Positions 1 through 64,000 of a stretch of 64,000 nt of DNA are shown piece by piece. The notes under the pieces are model-generated. The model saw only the letters and a list, made by a program, of their open reading frames with translations. It was not told the DNA's origin and made no database searches. Location: positions 63,555 through 127,554 of the forward strand of contig NZ_NESS01000007.1 of the NCBI RefSeq assembly GCF_002128425.1, read 5' to 3'. The stretch is from Gottfriedia acidiceleris (GTDB taxonomy: Bacteria; Bacillota; Bacilli; Bacillales; Bacillaceae_G). The first letter of the stretch is position 1. Each line of letters starts with the position of its first letter. The position numbers and the translations under genes are program-made.

Positions 1-9
1 GACTAGCAT
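1..9 (-). CDS. Start of a CDS running off the left edge (partial)
   Basis: On the minus strand an AGAGGTG ribosome binding site stands 6 nt before an ATG (complement of 7-9), followed by CTA GTC. Only three codons are inside the window, so no product can be named. An inverted repeat lies just upstream at 27-48. Confidence 0.4.
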
Positions 10-26
10 TGTTTTCACCTCTCTTT

Positions 27-48
27 ATTACAACTACAAGATTGTAAT
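27..48. promoter_or_regulatory. Inverted repeat, possible operator
   Basis: Perfect 7-bp arms ATTACAA and TTGTAAT are separated by 8 bp, about 18 bp upstream of the start at position 9. The position suits a repressor site or an mRNA hairpin over the 5' UTR of the off-window gene. The cognate factor is unknown. Confidence 0.35.
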
Positions 49-452
49 ATATTAAGAATACTGATTATCTCTATTTAAATTCATTGTAATCTCAGCCCTT
101 CTCTTACTCAATAATGAATAGATCAATGAGATATGAAACGGGCAACAAAAAAAGCCTTTAGGCATACGCCTAACCGACATTCATCTACCACCTATTACTG
201 GTATTTCACACCTTCATGTAATTGAGGAAGGAGTCTTCTTTCGGAAAATGATAAATTCTTCTATTAGAAAGTATTTGGTTTTTTCAATAAATTTTAATCC
301 ATTACTGTTAATTTAATTTTAATTGATGAATGTTTACTTTTATTTAATACAATTTGAACTTTTTATGTAGTTTTTAATTTTTTTGTATTGAACTGGAATT
401 AATGGCATTATGACGAACAGTATCTTTTTCACGGAGCAATAATGAAAAGCAT
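49..452. other. Gene-free AT-rich stretch
   Basis: No open frame with a convincing ribosome binding site was seen. The only structure is an inverted repeat (TTAGGC/GCCTAA at 158-173) that, read on the minus strand, is followed by AGGC and a run of T at 147-153. It could be a second terminator behind the DUF2156 gene or the end of a small RNA. Confidence 0.4.
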
Positions 453-479
453 AAAAAAAGACCTCTTATATAGAGGCCC
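453..479 (-). terminator. Terminator of the DUF2156 gene
   Basis: On the minus strand GGCCTCT/AGAGGTC forms a hairpin followed by seven T, directly after the stop codon. Confidence 0.8.
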
Positions 480-482
480 TCG

Positions 483-1526
483 TTAACTAATTTTTACTTT
501 CTTCTTTACTAACGGCTTCTTAAAACGGGTTATATAGTTCAAAGATTTTGTTCCATGAACTAAGCGATATAAGTTTGTGATAACAGATAGTAATGTATAT
601 GGTTTGTATGCTAAGTACTTTGATTCCCATTTATTTGCAAATTTGCTTTTAAAGGTTAATAATCCTTTGAAATTATAAATTGAGTTACCATATTTAAAGA
701 TCATCTTTGCAGATTTTTCTACGATTGTTGATTTTGAATCTTGGCCAACGTTTGCTAAAGGGGCCATTCCAAGACTACAACTTCTAAATCCATTTTCTTT
801 TGCCCAAAACATAATTGAGACAAAAAGCATATCCATCGTTCCATATGGTAATTCTTTTAAATATCTCATTAAATCAATTGTTATATTTTTGCCTTGAATC
901 GGTAATGTCGCAAAAGCAATAACTTGACCATTTTTATCCCTTAAAATTCCTATAGGAAAATTTGAAACATAATCAAAATGAAATGAACCAACAGAAAAAG
1001 ATAACTCTTCTCTTCCGTTTAACCATACATCCGAAACCACTTTTAGCTCTTGAAGTAGACCTATAGAATGTCCAGGCATAGCCACTTCGAATTGATATCC
1101 TTGTCGAATGAATTTGTTCCTTTTTGTTCTTAGTTTTGCTCCTTTTTTACCTGCAATTTCAAAATATTCTAGTTCAACTATTGCTTCTTCACCTAATTTT
1201 AACAATCGATAGCCAGCTTTTTCATACAGCATTTTTGAGCTTTCATCTATTTGATAAAAGCATGGAGTACATTTTATACTCCTAGAATAATTTTCAAACT
1301 CCTTTAGTTTTTCAAAAGAAATCTCTCCAATTGGATCACATAGAACAACTAATTTATTACTCTGTTTACGGTAAACAAATGCAGACTTTTTATCTTCTGA
1401 AAGAAATACTTTTTTATCACCAAGTAATCCTAAATGTGTTAATGAAGTTCCACCATATGTTTGAATAAGTTGTTGAATAATCTCAATTGTAGTTTTTTGA
1501 TTTGATTCTTTTAAAATTTGTTTCAT
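483..1526 (-). CDS. DUF2156 protein (MprF C-terminal domain-like)
   Basis: About 347 aa. It resembles the free-standing form of the cytosolic C-terminal domain of phosphatidylglycerol lysyltransferase (MprF), a double GNAT-like fold that in MprF moves an amino acid from aminoacyl-tRNA to lipid. Features typical of that family are the early YRKQSNKLVVLCDPIG stretch, RTKRNKFIRQGY in the middle and SLGMAPLANVG near residue 255. No membrane segments are present, so the flippase half of MprF is missing. The start MKQIL (ATG at 1526) follows GGGGGT by 6 nt, 8 codons inside the longest frame. It stands alone, divergent from proC. The substrate is not known from sequence. Confidence 0.7.
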   Translation of the reverse strand: MKQILKESNQKTTIEIIQQLIQTYGGTSLTHLGLLGDKKVFLSEDKKSAFVYRKQSNKLVVLCDPIGEISFEKLKEFENYSRSIKCTPCFYQIDESSKMLYEKAGYRLLKLGEEAIVELEYFEIAGKKGAKLRTKRNKFIRQGYQFEVAMPGHSIGLLQELKVVSDVWLNGREELSFSVGSFHFDYVSNFPIGILRDKNGQVIAFATLPIQGKNITIDLMRYLKELPYGTMDMLFVSIMFWAKENGFRSCSLGMAPLANVGQDSKSTIVEKSAKMIFKYGNSIYNFKGLLTFKSKFANKWESKYLAYKPYTLLSVITNLYRLVHGTKSLNYITRFKKPLVKKKVKIS

Positions 1527-1629
1527 AATACCCCCAAAATAAAGAGTCAATTTTCTTTACAATTTCTATTTTACAAAAAATAATTCCTTGTGGATATCCA
1601 TTCATTAGATTTTTTTAATAATGTATCAT

Positions 1630-1658
1630 TTGGTAATATTTAGCCCCTCCTGTATAAT
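1630..1658 (+). promoter_or_regulatory. Sigma-A-type promoter of proC
   Basis: TTGGTA at 1630-1635, 17-bp spacer, TATAAT at 1653-1658, about 35 bp before the proC start. Confidence 0.65.
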
Positions 1659-1692
1659 TCAACTTATTAAAATATAATGGATGTGAGAACGA

Positions 1693-2499
1693 ATGAATAA
1701 GAAGATTGGTTTTATTGGTTGCGGTAAAATGGCCCAAGCAATGATTGGTGGGTTAATTGATTCGAATGTAATTGAGAAGAATCAAATTTATGTAAGTGCA
1801 AGGTCTAATGAAACGCTTGTCAAAGTGAAAGATTTATATAATGTTCAAACGTTAAATAGTAATATCGATATAGCAAAGCAAGTTGATTATTTGTTTTTAG
1901 CAGTTAAACCTGATTTATATCCAACTATTATTGAAGAAATTAAAGAAGTTGTTTCTACTAATACTGTAATCATCACGATTGCCGCTGGAATTACTTTAGA
2001 GGGTGTTGAAAAATCATTCGGTAAAGAGGTTAAAATCGTTAGAACGATGCCAAACACACCTTCATTAGTCAGGGAAGGCATGAGTGTACTTTGTCATAAT
2101 CAAATAGTAACTGATGAAGAGTTAAGCGAAGTAATGGAAATATTCAATAGCTTCGGAAAATGCGAATTAGTAAATGAAAAATTAATGGATGCGATTCCAG
2201 CAATTAGTGGTTCTTCTCCAGCATATGTTTACTTAATGATTGAAGCTTTAGCAGACGGAGCTGTATTACAAGGTATAAAGCGAGACCAAGCATATAAATT
2301 AGCTGCCCAAGCAGTCCTAGGAGCAGCAAAAATGGTACTTGAAACTGAATTACATCCTGGAGAATTAAAGGACCAAGTTTGCACACCAGGTGGTGCAACA
2401 ATAGAAGCGATTGCCGAATTAGAAAAACAAGGCTTTCGATCATCTATTATTTCAGCTATGGAACGTTGCACTGAGAAATCGGTATCACTCGGAAAGTAA
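1693..2499 (+). CDS. proC: Pyrroline-5-carboxylate reductase
   Basis: 268 aa, normal length for the family. It catalyses the last step of proline synthesis, reducing 1-pyrroline-5-carboxylate with NAD(P)H in the cytosol. The N-terminal Rossmann motif GFIGCGKMA (residues 6-14) binds the cofactor. The C-terminal dimerisation domain carries SGSSPAYVY and PGGATIEA, both hallmarks of P5CR. It has its own promoter and terminator and forms a single-gene unit. Bacilli usually carry several P5CR paralogues (proI, proG, proH in B. subtilis), and the sequence does not show which one this corresponds to. Confidence 0.93.
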   Translation: MNKKIGFIGCGKMAQAMIGGLIDSNVIEKNQIYVSARSNETLVKVKDLYNVQTLNSNIDIAKQVDYLFLAVKPDLYPTIIEEIKEVVSTNTVIITIAAGITLEGVEKSFGKEVKIVRTMPNTPSLVREGMSVLCHNQIVTDEELSEVMEIFNSFGKCELVNEKLMDAIPAISGSSPAYVYLMIEALADGAVLQGIKRDQAYKLAAQAVLGAAKMVLETELHPGELKDQVCTPGGATIEAIAELEKQGFRSSIISAMERCTEKSVSLGK

Positions 2500-2525
2500 T
2501 CTTCGTAGTCTGATACCCTAGTTGA

Positions 2526-2553
2526 GGCATTCATATTTGTGAATGTCTTTTTT
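2526..2553 (+). terminator. Terminator of proC
   Basis: GGCATTCA/TGAATGTC hairpin followed by TTTTTT. Confidence 0.75.
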
Positions 2554-2560
2554 AATGCCG

Positions 2561-2594
2561 AAAAAAAAAAGCTGCCGAGATCTACTCGACAGCC
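2561..2594 (-). terminator. Terminator of tpx
   Basis: On the minus strand GCTGTCGAG/CTCGGCAGC with a short loop is followed by ten T. Confidence 0.88.
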
Positions 2595-2621
2595 ATTTAC
2601 CTCTTAAAAGAGATATTGTTA

Positions 2622-3122
2622 TTATTTTGCAGCTTTTACAGCTTCAATTGCTGCTTCATAATTTGGATGAGTTGTGCCTTCAGCAACATACTCAACGTAA
2701 GTAACAACATCATTTGAATCTACTACGAATACTGCACGAGCTAATAAACGTAATTCTTGCATTAAAACACCAAATGCTTCACCAAAAGATGCATCACGGT
2801 GATCTGAGTAAGTATGTACATTTTCTAAACCACTTGCAGCACACCATCTTTTTTGTGCGAATGGTAAGTCCATTGAAATTGTTAAAACTTCAACGTTTTC
2901 TACGTTTGATAATTCTTCGTTAAAACGACGAGTTTGTGCATCACAAATACCAGTATCTACAGAAGGTACAGCGCTAATTAAGCGTACTTTACCTGCTGAA
3001 GCCTCTAAAGTTACTGGGCTTAAATCGTTTGCTAAAACAGTAAAGCTTGGAGCTTTGTCTCCTACTTTTACTTCTTGTCCAATAAGAGTTACTGGATTGT
3101 TTTTAAATGTTACAGATGCCAT
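2622..3122 (-). CDS. tpx: Thiol peroxidase
   Basis: 166 aa. An atypical 2-Cys peroxiredoxin that reduces hydrogen and alkyl peroxides using thioredoxin. The peroxidatic Cys60 sits in SVDTGICD and the resolving Cys94 in RWCAASG, matching the Cys61/Cys95 pair of E. coli Tpx. The start ATG (MASVTF) follows GGGAGG at good spacing; a longer frame from an upstream TTG would run through that ribosome binding site. It forms a single-gene unit between a promoter at 3162-3190 and a strong terminator. In B. subtilis tpx also neighbours ytfJ. Confidence 0.96.
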
Positions 3123-3161
3123 GATATTTCCTCCCAAAGTTACAAAATGTTCACAACATTT

Positions 3162-3190
3162 ATCTTACTGGAAGGAAACCTTTAATGCAA
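3162..3190 (-). promoter_or_regulatory. Sigma-A-type promoter of tpx
   Basis: On the minus strand TTGCAT, 17-bp spacer, TAAGAT, about 40 bp before the tpx start. Confidence 0.55.
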
Positions 3191-3213
3191 TTAACTTTAC
3201 TTAAATTTTATAT

Positions 3214-3657
3214 TTAATCTAAATCTGTATCAAAATCTGGCTCATGTTTATCTGAATCATCTTTTTTCTTCATATATTTTTTTACTTTTTCTAACGCTTG
3301 TGGCGTTAAATCCATTAGCTTTTCAATTAAATGTGTATTTTGATCTAAGTGAAGTAGTTTAACACCATCTTTGCTTACAATTAAAAATGCAATTGGAGTG
3401 ATTGATGCTCCTCCACCTGTACCTCCTCCAAATGGATGTGGACTTCTTACTTCAGCTTCCTTAACACCATCTACTAAATGGTAATTTCGAAATTCACTTC
3501 CACCAGCTGCAAAGCCAACCCCAACTTTTGATACGGTTAAGATTAAGCTTCCATCAGGTGTTGAAATTGGATCACCAATAATTGTATTTACATTAATCAT
3601 TGCTGATAAGTTTTCCATTGCCGCGTGCATTAAGTCTCCAATAGGATGTTGACTCAT
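3214..3657 (-). CDS. ytfJ: GerW/YtfJ family sporulation protein
   Basis: 147 aa, the Spore_YtfJ family. The family is made in the forespore and has been linked to spore germination; its molecular activity is not established. Visible marks are HPIGDLMHAAMENL at the start, the IGDPI segment, the glycine-rich FGGGTGGGASITPIAF (about residues 75-92) and an acidic tail. AGAGGTGA lies 7 nt before ATG. It follows ytfI by 12 bp, so the two are probably cotranscribed, as in B. subtilis. Confidence 0.9.
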   Translation of the reverse strand: MSQHPIGDLMHAAMENLSAMINVNTIIGDPISTPDGSLILTVSKVGVGFAAGGSEFRNYHLVDGVKEAEVRSPHPFGGGTGGGASITPIAFLIVSKDGVKLLHLDQNTHLIEKLMDLTPQALEKVKKYMKKKDDSDKHEPDFDTDLD

Positions 3658-3669
3658 TGTTAATCACCT

Positions 3670-4299
3670 CTAATTAGTTTCGATTGGATGTGTTACTTTA
3701 AAGTCTTTTCTAGTTTTCAAATATGCTTTAAGTAATAATAATCCCGCAAAGACAGCTTTTCGTACCGAAAATGAAAATCGAATCTTACCAGTAGTTTCCA
3801 TTACGGATGTATAATAGTTCGGCGTGATATCTATAGTTGGTGGATGATGTAATATCGTAAATTTCTTTAATAAGTTTTCAAAAATTCCGATCGCACTATA
3901 AGCTGTTCCAATAGATATCCCTGTTAAAGCAGAATTTCCGACACCGAAATGAATATGATAAGTTAAATTGTAAATTTGTACTGTGTTTAAAAATTTTGTA
4001 ATGATAGTATGTCCGTTGGAGTATAAATTTATGAAAAAATCAATTTGTTGTAAAACAGACAAATCTCTCTTTTTCTCTAAATCTGAAACGTCTTCCTTTA
4101 CCTCTTTCGGTCTCTTTAAAGGAATCGTAAAAGAAAAACGCAATAGGTTATTCAAAATAGACAGTTTAATATTCATAAATCGTTCTTCATTTGTATAAAC
4201 AGAAAGTATATTGACCCTCATATTTATAAAAAGCACGAAAAATATTAACAGTAAAACTACGATCGCAATAAAAATTAGAATCGAGTATATGTAAAGCAA
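3670..4299 (-). CDS. ytfI: DUF2953 membrane-anchored protein YtfI
   Basis: About 209 aa. The DUF2953 family of endospore formers, encoded with ytfJ and of unknown activity. An N-terminal hydrophobic segment (residues 5-24) is followed by a soluble domain with HFGVGNSALTG and a positively charged end. I place the start at a TTG (complement of 4297-4299) preceded by AAAGGGTGGT. The longest frame would start at 4377, but that stretch is the terminator hairpin of the upstream gene and encodes nothing family-like. Confidence 0.75.
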   Translation of the reverse strand: MLYIYSILIFIAIVVLLLIFFVLFINMRVNILSVYTNEERFMNIKLSILNNLLRFSFTIPLKRPKEVKEDVSDLEKKRDLSVLQQIDFFINLYSNGHTIITKFLNTVQIYNLTYHIHFGVGNSALTGISIGTAYSAIGIFENLLKKFTILHHPPTIDITPNYYTSVMETTGKIRFSFSVRKAVFAGLLLLKAYLKTRKDFKVTHPIETN

Positions 4300-4348
4300 A
4301 AAACCACCCTTTTTTGTATCAGTATGGGCAAACCATCTTCCGGATAAA

Positions 4349-4383
4349 CAAAAAAGAATGGTAAAATTACATACCATTCTTTC
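4349..4383 (-). terminator. Terminator of the YtcJ-like gene
   Basis: On the minus strand AAAGAATGGT/ACCATTCTTT with a 10-nt loop is followed by T residues. It lies between ytcJ and ytfI. Confidence 0.75.
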
Positions 4384-4505
4384 AAGTAGTGAAATATAGG
4401 ATAGCCAAATTAATAATACAAATACTTTTTGAACTTCGTTGATAAATCCGTGTTTTTAGTGGAAATGATAACTGCTAGGACAGTCCCGTTTGCCCTTTCA
4501 TTACC

Positions 4506-6080
4506 TTACCCATGTTTCTTATAGACAATATTTCCTCGGCAAATAGTTTCATTACATTTTACATACAGTAGATCATCTTTTTCTAGCTCAAAAGGATTTT
4601 CATCAAATAAAATAAAGTCAGCTGTATACCCTTCTTTTATGAGACCTCTTTTGTCTTCTTGACGAAACGAAGCCGCACTATCTATCGTATAAAGTTTAAT
4701 TGCTTCATATAAACTAATTGCTTCCTCGATATTATATGCTACCCCATCTTTTGCTTTTCGGGTAACCGCTGTATATATACCTTGCCACGGGTTGATTGTA
4801 TCAATTGGAGTATCTGAACCATTTGCTATTGCGATTGATTCTTTTAGCAGTGATTTAATTAAATAAGCATATTCATTTCGGCTTTGACCAATACGTTCAA
4901 CTAGCCATGGATAATCGGCATATAAAAATGAGGTTTGTACATCTACAACGATGTTTAATCCTTTCATTTCCTCTACTAATTTTGGGGATAAAAGTGCACA
5001 ATGTATAAATCGATCTGGTAGCTTACTATGATTAGGATACTTTTTAACTACTTCTATAGCTTGCTTTACAGCTAGATCTCCAATCATATGGAATGCTATT
5101 GGCAATTCATTTTCACGCGCTTTTTTTGTAATTACTTCTAATTTTTCTGGAGAAGTCACTTGTAATCCTGTTATGCTTTGATCGTCTTCATAAGGTTTTT
5201 CTAATAGTGCAGTGCGACCTCCAAATGAACCATCAATAAACGCTTTTACACCTCCAAATGATACGTTCTTATTACCATTATGTAATCTTCCTTTGACTTC
5301 ATCCAAAGTCGAATGATGAATTAATACATGAGTATGGAATGGAACTTCATTTAACAATTCCTCATATAAATCTATCACTAGATTTGCGTTTCCATAGTAG
5401 GATAAATCTTCTGTTACCGCTCCAACGATACCGTATTGATAACAATCTTTAATTGCAGAAATAATTGCTTTTGACAAATACAAATCGTCAGGTGCCGGCA
5501 TCGCTTTTATGATTAAATTAACGGCTTCATCATACAATAACCCGTTTAAACGACCATCCTCTGAACTGCCAATTTGTCCTCCTTCGATTTGCGTATGTAC
5601 ATTTATTGATGCATGACTAATTGCAATCGAATTTACAAAATAGACATGTCTACAAGTTCTTTTTAATACAATTGGATTTGTGTTTGATAAACTATTTAAA
5701 TCATCAATGCAGAATAATGCATTTGATTCCCATTCGTTTTCATTCCATCCTTCTCCGACGATCCACTCATTTGGGTGAGCGTCCTCTATAACACTTTTCA
5801 TTCGTGCAAGCATTTCGTCATATGATTGACACTTTGACAAATCTACACGGTTCATCGCTTCACCATGTCCAATTAAATGTAAATGACTATCAATAAAACC
5901 TGGAAAACCGATTTGTCCATTACAATTAATTTTCTCAAATTCTTCACCTTCTAAATAAGAAAGTAAATCTTCATATTTTCCTGTTTTTAAAATGTGTTCA
6001 CCTTCAGTAATGATTGAGTCTACAGTTTCCCCTTCACTTTCCATCGTATAAAATAAACCATTATGCCAAAGCTTCTTCAT
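4506..6080 (-). CDS. ytcJ: YtcJ-type amidohydrolase
   Basis: 524 aa. A metal-dependent amidohydrolase (amidohydrolase_3 type, like B. subtilis YtcJ) expected to hydrolyse an unidentified C-N substrate in the cytosol. The metal-binding HLH of GFIDSHLHLIGHG (near residue 70), FHMIGDLAV in the middle and ANGSDTPID in the C-terminal half fit the composite amidohydrolase barrel. The start MKKLW follows GGATGGTGG; the upstream Met lies in front of that site. Its neighbour mbcS is upstream on the same strand but separated by a terminator. Confidence 0.85.
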   Translation of the reverse strand: MKKLWHNGLFYTMESEGETVDSIITEGEHILKTGKYEDLLSYLEGEEFEKINCNGQIGFPGFIDSHLHLIGHGEAMNRVDLSKCQSYDEMLARMKSVIEDAHPNEWIVGEGWNENEWESNALFCIDDLNSLSNTNPIVLKRTCRHVYFVNSIAISHASINVHTQIEGGQIGSSEDGRLNGLLYDEAVNLIIKAMPAPDDLYLSKAIISAIKDCYQYGIVGAVTEDLSYYGNANLVIDLYEELLNEVPFHTHVLIHHSTLDEVKGRLHNGNKNVSFGGVKAFIDGSFGGRTALLEKPYEDDQSITGLQVTSPEKLEVITKKARENELPIAFHMIGDLAVKQAIEVVKKYPNHSKLPDRFIHCALLSPKLVEEMKGLNIVVDVQTSFLYADYPWLVERIGQSRNEYAYLIKSLLKESIAIANGSDTPIDTINPWQGIYTAVTRKAKDGVAYNIEEAISLYEAIKLYTIDSAASFRQEDKRGLIKEGYTADFILFDENPFELEKDDLLYVKCNETICRGNIVYKKHG

Positions 6081-6155
6081 TTCATGCCACCATCCGTTCA
6101 TTAAATAAAAGTTGTTTCATTTATTACTTTGCAAACATAAAAATCGTCCTAAAAT

Positions 6156-6180
6156 CAAAAAAGAGGGAATATTCCCTCAT
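6156..6180 (-). terminator. Terminator of mbcS
   Basis: On the minus strand the perfect palindrome GAGGGAATATTCCCTC is followed by TTTTTT. Confidence 0.85.
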
Positions 6181-6198
6181 TTTAACATAAGTAATTAT

Positions 6199-7773
6199 TT
6201 AATTCGATTCACGTAATTGTTCCATCGCGCGTAATTCTACTCGGCGAATTTTACCAGAAGTTGTTTTTGGTAGTTCTTGGACAAATTCAATTTTTCGTGG
6301 ATATTTATATGGAGCAGTAATTTTTTTCACGTGTTCTTGTAGCTCTGATACTAACTCTTCTTGATTTGTGGCATTTTCAGTCAAAACAACAAAAGCTTTA
6401 ACAATATTACCACGTAATGGATCTGGACTAGCTACAACCGCACATTCTTTTACAAGCTTATGTTGCACTAACGCATCTTCTATTTCAAATGGACCAATTG
6501 TATAGCCTGAACTAATAATAATGTCGTCACTACGTCCATCAAACCAATAGTAGCCATCTTCGTCTTTCCTAGCTCGGTCACCTGTTAAGTAATACTCACC
6601 TTTTCTTTGTGCTTTTGTACGCTCCATATCATTATAATAATGTTTAAATAATGCAGGAGAGCTTAAATGTACTGCGATATGCCCCACTTCATTAACCCCA
6701 AGTGGATTTCCTTGGTCATCAACGATTTCAACTAAGTTTCCTGGCGTTGGAATACCCATTGAGCCTACTTTCGCTTTAATATCCTTCATCGTGCCGATTA
6801 ATAATGTATTTTCAGTTTGTCCATAACCATCTCTTACATCAACATTGAAATGTTTTTTAAATGTGCGGATCACTTCTTGATTTAATGGCTCACCTGCTGA
6901 TACAGCACTTCTTAATGCAGGTAATTGATATTGATCTAGATTTTCAACCTTTGCCATAAATCGGTATTCGGTTGGCGTACTACAAAATACAGTAATATTT
7001 TGCTCCTTAAGCAATGTTAGGAAAGTACCTGCATCAAATTTGCCCTCATAAAAGAACCCTGTTGCTCCGCTGCCTAATGTCGCTAAAAATGGACTCCATA
7101 TCCACTTTTGCCATCCTGGCCCTGCAGTGGCCCATACAGTATCATCTTCAGTCACATCTAGCCAATTCGAAGCAACTGTACGAATGTGGGCAAATCCCCA
7201 ACTGTGGGTATGTACAACACCTTTAGGATTTCCAGTCGTTCCAGACGTATATGAAATAAACGCTAAGTCATCACTTTTTGTTTCCACAGTTAATACATGT
7301 GCTCCACTAATTGCTTGGTCATTCAATGAAGTCCATATTGTTTGTTGATTATGAATAGTAAATAATTTATATTTTCCAGTTTTAGCAATATCGCTAAATG
7401 TACCTAAATATTCATCATGCGATACAATCGCTTTTACATCACCATGTTCAAGACGGTATTGAATATCCTTAACCGTTAACATTTCAGATCCTGGGATTAC
7501 AACACATCCAATTTTTAAAATAGCTAAATAAACTACATAAGTCTCAATACATCTTGGCATCATGACAAAAAGTTTGTCCCCTTTATCAATGCCACTATTT
7601 TTGAATGTAAAAGCATATTGGTGAACTTTATTATAAAGTTCCTTATATGTTATTTGATGGGATTCTCCATTTAGGTCAACCCACTTTAACGCCACTTTAT
7701 CAGTTGAAGCAAATTTTTCAATTTCCCAAACGAGATTATATACTTTTGGAGCGATTAAACTTGTACTGTTCAT
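6199..7773 (-). CDS. mbcS: AMP-forming acyl-CoA synthetase (MbcS/YtcI-like)
   Basis: 524 aa. It activates a carboxylic acid to acyl-CoA through an acyl-AMP intermediate. The ATP loop YTSGTTGNPKG is at residues 175-185, GYGQTE is the A5 motif, TGDRARKDEDGYYWF the hinge region, and the catalytic Lys508 lies in TSGKIRR. It corresponds by position to B. subtilis ytcI, whose product is reported to act on branched short-chain acids; the substrate here is inferred from that. Start ATG after GGGGGA. The Lys508 context is the kind acetylated by AcuA, which is encoded at 24.9 kb. Confidence 0.85.
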   Translation of the reverse strand: MNSTSLIAPKVYNLVWEIEKFASTDKVALKWVDLNGESHQITYKELYNKVHQYAFTFKNSGIDKGDKLFVMMPRCIETYVVYLAILKIGCVVIPGSEMLTVKDIQYRLEHGDVKAIVSHDEYLGTFSDIAKTGKYKLFTIHNQQTIWTSLNDQAISGAHVLTVETKSDDLAFISYTSGTTGNPKGVVHTHSWGFAHIRTVASNWLDVTEDDTVWATAGPGWQKWIWSPFLATLGSGATGFFYEGKFDAGTFLTLLKEQNITVFCSTPTEYRFMAKVENLDQYQLPALRSAVSAGEPLNQEVIRTFKKHFNVDVRDGYGQTENTLLIGTMKDIKAKVGSMGIPTPGNLVEIVDDQGNPLGVNEVGHIAVHLSSPALFKHYYNDMERTKAQRKGEYYLTGDRARKDEDGYYWFDGRSDDIIISSGYTIGPFEIEDALVQHKLVKECAVVASPDPLRGNIVKAFVVLTENATNQEELVSELQEHVKKITAPYKYPRKIEFVQELPKTTSGKIRRVELRAMEQLRESN

Positions 7774-7911
7774 CTTAGTTAGTCCCCCTTTTGATCATTA
7801 CTAAAATTATATTTTGAATTTTGCAAAATAGAATAATAATGGTTTCGTTAATTGTATAGTCAATTCCTGCTATTTTCCGACTATTTTTCAGAAAATTTAA
7901 ACAGAAATCAA

Positions 7912-7946
7912 CAAAAAAATAAACTACCTAAAAAAGATAGTTTATT
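7912..7946 (-). terminator. Terminator of the aldose epimerase gene
   Basis: On the minus strand AATAAACTA/TAGTTTATT with an 11-nt loop is followed by seven T. It is partly usable on the plus strand too. Confidence 0.7.
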
Positions 7947-8026
7947 TTCACGGTAGAACCAATACAGGATGCTCTCATTCTATGTAACGATACTTAAACT
8001 CCTTGTCACGTACCTTTTCCTGCAAA

Positions 8027-8899
8027 TCAATCACTTTCAACTGTAATACTGTATGTACAAGTAAATGTTTCATTTGGATTTAGAATTTGAATACCTAGTT
8101 TATTTTTCATTTCTTTTACTGGGCCGATTTCATCTGCAATTCCATACCATGGCTCAATACAAAGAAAAGGTGCTGTTTGTGTAGTCCATATTCCAATGTA
8201 TGGAAACCCTTCAAAATGAACTTTGATTATATTATTATGATTTTTCGAACGTATTGTCAGCACGTTTTTATTAAGTTTTTCAAATATTAATGCGTCATCC
8301 TTAAACAGTTCTCGAGTTAATGGTAAGTTTTTAATATTTTGAGCGATCAGTTCTCTTTTACCACTTCGATATGGTCCTTCTAATTTAATTGTTTCTAATC
8401 TTTCTTCTTCTTCAAACTGTAAGTAATAATCCTCAAAAGTTTCATCTTCCTTTAGAGGTATGTTAAAAGCTGGATGAGCCCCTATTGAAAATGGCATTGA
8501 TTTTTGATCATTATTCGTTACGACATATTTAATAAAAACAGTATTGTTCTTAATTTTATAATTAATATTTAATGAAAATTGAAATGGATATTTTAAAAGA
8601 GTTTGTTCACTACTGATTAGCTCATAGTTGATCTCGTCTTCATTTATTTCAGTTAATTGGAAATCCATATCTCTTGCAAACCCATGTTGAGAAAGCTCAT
8701 AGACTTTATTATCCACTTTATATTGATTATCAATTAATTTACCTACATTCGGAAATAAAACAGGTGCATGTCTCCCCCAATATGCTGGATTAGCATTCCA
8801 TAAATAATTTAAATTATCTTTTTTTGTATAGATCCCCGTCAACTCTGCTCCCTGTGATTTAGTTGTAATTTTAATAAATTCATTTTCAATATTTGACAT
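8027..8899 (-). CDS. Aldose 1-epimerase family protein (LacX-like)
   Basis: 290 aa. A galactose mutarotase-like beta-sandwich protein that probably interconverts the alpha and beta anomers of a sugar or sugar phosphate. HGFARDMDF (near residue 72), IGAHPAFNIP (near 142) and the Glu of CIEPWYGIAD near the C-terminus match active-site regions of the LacX/YeaD side of the family. AAAGGAG precedes ATG by about 11 nt. It is a single-gene unit with no sugar operon beside it, so the substrate is open. Confidence 0.82.
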   Translation of the reverse strand: MSNIENEFIKITTKSQGAELTGIYTKKDNLNYLWNANPAYWGRHAPVLFPNVGKLIDNQYKVDNKVYELSQHGFARDMDFQLTEINEDEINYELISSEQTLLKYPFQFSLNINYKIKNNTVFIKYVVTNNDQKSMPFSIGAHPAFNIPLKEDETFEDYYLQFEEEERLETIKLEGPYRSGKRELIAQNIKNLPLTRELFKDDALIFEKLNKNVLTIRSKNHNNIIKVHFEGFPYIGIWTTQTAPFLCIEPWYGIADEIGPVKEMKNKLGIQILNPNETFTCTYSITVESD

Positions 8900-8974
8900 G
8901 AACAGGTCTCTCCTTTAATTTATTCCCTCTATTATAGCAAAGATTAATCTCAATATTAAATCTGCCGAAAAGTG

Positions 8975-9125
8975 TATAGCGATTTAGATTTCAGGCTACC
9001 TGAAAACATTTTCCTTTTGAGGCACGAAGCTTGTGAGAAGTGGAGTAACCTTTTGACGGTAATGAGCACCGCGCTCAAGCAGGCGAAGTAACGTAGAAAG
9101 CAAGCGTTTTGCATGTAGTCTGAAC
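8975..9125. repeat. GC-rich non-coding block, possible dispersed repeat
   Basis: About 150 bp between the SASP terminator and the epimerase gene is clearly richer in G and C than its surroundings. It holds a CAGGCTACCTG near-palindrome and two similar segments (GTGGAGTAAC and GCGAAGTAAC, about 50 bp apart). No ribosome binding site or coding frame fits. Remnant repeat element or small RNA are the likely options. Confidence 0.35.
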
Positions 9126-9130
9126 AAATA

Positions 9131-9160
9131 GAAAAGAGGTAGGTTTTACCCTACCTCTTA
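9131..9160 (-). terminator. Terminator of the SASP gene
   Basis: On the minus strand AGAGGTAGG/CCTACCTCT with a 6-nt loop, then TTTTC. Confidence 0.85.
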
Positions 9161-9182
9161 ATCCATAATTATTTAAAATTCA

Positions 9183-9389
9183 TTATCTTGAATATCCACC
9201 AAGGCTTTGTTCAGCCATTTGTACTAAACGTTTTGTGATTTCACCACCAACAGAACCATTCGCACGAGAAGTAGAATCTGGGCCAAGTTGTACTCCAAAC
9301 TCTGTAGCAATTTCATACTTCATTGCGTCGATAGCTGCTTGAGCGCCAGGTGCTACTAAATTATTACTTGAATCATTTCTATTTGACAT
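9183..9389 (-). CDS. Alpha/beta-type small acid-soluble spore protein
   Basis: 68 aa. It coats and protects spore DNA in the forespore core and is degraded at germination. The germination protease site lies at [11 protein letters not shown] (about residues 26-36), and [16 protein letters not shown] is the conserved C-terminal DNA-binding helix region. AAGGAGGTGA precedes ATG by 7 nt, a very strong site typical of these abundant proteins. An ssp gene sits next to thiI in B. subtilis too (sspA). Several paralogues usually exist elsewhere, so the exact letter is not assigned. Confidence 0.95.
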
Positions 9390-9412
9390 GTGTTGTCACC
9401 TCCTTGTGAGTA

Positions 9413-9443
9413 TAGAGTGTGATAAAACGCATGTCTTCATTCA
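9413..9443 (-). promoter_or_regulatory. Possible sigma-G promoter of the SASP gene
   Basis: On the minus strand TGAATGA, 17-bp spacer, CACTCTA. This resembles the forespore consensus (TGAATA, CATACTA) and the gene class is known to be sigma-G dependent. Confidence 0.5.
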
Positions 9444-9471
9444 TATTTTTACTGGTAATTTTTAGTAATTT

Positions 9472-10701
9472 TTATAAAAGCGCGTCGATATCGATTTCTT
9501 CTTCTTTTGTTGCCGTTTGATTTCGAATCATTTCGTTCTCAAAAATGATTGATTCTCTATTAACTACAGCTTCATTTATTAGTTCTGTAAAGTCAAAACG
9601 ACTTTCAAAACGAGCCACTTTATCACGTTTTGGTTTTGTAGTTGGATTAGCTGGTGTAAAAATTGTACAGCAATCCTCATAAGGTCTAATACTGATATCA
9701 TAAGTATCAATTTTTTTAGCAATATCCATAATTTCTAATTTATCCATAGCTAATAGTGGTCTTAAAACTGGATAATTAGTTACTTCATTGATTGTATGCA
9801 TACTTTCCAAAGTTTGGCTTGCCACTTGACCTAAGCTTTCACCAGTTGCTAAAGCAAGTGCTTTTCGATCAACAGAAACTTGCTCAGCAATTCTAAGCAT
9901 AATACGTCTCATGATTGTCATAGTGTAGCTAGCAGGCATTTCTTTATGAATTGCTTTTTGAATTTCAGTAAATGGGATAACATGTAAAGTTACTCGTTTA
10001 CAATATCTAGTTAGTTTACTTGCTAAATCAATTACTTTTTGTTTTGCACGATCACTCGTAAATGGAGGACTTTCAAAATGAATCGCTTCTATTGACACGC
10101 CTCGTTTTAGCAACATGTACGCTGCTACTGGACTATCGATTCCTCCTGATAGTAATAACATAACTTTTCCGCCAACTCCAACTGGATAGCCACCAGCACC
10201 AAATTCTTCTCCACAAGTAATATAAGTTGCATCATCACGTACTTCTACTCGAACAGCTACATCTGGATTATGTACATCTACAGTTAAGTGTTCTGTATTT
10301 TGAAGTATATACCCACCTAGCTCGCGGTTTAACTGTGGCGTATTCAATGGGAATTGTTTATAACTACGTTGTACGTTCACTTTAAACGTTTTAACGCTAT
10401 CACCAAGCTCGTTAATAGCTTCAAGAGCACCTTCTTTAATTGCTTCTAATTCAGTAACAACTTTTCTAGCATAACTAAACGTATGAATTCCAAAAACTTC
10501 TTTTAAATTAGCAGCAACTTTTTCATGGTCTTCACCATTTAATTTTATATACATACGATCACGAGTTGCAGTGATCTTAATTTTTTCAAAAGCTTTTAAT
10601 CGATTTCGAACATTTTCTCTTAATATACTTGTAAATCGTCCTCGATTTTTTCCTTTTGTAGTCATTTCTCCATAACGAATTAAAATATATTCTACATTCA
10701 T
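9472..10701 (-). CDS. thiI: tRNA 4-thiouridine synthetase ThiI
   Basis: 409 aa. It adenylates U8 of tRNA and inserts sulfur to give 4-thiouridine. The order is an N-terminal ferredoxin-like part, a THUMP domain (about 60-165) and the PP-loop ATPase SGGIDSP (185-191). It lacks a C-terminal rhodanese domain, the usual Bacillus form, and so depends on a desulfurase partner. NifZ is encoded 4 bp upstream, and the thiI ribosome binding site GAGGT lies in the last codons of nifZ, so the pair is translationally coupled. Confidence 0.95.
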
Positions 10702-10705
10702 GCTG

Positions 10706-11848
10706 TTACCTCATTACTTTATATAAATTTTTAATTACTTCTTTAATTATCTTATTAAACTGCTCTACTTCATCCATTGTATTTTCATAAGAAAGACTTA
10801 TTCTGACAGCACTACTTGCTACTTTCTCGCTTTTACCCATACTTTGTAATACACGGCTTATCTCAAAAGTTTTAGAAGAACATGCCGATTTTGTAGATAT
10901 AAAAACATTTTCTTCAGATAGAGCATGTACAATTACTTCAGGCTTTAATCCTACAAATGAAATATTTATTATATGAGGAGCAAAATCTGATTGTGGTGAG
11001 TTCATCACTGCGCCGTCAATCATTTCCAAATGTTGAATAAGCTCATTTCTCATTTTATATAGGTGGTCTTTCATTGTTTTTTGTTTTTCTAGTGTGATTC
11101 TTAATGCTTTAGCCATCGAAACAATTCCTGCAAGATTTTCCGTTCCTGAACGAATCTCTCTTTCCTGTGAACCACCTGTCATTAAAGATGATAATGTTAC
11201 ACCATCTCTAATATATAAAATTCCAGTTCCTTTTACACTGTGAAATTTATGACCAGAAATAGATAATAAATCGATCGCAGCTTGTTTAATATTTAACTGT
11301 ACTTTACCTACCCCTTGAACAGCGTCAACATGGAAAAATACTTTTGGATAATCCATTAATAACTGCCCAATTTCAGTTATTGGTTGGATTGCTCCTGTTT
11401 CATTATTTACATGAATGACAGAAACTAGTATCGTATCATCTCTTAACGCTTTTTTTAATTGGTCAACAGAAATAAACCCATCTTCGTTTGGGGATAAGTA
11501 GGTTACTTCAAATCCAAGATCCTCTAATTGTTTATAGGCTTCATAAATTGACGGATGCTCAATTTCAGTCGTAATCAGATGTTTTCCTCTTGAACGATGC
11601 ATCATGGCCGTTCCTTTTATTGCTAGATTATTACCTTCTGTTCCACCTGATGTAAAGATGATCTCAGATGGTTGAACAGATAAAAGTTCTGCAATTTGGT
11701 TTCTAGCTTTTGAGAGTAATTGCTCTGAGCGTCCACCAAGCTTATGGATTGAGGACGGATTTCCAAAAAACTGTTCTGAAACAGTAATATATGTGTCTAA
11801 CACCTCTTTATAAGGTTTAGTAGTCGCACTATTATCAAAATAAATCAT
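10706..11848 (-). CDS. nifZ: Cysteine desulfurase NifZ, partner of ThiI
   Basis: 380 aa, a PLP enzyme that takes sulfur from cysteine. Lys201 in SGHKFHS binds PLP and Cys323 in [11 protein letters not shown] carries the persulfide. In B. subtilis the thiI-adjacent desulfurase NifZ supplies sulfur for 4-thiouridine; the same gene pair is seen here. The start [10 protein letters not shown] follows GGAGGT, 11 codons inside the longest frame, and DNSAT is the normal N-terminus of the family. Confidence 0.93.
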
Positions 11849-11904
11849 TTTTTTTCGTACCTCCATATTGCTTGAGTCCATTTTTCATTATATCTGAAAA
11901 CAGA

Positions 11905-11937
11905 CGAAACCCCTAAGATTTTCATCTATAGGGGTAG
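11905..11937 (-). terminator. Weak terminator of ezrA
   Basis: On the minus strand ACCCCTA/TTAGGGGT forms a hairpin overlapping the last ezrA codons. The T tract behind it is interrupted, so nifZ-thiI could receive read-through. Confidence 0.4.
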
Positions 11938-13644
11938 TGTGTACTTTTGTTCATTTAGTATTTCTTGTAATTTATCGATTGCACCAGGTTCAACTTTTTC
12001 AATTGAAACAGCAGCTTCTTCTAGAGCTTCATTATATTGGAATTCTCTAAATAATTGCTCTGCCTTGTCCATTGACGTTGCCATTTGTACATTTGTACTT
12101 CTATAGCGATTTCCATATTGTATCACTTTTTCAACGAAATATCCTTGTTCAATCATATATTTCGTATCATTATAGCAATCATTTACAGCTTTTGTTGCTT
12201 TTTCTAGTAAAAATGATACATGCGTCATTTTTAATGGCTTTTTCTCTAATTCCAAATAAACAATTTGCATACTTTCTTGAGCATCTTGTATTTGCTTCAT
12301 AGAAGAAACTGGCATACCAGGTAAATTAGAAATTTGAACAAGACGTTTGACCTCTAACATTAATCGTTTCATTTCAATTAATTGATCACGAGCTTGTAAT
12401 TCATCTTTTCGAAGTGCTTTTAACATTTCAACATACATCAAATGAGATTCTTTAACATCTTCCATTTGCTTTTTTAATAAATCTAATTCTTCCCTTATTA
12501 CAGAAAATGCAAGGTCTTGCTCTGCCACACGAATCTGCAATAATTCAAAGCGTTTTGTAATGATACTTACTTGCTTTTCAACCATTTTTTGAGCGTGAGT
12601 ATCTTCATCACTTAATTCATAAATTTGCTGAACTAATTGAGTCTCTTCTTTTGTTTTTAAATTATCTTCTCGAATACTTTGAATTTCTTCTTGAGAAGTC
12701 CATATTTCTTTTTCTACTACAAATTTACTCTCTACTTCTTTTTCTAATAAATCATAGATTGAATCGACTTTTGTTTTTACGTATTCAAGCTTATCATTCG
12801 CTTCTGTGATTTCTAGTTTTTTAATTAATTCGACACAGTCGATACATATTTTTGAACATTCAATTGTTTCATTTTCTAATGCTTCAAAATCAAGCACATA
12901 TCCGTCTGCTTTCATTTGCTTTAATCCATCAGTTAAATTATGTATTTGAGAAGGCATTGTAGTAGAAGATTCAATATATAAATCCGGTATGATTTGCATA
13001 TTTGTTTTCAATATATGTACTTGATCTGCAATTTCTTTTACTAATACTCTTGCCTCTAAATAATTTCCTTTTTCAGTTGTTTCATTAAATAATTGGACTT
13101 GTTGTTTAATTTCATCCATCTTTTGTTCCAACTGAGTTTCAGAAATTGAATATAAATGACGATGAGTTAATAAAAGCTTTCTTTGCTCAAGATACTCTTG
13201 GTTTAACAATTCAATATCCGAATTATTTTGTTCTTCACTACCTACTAAGTCGCTTACTTCATTTAGAATTTTTTCAACGCTTGATTCTGCTTCACTTAGT
13301 CTTCCTTCAATTTCACTAATCCCTGTTTTTGCTTTCATGAAATGATATTTATTAATTGCCTCATCTATTACGTAGATCGAATCAGTTACTTTCGGTAAAT
13401 AAGTTGTAACTAGTTCATCCCAATCAGTTCTCCATTTTTCAAATAGCTCTTCCGTTTGGCCAGTCATATTTAAGGCCTTTAGCTTTGAAAGTTCATCCGT
13501 AACGGGCTTACTCATTAACTGCATTCTCCACGCTTCAAGTTCATCGAGTTTTTTGAATAAACGTTGTCGAATTGTTAAGGCTACAATCATTAATGCGATA
13601 ACAATACCTATTACGACTAAAATTACATAGAATGTCATTGTCAT
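11926..13644 (-). CDS. ezrA: Septation ring formation regulator EzrA
   Basis: About 572 aa. A membrane-anchored negative regulator of FtsZ ring assembly. One N-terminal transmembrane segment (about residues 3-24, extracellular N-terminus) is followed by a long series of spectrin-like coiled-coil helices filling the rest of the protein. Length and position (between nifZ and refZ) agree with B. subtilis ezrA. The start is chosen at the ATG of MTMTFYVIL; the AGAGGAGG site lies 13 nt before it, rather far, so an alternative upstream start at 13674 cannot be ruled out. Confidence 0.92.
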   Translation of the reverse strand: MTMTFYVILVVIGIVIALMIVALTIRQRLFKKLDELEAWRMQLMSKPVTDELSKLKALNMTGQTEELFEKWRTDWDELVTTYLPKVTDSIYVIDEAINKYHFMKAKTGISEIEGRLSEAESSVEKILNEVSDLVGSEEQNNSDIELLNQEYLEQRKLLLTHRHLYSISETQLEQKMDEIKQQVQLFNETTEKGNYLEARVLVKEIADQVHILKTNMQIIPDLYIESSTTMPSQIHNLTDGLKQMKADGYVLDFEALENETIECSKICIDCVELIKKLEITEANDKLEYVKTKVDSIYDLLEKEVESKFVVEKEIWTSQEEIQSIREDNLKTKEETQLVQQIYELSDEDTHAQKMVEKQVSIITKRFELLQIRVAEQDLAFSVIREELDLLKKQMEDVKESHLMYVEMLKALRKDELQARDQLIEMKRLMLEVKRLVQISNLPGMPVSSMKQIQDAQESMQIVYLELEKKPLKMTHVSFLLEKATKAVNDCYNDTKYMIEQGYFVEKVIQYGNRYRSTNVQMATSMDKAEQLFREFQYNEALEEAAVSIEKVEPGAIDKLQEILNEQKYTLPL

Positions 13645-13851
13645 TTTCCCTGATGTACCTCCTCTACTTGCCATCTAAATCTATTTATCTGTACGTTATT
13701 TATTGAATTAATTAGTCACCCTTTATTTAGGTCATAGTTAATAATAACATGATAAAGTTGATTTTTGGCTTAATTTTTTCAATTTTTTCATATTTTTATC
13801 AAACTATAATAAATACTGTAAAAGCTTGTAGAAATTTCAGATTTTTAATCA

Positions 13852-13898
13852 ACGAAAAACGCCTTTTTATTGTGATTTCCCACAATGAAAAAGGCGAA
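13852..13898 (-). terminator. Terminator of refZ
   Basis: On the minus strand GCCTTTTTCATTGTG pairs with CACAATAAAAAGGC, followed by GTTTTT. Confidence 0.8.
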
Positions 13899-13901
13899 CT
13901 T

Positions 13902-14549
13902 TTAGGATGAAAGTTCTATTCGACTAATTAAACTCTCATCCATATCTAGTAGTGATTCAATCCACTTCTCTACATACTCTTTATACCTATCAAAAAAATA
14001 AAGATCATTTTGTTGTATATACAGTACTTCATTTAAATAGATTGGAAATAGGTACGGTGTTGAAAGGAAGGATTTTAACTGGACGAAAAATACGGAAAAT
14101 GGCATCGTTAGTTTCGAATTTGAAAAACGAATAGCATCATAAATTTGGGTAAAAGTATAACGCTCTCTTGCTAAATATGTCATCATAATTTCACGAATGA
14201 AGACAGAGTCCATTGTCAGCTCTCTGTAAAAAATCGAAGCATATTCCTTTTTTAAATAGTAATAATTAAGTACTTCACCAACAAGATTCATTAAAATTAA
14301 ATTAGCGTTTTTATCATACAATGCCAAACAATGCTTATCTAAAATTTCAACGTATCCTTCTAAAAACTCTACTATAATATGTTCAAGTAAACCCTGTTTA
14401 CCTTTAAAATAATATGAAATCGTCGCAATATTTACATTTGCTTTTTTAGAAATATCCCTAACAGAAGTACCATGGTATCCATTAATTTTAAATAACGTAA
14501 GCGCTGTCTCGATGACTTTCTTCTTTGTTGCAAGTTTATCTTGCTCCAT
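13902..14549 (-). CDS. refZ: TetR-type regulator RefZ (YttP)
   Basis: 215 aa. In B. subtilis RefZ binds motifs around the origin and restrains FtsZ assembly during sporulation. The N-terminal TetR helix-turn-helix is clear (GTSVRDISKKANVNIATISYYF, residues about 27-48, split here only by description), followed by an all-helical domain. The assignment rests on that N-terminus plus position between ezrA and ytsP. Start ATG of MEQDK after GAGGGTGA. No hisJ lies between ezrA and refZ, unlike B. subtilis. Confidence 0.82.
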   Translation of the reverse strand: MEQDKLATKKKVIETALTLFKINGYHGTSVRDISKKANVNIATISYYFKGKQGLLEHIIVEFLEGYVEILDKHCLALYDKNANLILMNLVGEVLNYYYLKKEYASIFYRELTMDSVFIREIMMTYLARERYTFTQIYDAIRFSNSKLTMPFSVFFVQLKSFLSTPYLFPIYLNEVLYIQQNDLYFFDRYKEYVEKWIESLLDMDESLISRIELSS

Positions 14550-14696
14550 ACTCGTCACCCTCTTTTTACAACATGAATTCCTTTATTAATTAACGAAATT
14601 ATAATAAATTCCTCTACAAATCGGTCGACAAAATTACCAGTATTCTTTCGAAATATGCTATTATATTTCACATGAAATAGGGAAAGGGGTCTACAA

Positions 14697-15185
14697 ATGT
14701 TTCAAAAAGTCGAATATTCAGGTACGAAAGAACAACAATATACTACTCTAACAGCCCAAGTTAAAGCTTTAATAGATGGTGAACATAACTTAATTGCTAA
14801 TTTAGCAAATACATCTGCCTTATTAAATCAGTTTTTACACCAAATAAATTGGGTTGGATTTTATTTAAAAGATGGAGATCGTGATGAATTAGTTTTAGGT
14901 CCATTTGTAGGTCTACCTGCATGTGTGCGTATACCATACGGCAAGGGAGTTTGCGGTACATCTGCCCAAACAAAAACTGTTCAAAGAATCGATAATGTTC
15001 ACGAATTCCCTGGGCACATCGCTTGTGACGCAGCATCAAATTCTGAGATCGTTATTCCTTTAATGCATAATGGAGAAGTAATCGGAGTATTAGATATCGA
15101 TAGTCCGGAATTCAATCGTTTTGATGAAATGGATCAAAAATACCTTCAAGCGATCGTAAATTTAGTTGAAGATACAATTAAATAA
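14697..15185 (+). CDS. ytsP: Free methionine-R-sulfoxide reductase (GAF domain, YtsP)
   Basis: 162 aa, a single GAF domain. fRMsr enzymes reduce free methionine-R-sulfoxide in the cytosol. The three family cysteines are present: Cys76 in LPACVRIP, Cys86 in GKGVCGTSA and Cys110 in GHIACDAAS. GGGAAAGGGG precedes ATG. It is a single gene just ahead of the rpsD promoter. B. subtilis places ytrP between ytsP and rpsD; that gene is absent here. Confidence 0.9.
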   Translation: MFQKVEYSGTKEQQYTTLTAQVKALIDGEHNLIANLANTSALLNQFLHQINWVGFYLKDGDRDELVLGPFVGLPACVRIPYGKGVCGTSAQTKTVQRIDNVHEFPGHIACDAASNSEIVIPLMHNGEVIGVLDIDSPEFNRFDEMDQKYLQAIVNLVEDTIK

Positions 15186-15262
15186 GAGAGTTTAATCTCA
15201 AAAAGCAATCCTTTATCGGATTTCTTTATTCTTATTATACAAAGTTAAGAATAAAACTGGCC

Positions 15263-15291
15263 TTGACTATTTTATACTATCTGGTTATAAT
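15263..15291 (+). promoter_or_regulatory. Strong sigma-A promoter of rpsD
   Basis: TTGACT at 15263-15268, exactly 17 bp, TATAAT at 15286-15291. Confidence 0.9.
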
Positions 15292-15299
15292 ATTCTTTG

Positions 15300-15480
15300 T
15301 GTAAAATAACGCAGCGTTGTAAGCACATGCTTGATATTTATTTTGTTCCTCTACTGTTAAAGAGGTGTCATCGCGTAACTCTGGCTGCTGGAGCGAGGAT
15401 ACATGAAAGCAAAATAAACAAGACTTGGGGCTACACGAACGTTTTTATTTTACTCCAAAATAAAAACTAAAGGAGGAGAC
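15300..15480 (+). promoter_or_regulatory. rpsD leader, likely S4 autoregulatory RNA
   Basis: A transcribed leader of about 190 nt separates the promoter from rpsD and is GC-richer and more structured than flanking DNA (for example CCTCTACTG-TTAAAGAGG near 15350). In Bacillus, S4 represses its own mRNA by binding a pseudoknot in this leader. I infer the same here from position and length; the fold was not computed. Confidence 0.6.
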
Positions 15481-15485
15481 AATCA

Positions 15486-16088
15486 ATGTCTCGTTATACA
15501 GGATCTACTTGGAAATTATCTCGCCGTTTAGGCATTTCATTAAGCGGAACAGGTAAAGAATTAGAAAAACGCCCTTACGCACCAGGTCAACATGGACCTA
15601 ACCAACGTAAAAAATTATCAGAATACGGTTTACAGTTAACTGAAAAACAAAAATTACGTCACATGTACGGTGTTAATGAGCGTCAATTCCGTCGCACTTT
15701 TGATATCGCTGGTAAATTAACTGGTAAACACGGTGAAAACTTCATGATCTTATTAGAAACTCGTTTAGACAACGTAGTTTACCGTATGGGTCTTGCTCGT
15801 ACTCGTCGTGCAGCTCGTCAATTAGTTAACCACGGTCACATCATGGTTGATGGCAAACGTGTAGACATTCCATCTTTCCGTGTGAAAATCGGTCAAACTA
15901 TCAGCTTACGTGAAAAATCACAAAACTTAGCTGTAGTTAAAGAAGCTGTTGAAGTTAACAACTTTGTACCTGAGTACATCACTTTCAACGCTGACAAATT
16001 AGAAGGTACTTTCAACCGCTTACCAGAGCGTTCTGAATTACCAGCTGAAATCAACGAAGCTCTTATCGTTGAATTCTACAACCGTTAA
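15486..16088 (+). CDS. rpsD: Ribosomal protein S4
   Basis: 200 aa, the usual length. S4 nucleates 30S assembly by binding the 5' domain of 16S r[19 protein letters not shown] is the typical N-terminus without the zinc motif, and the S4 RNA-binding domain covers [19 protein letters not shown] region (about 93-155). AAAGGAGGAG precedes ATG. It is a monocistronic unit with its own promoter, long leader and terminator, as in B. subtilis, away from the main ribosomal operons. Confidence 0.98.
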
Positions 16089-16113
16089 TAATATCGCTTC
16101 TAGAAGTGATGAA

Positions 16114-16147
16114 AAACCTCAATCAAACTTGATTGAGGTTTTTTTAT
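16114..16147 (+). terminator. Terminator of rpsD
   Basis: AACCTCAATC/GATTGAGGTT hairpin followed by seven T. Confidence 0.92.
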
Positions 16148-16170
16148 TATTTTACACACCGTTAATATGT

Positions 16171-16202
16171 AAAAAAAAGCCCTCGACTTTACTCGAAGGG
16201 CT
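16171..16202 (-). terminator. Terminator of the 16245-16613 gene
   Basis: On the minus strand AGCCCTTCGA/TCGAGGGCT is followed by eight T. Confidence 0.88.
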
Positions 16203-16244
16203 ACTTATGCGGAAATGAGAGGTGTATTAAAATAACCTTTTATA

Positions 16245-16613
16245 TTATTTTAATTTCACTACCGCTAAGTCATGTTGCATTGCATTATTACCACTCATAG
16301 GATCAAATGCAATGTCACTAAGTCCAAATACATTTACTACAACATCACGATCTTTCGGATGAAGAATTCTTATTTCATAAGCAAATAAAGTTGCTGGAAG
16401 TTGGAAAGATCTAAATGTTCTATATTGATTTGGTGGAATTGTTACTGTAGATGGATCAACCATAGGAAGAATAACTGGTGAACCGCTAGACCAGTCAAAC
16501 ATTAAAACACTCACAGAACGAGAGTCATCCGGGTCAACATTAAGAGCTTCAACTGTTAAAAACTGAGTACTAGAATGTCTTCTTAGTACGCCAGTTGATA
16601 AAAATTTTGCCAT
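16245..16613 (-). CDS. Hypothetical beta-rich protein
   Basis: 122 aa. I do not recognise the family. It has no signal peptide or membrane segment. The first half reads MAKFLSTGVLRRHSSTQF and the body is rich in beta-type stretches, with prolines in DPSTVTIPPNQY. No cysteine remains with the chosen start. AAAGGAGTGACG precedes the ATG of MAKFL; the longest frame begins 20 codons earlier with no site. Bacilli have small surface and spore proteins of this style, but that is only an impression. It is monocistronic with a strong terminator. Confidence 0.7.
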   Translation of the reverse strand: MAKFLSTGVLRRHSSTQFLTVEALNVDPDDSRSVSVLMFDWSSGSPVILPMVDPSTVTIPPNQYRTFRSFQLPATLFAYEIRILHPKDRDVVVNVFGLSDIAFDPMSGNNAMQHDLAVVKLK

Positions 16614-16746
16614 CAACGTCACTCCTTTCATATTATTTGGACAAGCAAATCCATATAATATAAAATGCTTCATTCAAAAAAATGAAACGGACATTGGTAC
16701 AAATTAAATTATAGTTTTAATAAAAATAATAGATTGTTTACTATAA

Positions 16747-17328
16747 TTAAATTTGTTTATAATAAGTAGCTTTTAAAATAGATAAACATTCCCTTAAGTA
16801 TGCAGTAGGTATAATTACTTTTGGTGTTCTTGCTGGAAGACCAACTACATTTAAGCCTTGCTTTTTGGCCAATTTTAAAGATCTAAATAAATGATAATCA
16901 TTTGAAACAACGACTCCTTGAGCTTGATCATTGTTTATAAGTTTTTTGGAGAATTTCATATTCTCGTATGTATTTGTTGATAAATCTTCTTTTACAATTC
17001 GATCTTCTTCAATTCCTAATTTGATTAATTCAAGCTTCATACATTCAGCTTCTGATATCAATTCATCGTTTCCTTTTCCACCTGAAACAATAATTTTTGC
17101 ACTTTTATTTTCCTTTGCATATTTAGCTGCTGTTTCAATTCGATAACGTAAAGCTCTAGTAGGCTTATCCTTTTTCAAACCAGCACCTAACACAATAACA
17201 TAATCGGCGTCTTCCGGTACTTTATGCTGATATTGTAAAAAGCTATTTACACCGATAAAAACGATACAGAATACATAACTTAGTATCCCAATAATAATTG
17301 TATATGTAATTATTTTAAAAAAGCTCAT
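16747..17328 (-). CDS. DUF218 (YdcF/SanA/ElyC family) membrane protein
   Basis: 193 aa. One N-terminal transmembrane segment (about residues 7-27) is followed by the DUF218 Rossmann-like domain with DYVIVLGAGL (near 42-52), IIVSGGKGNDE (near 80) and VSNDYHLFRS (near 141), the conserved motifs of the family. Members such as SanA and ElyC are linked to cell-envelope integrity; no enzymatic activity is firmly known. AAAGGAGATAAAGG precedes ATG. It is a single gene. Confidence 0.85.
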   Translation of the reverse strand: MSFFKIITYTIIIGILSYVFCIVFIGVNSFLQYQHKVPEDADYVIVLGAGLKKDKPTRALRYRIETAAKYAKENKSAKIIVSGGKGNDELISEAECMKLELIKLGIEEDRIVKEDLSTNTYENMKFSKKLINNDQAQGVVVSNDYHLFRSLKLAKKQGLNVVGLPARTPKVIIPTAYLRECLSILKATYYKQI

Positions 17329-17439
17329 TACCTTTATCTCCTTTAATAAAATTACTTTAACTATTATTTTATCGAATAATTAAGTGGATTACATTAAATT
17401 TTGGAATATTCCACTAATATTTAATATTTATACTGCAAA

Positions 17440-17494
17440 TAAAAAATCCCCTATATGAAAAGAAATGGATATCCTTTCTTTCATATAAGGGATT
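17440..17494 (-). terminator. Terminator after the small ORF 17516-17650
   Basis: A long stem on the minus strand (AATCCCTTATATGAAAG pairing with its near-complement ending GGGGATT) is followed by TTTTTTA. Confidence 0.75.
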
Positions 17495-17515
17495 GATTCA
17501 AAATTATTTATTCAA

Positions 17516-17650
17516 TTATCTAGGATACTTTTCGCCCATCGGATTATGTTGATCCTTCGAAAGTCTCTTTTGATGAGCTTTCGTTTTTGCATCTACATGA
17601 TTTGCATCGCTAGGACGATTTTTCTTTGAACCACCTGCTGCATGACTCAT
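17516..17650 (-). CDS. Small hydrophilic protein, 44 aa
   Basis: A short frame not long enough for usual ORF cut-offs: MSHAAGGSKKNRPSDANH..., ending MGEKYPR. It is highly charged, has no hydrophobic segment and no cysteine. GGAGGG stands 7 nt before ATG and a strong terminator follows, so it is very likely expressed. Composition resembles minor small spore proteins of bacilli, but I cannot assign it to a named family. Confidence 0.7.
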   Translation of the reverse strand: MSHAAGGSKKNRPSDANHVDAKTKAHQKRLSKDQHNPMGEKYPR

Positions 17651-17708
17651 TTTTTTCCCTCCATTTAACCAGTTCGTACAAAAACTAGTTTACGTAGAAA
17701 CAATTTGT

Positions 17709-19088
17709 TTATGCGGCATTTCTAGAACTTTCATCTTTATTTTCAACTTCTAATCCTTTACCCAATATAGCGGCTAACATACTGAATAATGGTGTAATAA
17801 ATAGTACGAATGAAAACGGTAAGTAATCAATAACAGGTACACCTAATGTTGAAGCAAAAAACGCTCCACTTACACTCCATGGAACAATTGGATTAAAAAG
17901 TGTTCCGCCATCTTCTAATGCACGTGATAAATTTTTAAGTGGAATATTTTTTTTGATAAATACATCTTTTAATAATTGCCCAGGAAGTAGAATTGATAGG
18001 TATTGTTCTCCTGTTAGAAGATTTACCCCCATAGCAGATAATGTACTTGCAATAACAATATTTCCTTTACGTTTCAAATTAGATAGTGATTGAATTAATG
18101 TCTCAAATACTCTAAGCTCTTGTAATAATCCACCTAAAGCAAGGGCAATAAAAATTAATGAAACTGACCACATCATTGATTGTAATCCTCCACGGTTAAC
18201 AATCGAATTAAGCATTTCATTTCCAGTATCTAATTGGAAGCCATTTTGTAATGTTGTAAACACTTTTTCAAGTGTTAAATCTTTTTGAATGAAAAATGCT
18301 AAAACTAATGAACTAACAATACCAGCCGACATCGTTGGTAAAGTCGAAAACCCTTTAAATGCCATAATAAAAACAATTAAACAAGGGATTAATAAAAATG
18401 GATTCACTTCAAAGCTAGATGAAATTGCTTTTTTCATTTCTGTAACTTGCGCCATATCTGTATTTCCATGACCCATACCGATGATTAAGAATAATATAAC
18501 TGTAACAATTAATGCTGGAATTGTTGTATACGCCATGTGTCGAATATGCTCATTAACCTTTATCCCTAAAATACTTGGAACAAAATTCGTTGTATCTGAT
18601 ATTGGTGACATTTTATCTCCAAAGCACGCTCCACTAATAATTGCACCTGCTGCAATTGCTGGTGGAATACCCATAATATGAGCAATTCCCATTAACGCTA
18701 CACCAACTGTAGCAATTGTTGTAAATGTACTACCAGTAAAACTAGCAACTATGATTGTAATAAAAATTGCACTAATCGCAAACCACTTAGCTGAAAGTAC
18801 AGAAATTCCGTAAAATAATAATGTTGGTACTGTCCCACTTAGCATCCAAGAACCGATTAACAAACCGATCATCATTAAGATTAATGTAGGTGATAGTCCA
18901 TTTTGAATTCCCTTTTTCATCCCATTTTCTATCTGTTCCCATTTAAATCCTTTAAAAAGTCCAAAAACTGCTAAACAAACAACACATAGTAAAAGTGGAA
19001 TTTGTGGATCCGTTTTTAATATAACTAGACAACTAGACATAATAACTGTAAACAGTGCGATTAACGCACCTAATTCAATGTTTTTCAT
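17709..19088 (-). CDS. nhaC: NhaC-family antiporter, probable tyrosine transporter
   Basis: 459 aa with 10-12 hydrophobic segments. NhaC-type Na+/H+ antiporter signature regions are seen: GACFGDKMSPISDTTN (near 172) and FNPIVPWSVSGAF near 400. It follows a GNAT gene by 20 bp, and the pair lies behind a T-box with a TAC (Tyr) specifier. NhaC-like genes under Tyr T-boxes have been proposed as tyrosine transporters in Firmicutes by comparative genomics, so tyrosine uptake is a better guess than pH homeostasis. The distinction cannot be made from the protein alone. Confidence 0.85.
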   Translation of the reverse strand: MKNIELGALIALFTVIMSSCLVILKTDPQIPLLLCVVCLAVFGLFKGFKWEQIENGMKKGIQNGLSPTLILMMIGLLIGSWMLSGTVPTLLFYGISVLSAKWFAISAIFITIIVASFTGSTFTTIATVGVALMGIAHIMGIPPAIAAGAIISGACFGDKMSPISDTTNFVPSILGIKVNEHIRHMAYTTIPALIVTVILFLIIGMGHGNTDMAQVTEMKKAISSSFEVNPFLLIPCLIVFIMAFKGFSTLPTMSAGIVSSLVLAFFIQKDLTLEKVFTTLQNGFQLDTGNEMLNSIVNRGGLQSMMWSVSLIFIALALGGLLQELRVFETLIQSLSNLKRKGNIVIASTLSAMGVNLLTGEQYLSILLPGQLLKDVFIKKNIPLKNLSRALEDGGTLFNPIVPWSVSGAFFASTLGVPVIDYLPFSFVLFITPLFSMLAAILGKGLEVENKDESSRNAA

Positions 19089-19108
19089 TTTAATACTCTC
19101 CCCTTATT

Positions 19109-19570
19109 TTATATATCCATATATACATGTTCACGATGTTTAACAAACCCAAGTTTCTCATAAAATCTTCTTGCATTTTCATTATCGATCCAATAATCTA
19201 GCTCGATTCTAGATAGGTTATTTTCACGTGCAAATGAAGCAATTTTATGAATTAAGAATGAACCATATCCTTTATTTCTTTTTTCTTCATTAATACTTAT
19301 TTGATGAACATAGCCTAACCGAAAAGCTTTTTTAATCGGTCCTTCAGGTATATTTTTTACTTCAATCCAAGCATATCCAACCAATTCTTCAATATCTTTA
19401 ACAACGAAAAAATGATGATCTGGTTTATTAACTACACTCTTGAAAAACTCAGTTATCTCCTCCAAATTGTGAACCTTAAATAAATCTGGAAACAATTCAG
19501 CATGTAAATTTTGTACATCTTCATTAAGTTTTGCCAATATTCGGTAATCTCTCGTTGCAATGATCTCCAT
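19109..19570 (-). CDS. GNAT acetyltransferase in a Tyr T-box operon
   Basis: 153 aa. GNAT fold: the acetyl-CoA loop is EKRNKGYGSFLIHK (about residues 94-108), followed by LDYWIDNENARRFYEKLGF (near 123-141). The substrate is unknown. It is the first gene behind the Tyr T-box and is followed 20 bp later by nhaC, so it is made when uncharged tRNA-Tyr accumulates. A role connected with tyrosine is inferred from that alone. Confidence 0.85.
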   Translation of the reverse strand: MEIIATRDYRILAKLNEDVQNLHAELFPDLFKVHNLEEITEFFKSVVNKPDHHFFVVKDIEELVGYAWIEVKNIPEGPIKKAFRLGYVHQISINEEKRNKGYGSFLIHKIASFARENNLSRIELDYWIDNENARRFYEKLGFVKHREHVYMDI

Positions 19571-19599
19571 GATTTTTCACCCTTTCAAAAAAAGACAAT

Positions 19600-19860
19600 A
19601 AAAAATCGAGGCCCCCCTATTAAATAATAGGGACGACCTCGATCGCGTTACCACCCTAGTTATAAGAAGAAATACTATTACTAGTAAAAATCCTTATCAC
19701 TCGAATCTGTAACGTAGATTTACGTTCTTCCCTTCGTTAGATCAACTAACTACGAAAAGAAAACTCCCGAAATGTAATTCATTTGATTGTGTAGACGAGT
19801 TTTCACCAACCACTCGCTCTCTGGACTACTTCCAACCAAACTACTGCTTTTTCGTTCACT
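19600..19860 (-). promoter_or_regulatory. T-box riboswitch, Tyr specifier, controls GNAT-nhaC
   Basis: Read on the minus strand. Stem I carries AGAGAGCGAGTGG and the specifier segment GAAT-TAC-ATTT; TAC (complement of 19774-19776) is a tyrosine codon. The T-box bulge region AGGGTGGTAACGCG is at 19644-19657, and the terminator ATCGAGG...CCTCGAT plus six T is at 19600-19643. The bulge-flanking bases read AACG where ACCG is usual. The leader begins about 12 bp after the tyrS stop codon. Confidence 0.92.
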
Positions 19861-19872
19861 GTTTGTTCAATA

Positions 19873-21425
<1,553 letters not shown>

Positions 21426-21445
21426 TATTAAAATGTTATGAAACA

Positions 21446-21475
21446 TTTATATCACAATTAAAACATTTAAGTCAA
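21446..21475 (-). promoter_or_regulatory. Sigma-A promoter of tyrS
   Basis: On the minus strand TTGACT, 18-bp spacer, TATAAA, about 20 bp before the T-box leader. Confidence 0.75.
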
Positions 21476-21614
21476 TTGGATAATTAAATTTTTATAAATT
21501 TTATATAAATTGTCATCCAATATTTGAATAAAAATGCTTTATATCAAATAATATGGTTAAATATTAATACTAACATCTTTAAAAATACATATTTTGGAAA
21601 TGGAGTGTTTTTTC

Positions 21615-22190
21615 TTGAAGAATAAAGGAATGTGGATTGCTTTAATTATTGTAGTCGTTCTAATCTTTATGGGTATCGGAAGCTATAATAGCTTTGTGAC
21701 TCAGGAAGAAAATGTAACAAACAAAATGTCCCAAGTTGATAACCAACTAAAACGTCGTTCAGATTTAATACCAAACTTAGTAAATACAGTAAAAGGATAT
21801 GCTACACAAGAGAAAGATGTGATTGCTTCAGTAACAGATGCACGCGCAAAATTAGCTGGTGCCCAAACGACGGCTGAAAAAAGTAAAGCTGATCAAGAAT
21901 TATCTGGGGCGTTAAGTCGTTTATTAGTAGTCGTAGAAAACTATCCTGATTTAAAATCAAATCAAAATTTCCAAGCTTTAATGGATAGCTTAGAAGGAAC
22001 TGAAAATCGACTAGCTATTGCTCGTAAAGATTACAATGATGCAGTAACTGTTTACAATCAAAAAATCAAAAAATTTCCGGGTGTCCTAGTAGCTGGACCT
22101 TTTGGATTCGAGAAAAAGGATTACTTCGAAGTATCTGAAAAAGATAAAGCTACACCTGAGGTTGACTTTAGTGGCGATGGTAATAAATGA
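21615..22190 (+). CDS. LemA family protein
   Basis: 191 aa. One N-terminal transmembrane segment (about residues 4-23) with a short outside tail, then a helical bundle. NKMSQVDNQLKRRSDLIPNLVNTVKGYA region and FPGVLVAGPFGFEKKDYF at the C-terminus are typical of LemA. Function is not established. The start is a TTG with GGAG 9 nt before it; the longest frame starts in front of that site. The stop overlaps the next start (ATGA), so it is coupled to the TPM protein, a common LemA partner. Confidence 0.88.
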   Translation: MKNKGMWIALIIVVVLIFMGIGSYNSFVTQEENVTNKMSQVDNQLKRRSDLIPNLVNTVKGYATQEKDVIASVTDARAKLAGAQTTAEKSKADQELSGALSRLLVVVENYPDLKSNQNFQALMDSLEGTENRLAIARKDYNDAVTVYNQKIKKFPGVLVAGPFGFEKKDYFEVSEKDKATPEVDFSGDGNK

Positions 22191-22912
22191 GAAAATTTCT
22201 CACATCAATATTCCTAATAGGATTTCTTTTTTCATTTGCTACAGGGGCAAATGCTGAAATTAAAGTTCCTTCTCAAGTAGGAGACATTTATGTACAAGAT
22301 TATGCAAATGTTCTCAACAGAGAAGATACACAAACTCTCATTCAATTAGGGAAAAAATTGGAGGACACTACTTCTGCTCAACTTGCGGTATTAACCATCC
22401 CAAGTCTCGAAGGAAATGATATTAAAGAATATGCTAATACAGCATTTCGAAAATACGGTTTAGGTAATAAAGAGAAAAATAATGGTGTTCTTTTGTTATA
22501 TGCAAAAAAAGACAGACAAATAAGAATTGAAGTAGGATACGGTTTAGAAGGAGTTGTAACAGATATTAGATCTGGTAACATTCTAGATCAGAGTGCTATT
22601 CCTTATTTGAAAAAAGGTGAAGAATCCCTTGCAATAACAAACACATATAAATCACTATATAATGTTATTTTAAATGGATCTGAACAAACTGGTCATTCTA
22701 AAACAAGTAATTTATGGGACAATTTAAAAGTATTCATCATCATTGCGATTGTGATCGCGATTATCATCATTGATATGATGTTCTTTAATGGTGTACTTAC
22801 TTATTTCATTTTGAATTTATTACCTGCCATATTAAACTCATCAGGTGGCGGTGGCCCAAGGGGTGGTGGCGGAGGAAGCTCCGGCGGTGGTGGCTCCGAT
22901 CGAAAATTTTAA
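22187..22912 (+). CDS. TPM-domain (YgcG/YgcG-like) exported protein
   Basis: 241 aa. A signal peptide (residues 1-23, ending around ANAEI) leads into a TPM domain (VQDYANVLNRED near 32, IRIEVGYGLEGVVTD near 108), a transmembrane segment near 180-205, and a Gly/Ser-rich tail (SSGGGGPRGGGGG). The TPM fold is also called the TLP18.3/Psb32 domain; some members show phosphatase activity, most are uncharacterised. The start overlaps the lemA stop. The pair forms one operon closed by a bidirectional terminator. Confidence 0.88.
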   Translation: MRKFLTSIFLIGFLFSFATGANAEIKVPSQVGDIYVQDYANVLNREDTQTLIQLGKKLEDTTSAQLAVLTIPSLEGNDIKEYANTAFRKYGLGNKEKNNGVLLLYAKKDRQIRIEVGYGLEGVVTDIRSGNILDQSAIPYLKKGEESLAITNTYKSLYNVILNGSEQTGHSKTSNLWDNLKVFIIIAIVIAIIIIDMMFFNGVLTYFILNLLPAILNSSGGGGPRGGGGGSSGGGGSDRKF

Positions 22913-22915
22913 AAC

Positions 22916-22960
22916 AACAAAAAACCATTGGATTTTTTCCAATGGTTTTCTTTTTTTATT
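22916..22960. terminator. Bidirectional terminator, TPM gene and acsA
   Basis: AAAACCATTGGA/TCCAATGGTTTT hairpin with T runs in both directions, between two convergent genes. Confidence 0.88.
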
Positions 22961-24677
22961 AATCTTCCATCGTTGATAAATCACCAGTTGGAAGGTCTAA
23001 CTCCCATGCTTTTAATACTCTTCGCATAATTTTTCCGCTTCGAGTTTTTGGTAATTTATCACGGAATTCGATTTGTCTAGGTGCTGCATGAGCTGCTAGT
23101 CCTAGCTTTACGAAGTTACGGATATCTTCCTTCAATTCATCTGAAGCAACATAACCATCTCTTAGAGCAACAAATGCTTTAATAATCTCCCCTCTTACAG
23201 GATCTGGTATACCAATTACACCAGCTTCTGCAATCGCAGGATGCTCGACAAGTTTGCTTTCTACTTCAAATGGACCTACCCTTTCACCAGAAGTCATAAT
23301 AACATCATCTACTCGACCTTGGAACCAGAAATAGCCATCCTCATCCATATAAGCTGAATCGCCTGAAACATACCACTCATCATTTAAGAAATAAGATTGG
23401 AATTTTGCTTCATTATTCCAAATTGTGTTCATCATCGATGGCCAGCCCTTTTTAATCGCTAGATTTCCCATCGTATATGGAGCAACTTCATTACCGTTAT
23501 TATCAACAATAGCTGCCTCAATTCCAGGGAATGGTTTACCCATTGAACCCGGACGAATTGGCATACATGGATAGTTACAAATTAATGAAGCTCCAGTTTC
23601 TGTCATCCACCAATTATCATGAATTCGTAAATTAAATACTTTTGCTCCCCAACGAACTACCTCTGGATTTAAAGGCTCTCCAACACTTAAAATATGTCGG
23701 AGTGAACTTAAATCATACTTCTTAATAACATCTTCCCCTGAACCCATAAGCATACGGAATGCTGTTGGAGCACTATACCAAACAGTTACACCAAATTCTT
23801 GAATTGTTTCGTACCAAGCATCTGGACTGAAACGACCTCCTAATATAACGTTAGAAGCACCATTTAACCAAGGTCCAAAAATACCGTAAGAAGTTCCAGT
23901 TACCCAACCAGGATCTGCTGTGCACCAATATATATCATCTTTTTGAAGATCCGTCACCCATTTACCAGTTTGATAGTGTTGGATCATCGCTTGTTGAACG
24001 TGAAGAACACCTTTTGGTTTTCCAGTTGACCCAGAAGTGTAATGTAAGATTAAACCATCATGACGATTTAACCAAGTAATTTCAAAATCTGTTTTCGCCT
24101 CTTTATAACGAGCTCTAAAATCTACGAATTTACCACCTTCCTCAACGTCATCGCCTATAAGGAAGATTGTTTTTAACGCAGGTAAATCATTAATTGGTAC
24201 ACGTGATAATAAGTCTGGCGTTGTTACTAATACCTTTGCCTCACTATCTTCTAAACGATCCTTAACAGCACCTTCCATAAATGCCTCAAATAAAGGACCA
24301 ACAATAGCACCTAATTTTAAAGCTCCTAAAAGCGCAAAATACAATTCAGGTTGACGAGGCATGAAAATAAATACTCGATCACCTTTTTCAACGTCACCGA
24401 ATTGTTTTAATACATTTGCAGCTTTATTTGAATTAATTTTCATTTCTTCAAACGTATATTTTTCATTTCGCTTATCATCTTTGTAATACAAAGCAACTTT
24501 ATCTTTTCGATCAGAATTTGCATGACGATCGATAGCTTCATAAGCCGCATTATACTTTTGTGTTGTATACCAAGAAAACTCTTTTTCTACATCTTCCCAC
24601 TTAAAATTTTTATAAGTTTCCTCATAGTTTTTTAAATTAAATTGTCCGTTTTTGACAGGAAGCGCTTCCACCTTCAT
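22959..24677 (-). CDS. acsA: Acetyl-CoA synthetase
   Basis: 572 aa, the length of the B. subtilis protein. It makes acetyl-CoA from acetate, ATP and CoA. HYTSGSTGKPKGV is the ATP loop, NWWMTETG the A5 motif, SGDSAYMDEDGYFWF the hinge and Lys549 in RSGKIMRR the catalytic lysine. In B. subtilis Lys549 is acetylated by AcuA, which switches the enzyme off, and deacetylated by AcuC. Those genes are divergent from acsA here, as in B. subtilis. Start ATG (MKVEAL) after AAGGAGGG. A cre-like palindrome lies in the first codons. Confidence 0.97.
   Translation of the reverse strand: MKVEALPVKNGQFNLKNYEETYKNFKWEDVEKEFSWYTTQKYNAAYEAIDRHANSDRKDKVALYYKDDKRNEKYTFEEMKINSNKAANVLKQFGDVEKGDRVFIFMPRQPELYFALLGALKLGAIVGPLFEAFMEGAVKDRLEDSEAKVLVTTPDLLSRVPINDLPALKTIFLIGDDVEEGGKFVDFRARYKEAKTDFEITWLNRHDGLILHYTSGSTGKPKGVLHVQQAMIQHYQTGKWVTDLQKDDIYWCTADPGWVTGTSYGIFGPWLNGASNVILGGRFSPDAWYETIQEFGVTVWYSAPTAFRMLMGSGEDVIKKYDLSSLRHILSVGEPLNPEVVRWGAKVFNLRIHDNWWMTETGASLICNYPCMPIRPGSMGKPFPGIEAAIVDNNGNEVAPYTMGNLAIKKGWPSMMNTIWNNEAKFQSYFLNDEWYVSGDSAYMDEDGYFWFQGRVDDVIMTSGERVGPFEVESKLVEHPAIAEAGVIGIPDPVRGEIIKAFVALRDGYVASDELKEDIRNFVKLGLAAHAAPRQIEFRDKLPKTRSGKIMRRVLKAWELDLPTGDLSTMED
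24656..24671. promoter_or_regulatory. Cre-like palindrome at the start of acsA
   Basis: GGAAGCGCTTCC, a perfect 12-bp palindrome with the central CG of a catabolite-responsive element, covers codons 3-6 of acsA. It departs from the consensus at the outer positions. acsA is a known CcpA target in B. subtilis, and ccpA is in this window. Confidence 0.4.
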
Positions 24678-24857
24678 ATAAATCCCTCCTTGATATTCTC
24701 TACTATCATTATACAATGATAAGATTTAATTTTCAGTATTTTTAATAAATTAACCATTTATATGTATTAGACACTTACTGTTTTTTTTCCTGTATGTCTT
24801 TCCTGCAATTTTTAGTATGATAATAAAAAAGGTGTTTTCTAAAGGGAGTGATAAATA

Positions 24858-25490
24858 TTGGATCACCCAAAAAAATATTTTTCAAAAACAATCCAAACTG
24901 GGCATGGTGAATTAATTATAGAGGGACCAGTCGAATCTGCCTTACTTGAAACATATCATTTTCATGAAAATTTAACTTCTTTTAGACAACCAGCACAGCA
25001 ACATAAAGCAATTGTTGAAATTGCTAATCTACCTGAAGCTAGAATTATCATTGCTAGACTTGATCAAACAATAATAGGTTACGTAACTTACTTATATCCA
25101 GACCCACTTGAAAGATGGTCAAAAACAACTCTAGAAAATTTAATCGAGCTTGGAGCAATTGAAGTCATACCTGAATTCCGAGGTTTTTCAGTTGCTAAAA
25201 ACATGTTAATTCTCTCAATGCTAGATGATTCAATGGAAGACTATATCATTATCACAACAGAGTATTATTGGCATTGGGATTTAAAAGGTACTGGTTTAAA
25301 TGTATGGGAATATAGAAAAATGATGGAAAAAATGATGAATGCCGGTGGACTTATCCAATTTGCAACGGATGATCCTGAAATCTGTTCCCACCCAGCAAAC
25401 TGTTTAATGGCTAGAATCGGAAAACGAGTTACAACTGAAGAAATTCAAGCATTTGATGCACTACGCTTTTTACAAAGATATATGTACTAA
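24858..25490 (+). CDS. acuA: Protein acetyltransferase AcuA
   Basis: 210 aa, TTG start after AAGGGAGTG. A GNAT enzyme that acetylates the catalytic lysine of acetyl-CoA synthetase and inactivates it. IIARLDQTIIGYVTYLYPD (near 64-82) and VIPEFRGFSVAKNML (near 104-118) mark the GNAT core, and the C-terminal half contains EYYWHWDLKGTGLNVWEYRKM, typical of AcuA. First gene of acuABC, divergent from its substrate gene acsA. Confidence 0.95.
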   Translation: MDHPKKYFSKTIQTGHGELIIEGPVESALLETYHFHENLTSFRQPAQQHKAIVEIANLPEARIIIARLDQTIIGYVTYLYPDPLERWSKTTLENLIELGAIEVIPEFRGFSVAKNMLILSMLDDSMEDYIIITTEYYWHWDLKGTGLNVWEYRKMMEKMMNAGGLIQFATDDPEICSHPANCLMARIGKRVTTEEIQAFDALRFLQRYMY

Positions 25491-25525
25491 TTGAACTTTA
25501 ATCTCGAAAGGTAGGATTCAAAATA

Positions 25526-26167
25526 ATGCTTATTCAAGATATTATGCGCAGTTCAAACATTACTTTAAAAAAAGAAAATACAATCGGTGAAGCATTAACA
25601 ATATTTAAAACAGGAAAAGTTCGCCATATTCCGATCATTAATGTAGATGATGAAGTGATTGGAATCATTTCTGATCGTGATGTCCGCGATGCATTACCTT
25701 CAACATTATTTCCACAAGCATTTTCATCCGTGCTTGAGGTTCCAATTGAAAAAATTATGACCTCTAATGTCATAACTTGCAGTCCAATAGACTTTGTTGA
25801 AGAAGTTGCAACTTATTTCTATCAATATAAAATAGGATGTTTACCAGTCGTATCTAGCGGTAAATTAATCGGACTTGTGACCGAAATTGATGTATTACAC
25901 ACTCTAGTAACTTTAACAGGTGCTTATCAACCTAGCTCACAAATAGAAATTTTAGTCCATGATCATCCAGGTATATTAAGTGACGTTGTGAACGTATTTT
26001 CAAAAGAAAACATTAATATTGTAAGTGTCCTTGTTTACCCTGCAAAACAAGTGGATCATAAGGTTCTTGTCTTTAGAATTCAAACGATGAATCCACTTTC
26101 GATCATTCAAACTTTAAAAACTGAAGGATATAAAATTCTTTGGCCAAATGAAGTGAGTGAATCATGA
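25526..26167 (+). CDS. acuB: AcuB, CBS-pair plus ACT protein
   Basis: 213 aa. Two CBS domains (about 1-60 and 75-130, with VIGIISDRDVRD and LIGLVTEIDVL) are followed by a C-terminal ACT domain starting at QIEILVHDHPGILSDVVN (near 140). CBS pairs bind adenine nucleotides, so AcuB may tune the acetylation switch to energy state, but its exact role is not known. AAAGGTAGG precedes ATG. Its stop overlaps the acuC start. Confidence 0.94.
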   Translation: MLIQDIMRSSNITLKKENTIGEALTIFKTGKVRHIPIINVDDEVIGIISDRDVRDALPSTLFPQAFSSVLEVPIEKIMTSNVITCSPIDFVEEVATYFYQYKIGCLPVVSSGKLIGLVTEIDVLHTLVTLTGAYQPSSQIEILVHDHPGILSDVVNVFSKENINIVSVLVYPAKQVDHKVLVFRIQTMNPLSIIQTLKTEGYKILWPNEVSES

Positions 26168-27339
26168 TGAAAAAGGATGCATACTTAGTATATAGCGAAG
26201 AATACCATGCATATCAATTTAACGAAAAACATCCATTTAATCCGATACGCTCTCAATTAGTTTATGAACTTTTAAAATCTAGTAATCTATTAAATGAAAC
26301 TGACATTATCCCACCAAGATTAGCAACAGATGACGAGCTGCTCCTTTTTCATGATCTACAATTTATCGATCAAGTTAAAAAGGCAAGCCTTGAAGCCGTT
26401 AGTGCAAATATCGCTGAACAATTTGGGCTAGGAACTGAAGATACACCCATTTTTAAAAATATGCACGAGGCTAGTTCTTTAATTGTTGGTGGTACATTAA
26501 CTGCCGTAGATGCCGTTCTAGAAAGAAAATCCAAGCATGCTTTTAATCTAGGTGGTGGCCTACATCACGGTTTCAAACGAAAAGCCTCTGGTTTTTGTGT
26601 TTATAATGACTGCGCAATCGCCATAAAATATATCCAACAGAAATATGGTTTAAAGGTTTTATATGTAGATACAGACGCACACCATGGCGACGGTGTTCAG
26701 TGGGCATTTTATGATGACCCGACTGTTTGCACACTCTCAATCCATGAAACCGGTAGATATTTATTTCCCGGTACAGGTGCGGTAACCGAAAGAGGTCAAG
26801 GTAAAGGTTTCGGTTACTCATTTAACATTCCAATTGATGCATTCACTGAAGACGAATCATTTCTATCAAGCTATAAAAGAGCATTAACCGATGTAGCTGA
26901 ATACTTCAAACCAGATGTAATACTCACTCAAAACGGCTCTGATTCGCATTGTTACGATCCACTAACACATCTATGTACGACTATGAAAACATTCGAGGAA
27001 ATCCCTAAAATCGCACATGAAATCGCTCATAAATATTGCGATGGAAAATGGATTGCTGTTGCTGGAGGAGGATACGATTACTGGAGAGTAGTACCAAGAG
27101 CCTGGTCACAAGTATGGCTAGCTATGACAAATCAACAACCAACTTCAGACTTAATACCGGATAGCTGGCTAGAAAAATGGCAGAAAATTGCTAATGTTAA
27201 GTTACCTAAAACTTGGACAGACAATCCATCAATCGTAAAACCAATTCCAAGAAAAAAGGAAATAGATGAATACAATGAACAAGTATTATACCGTGCACTA
27301 GAGCCATTGCAAGTTCAGCAAAAGAAGCCTTTTATTTAA
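26164..27339 (+). CDS. acuC: Protein deacetylase AcuC
   Basis: 391 aa, class I histone-deacetylase fold, zinc-dependent. It removes the acetyl group from AcsA. The active site is visible in LGGGLHHGFKRKASGFCVYND region (about 126-146) and DTDAHHGDGVQ (near 170-180), with the C-terminal GGGYDYWRVVPRAW. It starts inside the last codons of acuB (ATGA), indicating coupling. The operon ends with a terminator. motP/motS genes, which follow acuC in B. subtilis, are absent here. Confidence 0.96.
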   Translation: MMKKDAYLVYSEEYHAYQFNEKHPFNPIRSQLVYELLKSSNLLNETDIIPPRLATDDELLLFHDLQFIDQVKKASLEAVSANIAEQFGLGTEDTPIFKNMHEASSLIVGGTLTAVDAVLERKSKHAFNLGGGLHHGFKRKASGFCVYNDCAIAIKYIQQKYGLKVLYVDTDAHHGDGVQWAFYDDPTVCTLSIHETGRYLFPGTGAVTERGQGKGFGYSFNIPIDAFTEDESFLSSYKRALTDVAEYFKPDVILTQNGSDSHCYDPLTHLCTTMKTFEEIPKIAHEIAHKYCDGKWIAVAGGGYDYWRVVPRAWSQVWLAMTNQQPTSDLIPDSWLEKWQKIANVKLPKTWTDNPSIVKPIPRKKEIDEYNEQVLYRALEPLQVQQKKPFI

Positions 27340-27342
27340 TTA

Positions 27343-27388
27343 CAAAGCGTTGTCTGAGAGGGTATCTCGACAGCGCTTTTTATTTTTA
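27343..27388 (+). terminator. Terminator of acuABC
   Basis: AAAGCGTTGTC pairs with GACAGCGCTTT, followed by a T-rich tract. Confidence 0.85.
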
Positions 27389-27529
27389 GTTGAACTTTTC
27401 TACTAGGTTTTAATTCAAATCCGAATATCTTTCTTAGATAGAATCAGATAAATTTGCTAGTTTTACTTTAAAAATGGCCTTTTTTACACAAAATTGCTTT
27501 GATATACCCCAACCAGTATAGGTAATCTT

Positions 27530-27672
27530 CTTTCTTATTTGTGATTTTGCTAGTTTTAATTGCGATTCTCAGATTTTATTTGCAGTTCTACTCTTATTTG
27601 CAAAGCTACTCTACTCTCGTTTGCACCTATTCCCACGTTATTTGCGGTCTTCTATGCTTTATTTGCACCCCT
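27530..27672. repeat. Degenerate 18-23-bp repeats with an ATTTGC core
   Basis: Seven copies of a T-rich unit centred on (A)TTTGC or AATTGC occur at spacings of 21, 20, 18, 23, 21 and 21 bp in the gap between the acuC and ccpA terminators. One copy shares the 17-mer TTTTAATTGCGATTCTC with the array at the right edge of the window. The segment has no coding frame with a ribosome binding site. The rest of the acuC-ccpA gap (27389-27529) holds nothing recognisable. Confidence 0.7.
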
Positions 27673-27685
27673 TAAGTATCCCAAT

Positions 27686-27723
27686 AAAAAACAAAAAAGC
27701 CCAGGACACATAATCCAAGGCTT
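27686..27723 (-). terminator. Terminator of ccpA
   Basis: On the minus strand AGCCTTGGA/TCCTGGGCT hairpin (with two mismatched bases) followed by TTTTTTG. Confidence 0.75.
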
Positions 27724-27733
27724 CTCAAATAAT

Positions 27734-28732
27734 TTACTTTGTTGATTGTCGAATTTGAAGATGATGAGGAAGAATAACTGTATGATCTTCCACTGTCTCT
27801 TTATTCATATACTTTGTTAATAATCTCATTGCAACTGCACCAATATCATACATTGGTTGAGCAACGGATGATAATTTTGGACGAACCATTAATGCCAGTC
27901 TTGTATTATCAAATCCGAAAACCTCAAGGTTATTCGGTACTAAAATTCCATGGTCTTGGGCACTATGGATAACACCAATCGCCATTTCATCAGATGCTAC
28001 GAAAATTGCGCTTGGGATAATATTGCGCTCATGAAATGCTTCAAAAGCTTCACTTCCTGATTCGTATGTATTATCACCATAAGTTACTAAATCTTCATCG
28101 AATTCGATTCCATTTTCTTGTAAAGCACGTTTATATCCTTCTAACTTACTTAAACCGATAATATTCGTTTCAGTAGGACCGTTTACGAATGCTACCTTTT
28201 GGTGCCCTTTTTTAATTAAATAATCTACTGCATCAAATGCCGCCTGAGCATAGTCGATATTTACTGAAGGGATTTTATTAGCTTCATCATATGTAGTTGC
28301 TAATACAATTGGAACTCCAGCCTTTTCGTACTCTTCTTGATGAATATCAGTAATGGTTCCACCAATAAATAAAATCCCGTCAACCTGTTTCGCTAACATA
28401 TTATTTATTAATGTAATTTCTTTCTCAACATTCTCATCCGAGTTACTTAAAATAATATTATATTTATACATTGTTGCAATATCTTCAATACCACGTGCTA
28501 GTTCTGCATAAAAAGTATTTGAAATGTCTGGAATAATTACACCAACTGTAGTTGTTTTTTTACTTGCTAGTCCTCTTGCTACTGCATTTGGTCTATATCC
28601 TAAACGGCTGATCGCTTCGTTTACTTTTTTTCTTGTAGTAGGTTTAACATTTGGATTACCATTAACTACTCGTGAAACTGTAGCCATGGAAACGTTTGCC
28701 TCTCGTGCTACATCATAAATCGTAACCGTCAT
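27734..28732 (-). CDS. ccpA: Catabolite control protein A
   Basis: 332 aa, LacI/GalR family. With HPr-Ser-P as corepressor it binds cre sites and governs carbon catabolite repression and activation. The N-terminal LacI helix-turn-helix ([19 protein letters not shown], residues 3-21) and the run [17 protein letters not shown] are almost identical to B. subtilis CcpA, as is the end [13 protein letters not shown]. The ATG of MTVTI is chosen because GAGGAG lies 8 nt before it; two nearer starts are too close. A palindrome sits in its putative promoter. Confidence 0.97.
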
Positions 28733-28847
28733 ATTCATCACTCCTCTATTTTATTCTATCTATTATGTAGTTTGTTTTTTATTTAGGTAAAATAGTCATA
28801 AAACGTAATATTCCACAAAAATAGTGCTTCATTCTATCTTATAGTGA

Positions 28848-28861
28848 AACGAATATTCGTT
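28848..28861. promoter_or_regulatory. Palindrome in the putative ccpA promoter
   Basis: AACGAATATTCGTT, a perfect 14-bp palindrome. On the minus strand it lies between a possible -35 (TTGAAC) and -10 (TAAGAT) 17 bp apart, about 110 bp upstream of ccpA. An operator is plausible; the factor is unknown. Confidence 0.45.
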
Positions 28862-28944
28862 CAATAGACCTATTAGAAAAAAATGTAAATTATTCGTAGT
28901 TTATCACTATATATTGCTAATTTTAAACAAACGTTCACAAATTA

Positions 28945-28986
28945 TTCAAAAAGCGCCGACTGATTTTGTTCAGCCAGCGCTTTTAT
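28945..28986 (-). terminator. Terminator of aroA
   Basis: On the minus strand AAAGCGCTGGCTGA pairs with TCAGTCGGCGCTTT and is followed by T residues, directly after the aroA stop. Confidence 0.85.
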
Positions 28987-28991
28987 GTTGA

Positions 28992-30062
28992 TTATCGATT
29001 TATGAAAGAATTAACTTCAGACATAAATTGATCAAATTGATCAAAATTCATTTGCTGAGATGAGTCACTTAAAGCAGTAGCAGGATCAGGATGAACCTCT
29101 GCCATAATACCATCAGCTCCAATTGCTAAACCAGCTTTTGCTGCAGGTATTAGTAAGTCTCTTCTACCTGTCGAATGTGTAACATCTACTAATACTGGTA
29201 AATGTGTTTCTTGTTTTAAAATTGGAACAGCTGTTATATCTAATGTATTTCTCGTAGCTTTTTCATAAGTTCTTATGCCACGTTCACATAAAATAATTTC
29301 TTGATTGCCTTCTGACATGATGTATTCAGCTGCATAAATGAATTCTTCGATTGTCGCTGATAAACCTCTTTTTAATAAAATTGGTTTATTTACAGAACCC
29401 GCTGCTTTTAGTAATTCAAAGTTCTGCATATTTCTTGCGCCGATTTGAATGATATCAACATAATCTAATGCCATTTCAATATGTTCCGGGCTTACTATTT
29501 CACTAATAATAGCCAACCCATGGTTTTTACCAACTTCTTTTAAAATCTTTAAGCCTTCTTCACCTAGTCCTTGGAAGTCATAAGGAGAAGTACGTGGTTT
29601 AAATGCACCGCCACGCATAATTTTTATTCCTTGTTCCTTTAACACTTTAGCCACAGAATCAACTTGTTCATAGCTCTCAACTGCACATGGACCTGCAATT
29701 ATAATTGGGCTTCCATCACCAATATTAACACCATTTACATTAACGATTGTGTTTTCTGATTTTCTTTTTCTTGAAACAAGGAGAACTTTTTTATCGTCTT
29801 CTTCTTGAAGCTCTAAGCTACTTTTAAAAATTTCTTTAAAAATATGTTGGAGAGTCGCCGTACTAAAAGGACCTTCATTAATTTCGGCAATATGATCGAG
29901 CATCTTACGTTCCCTTACTGGGTCGTAACGTTTTACACCTTGATCAATTTTTGCAATTCCAATTTTTTTAGCGATTTCGCCTCTTTTATTTAATAACTCA
30001 AATATTTGATGATTAATCTCGTCTATTTCAATTCTAAGTTGTTCTAAATCATTTTTAGTCAA
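28992..30062 (-). CDS. aroA: Chorismate mutase / DAHP synthase
   Basis: 356 aa, a fusion. An N-terminal AroQ-type chorismate mutase domain (about 1-85: [28 protein letters not shown]) is joined to a type I-beta DAHP synthase (about 105-356: [35 protein letters not shown]). The synthase commits erythrose 4-phosphate and PEP to aromatic synthesis, and in B. subtilis the mutase domain mediates feedback by prephenate. Start TTG after AAGGAGG. Same place as in B. subtilis, beside ccpA. Confidence 0.95.
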
Positions 30063-30202
30063 TTTAAATCCTCCTTGCAAATACCAATATCTCATTTGTT
30101 ATTATGACACTTTATTGAAAGCTAATCAAAACATGAGCATTATTTTAAAAAAATGTTTTTTTAGTGAATATTTTGTATTCTCGTTGGGGATAGTTGCGAG
30201 AC

Positions 30203-30240
30203 CAAAAAAAGAAGAGCCATCGAAGACTCTTCTTTTTTAT
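30203..30240. terminator. Terminator of the 30242-31075 gene, also usable on plus
   Basis: AGAAGAGC/GACTCTTCT hairpin (one G-T pair) with T runs on both sides. Confidence 0.8.
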
Positions 30241-30241
30241 C

Positions 30242-31075
30242 TTAAGAATTAGTACGACCCTCTTCTGCTTCTAATACTCTTTCCAACCATTCATCGATCA
30301 GCGAGTTGAATAAATTCTCTTGTTCTATTTGAAGATTATGGCCAGCTTTGTCTAAAATTGCAAATGTTGCTCTTGGGAAATTTTCAAGAATTTTTAATGC
30401 GTCTTTAAATCCTACGACTGAGTCTTGTAATCCTAATAAAAATATACTAGGAGCATTAAACTTAATTGTATCTATCTCAAATGAAAAACCGTAGTTAGTC
30501 TTTATTTTAGATAAGAATTCCTGATCGGCGATTGAACATCCGCTTACAATTTCGTTTTTATAGCGATCCCAAGTTTTTTTATTTAAAACTACATTGTTTG
30601 AACGAAAATCAGTTTCTTCAATTTCGTTTAATTGATTTATAAAAGTTTTATCTTCCACTATTTTTGTATGGCTTGGTAGCGACCTTTTCTCGAATTCCGG
30701 AATAATCATCGGACAGATAAATGCAGCACCTTCTACTTTTTCAGGTCTTTTCGCAATAATTCCTCGCGTTAAATATCCCCCGTAAGACTCACCTGATAAT
30801 AAAAATGATTGATCTGGTAGGATTGCATCAATAAATCCTAATACGATGTTTAATATATCATCTGTCGTATTAATGTTTGCTCCACCTTTTGATTTACCCA
30901 TACCTGGAAGATCAAAGTAAATCCTTTTATAACCTTCTTTATTCGTAAAAATTGGTTCCATACACCCCATCATTAACCTTGAGTCTGGAGTAAACCCATG
31001 AATCATTAATATCGGTTTTCCTTCTCCCTTTATTTCATAGTTAATGTCAGTATCATTTACGGTACAAAAAGGCAT
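30242..31075 (-). CDS. Alpha/beta hydrolase
   Basis: 277 aa. Alpha/beta-hydrolase fold: oxyanion region MIHGFTPDSR (near 24-33), nucleophile Ser97 in SGESYGGY, acid in LLGLQDSVVGF, and His in DKAGHNLQ near the C-terminus. No signal peptide. TTGGAGGT precedes the ATG of MPFCTV. It lies 24 bp behind a formamidase-family gene and is probably cotranscribed, so the two may act on the same amide or ester compound; the substrate is unknown. Confidence 0.82.
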   Translation of the reverse strand: MPFCTVNDTDINYEIKGEGKPILMIHGFTPDSRLMMGCMEPIFTNKEGYKRIYFDLPGMGKSKGGANINTTDDILNIVLGFIDAILPDQSFLLSGESYGGYLTRGIIAKRPEKVEGAAFICPMIIPEFEKRSLPSHTKIVEDKTFINQLNEIEETDFRSNNVVLNKKTWDRYKNEIVSGCSIADQEFLSKIKTNYGFSFEIDTIKFNAPSIFLLGLQDSVVGFKDALKILENFPRATFAILDKAGHNLQIEQENLFNSLIDEWLERVLEAEEGRTNS

Positions 31076-31099
31076 CTTTTTAACCTCCAATTTTCATAA

Positions 31100-32059
31100 C
31101 TATTCAACTTTATTAATTGAAGTAATATCAATATTATGAGGCAACACAGCATGAACACCTTTAACATGGTTAACAATTTGAGTAATTCTTAAATCAACAC
31201 AAACACTAGCTAGAGCAACCGCCTCTGTTTTTTCAATATCATAAAGCTCTTGAATTAACTCGACCATTCCATTTAAAGCTGCTTTAGTTGCTTTATTTAA
31301 ATCTTCATCAAAACCAAAAGTAAGCCACCCAATTGGTGTTTTGGCTCTTGGCATACTAATATGTATGTCCTCTCTTACTGTAAGAGTAAGATTAACTTTA
31401 TCAAAAGGAGATTCAATCGCTTGACCAGATACTTCTCCATCCCCTTGAGCAGCGTGCCCGTCACCTGCAGAAAAAAGTGCCCCTTCTACTGCTATCGGTA
31501 AATACACTGTACTTCCTTCTACCAACTCTTTACAGTCGATATTTCCACCACAATATCTTGGTGGTATAGTTGAATGCACACCAGTTTCAGAAGGTGCTGT
31601 ACTTAGGACTCCTAAAAATGGATTTAATGGTACTGAAACTTCCATATCTTTAATTTTTGTTTTCGCTGTATTATTTTCTTCATTAATTAGCCAATTAAGT
31701 GTTATTTCTTGTTCTTCAGAAATACCTAATGCGTTATTTTGCCAGTTTTTTTTACCACCGGCACAATTCCATCCGTACCAGCCAGCTTTTAAATCATTTA
31801 TTTTAATTTCAAGTGTCATCCCCGGTTTAGCACCTTCTACAAAAATTGGACCAATTATAGGATGACCCCATTCTTTTTCCTTTTCCCTTGACTCGAATCT
31901 TACTCTTTCTCCATTTTGATGCGAATAACCCCACCCGATATCAATCGTATTAAATTCAATCGAATCACCCGAACGAATGATTTGAATTGGTTCATATTCG
32001 TTACTAAAAGATGCATGCAAATGCTGATCTGATGTTTTAAACTTATATGTTTCTGGCAT
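31100..32059 (-). CDS. Acetamidase/formamidase family protein
   Basis: 319 aa, FmdA/AmdA family, which hydrolyses short amides to ammonia and acid. YCGGNIDCKELVEGSTVYLPI, here around residues 169-189, and GDGHAAQGDGEVSG (near 197-210) are the family marks, with VEGAKPGMTLEIKI early. The start ATG of MPETYK follows AAGAAGGA. First gene of a two-gene unit with the alpha/beta hydrolase. The 230-bp gap to the divergent rhodanese gene shows no clear operator. Confidence 0.88.
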   Translation of the reverse strand: MPETYKFKTSDQHLHASFSNEYEPIQIIRSGDSIEFNTIDIGWGYSHQNGERVRFESREKEKEWGHPIIGPIFVEGAKPGMTLEIKINDLKAGWYGWNCAGGKKNWQNNALGISEEQEITLNWLINEENNTAKTKIKDMEVSVPLNPFLGVLSTAPSETGVHSTIPPRYCGGNIDCKELVEGSTVYLPIAVEGALFSAGDGHAAQGDGEVSGQAIESPFDKVNLTLTVREDIHISMPRAKTPIGWLTFGFDEDLNKATKAALNGMVELIQELYDIEKTEAVALASVCVDLRITQIVNHVKGVHAVLPHNIDITSINKVE

Positions 32060-32290
32060 AATTATTCCTTCTTTCAACGTTCGATTTAGTATGGAAAAAT
32101 AATTTAACTATATCTAAATTCTGCACAAAATTTAATTTCCCTTGTTTTAATTTTCCATTCTCATTACTTTTTTCCTATAAATCCAATGATCAGATCCATC
32201 AATTTGAATTACATAAGACTTTCGGTGTATTGTATAGATGAGATTTCCAAATTTAGGGATTTCTAATTTCATTATACTGGAGGAGTAAAA

Positions 32291-32680
32291 ATGGCAATTA
32301 CTTTTAAACAAATGGTTGCAGAAGCACGTAACAATGTACAAGGAATCAGTTCAGCAGATGCTCGTGAAAAAATTAATGCTAACCCTGAAACATTAGTAAT
32401 TGATGTTCAAGACGCAGCTGATGCAGGTGCATGCGGATTAATACCAAGCAGTTTGAATATCTCACTTGGAATGCTACCAATCCGTGCTGATTTAGAATTA
32501 CCAGAACATTTACGTGAGCCTAAATTAGCAGATCGAAATCGCCCTGTTCTTGTTACATGCGGCGCAGGTGGCCAAGCATCTTTAGGAGCTTATTTACTTA
32601 AAAAAATGGGATTCACCGATGTTGCGTATATTGATGGTGGAACTGCTGCGTGGAAAGCTGCTGGTTTTGACGTAGAGTAA
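32291..32680 (+). CDS. Rhodanese-like protein
   Basis: 129 aa, a single rhodanese domain. TLVIDVQDAADAGACG opens it, the active-site Cys90 is in VTCGAGGQAS, and GTAAWKAAG closes it. The active loop lacks the usual closing Arg, so thiosulfate may not be the substrate. GGAGGAG precedes ATG. It is a single gene, convergent with ytxJ and sharing its terminator. Confidence 0.85.
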   Translation: MAITFKQMVAEARNNVQGISSADAREKINANPETLVIDVQDAADAGACGLIPSSLNISLGMLPIRADLELPEHLREPKLADRNRPVLVTCGAGGQASLGAYLLKKMGFTDVAYIDGGTAAWKAAGFDVE

Positions 32681-32681
32681 A

Positions 32682-32724
32682 AAAACTGCACCTTAAGTTA
32701 CGATTTAAGGTGCAGTTTTTTTAT
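32682..32724. terminator. Bidirectional terminator, rhodanese gene and ytxJ
   Basis: ACTGCACCTTAA pairs with TTAAGGTGCAGT with T runs on both strands. Confidence 0.92.
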
Positions 32725-33050
32725 TTTTTTAATAAAGCTTTTTCAATTTCATCTTTCTTAATTGAAAAATGAGAAGTATTATAAACTGCTTCTCCATTTT
32801 CAAAAATAAATAATTGAGGAGATTCATGTTTAATTGTCGTTTTCTCAGCAATATAGTTAGATAACTCTCTGTCATCTTGAACTTGTAAATAATACAATGG
32901 CACATTCTCATATGCAGATGCAAATGCTAAAAATTCAGTATAAGCTGCATGACTAATTGGACATGTTGTACTATGCTTTAAAAACACAAATTTCTCTTCG
33001 TTGTTAATTAGTTCATCAAATTGTTGAATCGTTGATATTCGATTTACCAT
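32721..33050 (-). CDS. ytxJ: YtxJ, monothiol bacilliredoxin-like protein
   Basis: 109 aa, thioredoxin-like fold. Cys30 in HSTTCPISHAAY is the only active cysteine (TCPIS instead of CxxC), the mark of YtxJ, called BrxC, which works in bacillithiol redox reactions. LFIFENGEAVY is the cis-Pro side of the fold. The start ATG lies 35 bp inside the end of ytxG, with GAGGG upstream. ytxH, which stands between the two in B. subtilis, is absent. Confidence 0.9.
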   Translation of the reverse strand: MVNRISTIQQFDELINNEEKFVFLKHSTTCPISHAAYTEFLAFASAYENVPLYYLQVQDDRELSNYIAEKTTIKHESPQLFIFENGEAVYNTSHFSIKKDEIEKALLKK

Positions 33051-33513
33051 TTTTCTTTTTTCCCTCACGCTTCGTTTTATACTTTTCCCATATATCCATT
33101 GCTGTTGTTCCCCAATTTACTACTTGGGACATTTTTTCAGTACTTACTTTTACGGTATTTGATACATTATTAGCAGTATCTCGTACTTTTTCATTCATTT
33201 CTGAGATTGTAACTCCAACTTCTTCTACTGATTTAGCTAATACATCAAGGGATTTTGCTCGTTCACGCATATCCTTCGTAAGTTCATTTGAATTATTAAT
33301 AAAAATTTTAGCTTCATTTGCTAAATGATTCGAAGTATGTACTAATTGAACAGCTTCTACACAAACATTATGTAAATCTTTTTGTGTTTCAGTAACAGTT
33401 TCCTCTATACCTCTAAACAATCTTTCAAGTCGGAATAAAGTACGACTAATAAAAACAACTAAGATTACAAATGCGATCACTGCAATTAATACGCTAACTG
33501 AAATTAAATCCAT
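33016..33513 (-). CDS. ytxG: DUF948 membrane protein YtxG
   Basis: 165 aa. One N-terminal transmembrane helix (about 4-23) and a long helical region resembling the signalling coil of chemoreceptors (VSNTVKVSTEKMSQVVNWG), ending in a basic tail KYKTKREGKKKNGK. DUF948 proteins are general-stress genes in B. subtilis; activity unknown. AAAGGGG precedes ATG. It overlaps ytxJ by 35 bp, so the pair is coupled. Confidence 0.88.
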   Translation of the reverse strand: MDLISVSVLIAVIAFVILVVFISRTLFRLERLFRGIEETVTETQKDLHNVCVEAVQLVHTSNHLANEAKIFINNSNELTKDMRERAKSLDVLAKSVEEVGVTISEMNEKVRDTANNVSNTVKVSTEKMSQVVNWGTTAMDIWEKYKTKREGKKKNGKSNINDSTI

Positions 33514-33712
33514 TCGAAAATGCCCCTTTCCTTCTTAGCCTTCCACAATTTTAATCACTTATTTCGTATTATACTATAAATTTTACCAAACACTAAACTA
33601 GTCGTTATACAAGTTTTCAAATTCTTTTGTAAAAAAAGAATACTATAGTAAACAAAACTGACTAAATAGTTTACAATAGGTATATAGTTATAATTATTGG
33701 AGGGAATTTTCA

Positions 33713-34828
33713 ATGAAAGATCCACGTATTTCAAAATTAGCTAAAAACTTAATCAATTACTCTGTAAAATTGCAACCAGGAGAAAAAATCTTAATTGAAA
33801 ACTTTAAGCTAGAAACTGAATTAGTTACAGCTTTAGTTAAAGAAGCATATGCGGCTGGTGGTTTTCCTTTCGTATCAATTAAAGATCATAAAGTAGATCG
33901 CGCATTATTAATGGGTGCTACTGAAGAGCACTTTAATAAAGTAGCAGAATACGAAGCAAATGTAATGAAAGATATGGATGCATATATCGGTTTACGTTCA
34001 GGTGTTAATATTAATGAACTTTCTGATGTGCCTAATGAAAAAACTAAAATCCATGGTAAAACTGTAGGTCAAAAAGTACATAGAGAAATTCGTGTTCCAA
34101 AAACGAAATGGGTAGTATTACGTTATCCAACTGATTCAATGGCTCAATCAGCAAAAATGAGTACTGAAGCATTTGAAGATTTTTACTTCAACGTATGTAA
34201 TTTAGATTACGGTAAAATGGACAATGCAATGGATGCTCTAGTTGATTTAATGAACCGTACTGATAAAGTACAGATCAAAGGTCCTGGAACTGATCTTACA
34301 TTCTCAATTAAAGATATCCCAGCTATTAAATGTGCTGGTGAAATGAATATTCCTGATGGTGAAGTATTTACAGCACCAGTTCGTAATTCAGTAAACGGTA
34401 CGCTTTCTTATAACACGCCATCTCCTAACAATGGTTTTACATTCGAAAACGTTCAACTTAAATTCAAAGATGGTAAAATTGTTGAAGCAACTGCTAATGA
34501 TACTGAGCGTATCAACAAAATCTTTGATACAGACGAAGGTGCACGCTTTATCGGTGAATTCGCAATTGGTGTAAACCCTTACATCTTACATCCAATGGGA
34601 GACATTTTATTCGATGAAAAAATCGATGGAAGCTTCCACTTTACGCCTGGTCAAGCTTATGATGAAGCATACAATGGCAACAACTCAAATATCCACTGGG
34701 ATATGGTTTGTATCCAGCGTCCTGAATATGGTGGAGGAGAAATCTATTTCGATGATGTATTAATCCGTAAAGATGGTCTTTTCGTAATCGACGAATTAAA
34801 AGGATTAAACCCTGAAAATTTAAAATAA
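33713..34828 (+). CDS. ampS: M29 aminopeptidase (AmpS/aminopeptidase T)
   Basis: 371 aa. A cytosolic metallo-aminopeptidase of family M29. Metal-ligand regions are visible: AGEMNIPDGEVFTAP (near 204-218), GEFAIGVNPYI (near 283), DGSFHFTPGQAY (near 303-314) and NIHWDMV (near 325). TTGGAGGG precedes ATG. It is a single-gene unit with its own terminator, at the same place relative to ytxGJ as in B. subtilis. Confidence 0.95.
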   Translation: MKDPRISKLAKNLINYSVKLQPGEKILIENFKLETELVTALVKEAYAAGGFPFVSIKDHKVDRALLMGATEEHFNKVAEYEANVMKDMDAYIGLRSGVNINELSDVPNEKTKIHGKTVGQKVHREIRVPKTKWVVLRYPTDSMAQSAKMSTEAFEDFYFNVCNLDYGKMDNAMDALVDLMNRTDKVQIKGPGTDLTFSIKDIPAIKCAGEMNIPDGEVFTAPVRNSVNGTLSYNTPSPNNGFTFENVQLKFKDGKIVEATANDTERINKIFDTDEGARFIGEFAIGVNPYILHPMGDILFDEKIDGSFHFTPGQAYDEAYNGNNSNIHWDMVCIQRPEYGGGEIYFDDVLIRKDGLFVIDELKGLNPENLK

Positions 34829-34841
34829 TTTTTAGAAGAAG

Positions 34842-34877
34842 AGAACACGTATTTTTTAAAATATGTGTTCTTTTTTT
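34842..34877 (+). terminator. Terminator of ampS
   Basis: GAACACGTATT/AATATGTGTTC followed by seven T. Confidence 0.88.
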
Positions 34878-34981
34878 GTAGGAAGATATCAGACTCACTC
34901 GTTTGATCTAATTCTGACTTGCACAATTATTGAGCTAGGCGAATATCTTGCTTTGACGAAGAAAGTATAGGGGGATTTTTC

Positions 34982-35881
34982 TTGATTCCAAAATATCCTT
35001 ATTATAGTTACGAAGAAAAATGTGAACAAGTACCAAACACTTTTCCACCTCAACATCAAGATATGCAGCCTGGTTTGGAATATTTAATGAATCCTGTGCC
35101 AATATCAGATAATCCTGAATATAAGGGGAGCGGAAAATTGGCAGGAAAAGTGGCCATCATTACTGGTGGTGACAGTGGAATTGGTCGTGCAGTAGCAATT
35201 GGCTTTGCAAAAGAAGGAGCTAACTTAGTCATTGCTTACTTATACGAAAAAGAAGATGCCAAAGCAACGAAAAAGATAGTCGAACAGTATGGAAAAAATT
35301 GTTTACTAATCGAAGGCGATCTCAGAAGTCCCGATTTTTGTAATGACATCATAAAAAAAACGATTGAATCATATGGAAGATTAGATGTTCTTGTTATGAA
35401 CCAAGGTGTCCAATTTCCTCAGGAAAGTATCGAAAATGTTTCTAATGAACAAATAGGACTTACTTATCAAACGAATATTTTTCCAATGTTCTACTTAACG
35501 AAAGCCGCCCTACCACATTTAAAAGATGGTAGTTCAATCATTTCTACGGCCTCTGTCACAGCTTATGCGGGTGCTCCGCTACTCATTGATTATTCGTCTA
35601 CAAAAGGCGCAATCGTCTCATTCACCCGCTCATTATCTCTTCAATTAGCTAAAAAAGGAATCCGTGTAAACGCAGTCGCTCCAGGCCCGATCTGGACTCC
35701 GCTAATCGTTTCAAGCTATTCGGCAGAGTATGTGAAAACATTTGGTTTAGAAACAGCTATGAAACGGGCTGGTCAACCTTTCGAACTAGCACCTACCTAT
35801 ATTTATCTTGCTTCAGATGACTCTTCTTTTGTAACAGGCCAAGTACTTCATGTTAATGGTGGTATTATGACTGAAACTTAA
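34982..35881 (+). CDS. SDR oxidoreductase (YhdF/YdaD-like)
   Basis: 299 aa. Short-chain dehydrogenase with a 50-residue N-terminal extension (PFPPQHQD-type tract) seen in stress-related SDRs of bacilli such as YdaD, YhdF and YhxC. Cofactor motif TGGDSGIG at 61-68, catalytic Tyr204 and Lys208 in DYSSTKGA, and the C-terminal FVTGQVLHVNGG. The substrate is unknown. The start is TTG after GGGGGA. It is a single gene with its own terminator. Confidence 0.88.
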   Translation: MIPKYPYYSYEEKCEQVPNTFPPQHQDMQPGLEYLMNPVPISDNPEYKGSGKLAGKVAIITGGDSGIGRAVAIGFAKEGANLVIAYLYEKEDAKATKKIVEQYGKNCLLIEGDLRSPDFCNDIIKKTIESYGRLDVLVMNQGVQFPQESIENVSNEQIGLTYQTNIFPMFYLTKAALPHLKDGSSIISTASVTAYAGAPLLIDYSSTKGAIVSFTRSLSLQLAKKGIRVNAVAPGPIWTPLIVSSYSAEYVKTFGLETAMKRAGQPFELAPTYIYLASDDSSFVTGQVLHVNGGIMTET

Positions 35882-35884
35882 AAG

Positions 35885-35921
35885 CAAAAAGAGAAGGCTC
35901 TTAACTGCCTTCTCTTTTTCA
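35885..35921. terminator. Terminator of the SDR gene
   Basis: AAAGAGAAGGC/GCCTTCTCTTT followed by T on the plus strand; an A run also allows use on minus. Confidence 0.85.
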
Positions 35922-36059
35922 TATATACAATTCCAAGAATACTAAATTTTCATATTTACTAAATTAAACTAAATTTATTACATAACTAACATTCATTTTT
36001 ATTGAAATAATCTGTTACTTAATTCAATTATAAATATTCTAATTTTGACTCATCACATT

Positions 36060-37460
36060 TTATATTGTTACGAACCATGCATTATATAGCAATCGAATTG
36101 CTTCTTCAATCTCAGACTGTGATAAAATAGCAAATCCAAGTAAAACTGTATTTTTTGGATTAGTCCCTTCGCAATAGTACATTGAAACTGGATATACTTT
36201 AATATTTTTTTCAGCTGCTCTTTTTATTAACTCTTCTTCTAACATTCCATTGTGAACCTTTAATAAAATATGTAAGCCAGAATCTTCTCCTATCACTTCC
36301 ACTTTATTAGTAAAGTACTTTTCTAACGCCGAGATAAGAGCATCTCTCTTTTTTCTGTATACAACTCGCATTTTATGAATATGTTTTTCCCAATGTCCTT
36401 CGTTTAAAAATCTTCTAATGATTTCTTGATCGATTCTTGAAACACTTTGTGTGTAAAATAAATATTGTGATTGATACAATTCAATTAGCTGTTTTGGCAA
36501 CACCATGTAACTCATTCGTAATGATGGAAGTAAAGATTTTGAAAATGTTCCCATATAAATTACGTTTCCTTCTGTATCAAGCCCCTGCAATGCTGGAATC
36601 GGTTTTCCAGTGTAACGAAATTCACTATCATAATCATCTTCAATAACGTAACGTCCATACTCTCCTTGTGCCCATTGTAATAGTTGCATCCTCCTTTTTA
36701 TTGGCATAATCATTCCACACGGAAATTGATGGGACGGGGTAACAAACATGACATTTGCATTGCAAGCTTCTAAATCTGCAATACAGATTCCCTCCTCATC
36801 AAGTGGAATCATTTCAACATTTTCTTCTCCCTTCTCAAAAACAACAAGCTTACGATGATATCCTGGATTTTCAACTGCAAAATGCTTTCCCTTTAGTAAC
36901 TGAAATAAGATTCTTATTAAAAATTGTGTTCCGGCTCCTATTACAATTTGACTCGCTGAACATCTCACACCTCTTGATTCATATAAATATTTCGCAATCT
37001 CTTCACGCAAGCTGTATTCACCTTGAGGATGGCCAAGAAGTAGAAGTTCCTTATTTTCCAGTTGCCATACTTCATTTGAGATTTTCCGGTATACAGAGAA
37101 TGGAAACGTCTTTGCATCTACACCCGTTTGTGTAAAATCATATTTAAATACTGGTTCTCCGTATGATACTTCCTTAACGACTTCTCTTTTTTTCTCCGTA
37201 AGTATCAGTTGCTCAATTTCACATACAAAATACCCCTTACGTGAAACTGATTCTATATACCCTTCTGCTAGAAGTTGTTCATATGCCGATTCTACTGTAT
37301 TTTTACTCACTTCTAAATAAATTGCTAACTTTCTTTTTGCTGGAAGCTTCGTCATAGGAGGGATTTTCCCACTTCTAATTTCTGCTTTTATATACTCATA
37401 CAATTGTACATACAATGGGAGATTTGTCTCCATAATCAAATTGGGTGTTAAATCTAACAT
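36060..37460 (-). CDS. MocR/GntR regulator with aminotransferase-like domain
   Basis: 466 aa. An N-terminal GntR winged helix (about 15-75: LPAKRKLAIYLEVSKNTV) is fused to a class-I aminotransferase-like domain with PLP Lys308 in GTFSKSLLPSLRM. MocR proteins sense PLP or an amino-compound adduct and usually control an adjacent gene. The divergent neighbour at 37574 is an EamA transporter, which is its likely target. The 110-bp gap between them holds TGATACTTC and TAGTACCAG, which may be half-sites. Confidence 0.92.
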   Translation of the reverse strand: MLDLTPNLIMETNLPLYVQLYEYIKAEIRSGKIPPMTKLPAKRKLAIYLEVSKNTVESAYEQLLAEGYIESVSRKGYFVCEIEQLILTEKKREVVKEVSYGEPVFKYDFTQTGVDAKTFPFSVYRKISNEVWQLENKELLLLGHPQGEYSLREEIAKYLYESRGVRCSASQIVIGAGTQFLIRILFQLLKGKHFAVENPGYHRKLVVFEKGEENVEMIPLDEEGICIADLEACNANVMFVTPSHQFPCGMIMPIKRRMQLLQWAQGEYGRYVIEDDYDSEFRYTGKPIPALQGLDTEGNVIYMGTFSKSLLPSLRMSYMVLPKQLIELYQSQYLFYTQSVSRIDQEIIRRFLNEGHWEKHIHKMRVVYRKKRDALISALEKYFTNKVEVIGEDSGLHILLKVHNGMLEEELIKRAAEKNIKVYPVSMYYCEGTNPKNTVLLGFAILSQSEIEEAIRLLYNAWFVTI

Positions 37461-37573
37461 TAAATCTGACCCCTTTATAAAACGAATTACTGATACTTCA
37501 TCTAGTACCAGAGGTTATGTATAATTCCTTTTATCATGTAAATCTAAAAAAATCAATCTTTGAAAGGAGCATC

Positions 37574-38506
37574 ATGATTATGCATATTAACAGACGACTT
37601 GGGCTATTTATGATTATTACAGGAGCTACTTTATGGGGATTATCGGGTCCATTGATTCAGTGGTTTTTTCAACGTACGACAATATCATCTATCGACTTTT
37701 TAGTAATTCGCCTCTTACTTGCTGGGGTCTTTATCTTATGTATCTTACTTACAAAAAAGCAAAATATATTTCGTATTTGGCAACAACCACATCATCTTTT
37801 ACAACTTATTATTTTCTCTATTATAGGGATGCTCGGCGCACAATACGCTTTTATCGAAACAGTTCATATTAGTAATGCTGTTACCGCTACTCTATTCCAA
37901 TTTTTAGGGCCCGTTCTAATTACTATTTATGTTGCAATGCAGCATAAAAAACTTCCTTCTACTATGCAAGTGCTATCAATTGTCTCGGCACTGATAGGCA
38001 CATACTTTATTATTACAAATGGATCAGCCCATAATATTGTCATGTCTAAGGAAACTATTTTATTCGGATTGTTAACAGCTTTTGGATTTACCTTCTACAC
38101 ACTTCATCCTGCTTCCCTTATTAAACACTGGGGGACTACTCTTATTATTGGCTGGGGTATGCTAATCGGAGGTATTGCATTATTTATATACAATCGATCT
38201 TTTGAATGGAAAGAACTTTCTCAAACACTAACATTACCAACATTCTCTATGTTGATTCTAATTATTTTAAGTGGAACACTTTCTTTTCTTCTTTACATCG
38301 GTAGTATAAAATATTTATCAGCAACAGAGACTAGTATTCTATCAAGCATTGAACCACTTGTAGCAACTATTCTTTCTATTACTTGGTTAAAGGAACCTTT
38401 CGGAATATACCAACTACTAGGCAGTGTATGTATCATTATAGCTGTTATTTTCTTAACAATGCCAGAAAAAGAAACAAAATCCGCATTCACAACTGAACAA
38501 ATATAA
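37574..38506 (+). CDS. EamA/DMT-family transporter
   Basis: 310 aa, ten hydrophobic segments in two EamA repeats (about 1-140 and 150-295), with the typical GATLWGLSGP at the start and SSIEPLVATILSITWLKEPF at the end. It probably exports a metabolite. AAAGGAG lies 4 nt before this ATG and 10 nt before the next in-frame ATG at 37580; either could be used. It is divergent from the MocR regulator. Confidence 0.87.
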   Translation: MIMHINRRLGLFMIITGATLWGLSGPLIQWFFQRTTISSIDFLVIRLLLAGVFILCILLTKKQNIFRIWQQPHHLLQLIIFSIIGMLGAQYAFIETVHISNAVTATLFQFLGPVLITIYVAMQHKKLPSTMQVLSIVSALIGTYFIITNGSAHNIVMSKETILFGLLTAFGFTFYTLHPASLIKHWGTTLIIGWGMLIGGIALFIYNRSFEWKELSQTLTLPTFSMLILIILSGTLSFLLYIGSIKYLSATETSILSSIEPLVATILSITWLKEPFGIYQLLGSVCIIIAVIFLTMPEKETKSAFTTEQI

Positions 38507-38534
38507 TGTCAAATATAAAAAGAAGTCATACTAA

Positions 38535-38586
38535 AAGAAAGATAGAATATGCAAAAAAATATCTGCTTATTCTATCCTTCTTTTTC
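38535..38586 (+). terminator. Terminator of the EamA gene
   Basis: GATAGAATA pairs with TATTCTATC over an 18-nt loop, followed by CTTCTTTTT. The 245-bp gap 38507-38751 holds only this and the facing terminator. Confidence 0.65.
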
Positions 38587-38699
38587 CTTCAATTAAAACC
38601 TTATACTACACTAGTAATATCAAATTGAACTAATTCAAAGGATCTACCTATAAGAAATCACAATTCTTATCCAATGCAACCTGATATTGGGTTCCCCGA

Positions 38700-38742
38700 T
38701 AAAAAAAAGATAGTACGGATTATTAATCCTTACTATCTTTAC
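38700..38742 (-). terminator. Terminator of the dicarboxylate/amino acid symporter gene
   Basis: On the minus strand AAAGATAGTAAGGATT pairs with AATCCGTACTATCTTT and is followed by T. Confidence 0.9.
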
Positions 38743-38751
38743 AAGTAAACC

Positions 38752-39960
38752 TTATGCTGCTTTTTTACCATTAGTCAATCTCTCAATTAACATACTCACA
38801 GATAAATCACCCGTTGCATTTAACATTGTTGCCGGTGGGTCAATTATCGTACTAATTGCTGCTAGAATTGGTAATGATTCGACAGGTAATCCAAATAGAG
38901 AAAGAATTAACATTTCCCCGATCATTCCACCATTCGGAATTGCTCCCATTACCATACCAACAAGCAGTGCAATACCAATTGTTACAAGATAAATGTTCAT
39001 GCCTGAAAAATTCATTCCAAATACACCAAAAGCAAAGGCAATTTTTACTACGCCACCCATAACGGATCCATCTTTGTGAAGTGCACTAGCTAAAGGAATT
39101 ACGGTTTCTCTAACGTTTTTAGATACGCCCATTTTTTCAGCTGAATCAAAATTTGTTGGAATAGTCGCTGCGCTACTACATGTTCCTAAAGATGTTAGCG
39201 ATGAAGGTATTACATTTTTCCAATATGTTTTGAAGCCATAACTACCGCCAGCCATAATAGCAACAATGCTATAAAAAATAAAGAAAAATAGAATAGCAGT
39301 TATATAATATAAAACAAATACTCTCCCATATGAACCTATTAGTTCTTTACCATATGTTGGAACAAGATATGCAAAATACGCTCCAAGTCCTACAGGTGCA
39401 AGATACATAATATAGTTAACCATATTCATGATCACTACATTACCACTTGATAATAATTTTTTTACAATGTCAGCTTTATCGCCAGCTTTATTCGTTGCTA
39501 ATCCAACTAATACAGCAAATACGATGATCGCCAACATATTGCTTCTTGAAAATAAGCCAGAGAAATCATTAACTGTAAATGTGTTTACAATTTGCTCTGC
39601 TACTGAAACTTTCTCAGTTGCATCTGGTTTAACGATTGGTATATGAACGCCATGTGCAGGTGGATAAATTTTCATAACAACAAGCATAATAATAGCTGCT
39701 ACTATACCAGTAAATAAAAATACCACTGACATATTTCGAATAATCTTACCGAATTTCTCTCCTCCGCCATTTGCAAAGCTTGAAGCTACAGAGAAAAATA
39801 CAAGCGGTACAACTACTACGAATAATAAATTTAAAAAGAAATCCCCTATTGGTTTAAGGGCAACACCTACGCTTTCATTAGTATAACCGATGACTGAACC
39901 CATGATGATACTACTTAGTAAAATCAAAGGGAAAGCGTAATTTCTAAATGAAAATTTCAT
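38752..39960 (-). CDS. DAACS-family cation:dicarboxylate/amino acid symporter
   Basis: 402 aa, about eight membrane segments plus re-entrant loops. It belongs to the glutamate/dicarboxylate symporters (GltP, GltT, DctP, TcyP). GTCSSAATIPTNFDSAEKMG, around residues 265-284, is the serine-rich re-entrant motif with its following signature, and IDPPATMLNATGD near 375 is the second substrate-site motif. Whether it carries glutamate, aspartate, cystine or serine is not visible. TTAGGAGGA precedes ATG. Confidence 0.88.
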   Translation of the reverse strand: MKFSFRNYAFPLILLSSIIMGSVIGYTNESVGVALKPIGDFFLNLLFVVVVPLVFFSVASSFANGGGEKFGKIIRNMSVVFLFTGIVAAIIMLVVMKIYPPAHGVHIPIVKPDATEKVSVAEQIVNTFTVNDFSGLFSRSNMLAIIVFAVLVGLATNKAGDKADIVKKLLSSGNVVIMNMVNYIMYLAPVGLGAYFAYLVPTYGKELIGSYGRVFVLYYITAILFFFIFYSIVAIMAGGSYGFKTYWKNVIPSSLTSLGTCSSAATIPTNFDSAEKMGVSKNVRETVIPLASALHKDGSVMGGVVKIAFAFGVFGMNFSGMNIYLVTIGIALLVGMVMGAIPNGGMIGEMLILSLFGLPVESLPILAAISTIIDPPATMLNATGDLSVSMLIERLTNGKKAA

Positions 39961-40060
39961 AAGCTTCCTCCTAATATAATTGCTACCTGTAGTATACCGA
40001 AAATTTGATAGTTTGTACTCCAATTTTTTTATAAAAACTACATATTCCTACATAAACATA

Positions 40061-40097
40061 CAAAAAAGAACACTTTGTATTATCTACAAGTGTTCTC
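40061..40097 (-). terminator. Terminator of the DUF1292 gene
   Basis: On the minus strand GAACACTTGT/ACAAAGTGTTC followed by TTTTTTG. Confidence 0.85.
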
Positions 40098-40175
40098 CTT
40101 TAATTAAAATTAAGAAATACTTCCTATACTTTTACAAGTATTCCTATTCTTTAATCCTACTTTTTTTTGATCCTA

Positions 40176-40436
40176 TTATCTTAACACTTCATCAAAAGCA
40201 GCTGAAACTTTTTCAAACTCTTCTTCTGTTTCAATATCGTAAAACTCACCATCTTCTTCAACTTTTAAGAAGAAAACGTCAATATCCTCATCACTTTCTT
40301 TTTCTACTTCTTCTAGTAAACCAACAGCTATGTATTCATGGCCTTCAATCGTAATTGAGCCTAGTACTTCGTAATCTTGATCGTCTCCTTCATCATAACT
40401 AAGTGTAAGAATTTCGCCTACTTCAATCTTTTCCAT
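40176..40436 (-). CDS. DUF1292 protein
   Basis: 86 aa, strongly acidic. It matches the DUF1292 family (YrzB-like): GEILTLSYDEGDDQDYEVLGSI region, HEYIAVGLL and a second acidic half ending FEKVSAAFDEVL. These proteins are common in Firmicutes; function is unknown. GCGAGGT precedes ATG. Single gene. Confidence 0.85.
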   Translation of the reverse strand: MEKIEVGEILTLSYDEGDDQDYEVLGSITIEGHEYIAVGLLEEVEKESDEDIDVFFLKVEEDGEFYDIETEEEFEKVSAAFDEVLR

Positions 40437-40751
40437 AAATCTTTACCTCGCTTATTCAAATTCATTTTGCATAAAGAAAAACTTTATGTTCCTTTAGTGT
40501 AACAGAATGATGCAAAACGTTAAATTTTAAATACACTAAAAGCTTTTCTAAATCGTTCTACTTTTAAACCATTTTTTTCTTAGATTCAATTTTGTGGGGA
40601 AAAATTTAAAAAAATTCACATGAATATTCTTACCAATACTGTAATAAGATTTAGAACAACCTATTCTTATGTTTCTTTCAAGTTTATTAAGGTGGACAAG
40701 CTCTATGTCTTCAAATAGTAGATATTTTCTATATTTAAGGAGGATTACTGA
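40437..40751. other. Gene-poor gap with one possible short upstream ORF
   Basis: No regulator site was recognised. A 19-codon frame at 40705-40764 (plus strand, ATG after AAGGTGG, reading MSSNSRYFLYLRR...) overlaps the ribosome binding site and first codons of the next gene. It could be a coupled leader peptide, or chance. Confidence 0.3.
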
Positions 40752-41045
40752 ATGTCAAAATTAATAATGGGTCAAGAACAAAAACTAACTAGAAGAAAAA
40801 CTGTCAATTTAAAATCTTTCTTTCAACGTTTTACTAAAAACCAGTTAATTGATGAAACGCCATCACAACTTTTACATAATGAGCTAAGAAGTTTACAAAA
40901 ACTTTTAGAACTAAAAGAAATTAATTTTATTTATGCCGAACCCGAATACATTGATGTGGCCATTATGGAACTAGAAGCAATACGTAAAAAATATAGTATT
41001 ACTGTTAGACAATTAAAGGAAATACAATCTACTAGTGTTGTATGA
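40752..41045 (+). CDS. Hypothetical small helical protein
   Basis: 97 aa, basic N-terminus (KLTRRKTVNLKSFFQRF), then mostly helical with ELRSLQKLLELKEINF and PEYIDVAIMELEAIRKKY. The last segment recalls DUF2508/YaaL-type helices, but the match is too weak to assign. No membrane segment. AAGGAGGA precedes ATG by 7 nt and a strong terminator follows, so it is a real gene. Confidence 0.75.
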   Translation: MSKLIMGQEQKLTRRKTVNLKSFFQRFTKNQLIDETPSQLLHNELRSLQKLLELKEINFIYAEPEYIDVAIMELEAIRKKYSITVRQLKEIQSTSVV

Positions 41046-41090
41046 AAAAAAGAGATAAATAGCATATTAGCTATTTATCTCTTTTTCTAT
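41043..41090. terminator. Bidirectional terminator, 40752 gene and NhaC-like gene
   Basis: AGAGATAAATAGC/GCTATTTATCTCT with T runs on both strands. Confidence 0.92.
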
Positions 41091-41121
41091 TTTATTACCC
41101 CCTAAATTACAATTTTTCTGA

Positions 41122-42447
41122 TTAAGAACTGACTTCATACTTCGTTTCGTATGTCTTAACTTTTTTAAACACATTGATGAAAATCGTTAAGCATGGAAGA
41201 AGCCATAAGAATATTGCATAAGGTAAATATTCATGTAACTTCATATTAATGACTGTACTACTCATGATTGCAAGAACATTCCAAGGAATCATTGCTGGAA
41301 ATAATAAAGTTGTATCTGCCATCAACCGAGCCAATTCCTCTTTGTTATATTTATTTGACCAATGCGCTAAAAAAGATCGTCCCGTTAAAATAATAGGCAT
41401 CGTTTGGTTACCTGCTATTACACATATAACAGCTGTTGCACCAATTGTTTTCAATGAATCAGATAACATTGAAGTTGAGGTCTGAAGCCACTTGTCTAAC
41501 ATGGGCTGAATGATATTAAGCTCCTCCAGTAACGCATTATAAACTCCTGCCACAGCAATAAACAATAGCAAGCTATACATATGACTTAGCCCTCCACCAA
41601 GTCCATTAATTCCGTGCCAAAAAGAATTCACAATTTTACTAAAAGAAATTCCGTTATACAAAGCTATTAAACTACCAGATAAAATACTAATGACATAAGA
41701 ATAAATAATATTAATCCTAAACAAAACAAGTACAACTAAAAAGATCGGAGGAATAAATTGAATGAACGAAATGTCCTTATTGCTCACGACCGAATGCTGA
41801 GCCTCAGTAATTCCTTTGGCAAACTGTAAATCCATTACGCTAAAAAATAAGATTGTTACGATTACAGCAGTAATTGATGTATAGAGCATCGCTTTACCTT
41901 GTTTTTTGACAGTTGTTTCAAGAATATTAGCTAATAGTTGATGTGCGCTTGAAAAAGGGGAAGTTCGATCACCAACAAATGCACCTGAAATAACTGCTCC
42001 CGCCGATATCTCCACTGGAATATGCAGTAATATAGCACTACTAATAAGAGGAACTCCTAAAGCACTTAATGTTCCAATCGATGAGCCTAAAATCATTGAA
42101 AAAATCATTGTCGTTAGAAAACAAAATACAAAAAAATGATGTGGATTTATTGCCTGTAAAGTAATCGAAACCATTGATGTAATAGTTCCTGATAAATACC
42201 ATGAAGGAAGTAAAAAACTAATTAAAAATAAGATAAAGAGAACTATTTTAACTTTACCGACTCCTTGATAGCTTAACTTCATTATATTTCTAATTTCATA
42301 CCCTCTTTTAAAACTTAAGACGATTAAAAAAATTAATCCCGGTAAAATCCCAAATACTAAAGAGATATGTAATATAACGGAACTAATTATTCCAGACAAA
42401 GTTACTAATATAAGGAAACTTGCCCGTTTGATCGAATATTGATCCAA
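41122..42447 (-). CDS. NhaC-family antiporter (second copy)
   Basis: 441 aa with about 11 membrane segments. The NhaC signature is present as GAFVGDRTSPFSSAHQ (near 170) and PAMIPWNVLAI (near 395). It is clearly diverged from the nhaC at 17.7 kb. No T-box precedes it. The TTG start follows AAGGAG by 6 nt, 12 codons inside the longest frame. It may exchange sodium for protons or carry an organic ion; the sequence does not decide. Confidence 0.82.
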   Translation of the reverse strand: MDQYSIKRASFLILVTLSGIISSVILHISLVFGILPGLIFLIVLSFKRGYEIRNIMKLSYQGVGKVKIVLFILFLISFLLPSWYLSGTITSMVSITLQAINPHHFFVFCFLTTMIFSMILGSSIGTLSALGVPLISSAILLHIPVEISAGAVISGAFVGDRTSPFSSAHQLLANILETTVKKQGKAMLYTSITAVIVTILFFSVMDLQFAKGITEAQHSVVSNKDISFIQFIPPIFLVVLVLFRINIIYSYVISILSGSLIALYNGISFSKIVNSFWHGINGLGGGLSHMYSLLLFIAVAGVYNALLEELNIIQPMLDKWLQTSTSMLSDSLKTIGATAVICVIAGNQTMPIILTGRSFLAHWSNKYNKEELARLMADTTLLFPAMIPWNVLAIMSSTVINMKLHEYLPYAIFLWLLPCLTIFINVFKKVKTYETKYEVSS

Positions 42448-42548
42448 TTCATTCTCCTTCTTTCGAACAGATTTATTACACAAAAAATGATTAAATTGTC
42501 ATTCATAATTATATAAGCTTTCAAGTAATAATACACTTATATTTCAAT

Positions 42549-42583
42549 TAAAAAGCACTACTTCAGACTAAGAAGTAATGCTC
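42549..42583 (-). terminator. Terminator of the YjcG-like gene
   Basis: On the minus strand AGCATTACTTC/GAAGTAGTGCT followed by TTTTT. Confidence 0.85.
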
Positions 42584-42628
42584 TTGATTGTTCTTACTAG
42601 TTGATGGCCATTTCTTTGGTCATTTTAA

Positions 42629-43162
42629 TTACATTTTCATTAATGGAATATCTATAAATTTTAAGTACCCTATTTCTGTCGATTTATAAACTCTAATGAA
42701 TTCTACCTTAAATGTTGAAGCAGGAATTAATTCTTTTATAGCTTTTTTTGCCATATCATTTAACTCTAAATTTGTTAACCCAAAATGCGTTTGACCAAGG
42801 GTTAAATGTGGGAAATATTCATCAAGTTCAAAATAAGTTTTAATTAATTCCTTCGAAGGTGAAACCGATTCAACTAATCTTTCGTGCAGTTTAGTTAATT
42901 CATCAGAATCAACGGACAAAAACAAAATATCTTCTCCAAAAAATTTTGGATTACTTATAGTAACTTCAAAGGGCAGAAAGTTTTCGCATTCCGTTTTTAC
43001 CCCTTCTAACCATTTCATATCAGGAGTAAGTCCTCCTTGAGCCTTTACAGTAATATGTGGTTCGACACCTTCAACTAGTCTATTATTTTCCCACTGCTGT
43101 TGAAAATTTACGATTTTTTTCTTTAAATCATCTGGTGGCACAATTCCAATATAGTATTGCAT
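42629..43162 (-). CDS. 2H phosphoesterase (YjcG-like)
   Basis: 177 aa. The 2'-5' RNA ligase / 2H phosphoesterase superfamily, with two HxT motifs: His36-Thr38 in EPHITVK and His119-Thr121 in FPHLTLG. These four residues form the catalytic site in the family. B. subtilis YjcG is the closest type I recognise; the physiological substrate is unknown. GAGGAGGA precedes ATG. Single gene with a terminator. Confidence 0.87.
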   Translation of the reverse strand: MQYYIGIVPPDDLKKKIVNFQQQWENNRLVEGVEPHITVKAQGGLTPDMKWLEGVKTECENFLPFEVTISNPKFFGEDILFLSVDSDELTKLHERLVESVSPSKELIKTYFELDEYFPHLTLGQTHFGLTNLELNDMAKKAIKELIPASTFKVEFIRVYKSTEIGYLKFIDIPLMKM

Positions 43163-43258
43163 CTAAATCCTCCTCAAAGTATCTTTAAGAGAATTATTTT
43201 TGAAACAGTTCAATTTAGCTTAAATATTTTCAAAAAATTAATCTTTAATAAAATTCCT

Positions 43259-43933
43259 TTAACTAAAATGCAAATCCGTTCCATATTGAACTAATTGTAA
43301 TTTTCGCGCTACAGCTTGAGATGCATAGTTATCCCATGAGGTGCTATACAAAGCAGTTCGTCCTTGGCTTTGAATGTCCGCAGCCCATGCATTTGATACG
43401 ATTAAACCGTACTCTTTTCCCCGAAAATCCTCGTGAGTATATACGCTTGCTTCAGCAGCTTCGGCTGATTGTCTGGCACTACAGCAAACCGACACGGCTA
43501 TGTCATTTTCAATAATTGCATAACATGGTTCTTTAAGTTCTAGTTCCTCATATGTATAAGGAAATTTTGGTAATAAATAGTGTTTATTTGATTGGGTAAT
43601 TTTTATTGCTTTAGAAGATACCTTGCCAACTGTTTGAAATACATATGCCGGACCAATCCATAAATTGTCTATTTGATAAGTTTTACTTAAAATCTGCATG
43701 ATATTTACTAAAGGAATACTAGAGTTTGCGTCTAAGTCTTTCTCTAATTCAATTTGTTCCTCTTTTTTAAGACAATCTAAAAATCTTTTCACATTTCCCA
43801 TTTTTGTGCTTCCTATATAAAATCGTGGTGCTGTTGTATATGGTGGTTCATTTATTTGTGTTATTTTTCCAACTTCATTGTGTTTAAATAATACGTTAAT
43901 ATGCATTTCCATAAGTTCTAGCTCTGATTTCAA
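43259..43933 (-). CDS. GNAT family acetyltransferase
   Basis: 224 aa. The C-terminal half is a GNAT core: CYAIIENDIAVSVCCSARQS (near 136-155) and YTHEDFRGKEYGLIVSNAWA (near 164-183), then YSTSWDNYASQAVARKL. The N-terminal 110 residues are specific and not recognised. The TTG start follows AGGAGGA; the longest frame starts upstream of that site. Single gene. Substrate unknown. Confidence 0.8.
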   Translation of the reverse strand: MKSELELMEMHINVLFKHNEVGKITQINEPPYTTAPRFYIGSTKMGNVKRFLDCLKKEEQIELEKDLDANSSIPLVNIMQILSKTYQIDNLWIGPAYVFQTVGKVSSKAIKITQSNKHYLLPKFPYTYEELELKEPCYAIIENDIAVSVCCSARQSAEAAEASVYTHEDFRGKEYGLIVSNAWAADIQSQGRTALYSTSWDNYASQAVARKLQLVQYGTDLHFS

Positions 43934-43996
43934 AAGGATTCCTCCTAGCATAACAACTAGTTAATTTACACACTTTAATTATCTTAATTTTTTACT

Positions 43997-44971
43997 TTAT
44001 CTTTTAATTTTTACAAATGTTCCCTTTTCAGACTTTTCAATTGCAATCTTATTCATTTTAGCAATGTTGTCAGATAAAAAAGATGATTGTTGGACAGTTT
44101 TTCCATCTAATGATACAGACAAATCGATGATCCTTCTTTTAGCCTTTCTATGAATATGATAATCCTGATCATTCTCTTCAAGCTCAACTTTTACATATAA
44201 ATTGCTTATTAATTCCAGAATTTCTTTATCATTGCTTTTTTGAATTAATTCCATAATCTGCAAATCGTCCAATAATAAATCATTTAACTTAATAATTTCT
44301 TTTTGTAATGCAAGTTTAATAATCTTTGCAAGGGAATCGTAAGAATAGATGCTAATTGGACCTAAAAAATAATCAATAGCAAGCTTATAATAAATCCCTG
44401 TAAACCACTCTGCCATTTCAATAGAGTTTACGCAGATTTCTCCATTTACAATGATTAATGAATTTAAGAATGCTTCTATTTCATTTTTTGGTGTTCCAAA
44501 ATATGTATGCATATCTCTTAATGTATAATCTATTCGATCTGCACATAGCTTAGGAAGCTCTTTTTCAAGTATTTCCCATTTATCTATATCAAAAATTTCT
44601 TTAATATCAATATGATATTTTTCAAGTATTGAAGGAATCTCTGAATCTAAAATTACTTTTTCAAAGATTGTTTCATGATAATTTTCTTCACTTAAATCAA
44701 AAACAAAATCAATAACATGAGAAAATGCTGTATGAGAAACATCATGTAATAAACCGGCTATTTGTTCTTTAACAGAACCCCCTAACCTTTTTATTAACAA
44801 CATAACGCCAATTGAATGTTCATATCGAGTACCATTAAAATGATGATCCACTAAAAAGGTAGCACCAGCTTGATGAACTTTTTTTAACCGTTGAATAGGT
44901 TTTGTATTTATTAAGTCAACAAGCACTTGATCAACATTGTATTGTCCATATAGTTTATCGATCAAAATCAT
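43997..44971 (-). CDS. HD-domain phosphohydrolase
   Basis: 324 aa. The HD motif is complete: RYEHSIGV (His52), LLHDVSHTAFSH (His76-Asp77) and a later Asp in LCADRIDYTLRDM (near 170). Members hydrolyse nucleotides or other phosphate esters. It lies 18 bp behind a PhzF-family gene and is probably cotranscribed. AAAGGAG precedes ATG. Substrate unknown. Confidence 0.87.
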   Translation of the reverse strand: MILIDKLYGQYNVDQVLVDLINTKPIQRLKKVHQAGATFLVDHHFNGTRYEHSIGVMLLIKRLGGSVKEQIAGLLHDVSHTAFSHVIDFVFDLSEENYHETIFEKVILDSEIPSILEKYHIDIKEIFDIDKWEILEKELPKLCADRIDYTLRDMHTYFGTPKNEIEAFLNSLIIVNGEICVNSIEMAEWFTGIYYKLAIDYFLGPISIYSYDSLAKIIKLALQKEIIKLNDLLLDDLQIMELIQKSNDKEILELISNLYVKVELEENDQDYHIHRKAKRRIIDLSVSLDGKTVQQSSFLSDNIAKMNKIAIEKSEKGTFVKIKR

Positions 44972-44989
44972 ACTGTACTCCTTTTCAAA

Positions 44990-45880
44990 TTATATTTGAA
45001 ATTCCATTTCTTTAACATAAACAGCATTTCCAGTAATTTCTATGTCATAAGTCGAATTTACTTTTTTTACATTTACTTTTACGCGTCCGTCTTTCTGAAT
45101 TTCCGTTCCTTGTTCAATAACTAATTCAATTGCATCATTAACATCATTATTAATATATTTTGCAAAATAAGCTCCCATAACCCCTGAGGCAGTTCCTGTA
45201 ACCGGATCTTCAATCGTTCCTGAGAATGCCGAAGAAAAATGGCGAGCATGAAAATCTGCATTTGAATCGTATGTTTCTAAACAAAACGGATGAACAGACG
45301 CTTTTGGAATTTCATTCAAAATACTAGGAAAAAGTTGATTATTAGGTTTCATCTTATCAAATGAAGCTAATTTTTTTATCGGTAAAAGTAAATTCCAGGC
45401 ACCTGTACTCCCATATAGAGTTGGTAGACTTGTATCGATTTCTTCTACACTAAGGCCAATTGAAGACGCTATGTCATCAATCGATCCTTTAAACTCTACA
45501 AACTCCGGTGCTTTTTGTTTCATCGATATGTAAAACTCATTATTTGAATTGTGTATAGTGATCGGTAAAGTTCCAGCCTTTGTTTCAATTGTTAATTCAT
45601 TTTTAAATTGAATTATTCCTCTAGTGACTAAAGCATATATTACTGCCATTGTCCCATGACCACATAAATCCATTTCATGACCTGGTGTAAAATAACGAAT
45701 TTTAAAATCAGCAACATTCGATTTTAAAAGAAATGACGTTTCATTAAATCCCACTTGTTTTGCAATAGCCTGCATTTCATTTTCAGTCAAAGAATCGCCA
45801 TCTAAAACAACTCCGGCTGGATTTCCTTTATTTGGCTCTTTACTAAAAGCATCGTAATGGTATACCATAATATTTTTCAT
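44990..45880 (-). CDS. PhzF-family isomerase/epimerase-like protein
   Basis: 296 aa. PhzF fold with the N-terminal FSKEPNKGNPAGVVLD, the catalytic Glu47 in VGFNETSFLL, the MDLCGHGTMAV segment (near 76) and the C-terminal DPVTGTASGVMGAY. PhzF itself isomerises a phenazine precursor, but most members in bacilli are of unknown function. No phenazine genes are nearby. GAGGTGGG precedes ATG. First gene of a pair with the HD protein. Confidence 0.9.
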   Translation of the reverse strand: MKNIMVYHYDAFSKEPNKGNPAGVVLDGDSLTENEMQAIAKQVGFNETSFLLKSNVADFKIRYFTPGHEMDLCGHGTMAVIYALVTRGIIQFKNELTIETKAGTLPITIHNSNNEFYISMKQKAPEFVEFKGSIDDIASSIGLSVEEIDTSLPTLYGSTGAWNLLLPIKKLASFDKMKPNNQLFPSILNEIPKASVHPFCLETYDSNADFHARHFSSAFSGTIEDPVTGTASGVMGAYFAKYINNDVNDAIELVIEQGTEIQKDGRVKVNVKKVNSTYDIEITGNAVYVKEMEFQI

Positions 45881-46080
45881 TTTCCCACCTCATTTAGGTT
45901 TATGTAATTCTATTTTCTAAAATCAATTTAACTTTAAAACTATTTTTAAGAGATTGTTACATTCAATTATTTAAATAATATACATTATTAAACTAGTTAA
46001 ATAAAACGATTACATTTTACCAATATTTTTTATTAGAAAGTTGATAAAATAATAATATCACTAAACTTTTGGAGGAAAAT

Positions 46081-46554
46081 ATGTCATTATTCATAACAGC
46101 TTTCGGTATAAAATTTTTAGTATGCTTAGTCTTTACCTTGCTCTGTTTCTTAATTGCATGGCCAGTCGGATTATATTTTCGATACAAAGATGCACAGAAA
46201 ATGAAAGAGGTATTACGTGACCAACCAATTAATCGACGCAATTACTGGTTTAAACAATTCTTTAAATTAAGTATATCGATAGTAGTTTTATATTTTATAT
46301 CTTTTTTAATTGCACTTTATTTTGAAATGCCATTTTCATCTACTGCACCGTTTGTCGGTCTATTTGCTCTATTAATCATGCTTTATATTAAATTTGCCCC
46401 ACGTACAACCGGTGAAGCAACACCTGATATTGATGGATGGCATACAACATCTGTAATCATCGATCCTGATGAATATTTTACTTCAACAGGAGCAACTATT
46501 ATTTTTGGATCTTTTATATTTACAGCCTTTGAATTTATCAGCGTTCTATATTAA
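46081..46554 (+). CDS. Hypothetical membrane protein
   Basis: 157 aa with three or four hydrophobic segments (about 3-26, 57-78, 84-103, 133-154), and the short soluble part EATPDIDGWHTTSVIIDPDEYF between the last two. Not recognised. The ATG of MSLFIT is chosen because TTGGAGGA precedes it. Single gene with a terminator. Confidence 0.75.
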   Translation: MSLFITAFGIKFLVCLVFTLLCFLIAWPVGLYFRYKDAQKMKEVLRDQPINRRNYWFKQFFKLSISIVVLYFISFLIALYFEMPFSSTAPFVGLFALLIMLYIKFAPRTTGEATPDIDGWHTTSVIIDPDEYFTSTGATIIFGSFIFTAFEFISVLY

Positions 46555-46588
46555 AATCTTTAGCCATTATTTTATATTTTTCCAAAAG

Positions 46589-46630
46589 AAAGCATTAATG
46601 ATCAAACTGATTATTAATGCTTTATTTAAT
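46589..46630 (+). terminator. Terminator of the 46081 gene
   Basis: AAAGCATTAAT/ATTAATGCTTT followed by ATTTAATT. The T tract is modest. Confidence 0.65.
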
Positions 46631-46632
46631 TA

Positions 46633-48267
46633 CTATTTCGATTGTTTTATTAAATATTCTAATTCTTCTTCTATTCTACTTACATCAATTCTTTCAAAAA
46701 GAGGCTTTACTTCGCTAATCTTTACTAAAACCGGAGATATTTCCTTCCATTCAAAGTTTGGTAAATTTAGCATTTCTTTTATTTCATTACTCGAAAAAGG
46801 TAGAATTGGATGTAAAATTTGCGCCAAATTGGCAATTGCATATATACAACTCGCCATCGTATTATGACACTCGCTCAAATTCTCCTTAACTTGTTTCCAA
46901 GGCGCTGCTTCATCAAAATATTTATTGGCAGATCGGATAAATTCAAATATTTCCTCCATGGCTTTTTTGAAATTAGTCGATTCAATATGTGAACCAACAG
47001 CCTCATAAAGCCTTTTAATTTCAAATCTAATTGATTGTTCAATTTTTCCTTCTGGAGCTACACCATTATAGTACTTTTCAACAAACTTTAATGTGCGGTT
47101 TACAAAATTCCCATATGCTCCTAATAGTTCACTATTATGACTATAAATAAACTCCCTCCAAGAAAAATCAGTGTCTCTATTTTCTGGTGCATTTATTGTT
47201 AAAAAATATCGTATTGAATCTGGATGATATTTTTCGATTAGGTATGGCACCCATACAGCCCAATTTTTACTAGTGGACAATTTTTTCTTCTCAAGCGTCA
47301 AATATTCGTTTGAAACGATGTGAGTTGGAAGTGCCTCTTTCTTTAAACCAATTAAAATAGATGGCCAAATAATTGAATGGAATGGAATATTGTCTTTCCC
47401 GTGAATATAATATGATTTTGTTTCTTTGTTCCAAAAGATAGAGTCATCAAGACTTGTTCTAAGTGCCCATTGTTTACTTGCCGAATAATAACCAGACACT
47501 GCTTCGATCCACACATAAATTTTCTTCTTTTCATACCCTTTTACTGGTACGCTTACTCCATTTGGCAAATCCCTTGATACTGCTCGGTCATGAAGCCCTT
47601 CACTTAAATATCGTTCTGTTAATTGGATAGCATTCGAACGCCAGCTTCCACTCAATTTAGCAAAATCAAGATATTCCTTCAGCTCATCTTGTAACTTGCT
47701 TAATGAAAAATAAAAGTGTTCTGTATTTTTTATGGATGGAGGATTTCCACATAGCTTACATGTTTTATTTAATAAATCGAAAGGATCTAAAATAGCAGAG
47801 CAATAATCACACTGGTCTCCACGCGCATGCTGACCACAATTTGGACAATTTCCTTCTACATAACGATCTGGTAGAAATTGTTCAAACTCTTCACAATAGC
47901 ATTGTTCAATTTCTTTTTTATAAATTAAGCCATTTTGTAATAAAGTTAAGAAAATTTCTTGTACAGTTTTATGATGATGCTCTTCGTCTGTCCTAGTATA
48001 AAAATCATAGGTAAATCCTAATTTCTTAAAATTATCCTCGAATTCATGGTGGTAACGATCTGCGATTTCTTTATAAGTTACATTTTCTTGCTTTGCTTTA
48101 ATAGCAATAGGTGTCCCATTACAGTCACTTCCTGAAACGTACAATACATTCGCTTTTTTTAAACGAAAATATCTAGCTAAAATATCACCCGGCAGTAAAG
48201 CTGCAATATGCCCCAAGTGTAATGAACCATTTGCATACGGCCATGCTCCTCCAATAAAAATATCCAA
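46633..48267 (-). CDS. metS: Second-type methionyl-tRNA synthetase
   Basis: 544 aa, class I. HLGH is at 17-20 and the KMSKS loop reads [11 protein letters not shown] (329-339), the form I associate with archaeal/eukaryal-type MetRS, not with the usual bacterial KMSKS. Three CxxC pairs (141/144, 153/156, 170/173) fit a two-knuckle zinc domain. The C-terminal tRNA-binding (Arc1p-like) domain of typical Bacillus MetS is missing. TTG start after AAAGGAGGA. It is under a T-box with an ATG specifier. Some bacilli carry such a second enzyme, in B. anthracis linked with resistance to MetRS inhibitors; a primary metS is expected elsewhere. Confidence 0.9.
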
Positions 48268-48292
48268 TCTAATTCCTCCTTTTTTATTAAAT

Positions 48293-48590
48293 GCAAAAAA
48301 CCTCGCCCCTATCTATAAAAGATAAGGACGAGGTTTGAGACCACGTGGTACCACCTTAGTTCACAAAGTATTTACATACATTTGTCTTTGCAAGTACGAA
48401 AAGCATAAAATGCTTCTATACTGTGACTTTGATAACAAGTGCCAACTCTTGTCGTAGCCTACTAATATAAAATATACGTTCAGTACAAAGCTCCGAGGCC
48501 ATTGTTCAAATGAGTATTCATGCTTCTTTTCAGCTACCGAAGCTCTCTGTAAAAAATAACATCATTCTACTTTTCCTCTTCATTGCCTTT
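48293..48590 (-). promoter_or_regulatory. T-box riboswitch, Met specifier, controls metS
   Basis: On the minus strand stem I begins with ACAGAGAGCTTCGG. The specifier segment is AACA-ATG-GCCTCGGAGC, ATG being the complement of 48500-48502. The T-box AAGGTGGTACCACG is at 48344-48357 and the terminator CCTCGTCC...GGGGCGAGG plus T run at 48293-48334. The remaining gap to 48801 is AT-rich with no gene. Confidence 0.93.
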
Positions 48591-48801
48591 ATTCAAATGT
48601 TAAAAAGATTTTATACAAAAGTGAAAGAAAAGTCAAACTATTACAAAACAATATAGTTCTTTATTATATAGTATAAGTTGCAAAATGAAAGTTAATTTAT
48701 TTTCAAAGCTTTTTTGTCGAAATAAAAAGGAATAAAAGTGAAGGGATTCTCTGGAATAAAGTTAAATATAATCAATTATCAAAGCTTTAGGAGGAGAAAA
48801 A

Positions 48802-49275
48802 ATGTCAAATTGGAAGACTGCATTATTTGAGTTACAAAAAACAGATATGTCTTTTTCAACATTTAATGAAGTAAGAGCTGATAATTTAGACTTTAATAAT
48901 GTAAGCTTGGCGAATTCGAAATTTACAAATGCAAACATGAGAAATCTCGAATTAAATGACGTGAATTTATTTGGAGCTCAAATTTCAGATGTTAATTTAT
49001 CTAATACTAAAATAAAAAATGGTAATTTAAGAGATTTAGTAATTGATCATGTACATTTAGCTGGTACAAGCTTCCGTAATATTGTCATTCCGGATGACAT
49101 AAATCTTGATGATAAATCTAATTCTATTAAATTTGAGAAGTGCAATTTAAAAAATAGTCAGTTCACGGACTGTGATTTAAGTAATATCGAAATTAATAAT
49201 TGTAATTTATCAGGATTTAAAATTAATGGCATTTTAATTGAAGATTTGTTAAATAGTTATAGTCAAAGAAAGTAG
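48802..49275 (+). CDS. Pentapeptide-repeat-like protein
   Basis: 157 aa. Degenerate pentapeptide repeats A(N/D)LXX run from about residue 20 to 70 and again 110-145 (for example SKFTNANMRNLELNDVNL), which should form a right-handed quadrilateral beta-helix. No membrane segment. Functions in this class range from gyrase mimicry to unknown; nothing here decides. AGGAGGAG precedes ATG. Single gene sharing a bidirectional terminator with the DUF2935 gene. Confidence 0.85.
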   Translation: MSNWKTALFELQKTDMSFSTFNEVRADNLDFNNVSLANSKFTNANMRNLELNDVNLFGAQISDVNLSNTKIKNGNLRDLVIDHVHLAGTSFRNIVIPDDINLDDKSNSIKFEKCNLKNSQFTDCDLSNIEINNCNLSGFKINGILIEDLLNSYSQRK

Positions 49276-49380
49276 TGAATTAAATTAGGAATATCTCTTT
49301 TTACTTACTCACGAACCTATTATGAATACGGATTTTTATATTTTTGCTTTTTCCAAATATGTTATATTTCAACGGCCATT

Positions 49381-49414
49381 AAAAAAAGAATCTTTAATTA
49401 GATTCTTTTTTCGT
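49381..49414. terminator. Bidirectional terminator
   Basis: AAAAAGAATCT/AGATTCTTTTT with T runs on both strands, between convergent genes. Confidence 0.88.
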
Positions 49415-49438
49415 GTCTATTTTGGTAATTTATTGTTC

Positions 49439-50257
49439 TTAATGGTCGTCCAGTACAATATTTCTATTTCCATTCCCTGTTAACTGTGCTTCGAACGCGT
49501 CAATTATATGCAAAAATCGATCTGCTTCTCTAAATACATGGTCTGCTAGTAGTGGGTGAATGATACTTTTAATTCTGCATGCTTCTATTAGGTCACGAGC
49601 TGTTTTCTTAAAATCTCTAAGTGATTTTACCGATACACGATTTTCATCAAGGAATTGGTCAAGTATAGGAACAGTTTCCGATTGTGGTCTCATTGATTCT
49701 AAATCTACGGCTTGGTATAGAAGCTGATCAAAATCATGGCTAAATTCCCTCGCTTGATCTACTAATTTTCTTTCTGACGGATCTAGTAAATGTCCGATAA
49801 ATTTTGCATGATCTGCCATAATTCTTAAAAAGAAAACATTTTCCTGGATAATTGCAGCAGGTAGCGGTTGAAGTTGACCATTATTTAATTCAGTCAAGCG
49901 ATTTGCAAAATAAGCTGCTTCTCTACTTGTATGGTCAACTAATAAAGGAAAGTTATTTCCAGTTATTTTACAAGTTAGGAGTAGATTAAGAATTTTTCGC
50001 TTATACGCCCAAATCATTGAAGCTGCTTGATGAACCTCATTATTAAACTGTTTAATTTGCTGAGGATCCGTTTGAAGCGAAAAAGATTGGGCTTTATTTC
50101 CAATCCCTTCAAAGATTTGATAAAATTGGTCTGCTTCTTGAATTAACTCAGTATCATCACAATTAAAGCCTAATTTAAGAAATAGGGAATGCTCTTTCAT
50201 TATCCTTGACCAAAACTGAATCTCATCTAAAGAACGTGCTATAAATGCATCCGACAA
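49439..50257 (-). CDS. DUF2935 protein
   Basis: 272 aa, helical, containing two similar four-helix-bundle-like halves. Each half has an E-IQFWSRIMKEHSLFL / FFLRIMADHAKFIGHLLDP type segment (starts near 12 and 143) and HTSREAAYF / HVFREADRFL (near 112 and 248). The repeated Glu and His could bind metal. The family (DUF2935) is common in Bacillus and Clostridium; role unknown. TTG start after AGGAGGGG. Confidence 0.85.
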   Translation of the reverse strand: MSDAFIARSLDEIQFWSRIMKEHSLFLKLGFNCDDTELIQEADQFYQIFEGIGNKAQSFSLQTDPQQIKQFNNEVHQAASMIWAYKRKILNLLLTCKITGNNFPLLVDHTSREAAYFANRLTELNNGQLQPLPAAIIQENVFFLRIMADHAKFIGHLLDPSERKLVDQAREFSHDFDQLLYQAVDLESMRPQSETVPILDQFLDENRVSVKSLRDFKKTARDLIEACRIKSIIHPLLADHVFREADRFLHIIDAFEAQLTGNGNRNIVLDDH

Positions 50258-50380
50258 TCGGACCCCTCCTAACATAATTCATTTCACTTTCTAATATATT
50301 GTTGAAAAAATGAATTATTACAGATACGTCTTTATTAAGGTAGAATAGCTATTAGACTTCTAAAATTTATATTAAGTTTA

Positions 50381-50414
50381 TAAAAAAAGCATTACTTCAA
50401 TAGAAGTAATGCTA
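50381..50414 (-). terminator. Terminator of the DoxX/flavoprotein unit
   Basis: On the minus strand AGCATTACTTC/GAAGTAATGCT with a 4-nt loop is followed by seven T. It is intact although the gene before it is broken. Confidence 0.9.
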
Positions 50415-50435
50415 AATTAGTTATATACTCATAGA

Positions 50436-50999
50436 TTATGATTTCAAAATATCATGATCAACATATCGTTTACCATCTAATTGACTAATAACATTAATCG
50501 CAACTTTTGCTCAATCATCTGCTGTAATAATTGTATGAACACTTGTTCCTGCAATAGTTCCCGCTGCCTATACTCCTTCAATATTTGTTTTACCAGTCGA
50601 ATCTACATCAAATACGGTCTTTATGCGAGGTTCTGTTCCAGCTTTTGTGTTTAGTCCCACATTTTCAGCTAATTCCACACTTAAGCCTGTAGCTACAATG
50701 ACTTGATTAGCTTCATACGTTGCTGTTTCAGTTTCAATATTGAAGCCATTTTCTGTACTCACCATTGTTTTGACAGTATTTTGGATAATTTCAGCTCCAA
50801 ATTTTCTAATTTGATTTTTTCCTGTTTCTATTAAACCTGGACCTGTAATTTCTGAAACCCCATAATGATTTTCAATCCATGCTTTTTTCGTAATACTCTT
50901 GTCGTTGTCTAGAACTAAAGTTTTTTTACCAGCTTTTGCAGCAAATAAAGCAGCACTTGCTCCCGCCGGTCCGGCGCCGATAATTACGATATCATACAT
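50436..50999 (-). pseudogene. Short thioredoxin-reductase-like flavoprotein with two in-frame stops
   Basis: Read through, the frame encodes 187 residues. It starts MYDIVIIGAGPAG (FAD-binding GxGxxG) and ends KRYVDHDILKS. A TAG stands at codon 144 (complement of 50568-50570), in the place of an aromatic residue before AAGTIAG, the second FAD motif. A TGA stands at codon 163 (50511-50513). The sequence after both stops is still family-like and in frame, with no indel. No clear ribosome binding site precedes the ATG. The gene follows doxX, a frequent pairing. Recent pseudogene is most likely; read-through or sequencing error are alternatives. Confidence 0.8.
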
Positions 51000-51064
51000 T
51001 TTTAAAGTACTGTTATTTTTATTCTGTCGTCGCCTTATTAATCCCTGCATAAATTAATCGCAAA

Positions 51065-51439
51065 TTACTTAAACCCCGGGAAATTCGAGAGATCAGAATA
51101 ATTAATCCATAAAAGTACAAACGCAATAATACCTAATAATAATATAGTAAAAGTTTGTTTAAACGAATCCTTAACACGGATATGTGATATTATTCCACCG
51201 ATTGCCACAACACCTAATAATAATCCACCCGCTGGAACCCAACTTTCTTCCCAAAATCCAATAATCAACGCAGCTGCTCCAACTAATTCTACTAATCCTG
51301 TAATTACTCTAAACCATTGTGCTAATTTCAAGTGATTAAAACTTTCAACACTCGTTTTTGAACCAAAAACTTTTCCTAACCCAGCAATTAAAAACATAAG
51401 AGCTAATAAAATTTGCAAGATAATTGATAAAATATCCAT
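51065..51439 (-). CDS. DoxX family membrane protein
   Basis: 124 aa with four membrane helices. DoxX family: FLIAGLGKVFGSKTSVESFN near 16-35, WFRVITGLVELVGAAALIIG near 43-62. DoxX-like proteins accompany redox partners; here the next gene is the broken flavoprotein 65 bp downstream. AAAGGGGTGA precedes ATG. Confidence 0.87.
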   Translation of the reverse strand: MDILSIILQILLALMFLIAGLGKVFGSKTSVESFNHLKLAQWFRVITGLVELVGAAALIIGFWEESWVPAGGLLLGVVAIGGIISHIRVKDSFKQTFTILLLGIIAFVLLWINYSDLSNFPGFK

Positions 51440-51711
51440 TTTTTTATCACCCCTTTATTTATATATATGCAATTGAAAAAAGCACATATTACTAAAAAAG
51501 TAACTATTCAATCTAAAATTTTGATTAGAATGTTTATTAAAATCAGAAATAATGAGTACCTTATTCTTCTTTTTTATAGGCTCTGTTAATGTAGATTATT
51601 TATTTTCTTATTGGACTAAATGGGCAGATTAGTTGAATTAGGAATGTGAATACTTTTTTCGAATTATGTATTAAAATATTTAATACAGAGTAGAAAAGAG
51701 GCTAGAATTTA

Positions 51712-51963
51712 ATGAAAGAAACAATCACTAAGTCAAAAATAGTTTTAATACTGGCAATCTTGTCATTTTTTGTACCAACAAGAGGTATAGTATTCGCTTC
51801 AATTGGTGTAACAATTGCTAGTATTAGTTTTGTTTTATCAATAGAGAATAGAAGATTAAAGCAAGAAGGGAAATGGTTTGCTCGCTCAGCTATGATTTTT
51901 AGTATTGTATCCCTATTATTACACTCTCCTCACGCATGGAGTATTGACAAGATACTTCAGTAA
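51712..51963 (+). CDS. Small hypothetical membrane protein
   Basis: 83 aa with two or three hydrophobic segments (about 10-44 and 57-72) and a basic linker ENRRLKQEGKWFARS. It loosely resembles DUF4190-type proteins but cannot be assigned. AGAGGCT lies upstream of ATG. The 270 bp before it (51440-51711) show no gene. Confidence 0.6.
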   Translation: MKETITKSKIVLILAILSFFVPTRGIVFASIGVTIASISFVLSIENRRLKQEGKWFARSAMIFSIVSLLLHSPHAWSIDKILQ

Positions 51964-52157
51964 TATCTTCCTTTGATTTTCAAACAAATGTGTAATAAAG
52001 TATACAACTAGTCGCACACGCATGCGTTAGTTGAACAACAATGGAGCTGAATGATTGTAGTTATTATAAAAGTGGGGTATAAACCTAACACAAAGTGAGA
52101 AAACGAGAATAAAATGGGATTATGACATTTAACTATATTTTGAAGGGATGTAATGTT

Positions 52158-52376
52158 GTGTATCGTATGCCAAACAATCTCAAACAAGAAACTTTGTCTC
52201 AGGTTCAACCTTGGGTACAGTATGGCTTAAAAGAAGCCCAAAAAACATCTATTCCTCATGCGATGATGGAAATTGCAGCTATTTCCTATCTGATGGGTAA
52301 AGGATATGATCCTCGGACGGCACATCAAATAGTTGAATCATGGGAAGTTGGTGAAATGTTTCGTCTGAGATACTAA
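52158..52376 (+). CDS. Small hypothetical soluble protein
   Basis: 72 aa, start GTG after GAAGGG (an ATG three codons later, MPNNLK, is possible). Body helical: WVQYGLKEAQKTSIPHAMMEIAA and KGYDPRTAHQIVESWEVGEMF. It has the look of a conserved small Bacillus protein, but I do not recognise a named family. Confidence 0.65.
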   Translation: MYRMPNNLKQETLSQVQPWVQYGLKEAQKTSIPHAMMEIAAISYLMGKGYDPRTAHQIVESWEVGEMFRLRY

Positions 52377-52569
52377 ATCTCTTTACTAAGATCTTTGTTT
52401 TAACGAACGGTTCACCACTGTGAATGGAATATAATTCTTATTCTATAGTAGATATGAATGTATTTAGTAATTTTCAAGCTAGCATAATGGTAATATTAAA
52501 TGGACCTGCTCAAGTTTCACTAAAAAACCATAAAGTATTATGATTTCGAATCTTTAGGTGGTGAATTTG

Positions 52570-52752
52570 ATGAGTGTATTCGATAACTTTTATCGTTCTC
52601 CAGGTCCAAGCTGCGGATGTGGTGGGCAGAGCAGTGGATATGTTCAAGGATATCCAATTTATAGCCAAAGTGGTTATTTGCATGGAGGTTATTATAATCC
52701 CTATGGAAGAAGATGGCAATTTATTCCAGGGATAGGATGGGTTGTAATCTAA
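52570..52752 (+). CDS. Small Gly/Tyr-rich protein, spore-coat-like
   Basis: 60 aa. Rich in Gly, Tyr and Ser with a CGCGG cluster (CysGlyCys near residue 15-17) and an aromatic end WQFIPGIGWVVI. Such composition is common in small spore-coat proteins of bacilli, but no specific family is recognised. TAGGTGG lies 8 nt before ATG. A strong terminator follows. Confidence 0.65.
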   Translation: MSVFDNFYRSPGPSCGCGGQSSGYVQGYPIYSQSGYLHGGYYNPYGRRWQFIPGIGWVVI

Positions 52753-52808
52753 CAAAAAATATAACTGATTTGGAGAGCTTATCTCCTAATCAGTTATATT
52801 TTTTGTTA
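52753..52808 (+). terminator. Terminator of the 52570 gene
   Basis: AAAATATAACTGATT pairs with AATCAGTTATATTTT, followed by TTG. Confidence 0.85.
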
Positions 52809-52968
52809 GGCATTGAGAAAAGTGGGCAACAGTTCAAAATATTGTACGCAACATAAATTTGTATGCGAAATTAGTAGAAAGTATCGCACTTAACGGCAGG
52901 TTTGTAGAAGAAGGATATTCCATTACGGAATAGAATATAAATAAAATGTTTGATAAGGGGGGATATAG

Positions 52969-53502
52969 TTGTCAATTTTAAAAGGAATGGGAAATTACAT
53001 TATTCGTACGGGAAAAATAGAAGATGCTGAAGTAATTTTAGACATACAAAAATCGGTAATTTGCGAAAGTGAATATCTTATTGCCTATCCAGAAGAGTTT
53101 ACTAAAACGCCATCACAACAGAGAGAATGGATACAGAGCATATTAGAAAATGAAAACGAAACTATTATTGTTGCAGAAAAAGATGATGAAGTTATAGGGT
53201 GGATTGTATTTGAAAGTACCCAAAACAGGAAACGATTGTCACATACAGGTTCTTTTGGAATGTTAATCAGAAACAAATACAGGGGAATGGGAATTGGGAA
53301 AATGCTGCTCCAAATTTTATTAGAATGGGCAGAAAACAATCCTTTAATTGAAAAAGTAAGTTTAGGAGTCTTTTCAACTAATCATAGGGCAATTTCTTTG
53401 TATAAAAAAATGGGGTTCATTGAAGAAGGACGTAAAATTAACGAATTTAAATTTGATGAAAATAAATATGTGGATGATATTCTAATGTATAAATTGGTTT
53501 AG
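52969..53502 (+). CDS. GNAT family acetyltransferase
   Basis: 177 aa, GNAT fold. EVIGWIVFEST (near 74-84), the acetyl-CoA loop IRNKYRGMGIGKMLLQ (near 101-116) and NHRAISLYKKMGF (near 139-151) are all present. TTG start after GGGGGGAT. Substrate unknown. It is a single gene with its own palindromic terminator; the 160 bp before it contain no clear promoter. Confidence 0.87.
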   Translation: MSILKGMGNYIIRTGKIEDAEVILDIQKSVICESEYLIAYPEEFTKTPSQQREWIQSILENENETIIVAEKDDEVIGWIVFESTQNRKRLSHTGSFGMLIRNKYRGMGIGKMLLQILLEWAENNPLIEKVSLGVFSTNHRAISLYKKMGFIEEGRKINEFKFDENKYVDDILMYKLV

Positions 53503-53613
53503 TCGTTTATGACACCGAAGAAAATAGGAAAAAATATAGTAATTGTTCTAAAAGTGCAAGATTGTGAGAAAATGTACTCAAACTAACGGGTACTTTAGAA
53601 GTATAATAGTTTC

Positions 53614-53645
53614 TAAAGGTTGTCTAATTAGACAACCTTATTTTA
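53614..53645 (+). terminator. Terminator of the GNAT gene at 52969
   Basis: The palindrome AAGGTTGTCTAATTAGACAA-CCTT is followed by ATTTTAG. The T tract is weak. Confidence 0.65.
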
Positions 53646-53701
53646 GTTCAAAAATCAATATTTAAACTTAAGTGAGCCTTTTTATAAAAAATTTGATCAA
53701 A

Positions 53702-53725
53702 ATAAAAAAGCAGTGTTACCTGCTA
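53702..53725 (-). terminator. Terminator of the Rrf2 gene
   Basis: On the minus strand AGCAGGTAACACTGCT is followed by TTTTTATTTT. Confidence 0.65.
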
Positions 53726-53771
53726 TTTAATTTAGTACTTATAATTTTTTATCTAATTATTAAATTACATT

Positions 53772-54209
53772 TTAATCCTTAAAAAAGTCAATTCGATTCA
53801 TAACATCTTCAATTGTAAATCGCTTTAAATAATCTAAAGCCTTGCGTTCGGCTTCAAATAATATTCTTTCTATTTCTAAATCTAATTGTTCCCCAGCTTC
53901 ACCACAGTCAACTGAAACTTCTTGTTCTATGGGACCATTATTAACAGCAGTATAGATTTCACCTAATGTAATTGAGTCAATCGCCTTTTTTAAAATATAT
54001 CCGCCTTCACGACCACCTTTGGACTCCACAATACCTGCTGAGGATAAAGATTGCATTACTCTTCGCATGAATGTCGCATGGGAATCCACTTGCTCTGCGA
54101 TCATTGCACTTGATAACATACCACCACTATTTGCCAACCAAACTATTGCATGAACTGCTATTTTAAAACGAGGTGGACCAATATTGACACCTCTGTTTGC
54201 ACTACTCAT
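53772..54209 (-). CDS. Rrf2-family regulator
   Basis: 145 aa. Winged helix of the Rrf2 type: LSSAMIAEQVDSHATFMRRV (near 32-51) and GIVESKGGREGGYIL (near 59-73). Only one Cys (in DCGEAGEQ) remains where IscR and NsrR carry three for an Fe-S cluster, so it should sense something else, like the YwnA group. TAGGAGTGG precedes ATG. The target is not obvious; NAT lies next to it on the same strand. Confidence 0.88.
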   Translation of the reverse strand: MSSANRGVNIGPPRFKIAVHAIVWLANSGGMLSSAMIAEQVDSHATFMRRVMQSLSSAGIVESKGGREGGYILKKAIDSITLGEIYTAVNNGPIEQEVSVDCGEAGEQLDLEIERILFEAERKALDYLKRFTIEDVMNRIDFFKD

Positions 54210-54382
54210 TGCTTTCCACTCCTATATTTACTTGGTTGAATGCTTATTAAGCAAATGATAGAACATTAAATTTTCATAGGCAATAGTATGGTTAGAAGAA
54301 AGGTATTAGCAATTTTTACCATTAATTACTCAACAATTTGTTCAAAGAAGATATTTCCTAAAAAATCGTAAATCTTTTATTA

Positions 54383-55159
54383 TTAAAGACCAAAATGTTG
54401 CTTTGCTAATTCCCTATATCTCATTTCATCAATACCCTCTTTCGTTACTACACCGTTAATCCATTGTGTGAAAGATGTATTCGTTAAAGTTTTATTCCCC
54501 TCATTTGTCAGTTGAGTAATTAAAGGATTTTTATTAAATGGAGATTCCTCGTGCTCAGCGATAATTGTCTGAATCTCATTAAATTCGGACACATCTGAAA
54601 TTATGTCGCGTGAATCAAATGCATATCCAATTCTCCAATTAGGATCTTTATGTTTTAGTTTTAACAGCAATACATAATCCCCGTATTCTGTGTCCTCTTT
54701 TTTAATTCGAAACTCACCATTACTAGAAGTTATCTTCTCACCGGTAAAGGGAACTGCTTTTAAAGGAAGATTCGCTCCAAATCCCGTATCAATTAAGTAT
54801 GTTTCTTTATTTTGTGTTAATAGGATTGTGACATGTGTTCTTCCAAAAGTAGGATATTTTTGAGCAACATTGTCATAAACAACCCCTCTTGCTAACCTCA
54901 CGTTAAAACCATTTTCAAGAAGAAATAAATACAGTAATGAATTCAATTCATAACAGAGACCGCCTTCATTTTTTACTAATAGTTTACTAATTAAATTTTC
55001 TCGAGTGATCCCATTCGTTTTATTTTCTATAATACAAAGATTTTCAAAAGGTATATTTTTTGCTGTTTTTTCAAGAATGATATTTAAATTATCAAAATTT
55101 ATCACTTCATCATCTCGTAAACCAATTCTTTTTCGAAACATTAAATTAAGCTCGCTCAT
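54383..55159 (-). CDS. nat: Arylamine N-acetyltransferase
   Basis: 258 aa. It transfers acetyl from acetyl-CoA to arylamines or arylhydrazines in the cytosol. The Cys-His-Asp triad is complete: Cys69 in EGGLCYELN, His109 in GRTHVTI and Asp124 in IDTGFG. CAGGAGGA precedes ATG. Single gene. Confidence 0.93.
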   Translation of the reverse strand: MSELNLMFRKRIGLRDDEVINFDNLNIILEKTAKNIPFENLCIIENKTNGITRENLISKLLVKNEGGLCYELNSLLYLFLLENGFNVRLARGVVYDNVAQKYPTFGRTHVTILLTQNKETYLIDTGFGANLPLKAVPFTGEKITSSNGEFRIKKEDTEYGDYVLLLKLKHKDPNWRIGYAFDSRDIISDVSEFNEIQTIIAEHEESPFNKNPLITQLTNEGNKTLTNTSFTQWINGVVTKEGIDEMRYRELAKQHFGL

Positions 55160-55274
55160 TAATTATTCCTCCTGCCTCACCAAACTTTTAATCAATAATA
55201 CCATTTAAGTTTATAAGCTTAAAAAAAATAAGCTGCAAAAGCAACTTCATGGTGTTGAAAATTTAGACTGTCTC

Positions 55275-55691
55275 TTATAATCTCTTTTCAAAATAATATT
55301 GATTATACCCTTTTGGATGATCCTCAATTTTTCCAAATACTTTAAAACCGTGTTTCTTATAAAATTTTGGAGCTTGAAAACTAAATGTATCTACTTTAAT
55401 AAGGCGACATCCATTTTCAATTGCAAATTCTTCCATTTGATTGATTAATTGACTACCAAAACCTTCATGTCTATACTCCTCTGACACCCATAAGAAGTCT
55501 ATAGATAAATGGTGCCAATACATCCTTCCCGTAATTCCACCTACTATTTCCTCTTGTTCATTTCTAACGACAAAGCTTATATTTTCAGACGGTGCTACCA
55601 ACTCATTTGGAAGGTTTTTAGCATTAAATTCAATTACTTTTTTTCTAATAAAATCACTATCCTCTTGAATCCATTGTTGTACTATTTTCAT
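55275..55691 (-). CDS. GNAT family acetyltransferase
   Basis: 138 aa. EIVGGITGRMYWHHLSIDFL (near 49-68), the cofactor loop EYRHEGFGSQLINQ (near 76-89) and FYKKHGFKVFG (near 110-120) identify it. Substrate unknown. GGGAG lies 11 nt before ATG. Confidence 0.86.
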   Translation of the reverse strand: MKIVQQWIQEDSDFIRKKVIEFNAKNLPNELVAPSENISFVVRNEQEEIVGGITGRMYWHHLSIDFLWVSEEYRHEGFGSQLINQMEEFAIENGCRLIKVDTFSFQAPKFYKKHGFKVFGKIEDHPKGYNQYYFEKRL

Positions 55692-55742
55692 AATAATTTT
55701 ACTCCCGTTATAAATATTTGTATTTTAGATCTTTTTTATAAA

Positions 55743-56033
55743 TTACTGATTTCGAACTGCATAACCAAGCCAGCCAATTAAAAAATAATTTGGTGAAATT
55801 AATAGTAGCAAATACCAAGTATTATATTTTTTTCGCATTAGAAATACAGCGAATAAATATAAACCTGGAAATATTAATCCCCAAATAAAAAATAATGGCG
55901 TTGCTGCTAAATATAGTGACATTGGTGTGAATAAAAAGGTTGAAATGATAAGTAAGTAAGGTTTCTTTAAAACTAAAGATAATAGTGATAAGAAAATAGA
56001 GAGAATCGTAAAAGGCCAAAATAATATCAGCAT
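55743..56033 (-). CDS. Hypothetical membrane protein
   Basis: 96 aa with three or four hydrophobic segments covering nearly the whole chain (LILFWPFTILSIFLSLLSLV at the start). Not recognised. ATGGAGGT lies 6 nt before ATG, which selects this frame over an overlapping frame on the same strand. It lies about 50 bp upstream of the GNAT gene on the same strand. Confidence 0.65.
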   Translation of the reverse strand: MLILFWPFTILSIFLSLLSLVLKKPYLLIISTFLFTPMSLYLAATPLFFIWGLIFPGLYLFAVFLMRKKYNTWYLLLLISPNYFLIGWLGYAVRNQ

Positions 56034-56127
56034 ATTTTACCTCCATATGGTAGTACATTCTCTAAATATCTCTATATTCCTTTAGTAGTAAAACTATTCT
56101 TAATCTAGAACCTAGTGTTAAGTTATA

Positions 56128-56160
56128 AATAAAAAAACCTTCAAAAATAAGAAGGTTTTA
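56128..56160. terminator. Hairpin, possible minus-strand terminator
   Basis: AAAACCTTC/GAAGGTTTT with T runs on both strands. On minus it could end AraC transcripts that read through the small plus-strand gene. Confidence 0.5.
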
Positions 56161-56204
56161 ATCTTTATCTTATGGTATAATCTTCCAAAAGGAGTGAAAT
56201 TAAT

Positions 56205-56384
56205 ATGCATAATGTGTTTTTTCCTCTATTTTCAATCATACCGATTTTGTTTTACATAGCACCTTTTGTTTTTATGATTTGGTTTCTTTTAAAATTCCTA
56301 AAAATTCAACAAGAAAAAAATCAAATTCTTAAAAGCATTTCAGATAAACTCGATCACTCAAATAACAATAATTCAGAAACTTGA
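56205..56384 (+). CDS. Small membrane protein, 59 aa
   Basis: A short frame with AAAAGGAGTGA 8 nt before ATG: MHNVFFPLFSIIPILF..., one or two membrane segments (residues 4-32), then a charged helix QQEKNQILKSISDKLD. TATAAT at 56176-56181 could be its -10. Its stop codon forms the base of a terminator hairpin. It is antisense-free and compact, and looks real; function unknown. Confidence 0.7.
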   Translation: MHNVFFPLFSIIPILFYIAPFVFMIWFLLKFLKIQQEKNQILKSISDKLDHSNNNNSET

Positions 56385-56409
56385 AAGAGCGTATGCTCTT
56401 TCTTTTTTA
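56383..56409 (+). terminator. Terminator of the 59-aa gene
   Basis: GAAAGAGC/GCTCTTTC with a 4-nt loop, then TTTTTT. Confidence 0.85.
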
Positions 56410-56411
56410 AT

Positions 56412-57284
56412 TTATTTTTTAGAAACTGGTATCCATATTTCACTTTTAAAAGTTGGTGACGTGATGTTCTTTTGTTCATTCCATAAAATTTCAGGACCTT
56501 CTACTTGATTGTAATTTGAAGATGGAAACCATTCAGAATAAATTCGTCCCCAAACTTCTTGCAATGCATCTGGAAATTTTCCAATCGCTTCGAATACTGC
56601 CCATGTAGATGCGGGAACTTCAAGTTGAATCAACTCCTTTGGACAGTCATTTGTAGTGGCAACACCAATATAATGATCAAGCTCTCCTTTTTCTTCCATT
56701 CTTCCTTCAGAAAAATTTGTTGATGCACTTATTATGCCACTCGGTTCAATATTTGAGAGTTCTTTTAGTTTCGTTATTTTTTCCATCGTTAAAGTTTTCC
56801 ACATGGATGCAATTTCCGGATTAACTCCATTAAAAATAATCGGAACCCTCTTTTTTATTCCTACGATTTTAAATGCCTCTTTTTCTTCAATACGATAGTT
56901 CATTTCATTTCCCCCTTTAATTGACAATTGGAAGGTCATTCGTGGAAATGCTTTAAGCGAATTGCCGTTATTTCTAGCTTCCGACGGTTTAATTCCATGT
57001 AAATTTTGAAAGGCTCTCGTAAAGGAATCCGGAGAATTGTATCCGTATTTTAAAGCAATATCAATTATTTTTTTGTTATGATCTTTAAGTTCAAACGCTG
57101 CAACTGTAAGACGGCGACGACGTATATACTCCGATAGAGAAATTCCAGCAAGAAACGAAAACATTCTTTTAAAATGATACTCAGAACAAATAGCCCGTCT
57201 AGAAAGCTCTTTATTGTCAATCTCACTTGTCAGATTTTCTTCAATATATACTAGAGCATCATTCATATTCTTTAACAAATCCAT
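56412..57284 (-). CDS. AraC regulator with GyrI-like effector domain
   Basis: 290 aa. An N-terminal AraC/XylS double helix-turn-helix (about 10-105: [16 protein letters not shown] and [16 protein letters not shown]) is followed by a GyrI-like/BmrR-like ligand-binding domain (about 130-290). This is the Rob/SoxS-style layout of drug-sensing activators. GAAGGAGG precedes the ATG of MDLLKN. It lies downstream of an MFS drug-efflux-type gene on the same strand and may be involved in its control, but that gene also has a divergent TetR. Confidence 0.9.
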
Positions 57285-57376
57285 TTCATAACCTCCTTCA
57301 TCAATAGAATAACAGGAATTAAATGAACCAATCCGACATTTCATGCAATGTTATGTAGGGTGTTCGAACTTGCTAT

Positions 57377-57408
57377 TTTTAAAGGGAGCCACATTAAGTA
57401 GCTCCCTA
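57377..57408 (-). terminator. Weak terminator of the MFS gene
   Basis: On the minus strand GGGAGC/GGCTCCC is followed by TTTAAAAA; the T tract is short. Confidence 0.5.
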
Positions 57409-57421
57409 AATTTATAACCTA

Positions 57422-58636
57422 TTACATCGATAATTTAAAGTCTTCTTTTACATTCAACTTCTTGTTAACTTTAACATAAACCAAAATTGCATTAAGTAGC
57501 AATAATGTACTTGTAACAAAAAATACGTATTTCACACCTAAATATGCTCCAATTTGCCCACCTAAAATGGAACCAACAAAAACACCTAAATATCCAGCTG
57601 ACATATTAAATCCAAATACTCGACCAGTAATGGCATCTGGTGTAATTCGTTTAACTAATGTATTAACTGAAGGAGTTAACCCTGCCGTTGCCAATCCTAA
57701 AATAAATCGCAGCCCCATTAATTCCCAAGCGTTTTTTACAAATGCTTGTGGAATAACCATCAGACCTGAAACGATCAGTGCAACGAATATAACTTTATGC
57801 GGACCAATTCGATCTGAAATCTTCCCTAATCTAGGAGCAGCAATAATACTTGCCAAACCTGATGCTGAAAATGCCATACCTGCTAACAATGCAACATGTG
57901 TAGAATGAGCAGATAGCTGAGATATATAGACTGTTATAACTGGTTCGATCGAATAAAGAGCTATTGTTAAAACGAAAAAAGTAATAAACATTGTGATCAT
58001 TAAGCTTTTATCGGGAATAATACTCCATATTTCCTTAAATTTAAGTACTTTTTTATTTTGGCGAGTAAATGATTCTTTTACAAATAATGCTGTTGTAATA
58101 AACGCAACCATCATGAGTCCACCTGTTACAAAAAACACATTTTGTAAGCCAACGGTCTCTCCGATATAACCACCAATCATAGGACCAAGTAATGAACCAC
58201 CTATACTTGCAGTTGAAAGTGTACCTAAAGCCGACCCCGCATGTTCTTTATCTGTTTGCGTAGCAATTAAAGTTGTGCAAGCTGTACCGTAACCGGTAAT
58301 GACACCTTGTAGAAGTCTTAAACCAATTAATATATAGACATTATGTGCGAAACCCATACAAAAAATAATAATTGACATACCAAGACTTGCTCTCAAGAGC
58401 ATTGGTTTACGACCAAATTTATCCGCTGCCAAACCCCAAATAGGAGAAAAAATTGCTGAAATAATAAAAGTTACTCCAAAAGCAATCCCTGAAAATTGAC
58501 TAATTAATGCAGAATTATGAACACCAAGCTTATCAATATATAGGGGTAATACTGGACCAAGTTGGCTCATCCCAATACTCGTTACAAACATTCCAAACCA
58601 ACAAACAATCAAATTTCTTTTCCACAATAACATCAT
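57422..58636 (-). CDS. MFS multidrug-efflux-type transporter
   Basis: 404 aa, 12 membrane segments. Motif A is seen as GLAADKFGRKPML (near 64-76) and repeated as GKISDRIGPHKV in the second half; motif C is GSLLGPMIGGYIG (near 143). This DHA1-type layout is typical of drug exporters. ATG after GGGAGGGGGG. The promoter region holds two stacked palindromes that the divergent TetR gene probably targets. Confidence 0.88.
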   Translation of the reverse strand: MMLLWKRNLIVCWFGMFVTSIGMSQLGPVLPLYIDKLGVHNSALISQFSGIAFGVTFIISAIFSPIWGLAADKFGRKPMLLRASLGMSIIIFCMGFAHNVYILIGLRLLQGVITGYGTACTTLIATQTDKEHAGSALGTLSTASIGGSLLGPMIGGYIGETVGLQNVFFVTGGLMMVAFITTALFVKESFTRQNKKVLKFKEIWSIIPDKSLMITMFITFFVLTIALYSIEPVITVYISQLSAHSTHVALLAGMAFSASGLASIIAAPRLGKISDRIGPHKVIFVALIVSGLMVIPQAFVKNAWELMGLRFILGLATAGLTPSVNTLVKRITPDAITGRVFGFNMSAGYLGVFVGSILGGQIGAYLGVKYVFFVTSTLLLLNAILVYVKVNKKLNVKEDFKLSM

Positions 58637-58735
58637 ATCCCCCCTCCCTTTTTGATAAAAAATAAAAACAATATTAAAAAGTCCCTAGAATGAGACAAAT
58701 AAAAATAACAATGAGTTTTATATACACTTAACACT

Positions 58736-58754
58736 AAACTATATTTTATAGTTT
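58736..58754. promoter_or_regulatory. Palindrome 1, putative TetR operator
   Basis: AAACTATA TTT TATAGTTT: perfect 8-bp arms with a 3-bp centre, in the MFS 5' region. Confidence 0.55.
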
Positions 58755-58777
58755 GTAAATTATATTATATAGTTTAC
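58755..58777. promoter_or_regulatory. Palindrome 2, putative TetR operator
   Basis: GTAAATTATAT/ATATAGTTTAC: 11-bp arms with one mismatch and a 1-bp centre. Its centre lies 21 bp from that of palindrome 1, and it overlaps the likely MFS -10 box. Confidence 0.55.
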
Positions 58778-58957
58778 TAATTATCATCAAAAGTGTTAAA
58801 CTATTTTCTGTAATATGGACTCTCTTTAAAAATACTTAGTATTTAGGTATTGTATCATTATGGACATAAGTTGATTAGCAGTGGAAATCAACCTAAATAT
58901 TCTTAAAAAAATACAATTTATCGAAAAACAACCTAAACATGAGACGGGAGCAAAAAA

Positions 58958-59527
58958 ATGGTTCAAAAAAGAAATTTAACAAAAGAAAAAATTATTGAAG
59001 TTGCTTTTTCATTGGCTAATGAAATCGGACTTAATCAAGTTACTTTTCCAAAAATCGCAGAGAAATTAGATATTAAATATCCATCTTTATATAATCATTT
59101 CGCGAATATGGACGATTTAAAATTAAAAATGACGATTTCTCTTTTAAATAAATTAAATTCGACTTTAATGCAAAGATTAGTTGGTAAAAGTGGTGAGCAA
59201 GCGATTCGAGAAATTGCTTATGTATATCGTGATTTTGCATTTGATAATAGAACTGGTTATGGACTTTTTATGAATATCCCTAGTACAGAAAACGATGATG
59301 TTAAACGCCTTGCTAAGGAAACAACTGGAATTATTCATCAAATACTAGAGTTTTATATTACGGACCCTACTTTATTAATTCATCAAGGACGAGCATTAAG
59401 AAGCATTTTACATGGATTTGTCTCTATGAATTTCCTTGGATATTTCCAACATCCAGTAAATGTAGATGATAGCTTTGATGTTATGATCGATGACTTTATT
59501 TCTTCTGTTTCAAAAACACAAAAATAG
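58958..59527 (+). CDS. TetR-family regulator
   Basis: 189 aa. TetR helix-turn-helix at about residues 27-48 (TFPKIAEKLDIKYPSLYNHF), C-terminal part of the WHG/TetR_C_33 kind with HGFVSMNFLGYF near 150-161. GACGGGAG precedes ATG. It is divergent from the MFS exporter and probably represses it and itself. Confidence 0.88.
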   Translation: MVQKRNLTKEKIIEVAFSLANEIGLNQVTFPKIAEKLDIKYPSLYNHFANMDDLKLKMTISLLNKLNSTLMQRLVGKSGEQAIREIAYVYRDFAFDNRTGYGLFMNIPSTENDDVKRLAKETTGIIHQILEFYITDPTLLIHQGRALRSILHGFVSMNFLGYFQHPVNVDDSFDVMIDDFISSVSKTQK

Positions 59528-59552
59528 ACTTAATAAGTCAAATATAAAAAAT

Positions 59553-59602
59553 GTGAACACTAAGCTAGAAACCTTATTAAAGATTTCTAGTTTAGTGCTC
59601 AC
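59553..59602. repeat. Long inverted repeat between tetR and the MBL gene
   Basis: GTGAACACTAAGCTAGAAA pairs with TTTCTAGTTTAGTGCTCAC (two weak positions) around a 12-nt loop. It lies 25 bp after the tetR stop but has no T run behind it, so it is a poor intrinsic terminator. It could be an mRNA-stabilising or processing stem. Confidence 0.6.
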
Positions 59603-59613
59603 ATAAAAACAAA

Positions 59614-59657
59614 GGGAGGTGTGGTAAAAGGCATTAAGTGCTTTTACCATTTAAATG
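59614..59657 (+). promoter_or_regulatory. Ribosome binding site with an intervening hairpin
   Basis: The only good ribosome binding site, GGGAGG (59614-59619), is 35 nt from the ATG. Between them GGTAAAA-G-GCA/TGC-TTTTACC (59623-59648) can form a 10-bp stem with one bulged G and a 5-nt loop. Excluding the stem, the spacing is 9 nt. An in-frame TAA directly before the ATG excludes a longer start. Confidence 0.7.
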
Positions 59658-60395
59658 AATATAGCTAAAGGTATTGAAACAATTGAATTAGTAATGAACT
59701 TTATGGGACAAGAAAGAATGATTCACCCTACAGTACTATGGGATGATACGGAAGTCATTTTAGTAGATACAGGAATGCCAAAACAGATTGAGGAAATTCG
59801 TGAAGCGATTAAGAAAGCCGGCTTAGAATTTAATAAACTATCTAAAATAATCCTTACACATCAAGATATAGATCATATCGGGAGTCTAACCGAACTCCTA
59901 AAATCTTCGGATCAAAAAATTGAAGTGTTAGCACATAGTGAAGACAAACCTTATATTGAAGGCGATAAAACTTTTATTAAAATGAATCCTAAACGTATTG
60001 CAAAAATGATTGAGTCTCTTCCTGAAGAACAAGGTCAAAAAATTAAAGAGATTTTCAGTACACCACTTAATGCTAAGGTCGATACTACAGTATCTGATGA
60101 AGAAGTTTTACCATATGCTGGTGGAATTACTGTCATCTTTACGCCAGGACATACGCCTGGTCACATTAGTTTATATCATCATCAAAGTAAGACACTAATA
60201 GCTGGCGATGCGCTAACTTCAGAAAATGGTATAATCATGGGTCCAAATCCAAGTAATACACCTGATATGGAAACAGCTCTTTTGTCTATTAAAAAATTCA
60301 CAAATTATGATATCGAAACTGTCATTTGTTACCATGGCGGAGTAGTAAATGAAAATGTAAATGAACAGCTTTTAGCATTAGCTAATTCTAACTAA
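59655..60395 (+). CDS. Metallo-beta-lactamase-fold hydrolase
   Basis: 246 aa. The metal motif reads LTHQDIDHIG (His69, Asp71, Asp73, His74), so the second His of the usual HxHxDH is Asp. FTPGHTPGHISLY, IAGDAL and CYHGG supply the later ligands. The substrate is unknown; the family includes glyoxalase-II-like and lactonase-like members. It starts only at the ATG at 59655 and is translated through the unusual ribosome binding site listed separately. It may be cotranscribed with tetR. Confidence 0.87.
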   Translation: MNIAKGIETIELVMNFMGQERMIHPTVLWDDTEVILVDTGMPKQIEEIREAIKKAGLEFNKLSKIILTHQDIDHIGSLTELLKSSDQKIEVLAHSEDKPYIEGDKTFIKMNPKRIAKMIESLPEEQGQKIKEIFSTPLNAKVDTTVSDEEVLPYAGGITVIFTPGHTPGHISLYHHQSKTLIAGDALTSENGIIMGPNPSNTPDMETALLSIKKFTNYDIETVICYHGGVVNENVNEQLLALANSN

Positions 60396-60406
60396 AGTTT
60401 TAAATT

Positions 60407-60437
60407 GGGGCACCAATAAAGGTGCCCTTTTATTATT
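60407..60437 (+). terminator. Terminator of the MBL-fold gene
   Basis: GGGCACC/GGTGCCC with a 6-nt loop, then TTTTATTATTTG. Confidence 0.85.
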
Positions 60438-60440
60438 TGT

Positions 60441-61769
60441 TTAATGGATTTGTTTTTTACCATTAAATAAAGAACATATAATTAATACAATTAACATCCC
60501 TAAACAAACAAAAATACTTAATCTATTCTCTTCACTAAAAGCAAATGCTATACAACTTACACCTAATGCAATCGCCGTAAATGAAGTTATATATGGAAAT
60601 CCCCAAACTTTGTAATGTGGTAGCTGAGTGTAAGTTTTACGTAGCTTTAATTGTGCTAAACAAATGCTAATCCATACTAATGATACTGTAAACCCAGGAA
60701 TCGCCATTAAATATCCAAATACTCGATCAGGAGAAAAGTATGCAACAAATGTACCCGCAATTAAAATAATTGCACTAACAATAACTGTGTAAATCGGTAC
60801 CCCATTTTTAGAAATTTTTGCAAAAACCTTTGGAGCCTCTCCTTCAGTAGCTAATGAATACATCATACGCGTACAGCCGTAAATTCCTGAATTTGCAGCA
60901 GATAATACTGCAGTGATTAAAACAAAGTTCATAATATGAGCTGAACCTTGAAAACCTACTGTTGATAAAACTTGAACAAATGGACTTTCTTGATTACCAA
61001 TTTCATTCCAAGGAATTAATCCGCAAATAATCAAAATCGGAAGTGTGTAGAATAAAACGATTCTCCAAATAACACCTTTTATAACTTTTGGTATTACTTT
61101 TTCTGCATCTTTTGTTTCTGTTAATGTTAATCCAATTAGTTCTGAACCACCGTAAGAAAAAATGACAATTAATAAAGCAGAAAATACTCCTGACCAACCA
61201 TGTGGGAAAAATCCCTTGTGCTGAACATAATTTTGTACATAACCACTATGATCACTTGGAATAATTCCAAATAAAATTCCAGCACCTAATGCAATAAATA
61301 AAACAATCATTGTAATTTTAATTCCAGCAAACCAGAATTCTATTTCGCCATATCGTTTCACATTCATAAAATTAACAATCACAATAAAAATTGCACTAAT
61401 AAAACTTAAAGACCATAAAGACATTGAAGGAAACCAATATTGTAGAAAACTACCTGCTGCAATCACCTCAATAACACAAACAACTAACCACATAAAACAG
61501 TACAACCAACCAATTACAAAAGAAACTCTTGTACCAAACGCTTTACGAATAAATCCTTTCATATTCAAACCTGGGAACGCAATTGCCATTTCCGCGATCG
61601 CACTCATTACAACAAGAAGTAATAATCCTGCAAACAAATAAGAAAAAATAACTGCTGGCCCTGCAATTGATACAGTTTCTGAAGTCCCTTTAAATATTCC
61701 AGTGCCAATTGCTCCACCGAGTGCCATGAAACGGATATGTCTTGGCAATAAATTTTTTTGTAATTCCAT
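60441..61769 (-). CDS. APC-family amino acid permease, probable Phe/Tyr uptake
   Basis: 442 aa, 12 membrane segments. APC superfamily, amino acid transporter subgroup: RHIRFMALGGAIGTGIFKG (11-29) is the first-helix signature with the unwound GxG, and FSYGGSELIGLTLTET (near 205-220) the sixth. AGAGGAG precedes ATG. Two T-boxes in series lie upstream, the first with a TTC (Phe) and the second with a TAC (Tyr) specifier, so an aromatic amino acid is the inferred substrate. Confidence 0.9.
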   Translation of the reverse strand: MELQKNLLPRHIRFMALGGAIGTGIFKGTSETVSIAGPAVIFSYLFAGLLLLVVMSAIAEMAIAFPGLNMKGFIRKAFGTRVSFVIGWLYCFMWLVVCVIEVIAAGSFLQYWFPSMSLWSLSFISAIFIVIVNFMNVKRYGEIEFWFAGIKITMIVLFIALGAGILFGIIPSDHSGYVQNYVQHKGFFPHGWSGVFSALLIVIFSYGGSELIGLTLTETKDAEKVIPKVIKGVIWRIVLFYTLPILIICGLIPWNEIGNQESPFVQVLSTVGFQGSAHIMNFVLITAVLSAANSGIYGCTRMMYSLATEGEAPKVFAKISKNGVPIYTVIVSAIILIAGTFVAYFSPDRVFGYLMAIPGFTVSLVWISICLAQLKLRKTYTQLPHYKVWGFPYITSFTAIALGVSCIAFAFSEENRLSIFVCLGMLIVLIICSLFNGKKQIH

Positions 61770-61801
61770 ATTCTATCTCCTCTTTCCTACTTGTTTATTT
61801 A

Positions 61802-62048
61802 TAAAAAAAATCGCCCCTGCCACTAACGACAGGGACGATTTTCACCGTGGTACCACCCTAATTGCAGAATATAAATCTGCCACTTGTTTTATTTAACGAT
61901 CTATGACCGTCTTTTTCTAATAAATGTCGACCTTTATTTCGAAAAAGAAGCTCCAGGATTGTAATTCATGCTTGTTTTTGTACTGATTCGCACCTTCCAT
62001 CAGCTCTCTTAAACAGTGAAACAAACATTACTGTATTCCCTTCATTGC
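61802..62048 (-). promoter_or_regulatory. T-box riboswitch 2 of the permease, Tyr specifier
   Basis: On the minus strand AGAGAGCTGATGGAAGGTG marks stem I. The specifier is TAC in GAAT-TAC-AATCCTGGAGC (complement of 61961-61963). The T-box AGGGTGGTACCACG is at 61846-61859 and the terminator AATCGTCCCTGTCG...GGGGCGATT plus T run at 61803-61842. It is the T-box nearest the gene. Confidence 0.95.
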
Positions 62049-62074
62049 ATTTTCTATATTAAGTTTTAATATAA

Positions 62075-62335
62075 TAAAAAAGTCCCTACTGATAATATCA
62101 GTAGGGACGAATTATTCGCGGTACCACCCTAGTTGCAGAACTATTCTGCCTCTTAAAATTTGATAACGATCAAACTTGACCGTTTTTCCCTCAGTAAGAA
62201 TTAAACTTTACTTCGAAAAAAATAGCTCCAGGACCGAAATTCATCCTTATCTTTGTACTGATTTCCACCAACCATCAGCTCTCTATTACATTGAGATAAG
62301 TACTACTTAAATTCCCTTCATTGCTTAAAACGATA
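62075..62335 (-). promoter_or_regulatory. T-box riboswitch 1 of the permease, Phe specifier
   Basis: On the minus strand AGAGAGCTGATGGTTGGTG marks stem I. The specifier at the homologous position is TTC in GAAT-TTC-GGTCCTGGAGC (complement of 62236-62238), a phenylalanine codon. The T-box AGGGTGGTACCGCG is at 62117-62130, the terminator AGTCCCTACTGA/TCAGTAGGGACT plus T run at 62075-62108. It is transcribed before the Tyr T-box. Confidence 0.94.
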
Positions 62336-62380
62336 TTAAACTAACTTTAGTAACTTGTTTCTTTTTTTAATATGTTTTGT

Positions 62381-62410
62381 ATTATAGGGCTTTTTTAATA
62401 ATTCTGTCAA
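62381..62410 (-). promoter_or_regulatory. Sigma-A promoter of the tandem T-box permease unit
   Basis: On the minus strand TTGACA, 18-bp spacer, TATAAT: both hexamers perfect. It lies just upstream of the Phe T-box; no such promoter was seen between the two T-boxes. Confidence 0.88.
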
Positions 62411-62518
62411 CATTTTTTTATCAATTAATTCTACTACTCTATAAAAAAACTGGCTTAAATAGTTTGTTACCTAATAATTTAATATAATATAATTAAGAAA
62501 AATGGAGGGAATAAAATC

Positions 62519-63004
62519 ATGCTAAACATAAGAAATGTAAGGTTGGAAGATTTAACCGAACTTGTAGAAATTGAACATCTTTGCTTTTCAGAAGAAGAGG
62601 CAGCAACAAAACAAGCATTCGAAAAACGCATTAAATTAATTCCAGATAGTTTTTTTGTAGCAGAAGAGAATGGTAAATTAGTTGGTTTAGTAAATGGCCC
62701 TGTAATCAATCAAGCCTTTATTACTGATGACTTGTTTAGCGAGATTAAAAAAAATCCATCAACTGGTGGTCACCAAAGCATTTTAGGCCTAGCAGTTACT
62801 CCGCAAAACCAAAATAAAGGGATCGCATCAAAATTACTTTCTCATATCGAAAAAATTTCAAAAGAAAGTAAACGTGATTCAATTACACTTACATGTAAAG
62901 AAAACTTAATTCAATATTACGAAAACCATGGTTTCATCAATAACGGTATTTCAAGCTCAACACATGGTGGAGTAAAATGGTATAACATGATTAAAAAACT
63001 GTAA
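62519..63004 (+). CDS. GNAT acetyltransferase (arylalkylamine NAT-like)
   Basis: 161 aa. GNAT fold: FFVAEENGKLVGLVNGPVI (near 44-62), ILGLAVTPQNQNKGIASKLL (near 87-106), and LIQYYENHGF (near 127-136). The N-terminus LTELVEIEHLCFSEEEAA with the FxExEA-like segment resembles the arylalkylamine (serotonin) N-acetyltransferase branch. It is divergent from the aromatic permease. AATGGAGGGA precedes ATG. The substrate is inferred weakly. Confidence 0.82.
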   Translation: MLNIRNVRLEDLTELVEIEHLCFSEEEAATKQAFEKRIKLIPDSFFVAEENGKLVGLVNGPVINQAFITDDLFSEIKKNPSTGGHQSILGLAVTPQNQNKGIASKLLSHIEKISKESKRDSITLTCKENLIQYYENHGFINNGISSSTHGGVKWYNMIKKL

Positions 63005-63045
63005 TGATTTTTTATGACAGACAATTAAAGGCTAAATAATATTAA

Positions 63046-63087
63046 GCTACCAACATTTCTTGTTTGAATGATCGGTAGCCTTTTTTG
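63046..63087 (+). terminator. Terminator of the GNAT gene at 62519
   Basis: GCTACC/GGTAGC over a 22-nt loop followed by CTTTTTTG. Confidence 0.65.
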
Positions 63088-63114
63088 TTATGTCCAATAT
63101 TAAACTAGATCCAA

Positions 63115-63636
63115 TTAAAATTTAGTTAATACCTCATTTACATCTGTCCACTCATAAATTAGTAGATTCAATTCTTCTCCTGAAAATGTGATCTTATCTG
63201 ATTTCTTTAACTCAGCACCATAATATTCATAGAAAAAGCGCGTTTTATTGTCTTCTAATACCTCGACGAATACCCGATTATACCCCCATTTTTGAAACTG
63301 AAGGAATAGTTGTTTCAATAATTGCTTACCGACTCCTTTACCTTGATATTCCTCAAGAAGATAAATAGATGTTAAATCACCAGAGTGATCGACTTGATTT
63401 CTCTCTCTTTTTCCACAATCTGCAAACCCTATAATTTCCCCATCATCATTTTCAGCAACAACCACATAATCCCCCTCTTTTGAAAGATTATGATTCCACA
63501 AATTTTCTCTTTGTTCATAAGATAACTTCTCTAAAAACTCGTTAGGAATTATATTTCGATAAGTAGTTTTCCAACTATCAACATGAACTTTTGCGATGCC
63601 TTTTGCATCTGACGCTGTAGCTTTCCTTATAATCAA
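63115..63636 (-). CDS. GNAT family acetyltransferase
   Basis: 173 aa. GNAT fold: VHVDSWKTTYRNIIP (near 18-32) at the start, EIIGFADCGKRER (near 67), SIYLLEEYQGKGVGKQLLKQ (near 90-109) and RFFYEYYGAELKKSD (near 133-147). The TTG start follows GAGGTGG by 5 nt; a GTG three codons earlier is inside that site. Substrate unknown. Its upstream side is occupied by the 20-bp repeat array, about 150 bp away. Confidence 0.86.
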   Translation of the reverse strand: MIIRKATASDAKGIAKVHVDSWKTTYRNIIPNEFLEKLSYEQRENLWNHNLSKEGDYVVVAENDDGEIIGFADCGKRERNQVDHSGDLTSIYLLEEYQGKGVGKQLLKQLFLQFQKWGYNRVFVEVLEDNKTRFFYEYYGAELKKSDKITFSGEELNLLIYEWTDVNEVLTKF

Positions 63637-63790
63637 TTTTTCCACCTCGCACCCTGTTTTAAAAAATATATACCTTCTAAGTGGGGAAAAGTCCTTTATT
63701 TTATTCTAAAATTACTCCGTAGTAGCTTAAAAAGTAGGCAATTTCTTTGTTTAATTAATTAAAGTGGCAGTAATTTAGACAGTTTCTAAG

Positions 63791-64000
63791 CTTTAATTGC
63801 GATTTAGCCAATTTTAATTGTGATTCACTGTTTTTAATTGTGATTCTCTATTTTTATTTGCGATTACCAGTTTTTAATTGCGATTCTCTATTTTTATTTG
63901 CGATTACCAGTTTTTAATTGCGATTCTCTATTTTTATTTGCGATTACCCTTTTTTAATTGCGCTCACCAGTTTTTAATTGCAATTACCCTCTTTTATTTG
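63791..64000. repeat. 20-bp tandem repeat array, continues past the window
   Basis: Ten full units and half of an eleventh, each exactly 20 bp, with consensus TTTTTA(A/T)TTGCGATTNNCNN. Two unit types alternate in the best-kept part: TTTTTATTTGCGATTACCAG and TTTTTAATTGCGATTCTCTA, giving a 40-bp higher-order repeat at 63851-63930. Outer units drift (TTGTGATT, TTGCAATT, GCGCTCACC). All six frames contain stops, so it is not coding. It is unlike a CRISPR, which would have unique spacers. The right edge is cut by the window. Confidence 0.9.

Follow-up and report, generated by a model that had tools for sequence, protein, structure and literature searches.

Tandem T-box leaders with Phe and Tyr specifiers ahead of a putative aromatic amino-acid permease gene in Gottfriedia

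Two complete T-box riboswitches of different predicted specificity, a distal one with a phenylalanine specifier (UUC) and a proximal one with a tyrosine specifier (UAC), were found in series behind one promoter and ahead of a single permease gene in a 64,000-nucleotide stretch of DNA (the window) from the soil bacterium Gottfriedia acidiceleris. The proposed scheme, in which Phe and Tyr T-boxes act in series with a multiplicative output and the mixed pair arose from a Phe/Phe pair by point change, is considered quite probable as a whole. Tandem T-boxes and a suspected mixed pair are already known, and the most useful result here is an allelic series of such leaders within one genus.

Locus Layout and Promoter

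All features of the locus lie on the minus strand, from 62410 to 60441, in the order promoter, distal T-box, 45-nt linker, proximal T-box, putative ribosome-binding site and permease. The promoter TTGACA-18-TATAAT (62381..62410, with TTGACA at 62410-62405 and TATAAT at 62386-62381) agreed with the consensus at 12 of 12 bases, and its hexamers and 18-nt spacing were the same in all 16 leaders compared, which came from 12 Gottfriedia genomes and 4 outgroups. The distal, or upstream, leader (62100..62330) carries its UUC specifier at 62236..62238, a UGGU bulge complementary to tRNA ACCA at 62123..62126 and an intrinsic terminator of 12 pairs followed by a U tract at 62082..62108, the last recognised by a terminator scan and by folding. 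The linker (62099-62055) is without an open reading frame or a conserved promoter. The proximal, or downstream, leader (61828..62054) has its UAC specifier at 61961..61963, a UGGU bulge, likewise complementary to tRNA ACCA, at 61852..61855 and an intrinsic terminator at 61806..61843, a 16-pair hairpin including the A/U tract that was recognised by folding and was absent from the simple terminator scan. A probable ribosome-binding site, AGAGGAG (61777..61783), was assigned from sequence and conservation, its letters being kept in 10 of 12 Gottfriedia leaders (exceptions G008 and G001), and is followed by the permease gene (60441..61769; 442 amino acids, APC superfamily).

T-Box Identity, Folding and Terminators

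Both leaders gave full-length matches to the T-box model RF00230 on the minus strand, at 62330-62100 (143.1 bits, E 4.8e-33) and 62054-61828 (160.3 bits, E 1.7e-37), each above the gathering score of 93 and covering all 219 model positions (1-219). A chance structure was ruled out by these scores. The terminator stretches folded at −21.8 kcal/mol (distal) and −26.7 kcal/mol (proximal), with z values of −3.6 and −3.8, while the antiterminator stretches alone folded at −7.4 and −7.7 kcal/mol, not more stable than shuffled sequences (z about −0.2 each), as for a short weak hairpin. In both leaders antiterminator and terminator could each be formed and had letters in common, which makes them mutually exclusive, with the terminator far stronger. 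The minimum-free-energy fold of the whole distal leader was a long-range one and not the canonical T-box fold, and the assignment as T-boxes therefore relies on the covariance model. Compared with RF00230, both are full-length canonical transcriptional T-boxes with specifier, UGGN bulge, antiterminator and terminator; nothing structural differs, and the locus stands apart by combining two specificities ahead of a single gene. The sequence-only reading had described one promoter followed by two complete T-boxes, each with its own terminator, at 61770-62410; the covariance scores, the folding and the promoter match bore it out, and its coordinates were correct.

Further T-boxes were noticed in the window and beyond. 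Two more Tyr (UAC) T-boxes lie on the minus strand at 19626-19868 and 21196-21427, one preceding a GNAT gene and an NhaC-family transporter gene and the other tyrS (names by eye), and a T-box at 48321-48592, minus strand, lies upstream of a probable methionyl-tRNA synthetase gene and has the specifier region GAACAAUGGCC. A chorismate-mutase/DAHP-synthase-type gene carries tandem boxes that read UUC/UUC in one genome (G017, L179) and UAC/UAC in two others (G015 and G018; L178 and L181), the same Phe/Tyr toggle. Three consecutive Tyr T-boxes were found upstream of phenylalanine hydroxylase at L183 (G004:C18:855-1654). At a probable hisS (L015, G000:C44:22909-23136) the specifier loop GAAAGACAC allows either GAC or CAC to be read; for a hisS-aspS operon, a leader that senses both tRNA-His and tRNA-Asp has been suggested (PMC4342826).

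Specifiers, Reading Frame and Cognate tRNAs

The specifier loops are GAA-U-UUC-GG (distal) and GAA-U-UAC-AA (proximal). As the gap between the triplet and the helix amounts to two bases instead of one, the frame was put to the test on 50 boxes, namely the two of the window and 48 from orthologous or related permease leaders after removal of duplicates. The chosen frame gave UUC in 33 boxes, UAC in 17 and nothing else; the −1 frame gave UUU (26), UUA (17), AUU (5) and CUU (2), and the +1 frame UCG (19), UCA (14), ACA (14) and ACG (3). The base preceding the triplet was variable, as were those following it. The UUC/UAC frame thus holds, since all 50 boxes yield only these two triplets in it. The same local sequence was also found ahead of tyrS of the same genome (GAAUUACA; gene recognised by eye from its translation) and ahead of the phenylalanine hydroxylase gene. 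The homologous positions had been read from the sequence as TTC and then TAC, for Phe and Tyr; the covariance model, run on the minus strand, led to the same triplets in both specifier loops, with neither specifier displaced to another triplet, and the frame test upheld the assignment.

Genes for tRNA-Phe (anticodon GAA) and tRNA-Tyr (GTA), matching the two specifiers, were present among the 11 of 30 tRNA loci of the genome that were covered by the tRNA scan. The ACCA end was encoded in two of three Phe and two of two Tyr tRNA genes examined, the third tRNA-Phe gene having discriminator A without an encoded CCA. The UGGU bulge of both boxes agrees with discriminator A (ACCA ends) in tRNA-Phe and tRNA-Tyr, and the leaders would be expected to bind these tRNAs.

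The Permease and Its Leaders in Gottfriedia and Relatives

The permease open reading frame (61769-60441) is a member of PF00324 (E 1.1e-97). It matched 27 NCBIfam models, and no cut-off was passed among the 25 listed; the aromatic models NF007602 and NF007594 matched far below cut-off, with some other sub-cut-off models matching better, and the sole solved relative at E 1e-20 or better was a lysine permease. The putative substrate therefore rests on the T-boxes, which suggest that the permease imports aromatic amino acids.

The 13 Gottfriedia genomes of the data set were searched and an orthologue at 88% identity or more was found in 12, those at 96-97% including G. luciferensis and G. acidiceleris; the thirteenth genome (G004) had only homologues at 54-55% and none closer. 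Two boxes above the gathering score preceded the gene in 12 of 12 orthologues. The specifier pair was UUC/UAC in seven, UUC/UUC in three (G001, G007 and G010) and UAC/UAC in two (G002 and G008), so that the mixed pair recurs in related genomes, where the sequence-only reading had proposed to look for it. The mixed pair is not essential to the role of the gene, since 5 of the 12 orthologues are without it. In a wider set of 66 loci, of which 28 were scanned by covariance models and the other 38 by motif alone, T-boxes were found upstream of the permease in 20, comprising 14 tandem and 6 single arrangements (Neobacillus and relatives); one of the motif-only loci (L159) had a distant core match. 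Every box read in direct orthologues outside Gottfriedia was UUC.

Several individual leaders showed variant arrangements. Two orthologues, L121 and L122 (from Neobacillus niacini and a Bacillus sp.), have no T-box but retain TTGACA-18-TATAAT and a hairpin resembling a terminator about 110 bases upstream of the permease start, an arrangement that looks like loss of the sensor with retention of the terminator. In G004 (L092, C8:70512-74616) two permease paralogues adjoin, one with UUC/UUC and the other with UAC/UAC, a split and not a mixed leader. The proximal box of L081 (G008, UAC/UAC) has GGUGGUAACACGG as its T-box core and not GGUGGUACCACGG. Phenylalanine hydroxylase (PF00351) was found in 17 of 19 family genomes; its presence was ruled out as an explanation of the Tyr specifiers, since all 13 Gottfriedia genomes have it.

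Evolution of the Specifiers

Trees were built for 16 genomes, 12 Gottfriedia and 4 outgroups, the latter all UUC/UUC. The seven mixed genomes formed a clade with support of 95/94 on the tyrS tree and 45/86 on the joint tree, and the clade was absent from the permease tree. All three trees (permease, tyrS and joint) require at least three specifier changes in the proximal box and two in the distal box; for the proximal box, three gains are as parsimonious as one gain plus two reversions. When each alignment column was traced on the tyrS tree, positions 1 and 3 of the specifier were unchanged in both boxes across the 16 genomes, and position 2 changed twice (distal) and three times (proximal), only between U and A. 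The leaders are AT-rich, and among their fast columns (at least two changes) variation was confined to A and T in 8 of 51 for the distal box and in 8 of 69 for the proximal box; the argument from a U/A toggle is weakened, because such variation is not rare.

In a tree of 56 boxes, computed without the specifier columns, the distal boxes of Gottfriedia form one lineage and the proximal boxes another. Both lineages contain UAC boxes nested among UUC boxes, and the permease UAC boxes did not group with those of tyrS, nhaC, aroA and phhA from the genome of the window. Several deep branches of this tree are weak, its bootstrap had not settled, and the long-branched tyrS, nhaC, aroA and pheS boxes are placed unsurely. 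One UUC box (L114) fell inside the UAC boxes on a weak branch; its genome lies outside on the tyrS tree. By these trees, the tandem pair predates the mixed state, and the latter most likely arose by point change at specifier position 2 and not by box swapping. Over both boxes together, the retargeting would comprise at least five point-change events. A one-base specifier change in Bacillus subtilis tyrS was reported to switch its amino-acid specificity (PMC2494555) and represents the laboratory counterpart of the natural Gottfriedia series.

Predicted Response of the Paired Leaders

One transcript start would feed two independent T-box attenuators arranged in series. Uncharged tRNA-Phe, by pairing with UUC and with the UGGU bulge of the distal leader, would open the distal terminator; uncharged tRNA-Tyr, by pairing with UAC and with the bulge of the proximal leader, would next open the proximal one. 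Readthrough would then be the product of two probabilities, a shortage of one amino acid alone lifting a single factor, and full permease expression would therefore need both tRNAs to be uncharged; with one of them uncharged, the output would equal the residual readthrough of the other stage. Such a multiplicative, AND-like response of terminators in series is judged the likeliest from the arrangement of the leaders. The gate may be soft, as leaky terminators would let transcripts pass and limitation for one amino acid would also raise expression above the floor: the response would be AND-like in absolute output, yet single limitation can lift expression off the floor. The origin of the mixed pair would be an older pair of two Phe boxes, in which one base of the proximal specifier changed from U to A.

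Tyr-box control was also found in the same genome at tyrS, at the operon with the NhaC-family transporter, at the chorismate-mutase/DAHP-synthase-type gene and at phenylalanine hydroxylase (names by eye, except for the hydroxylase, by PF00351). An importer of broad aromatic range, fully open at no time but when both pools run low, would make a sensible reserve.

Alternative Explanations

The default frame rule of TBDB (PMC7778990) would, given the two-base gap found here, put each triplet one base downstream, and a shifted reading such as UCG and ACA would make the specifiers Ser and Thr. Such a reading is already close to refuted: the 50-box frame test and the local sequence shared with tyrS and the phenylalanine hydroxylase gene speak against it, and the third base C fits the strong NNC preference of Phe and Tyr specifiers, given as 0.99 for each (PMC7778990). 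Nearly as improbable is a second promoter between the leaders, by which the Tyr box would act alone and control would become OR-like or Tyr-dominated. A looser scan did return a single 9/12 promoter-like match in this interval (TTATCA-16-TATATT, 62095-62068), and this was all that was found of the separate promoter that the sequence-only reading had envisaged as evidence against itself. Promoter-like matches in the region were at chance level, however (10 observed against 12.3 expected in shuffles), the first hexamer overlaps the distal terminator hairpin and the hexamer pair was not conserved among the 11 other Gottfriedia leaders. The strict promoter pattern matched a single time in each of the 16 leaders, always upstream of the distal box. 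The origin of the Tyr specifier has a rival of its own, in which the proximal box was swapped in by recombination with the Tyr box of tyrS, nhaC, aroA or phhA. The genome offers at least five other Tyr boxes as donors, but with specifier columns excluded the UAC proximal boxes grouped with the UUC proximal boxes of their own gene, away from the other Tyr boxes; several deep branches are weak, and the swap is nevertheless given hardly any credence.

Drift is the more serious competitor, though it too is regarded as unlikely. The proximal specifier would be drifting, the pair would be a redundant duplicate that mainly sharpens one response, and the difference between UUC and UAC would be of little consequence, since aromatic shortages usually coincide. 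This agrees with the variation of specifier states within one genus, with the single box at 6 of the 20 loci with boxes (Neobacillus and relatives), with the A/T-only fast columns and with the description of double T-boxes as recent duplicates that may sharpen the response (PMC9413887). Against it, all inferred changes stay between Phe and Tyr and none leads to a codon for Ser, Cys, Leu, Ile or Val, each likewise within reach of a single base change. Five outcomes confined to U and A would arise by chance at (1/3)^5, or about 0.004, a rough figure that assumes equal bases and ignores composition; when the A/T-only share of fast columns is used, the equally rough figure is about 0.16 × 0.12 = 0.02. 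The mixed state has moreover been kept through seven genomes that form a clade on the tyrS tree. Phe and Tyr T-boxes acting in series thus remain the preferred explanation of the mixed leader. The stronger proposal, that the genus holds a natural allelic series (Phe/Phe, Phe/Tyr and Tyr/Tyr) in which recurrent position-2 changes reset the tRNA sensed at each stage, the mixed form being a tRNA-Phe AND tRNA-Tyr gate and selection tuning the logic of the leader base by base, could equally well be right or wrong.

Relation to Known Systems

Judged by sequence, the leader has the features of a tandem gate: two complete switches, no intervening open reading frame or conserved promoter, and different specifiers. 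The statement of the sequence-only reading that tandem T-boxes are known agrees with the literature (PMC12452182, PMC9413887). The leaders of trp, ilv-leu, thrS and hom1 (PMC12452182) have in common with the present one two complete T-boxes and two terminators on one gene, and for the branched-chain operons it was reasoned that passage through both platforms takes two uncharged tRNAs (PMC12452182). The main text of that paper is without the word "specifier" and suggests that hom1 responds to low threonine and methionine, whereas the Phe-then-Tyr order of Gottfriedia was read directly. For Clostridioides difficile hom, two T-boxes "presumably recognizing two different tRNAs" were described (PMC11477304), so that a suspected mixed pair was already in print; it differs in gene, amino acids and lineage, and the passage contains neither a specifier reading nor an evolutionary series (PMC11477304).

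The AND gate of a T-box(Leu) and a ppGpp riboswitch (PMC9481103) likewise combines two ON-type sensors with separate expression platforms in one leader and a predicted AND logic; its second input is ppGpp, whereas both inputs in Gottfriedia would be tRNAs. Table 2 of the same paper contains no T-box/T-box pair, and the portion of its Table 1 considered here likewise has no tandem T-boxes; such pairs may be untabulated (PMC9481103). Retargeting between Phe and Tyr in evolution is shared with the Phe T-box of an NSS transporter in the Bacillus cereus group, which is related to the tyrS T-box (PMC2494555); that case involves a duplicated box at another gene, while the Gottfriedia series would consist of in-place point changes inside a tandem pair.

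The further claim that mixed pairs are uncommon was supported in part. None of 16 other tandem arrays outside the orthologous group was mixed, in what is a small convenience sample drawn unsystematically from the best matches of 19 genomes, with several arrays orthologous to one another (phenylalanine hydroxylase in at least four genomes). The 16 comprise two from the genome of the window (phenylalanine hydroxylase, UAC/UAC, and a probable trpE, UGG/UGG), two in G004, one each in G013 and G031, and ten more. An exact UUC-then-UAC pattern in the same fold was present in 4 of 397 genomes of the order, all Gottfriedia; the pattern missed the mixed genomes G009 and G012 (sensitivity 4 of 6 on known cases) and sees only very similar boxes, so that it is no measure of general rarity. 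The opposite order, UAC then UUC, matched none of 199 genomes, which is likewise no measure of general rarity. A Phe/Tyr tandem T-box was not found in the open-licence literature searched; an earlier listing is possible in the comparative surveys Vitreschak 2008 and Gutierrez-Preciado 2009.

Significance

The occurrence of very similar natural leaders of one gene with three specifier combinations makes it possible to test whether T-boxes in series multiply, and the same natural series to test whether the specifier alone needs to be changed for retargeting. The locus also advises caution, as one T-box is insufficient for assigning one amino acid to a transporter. The Gottfriedia leaders offer a natural test bed for the combination of signals by stacked RNA switches.
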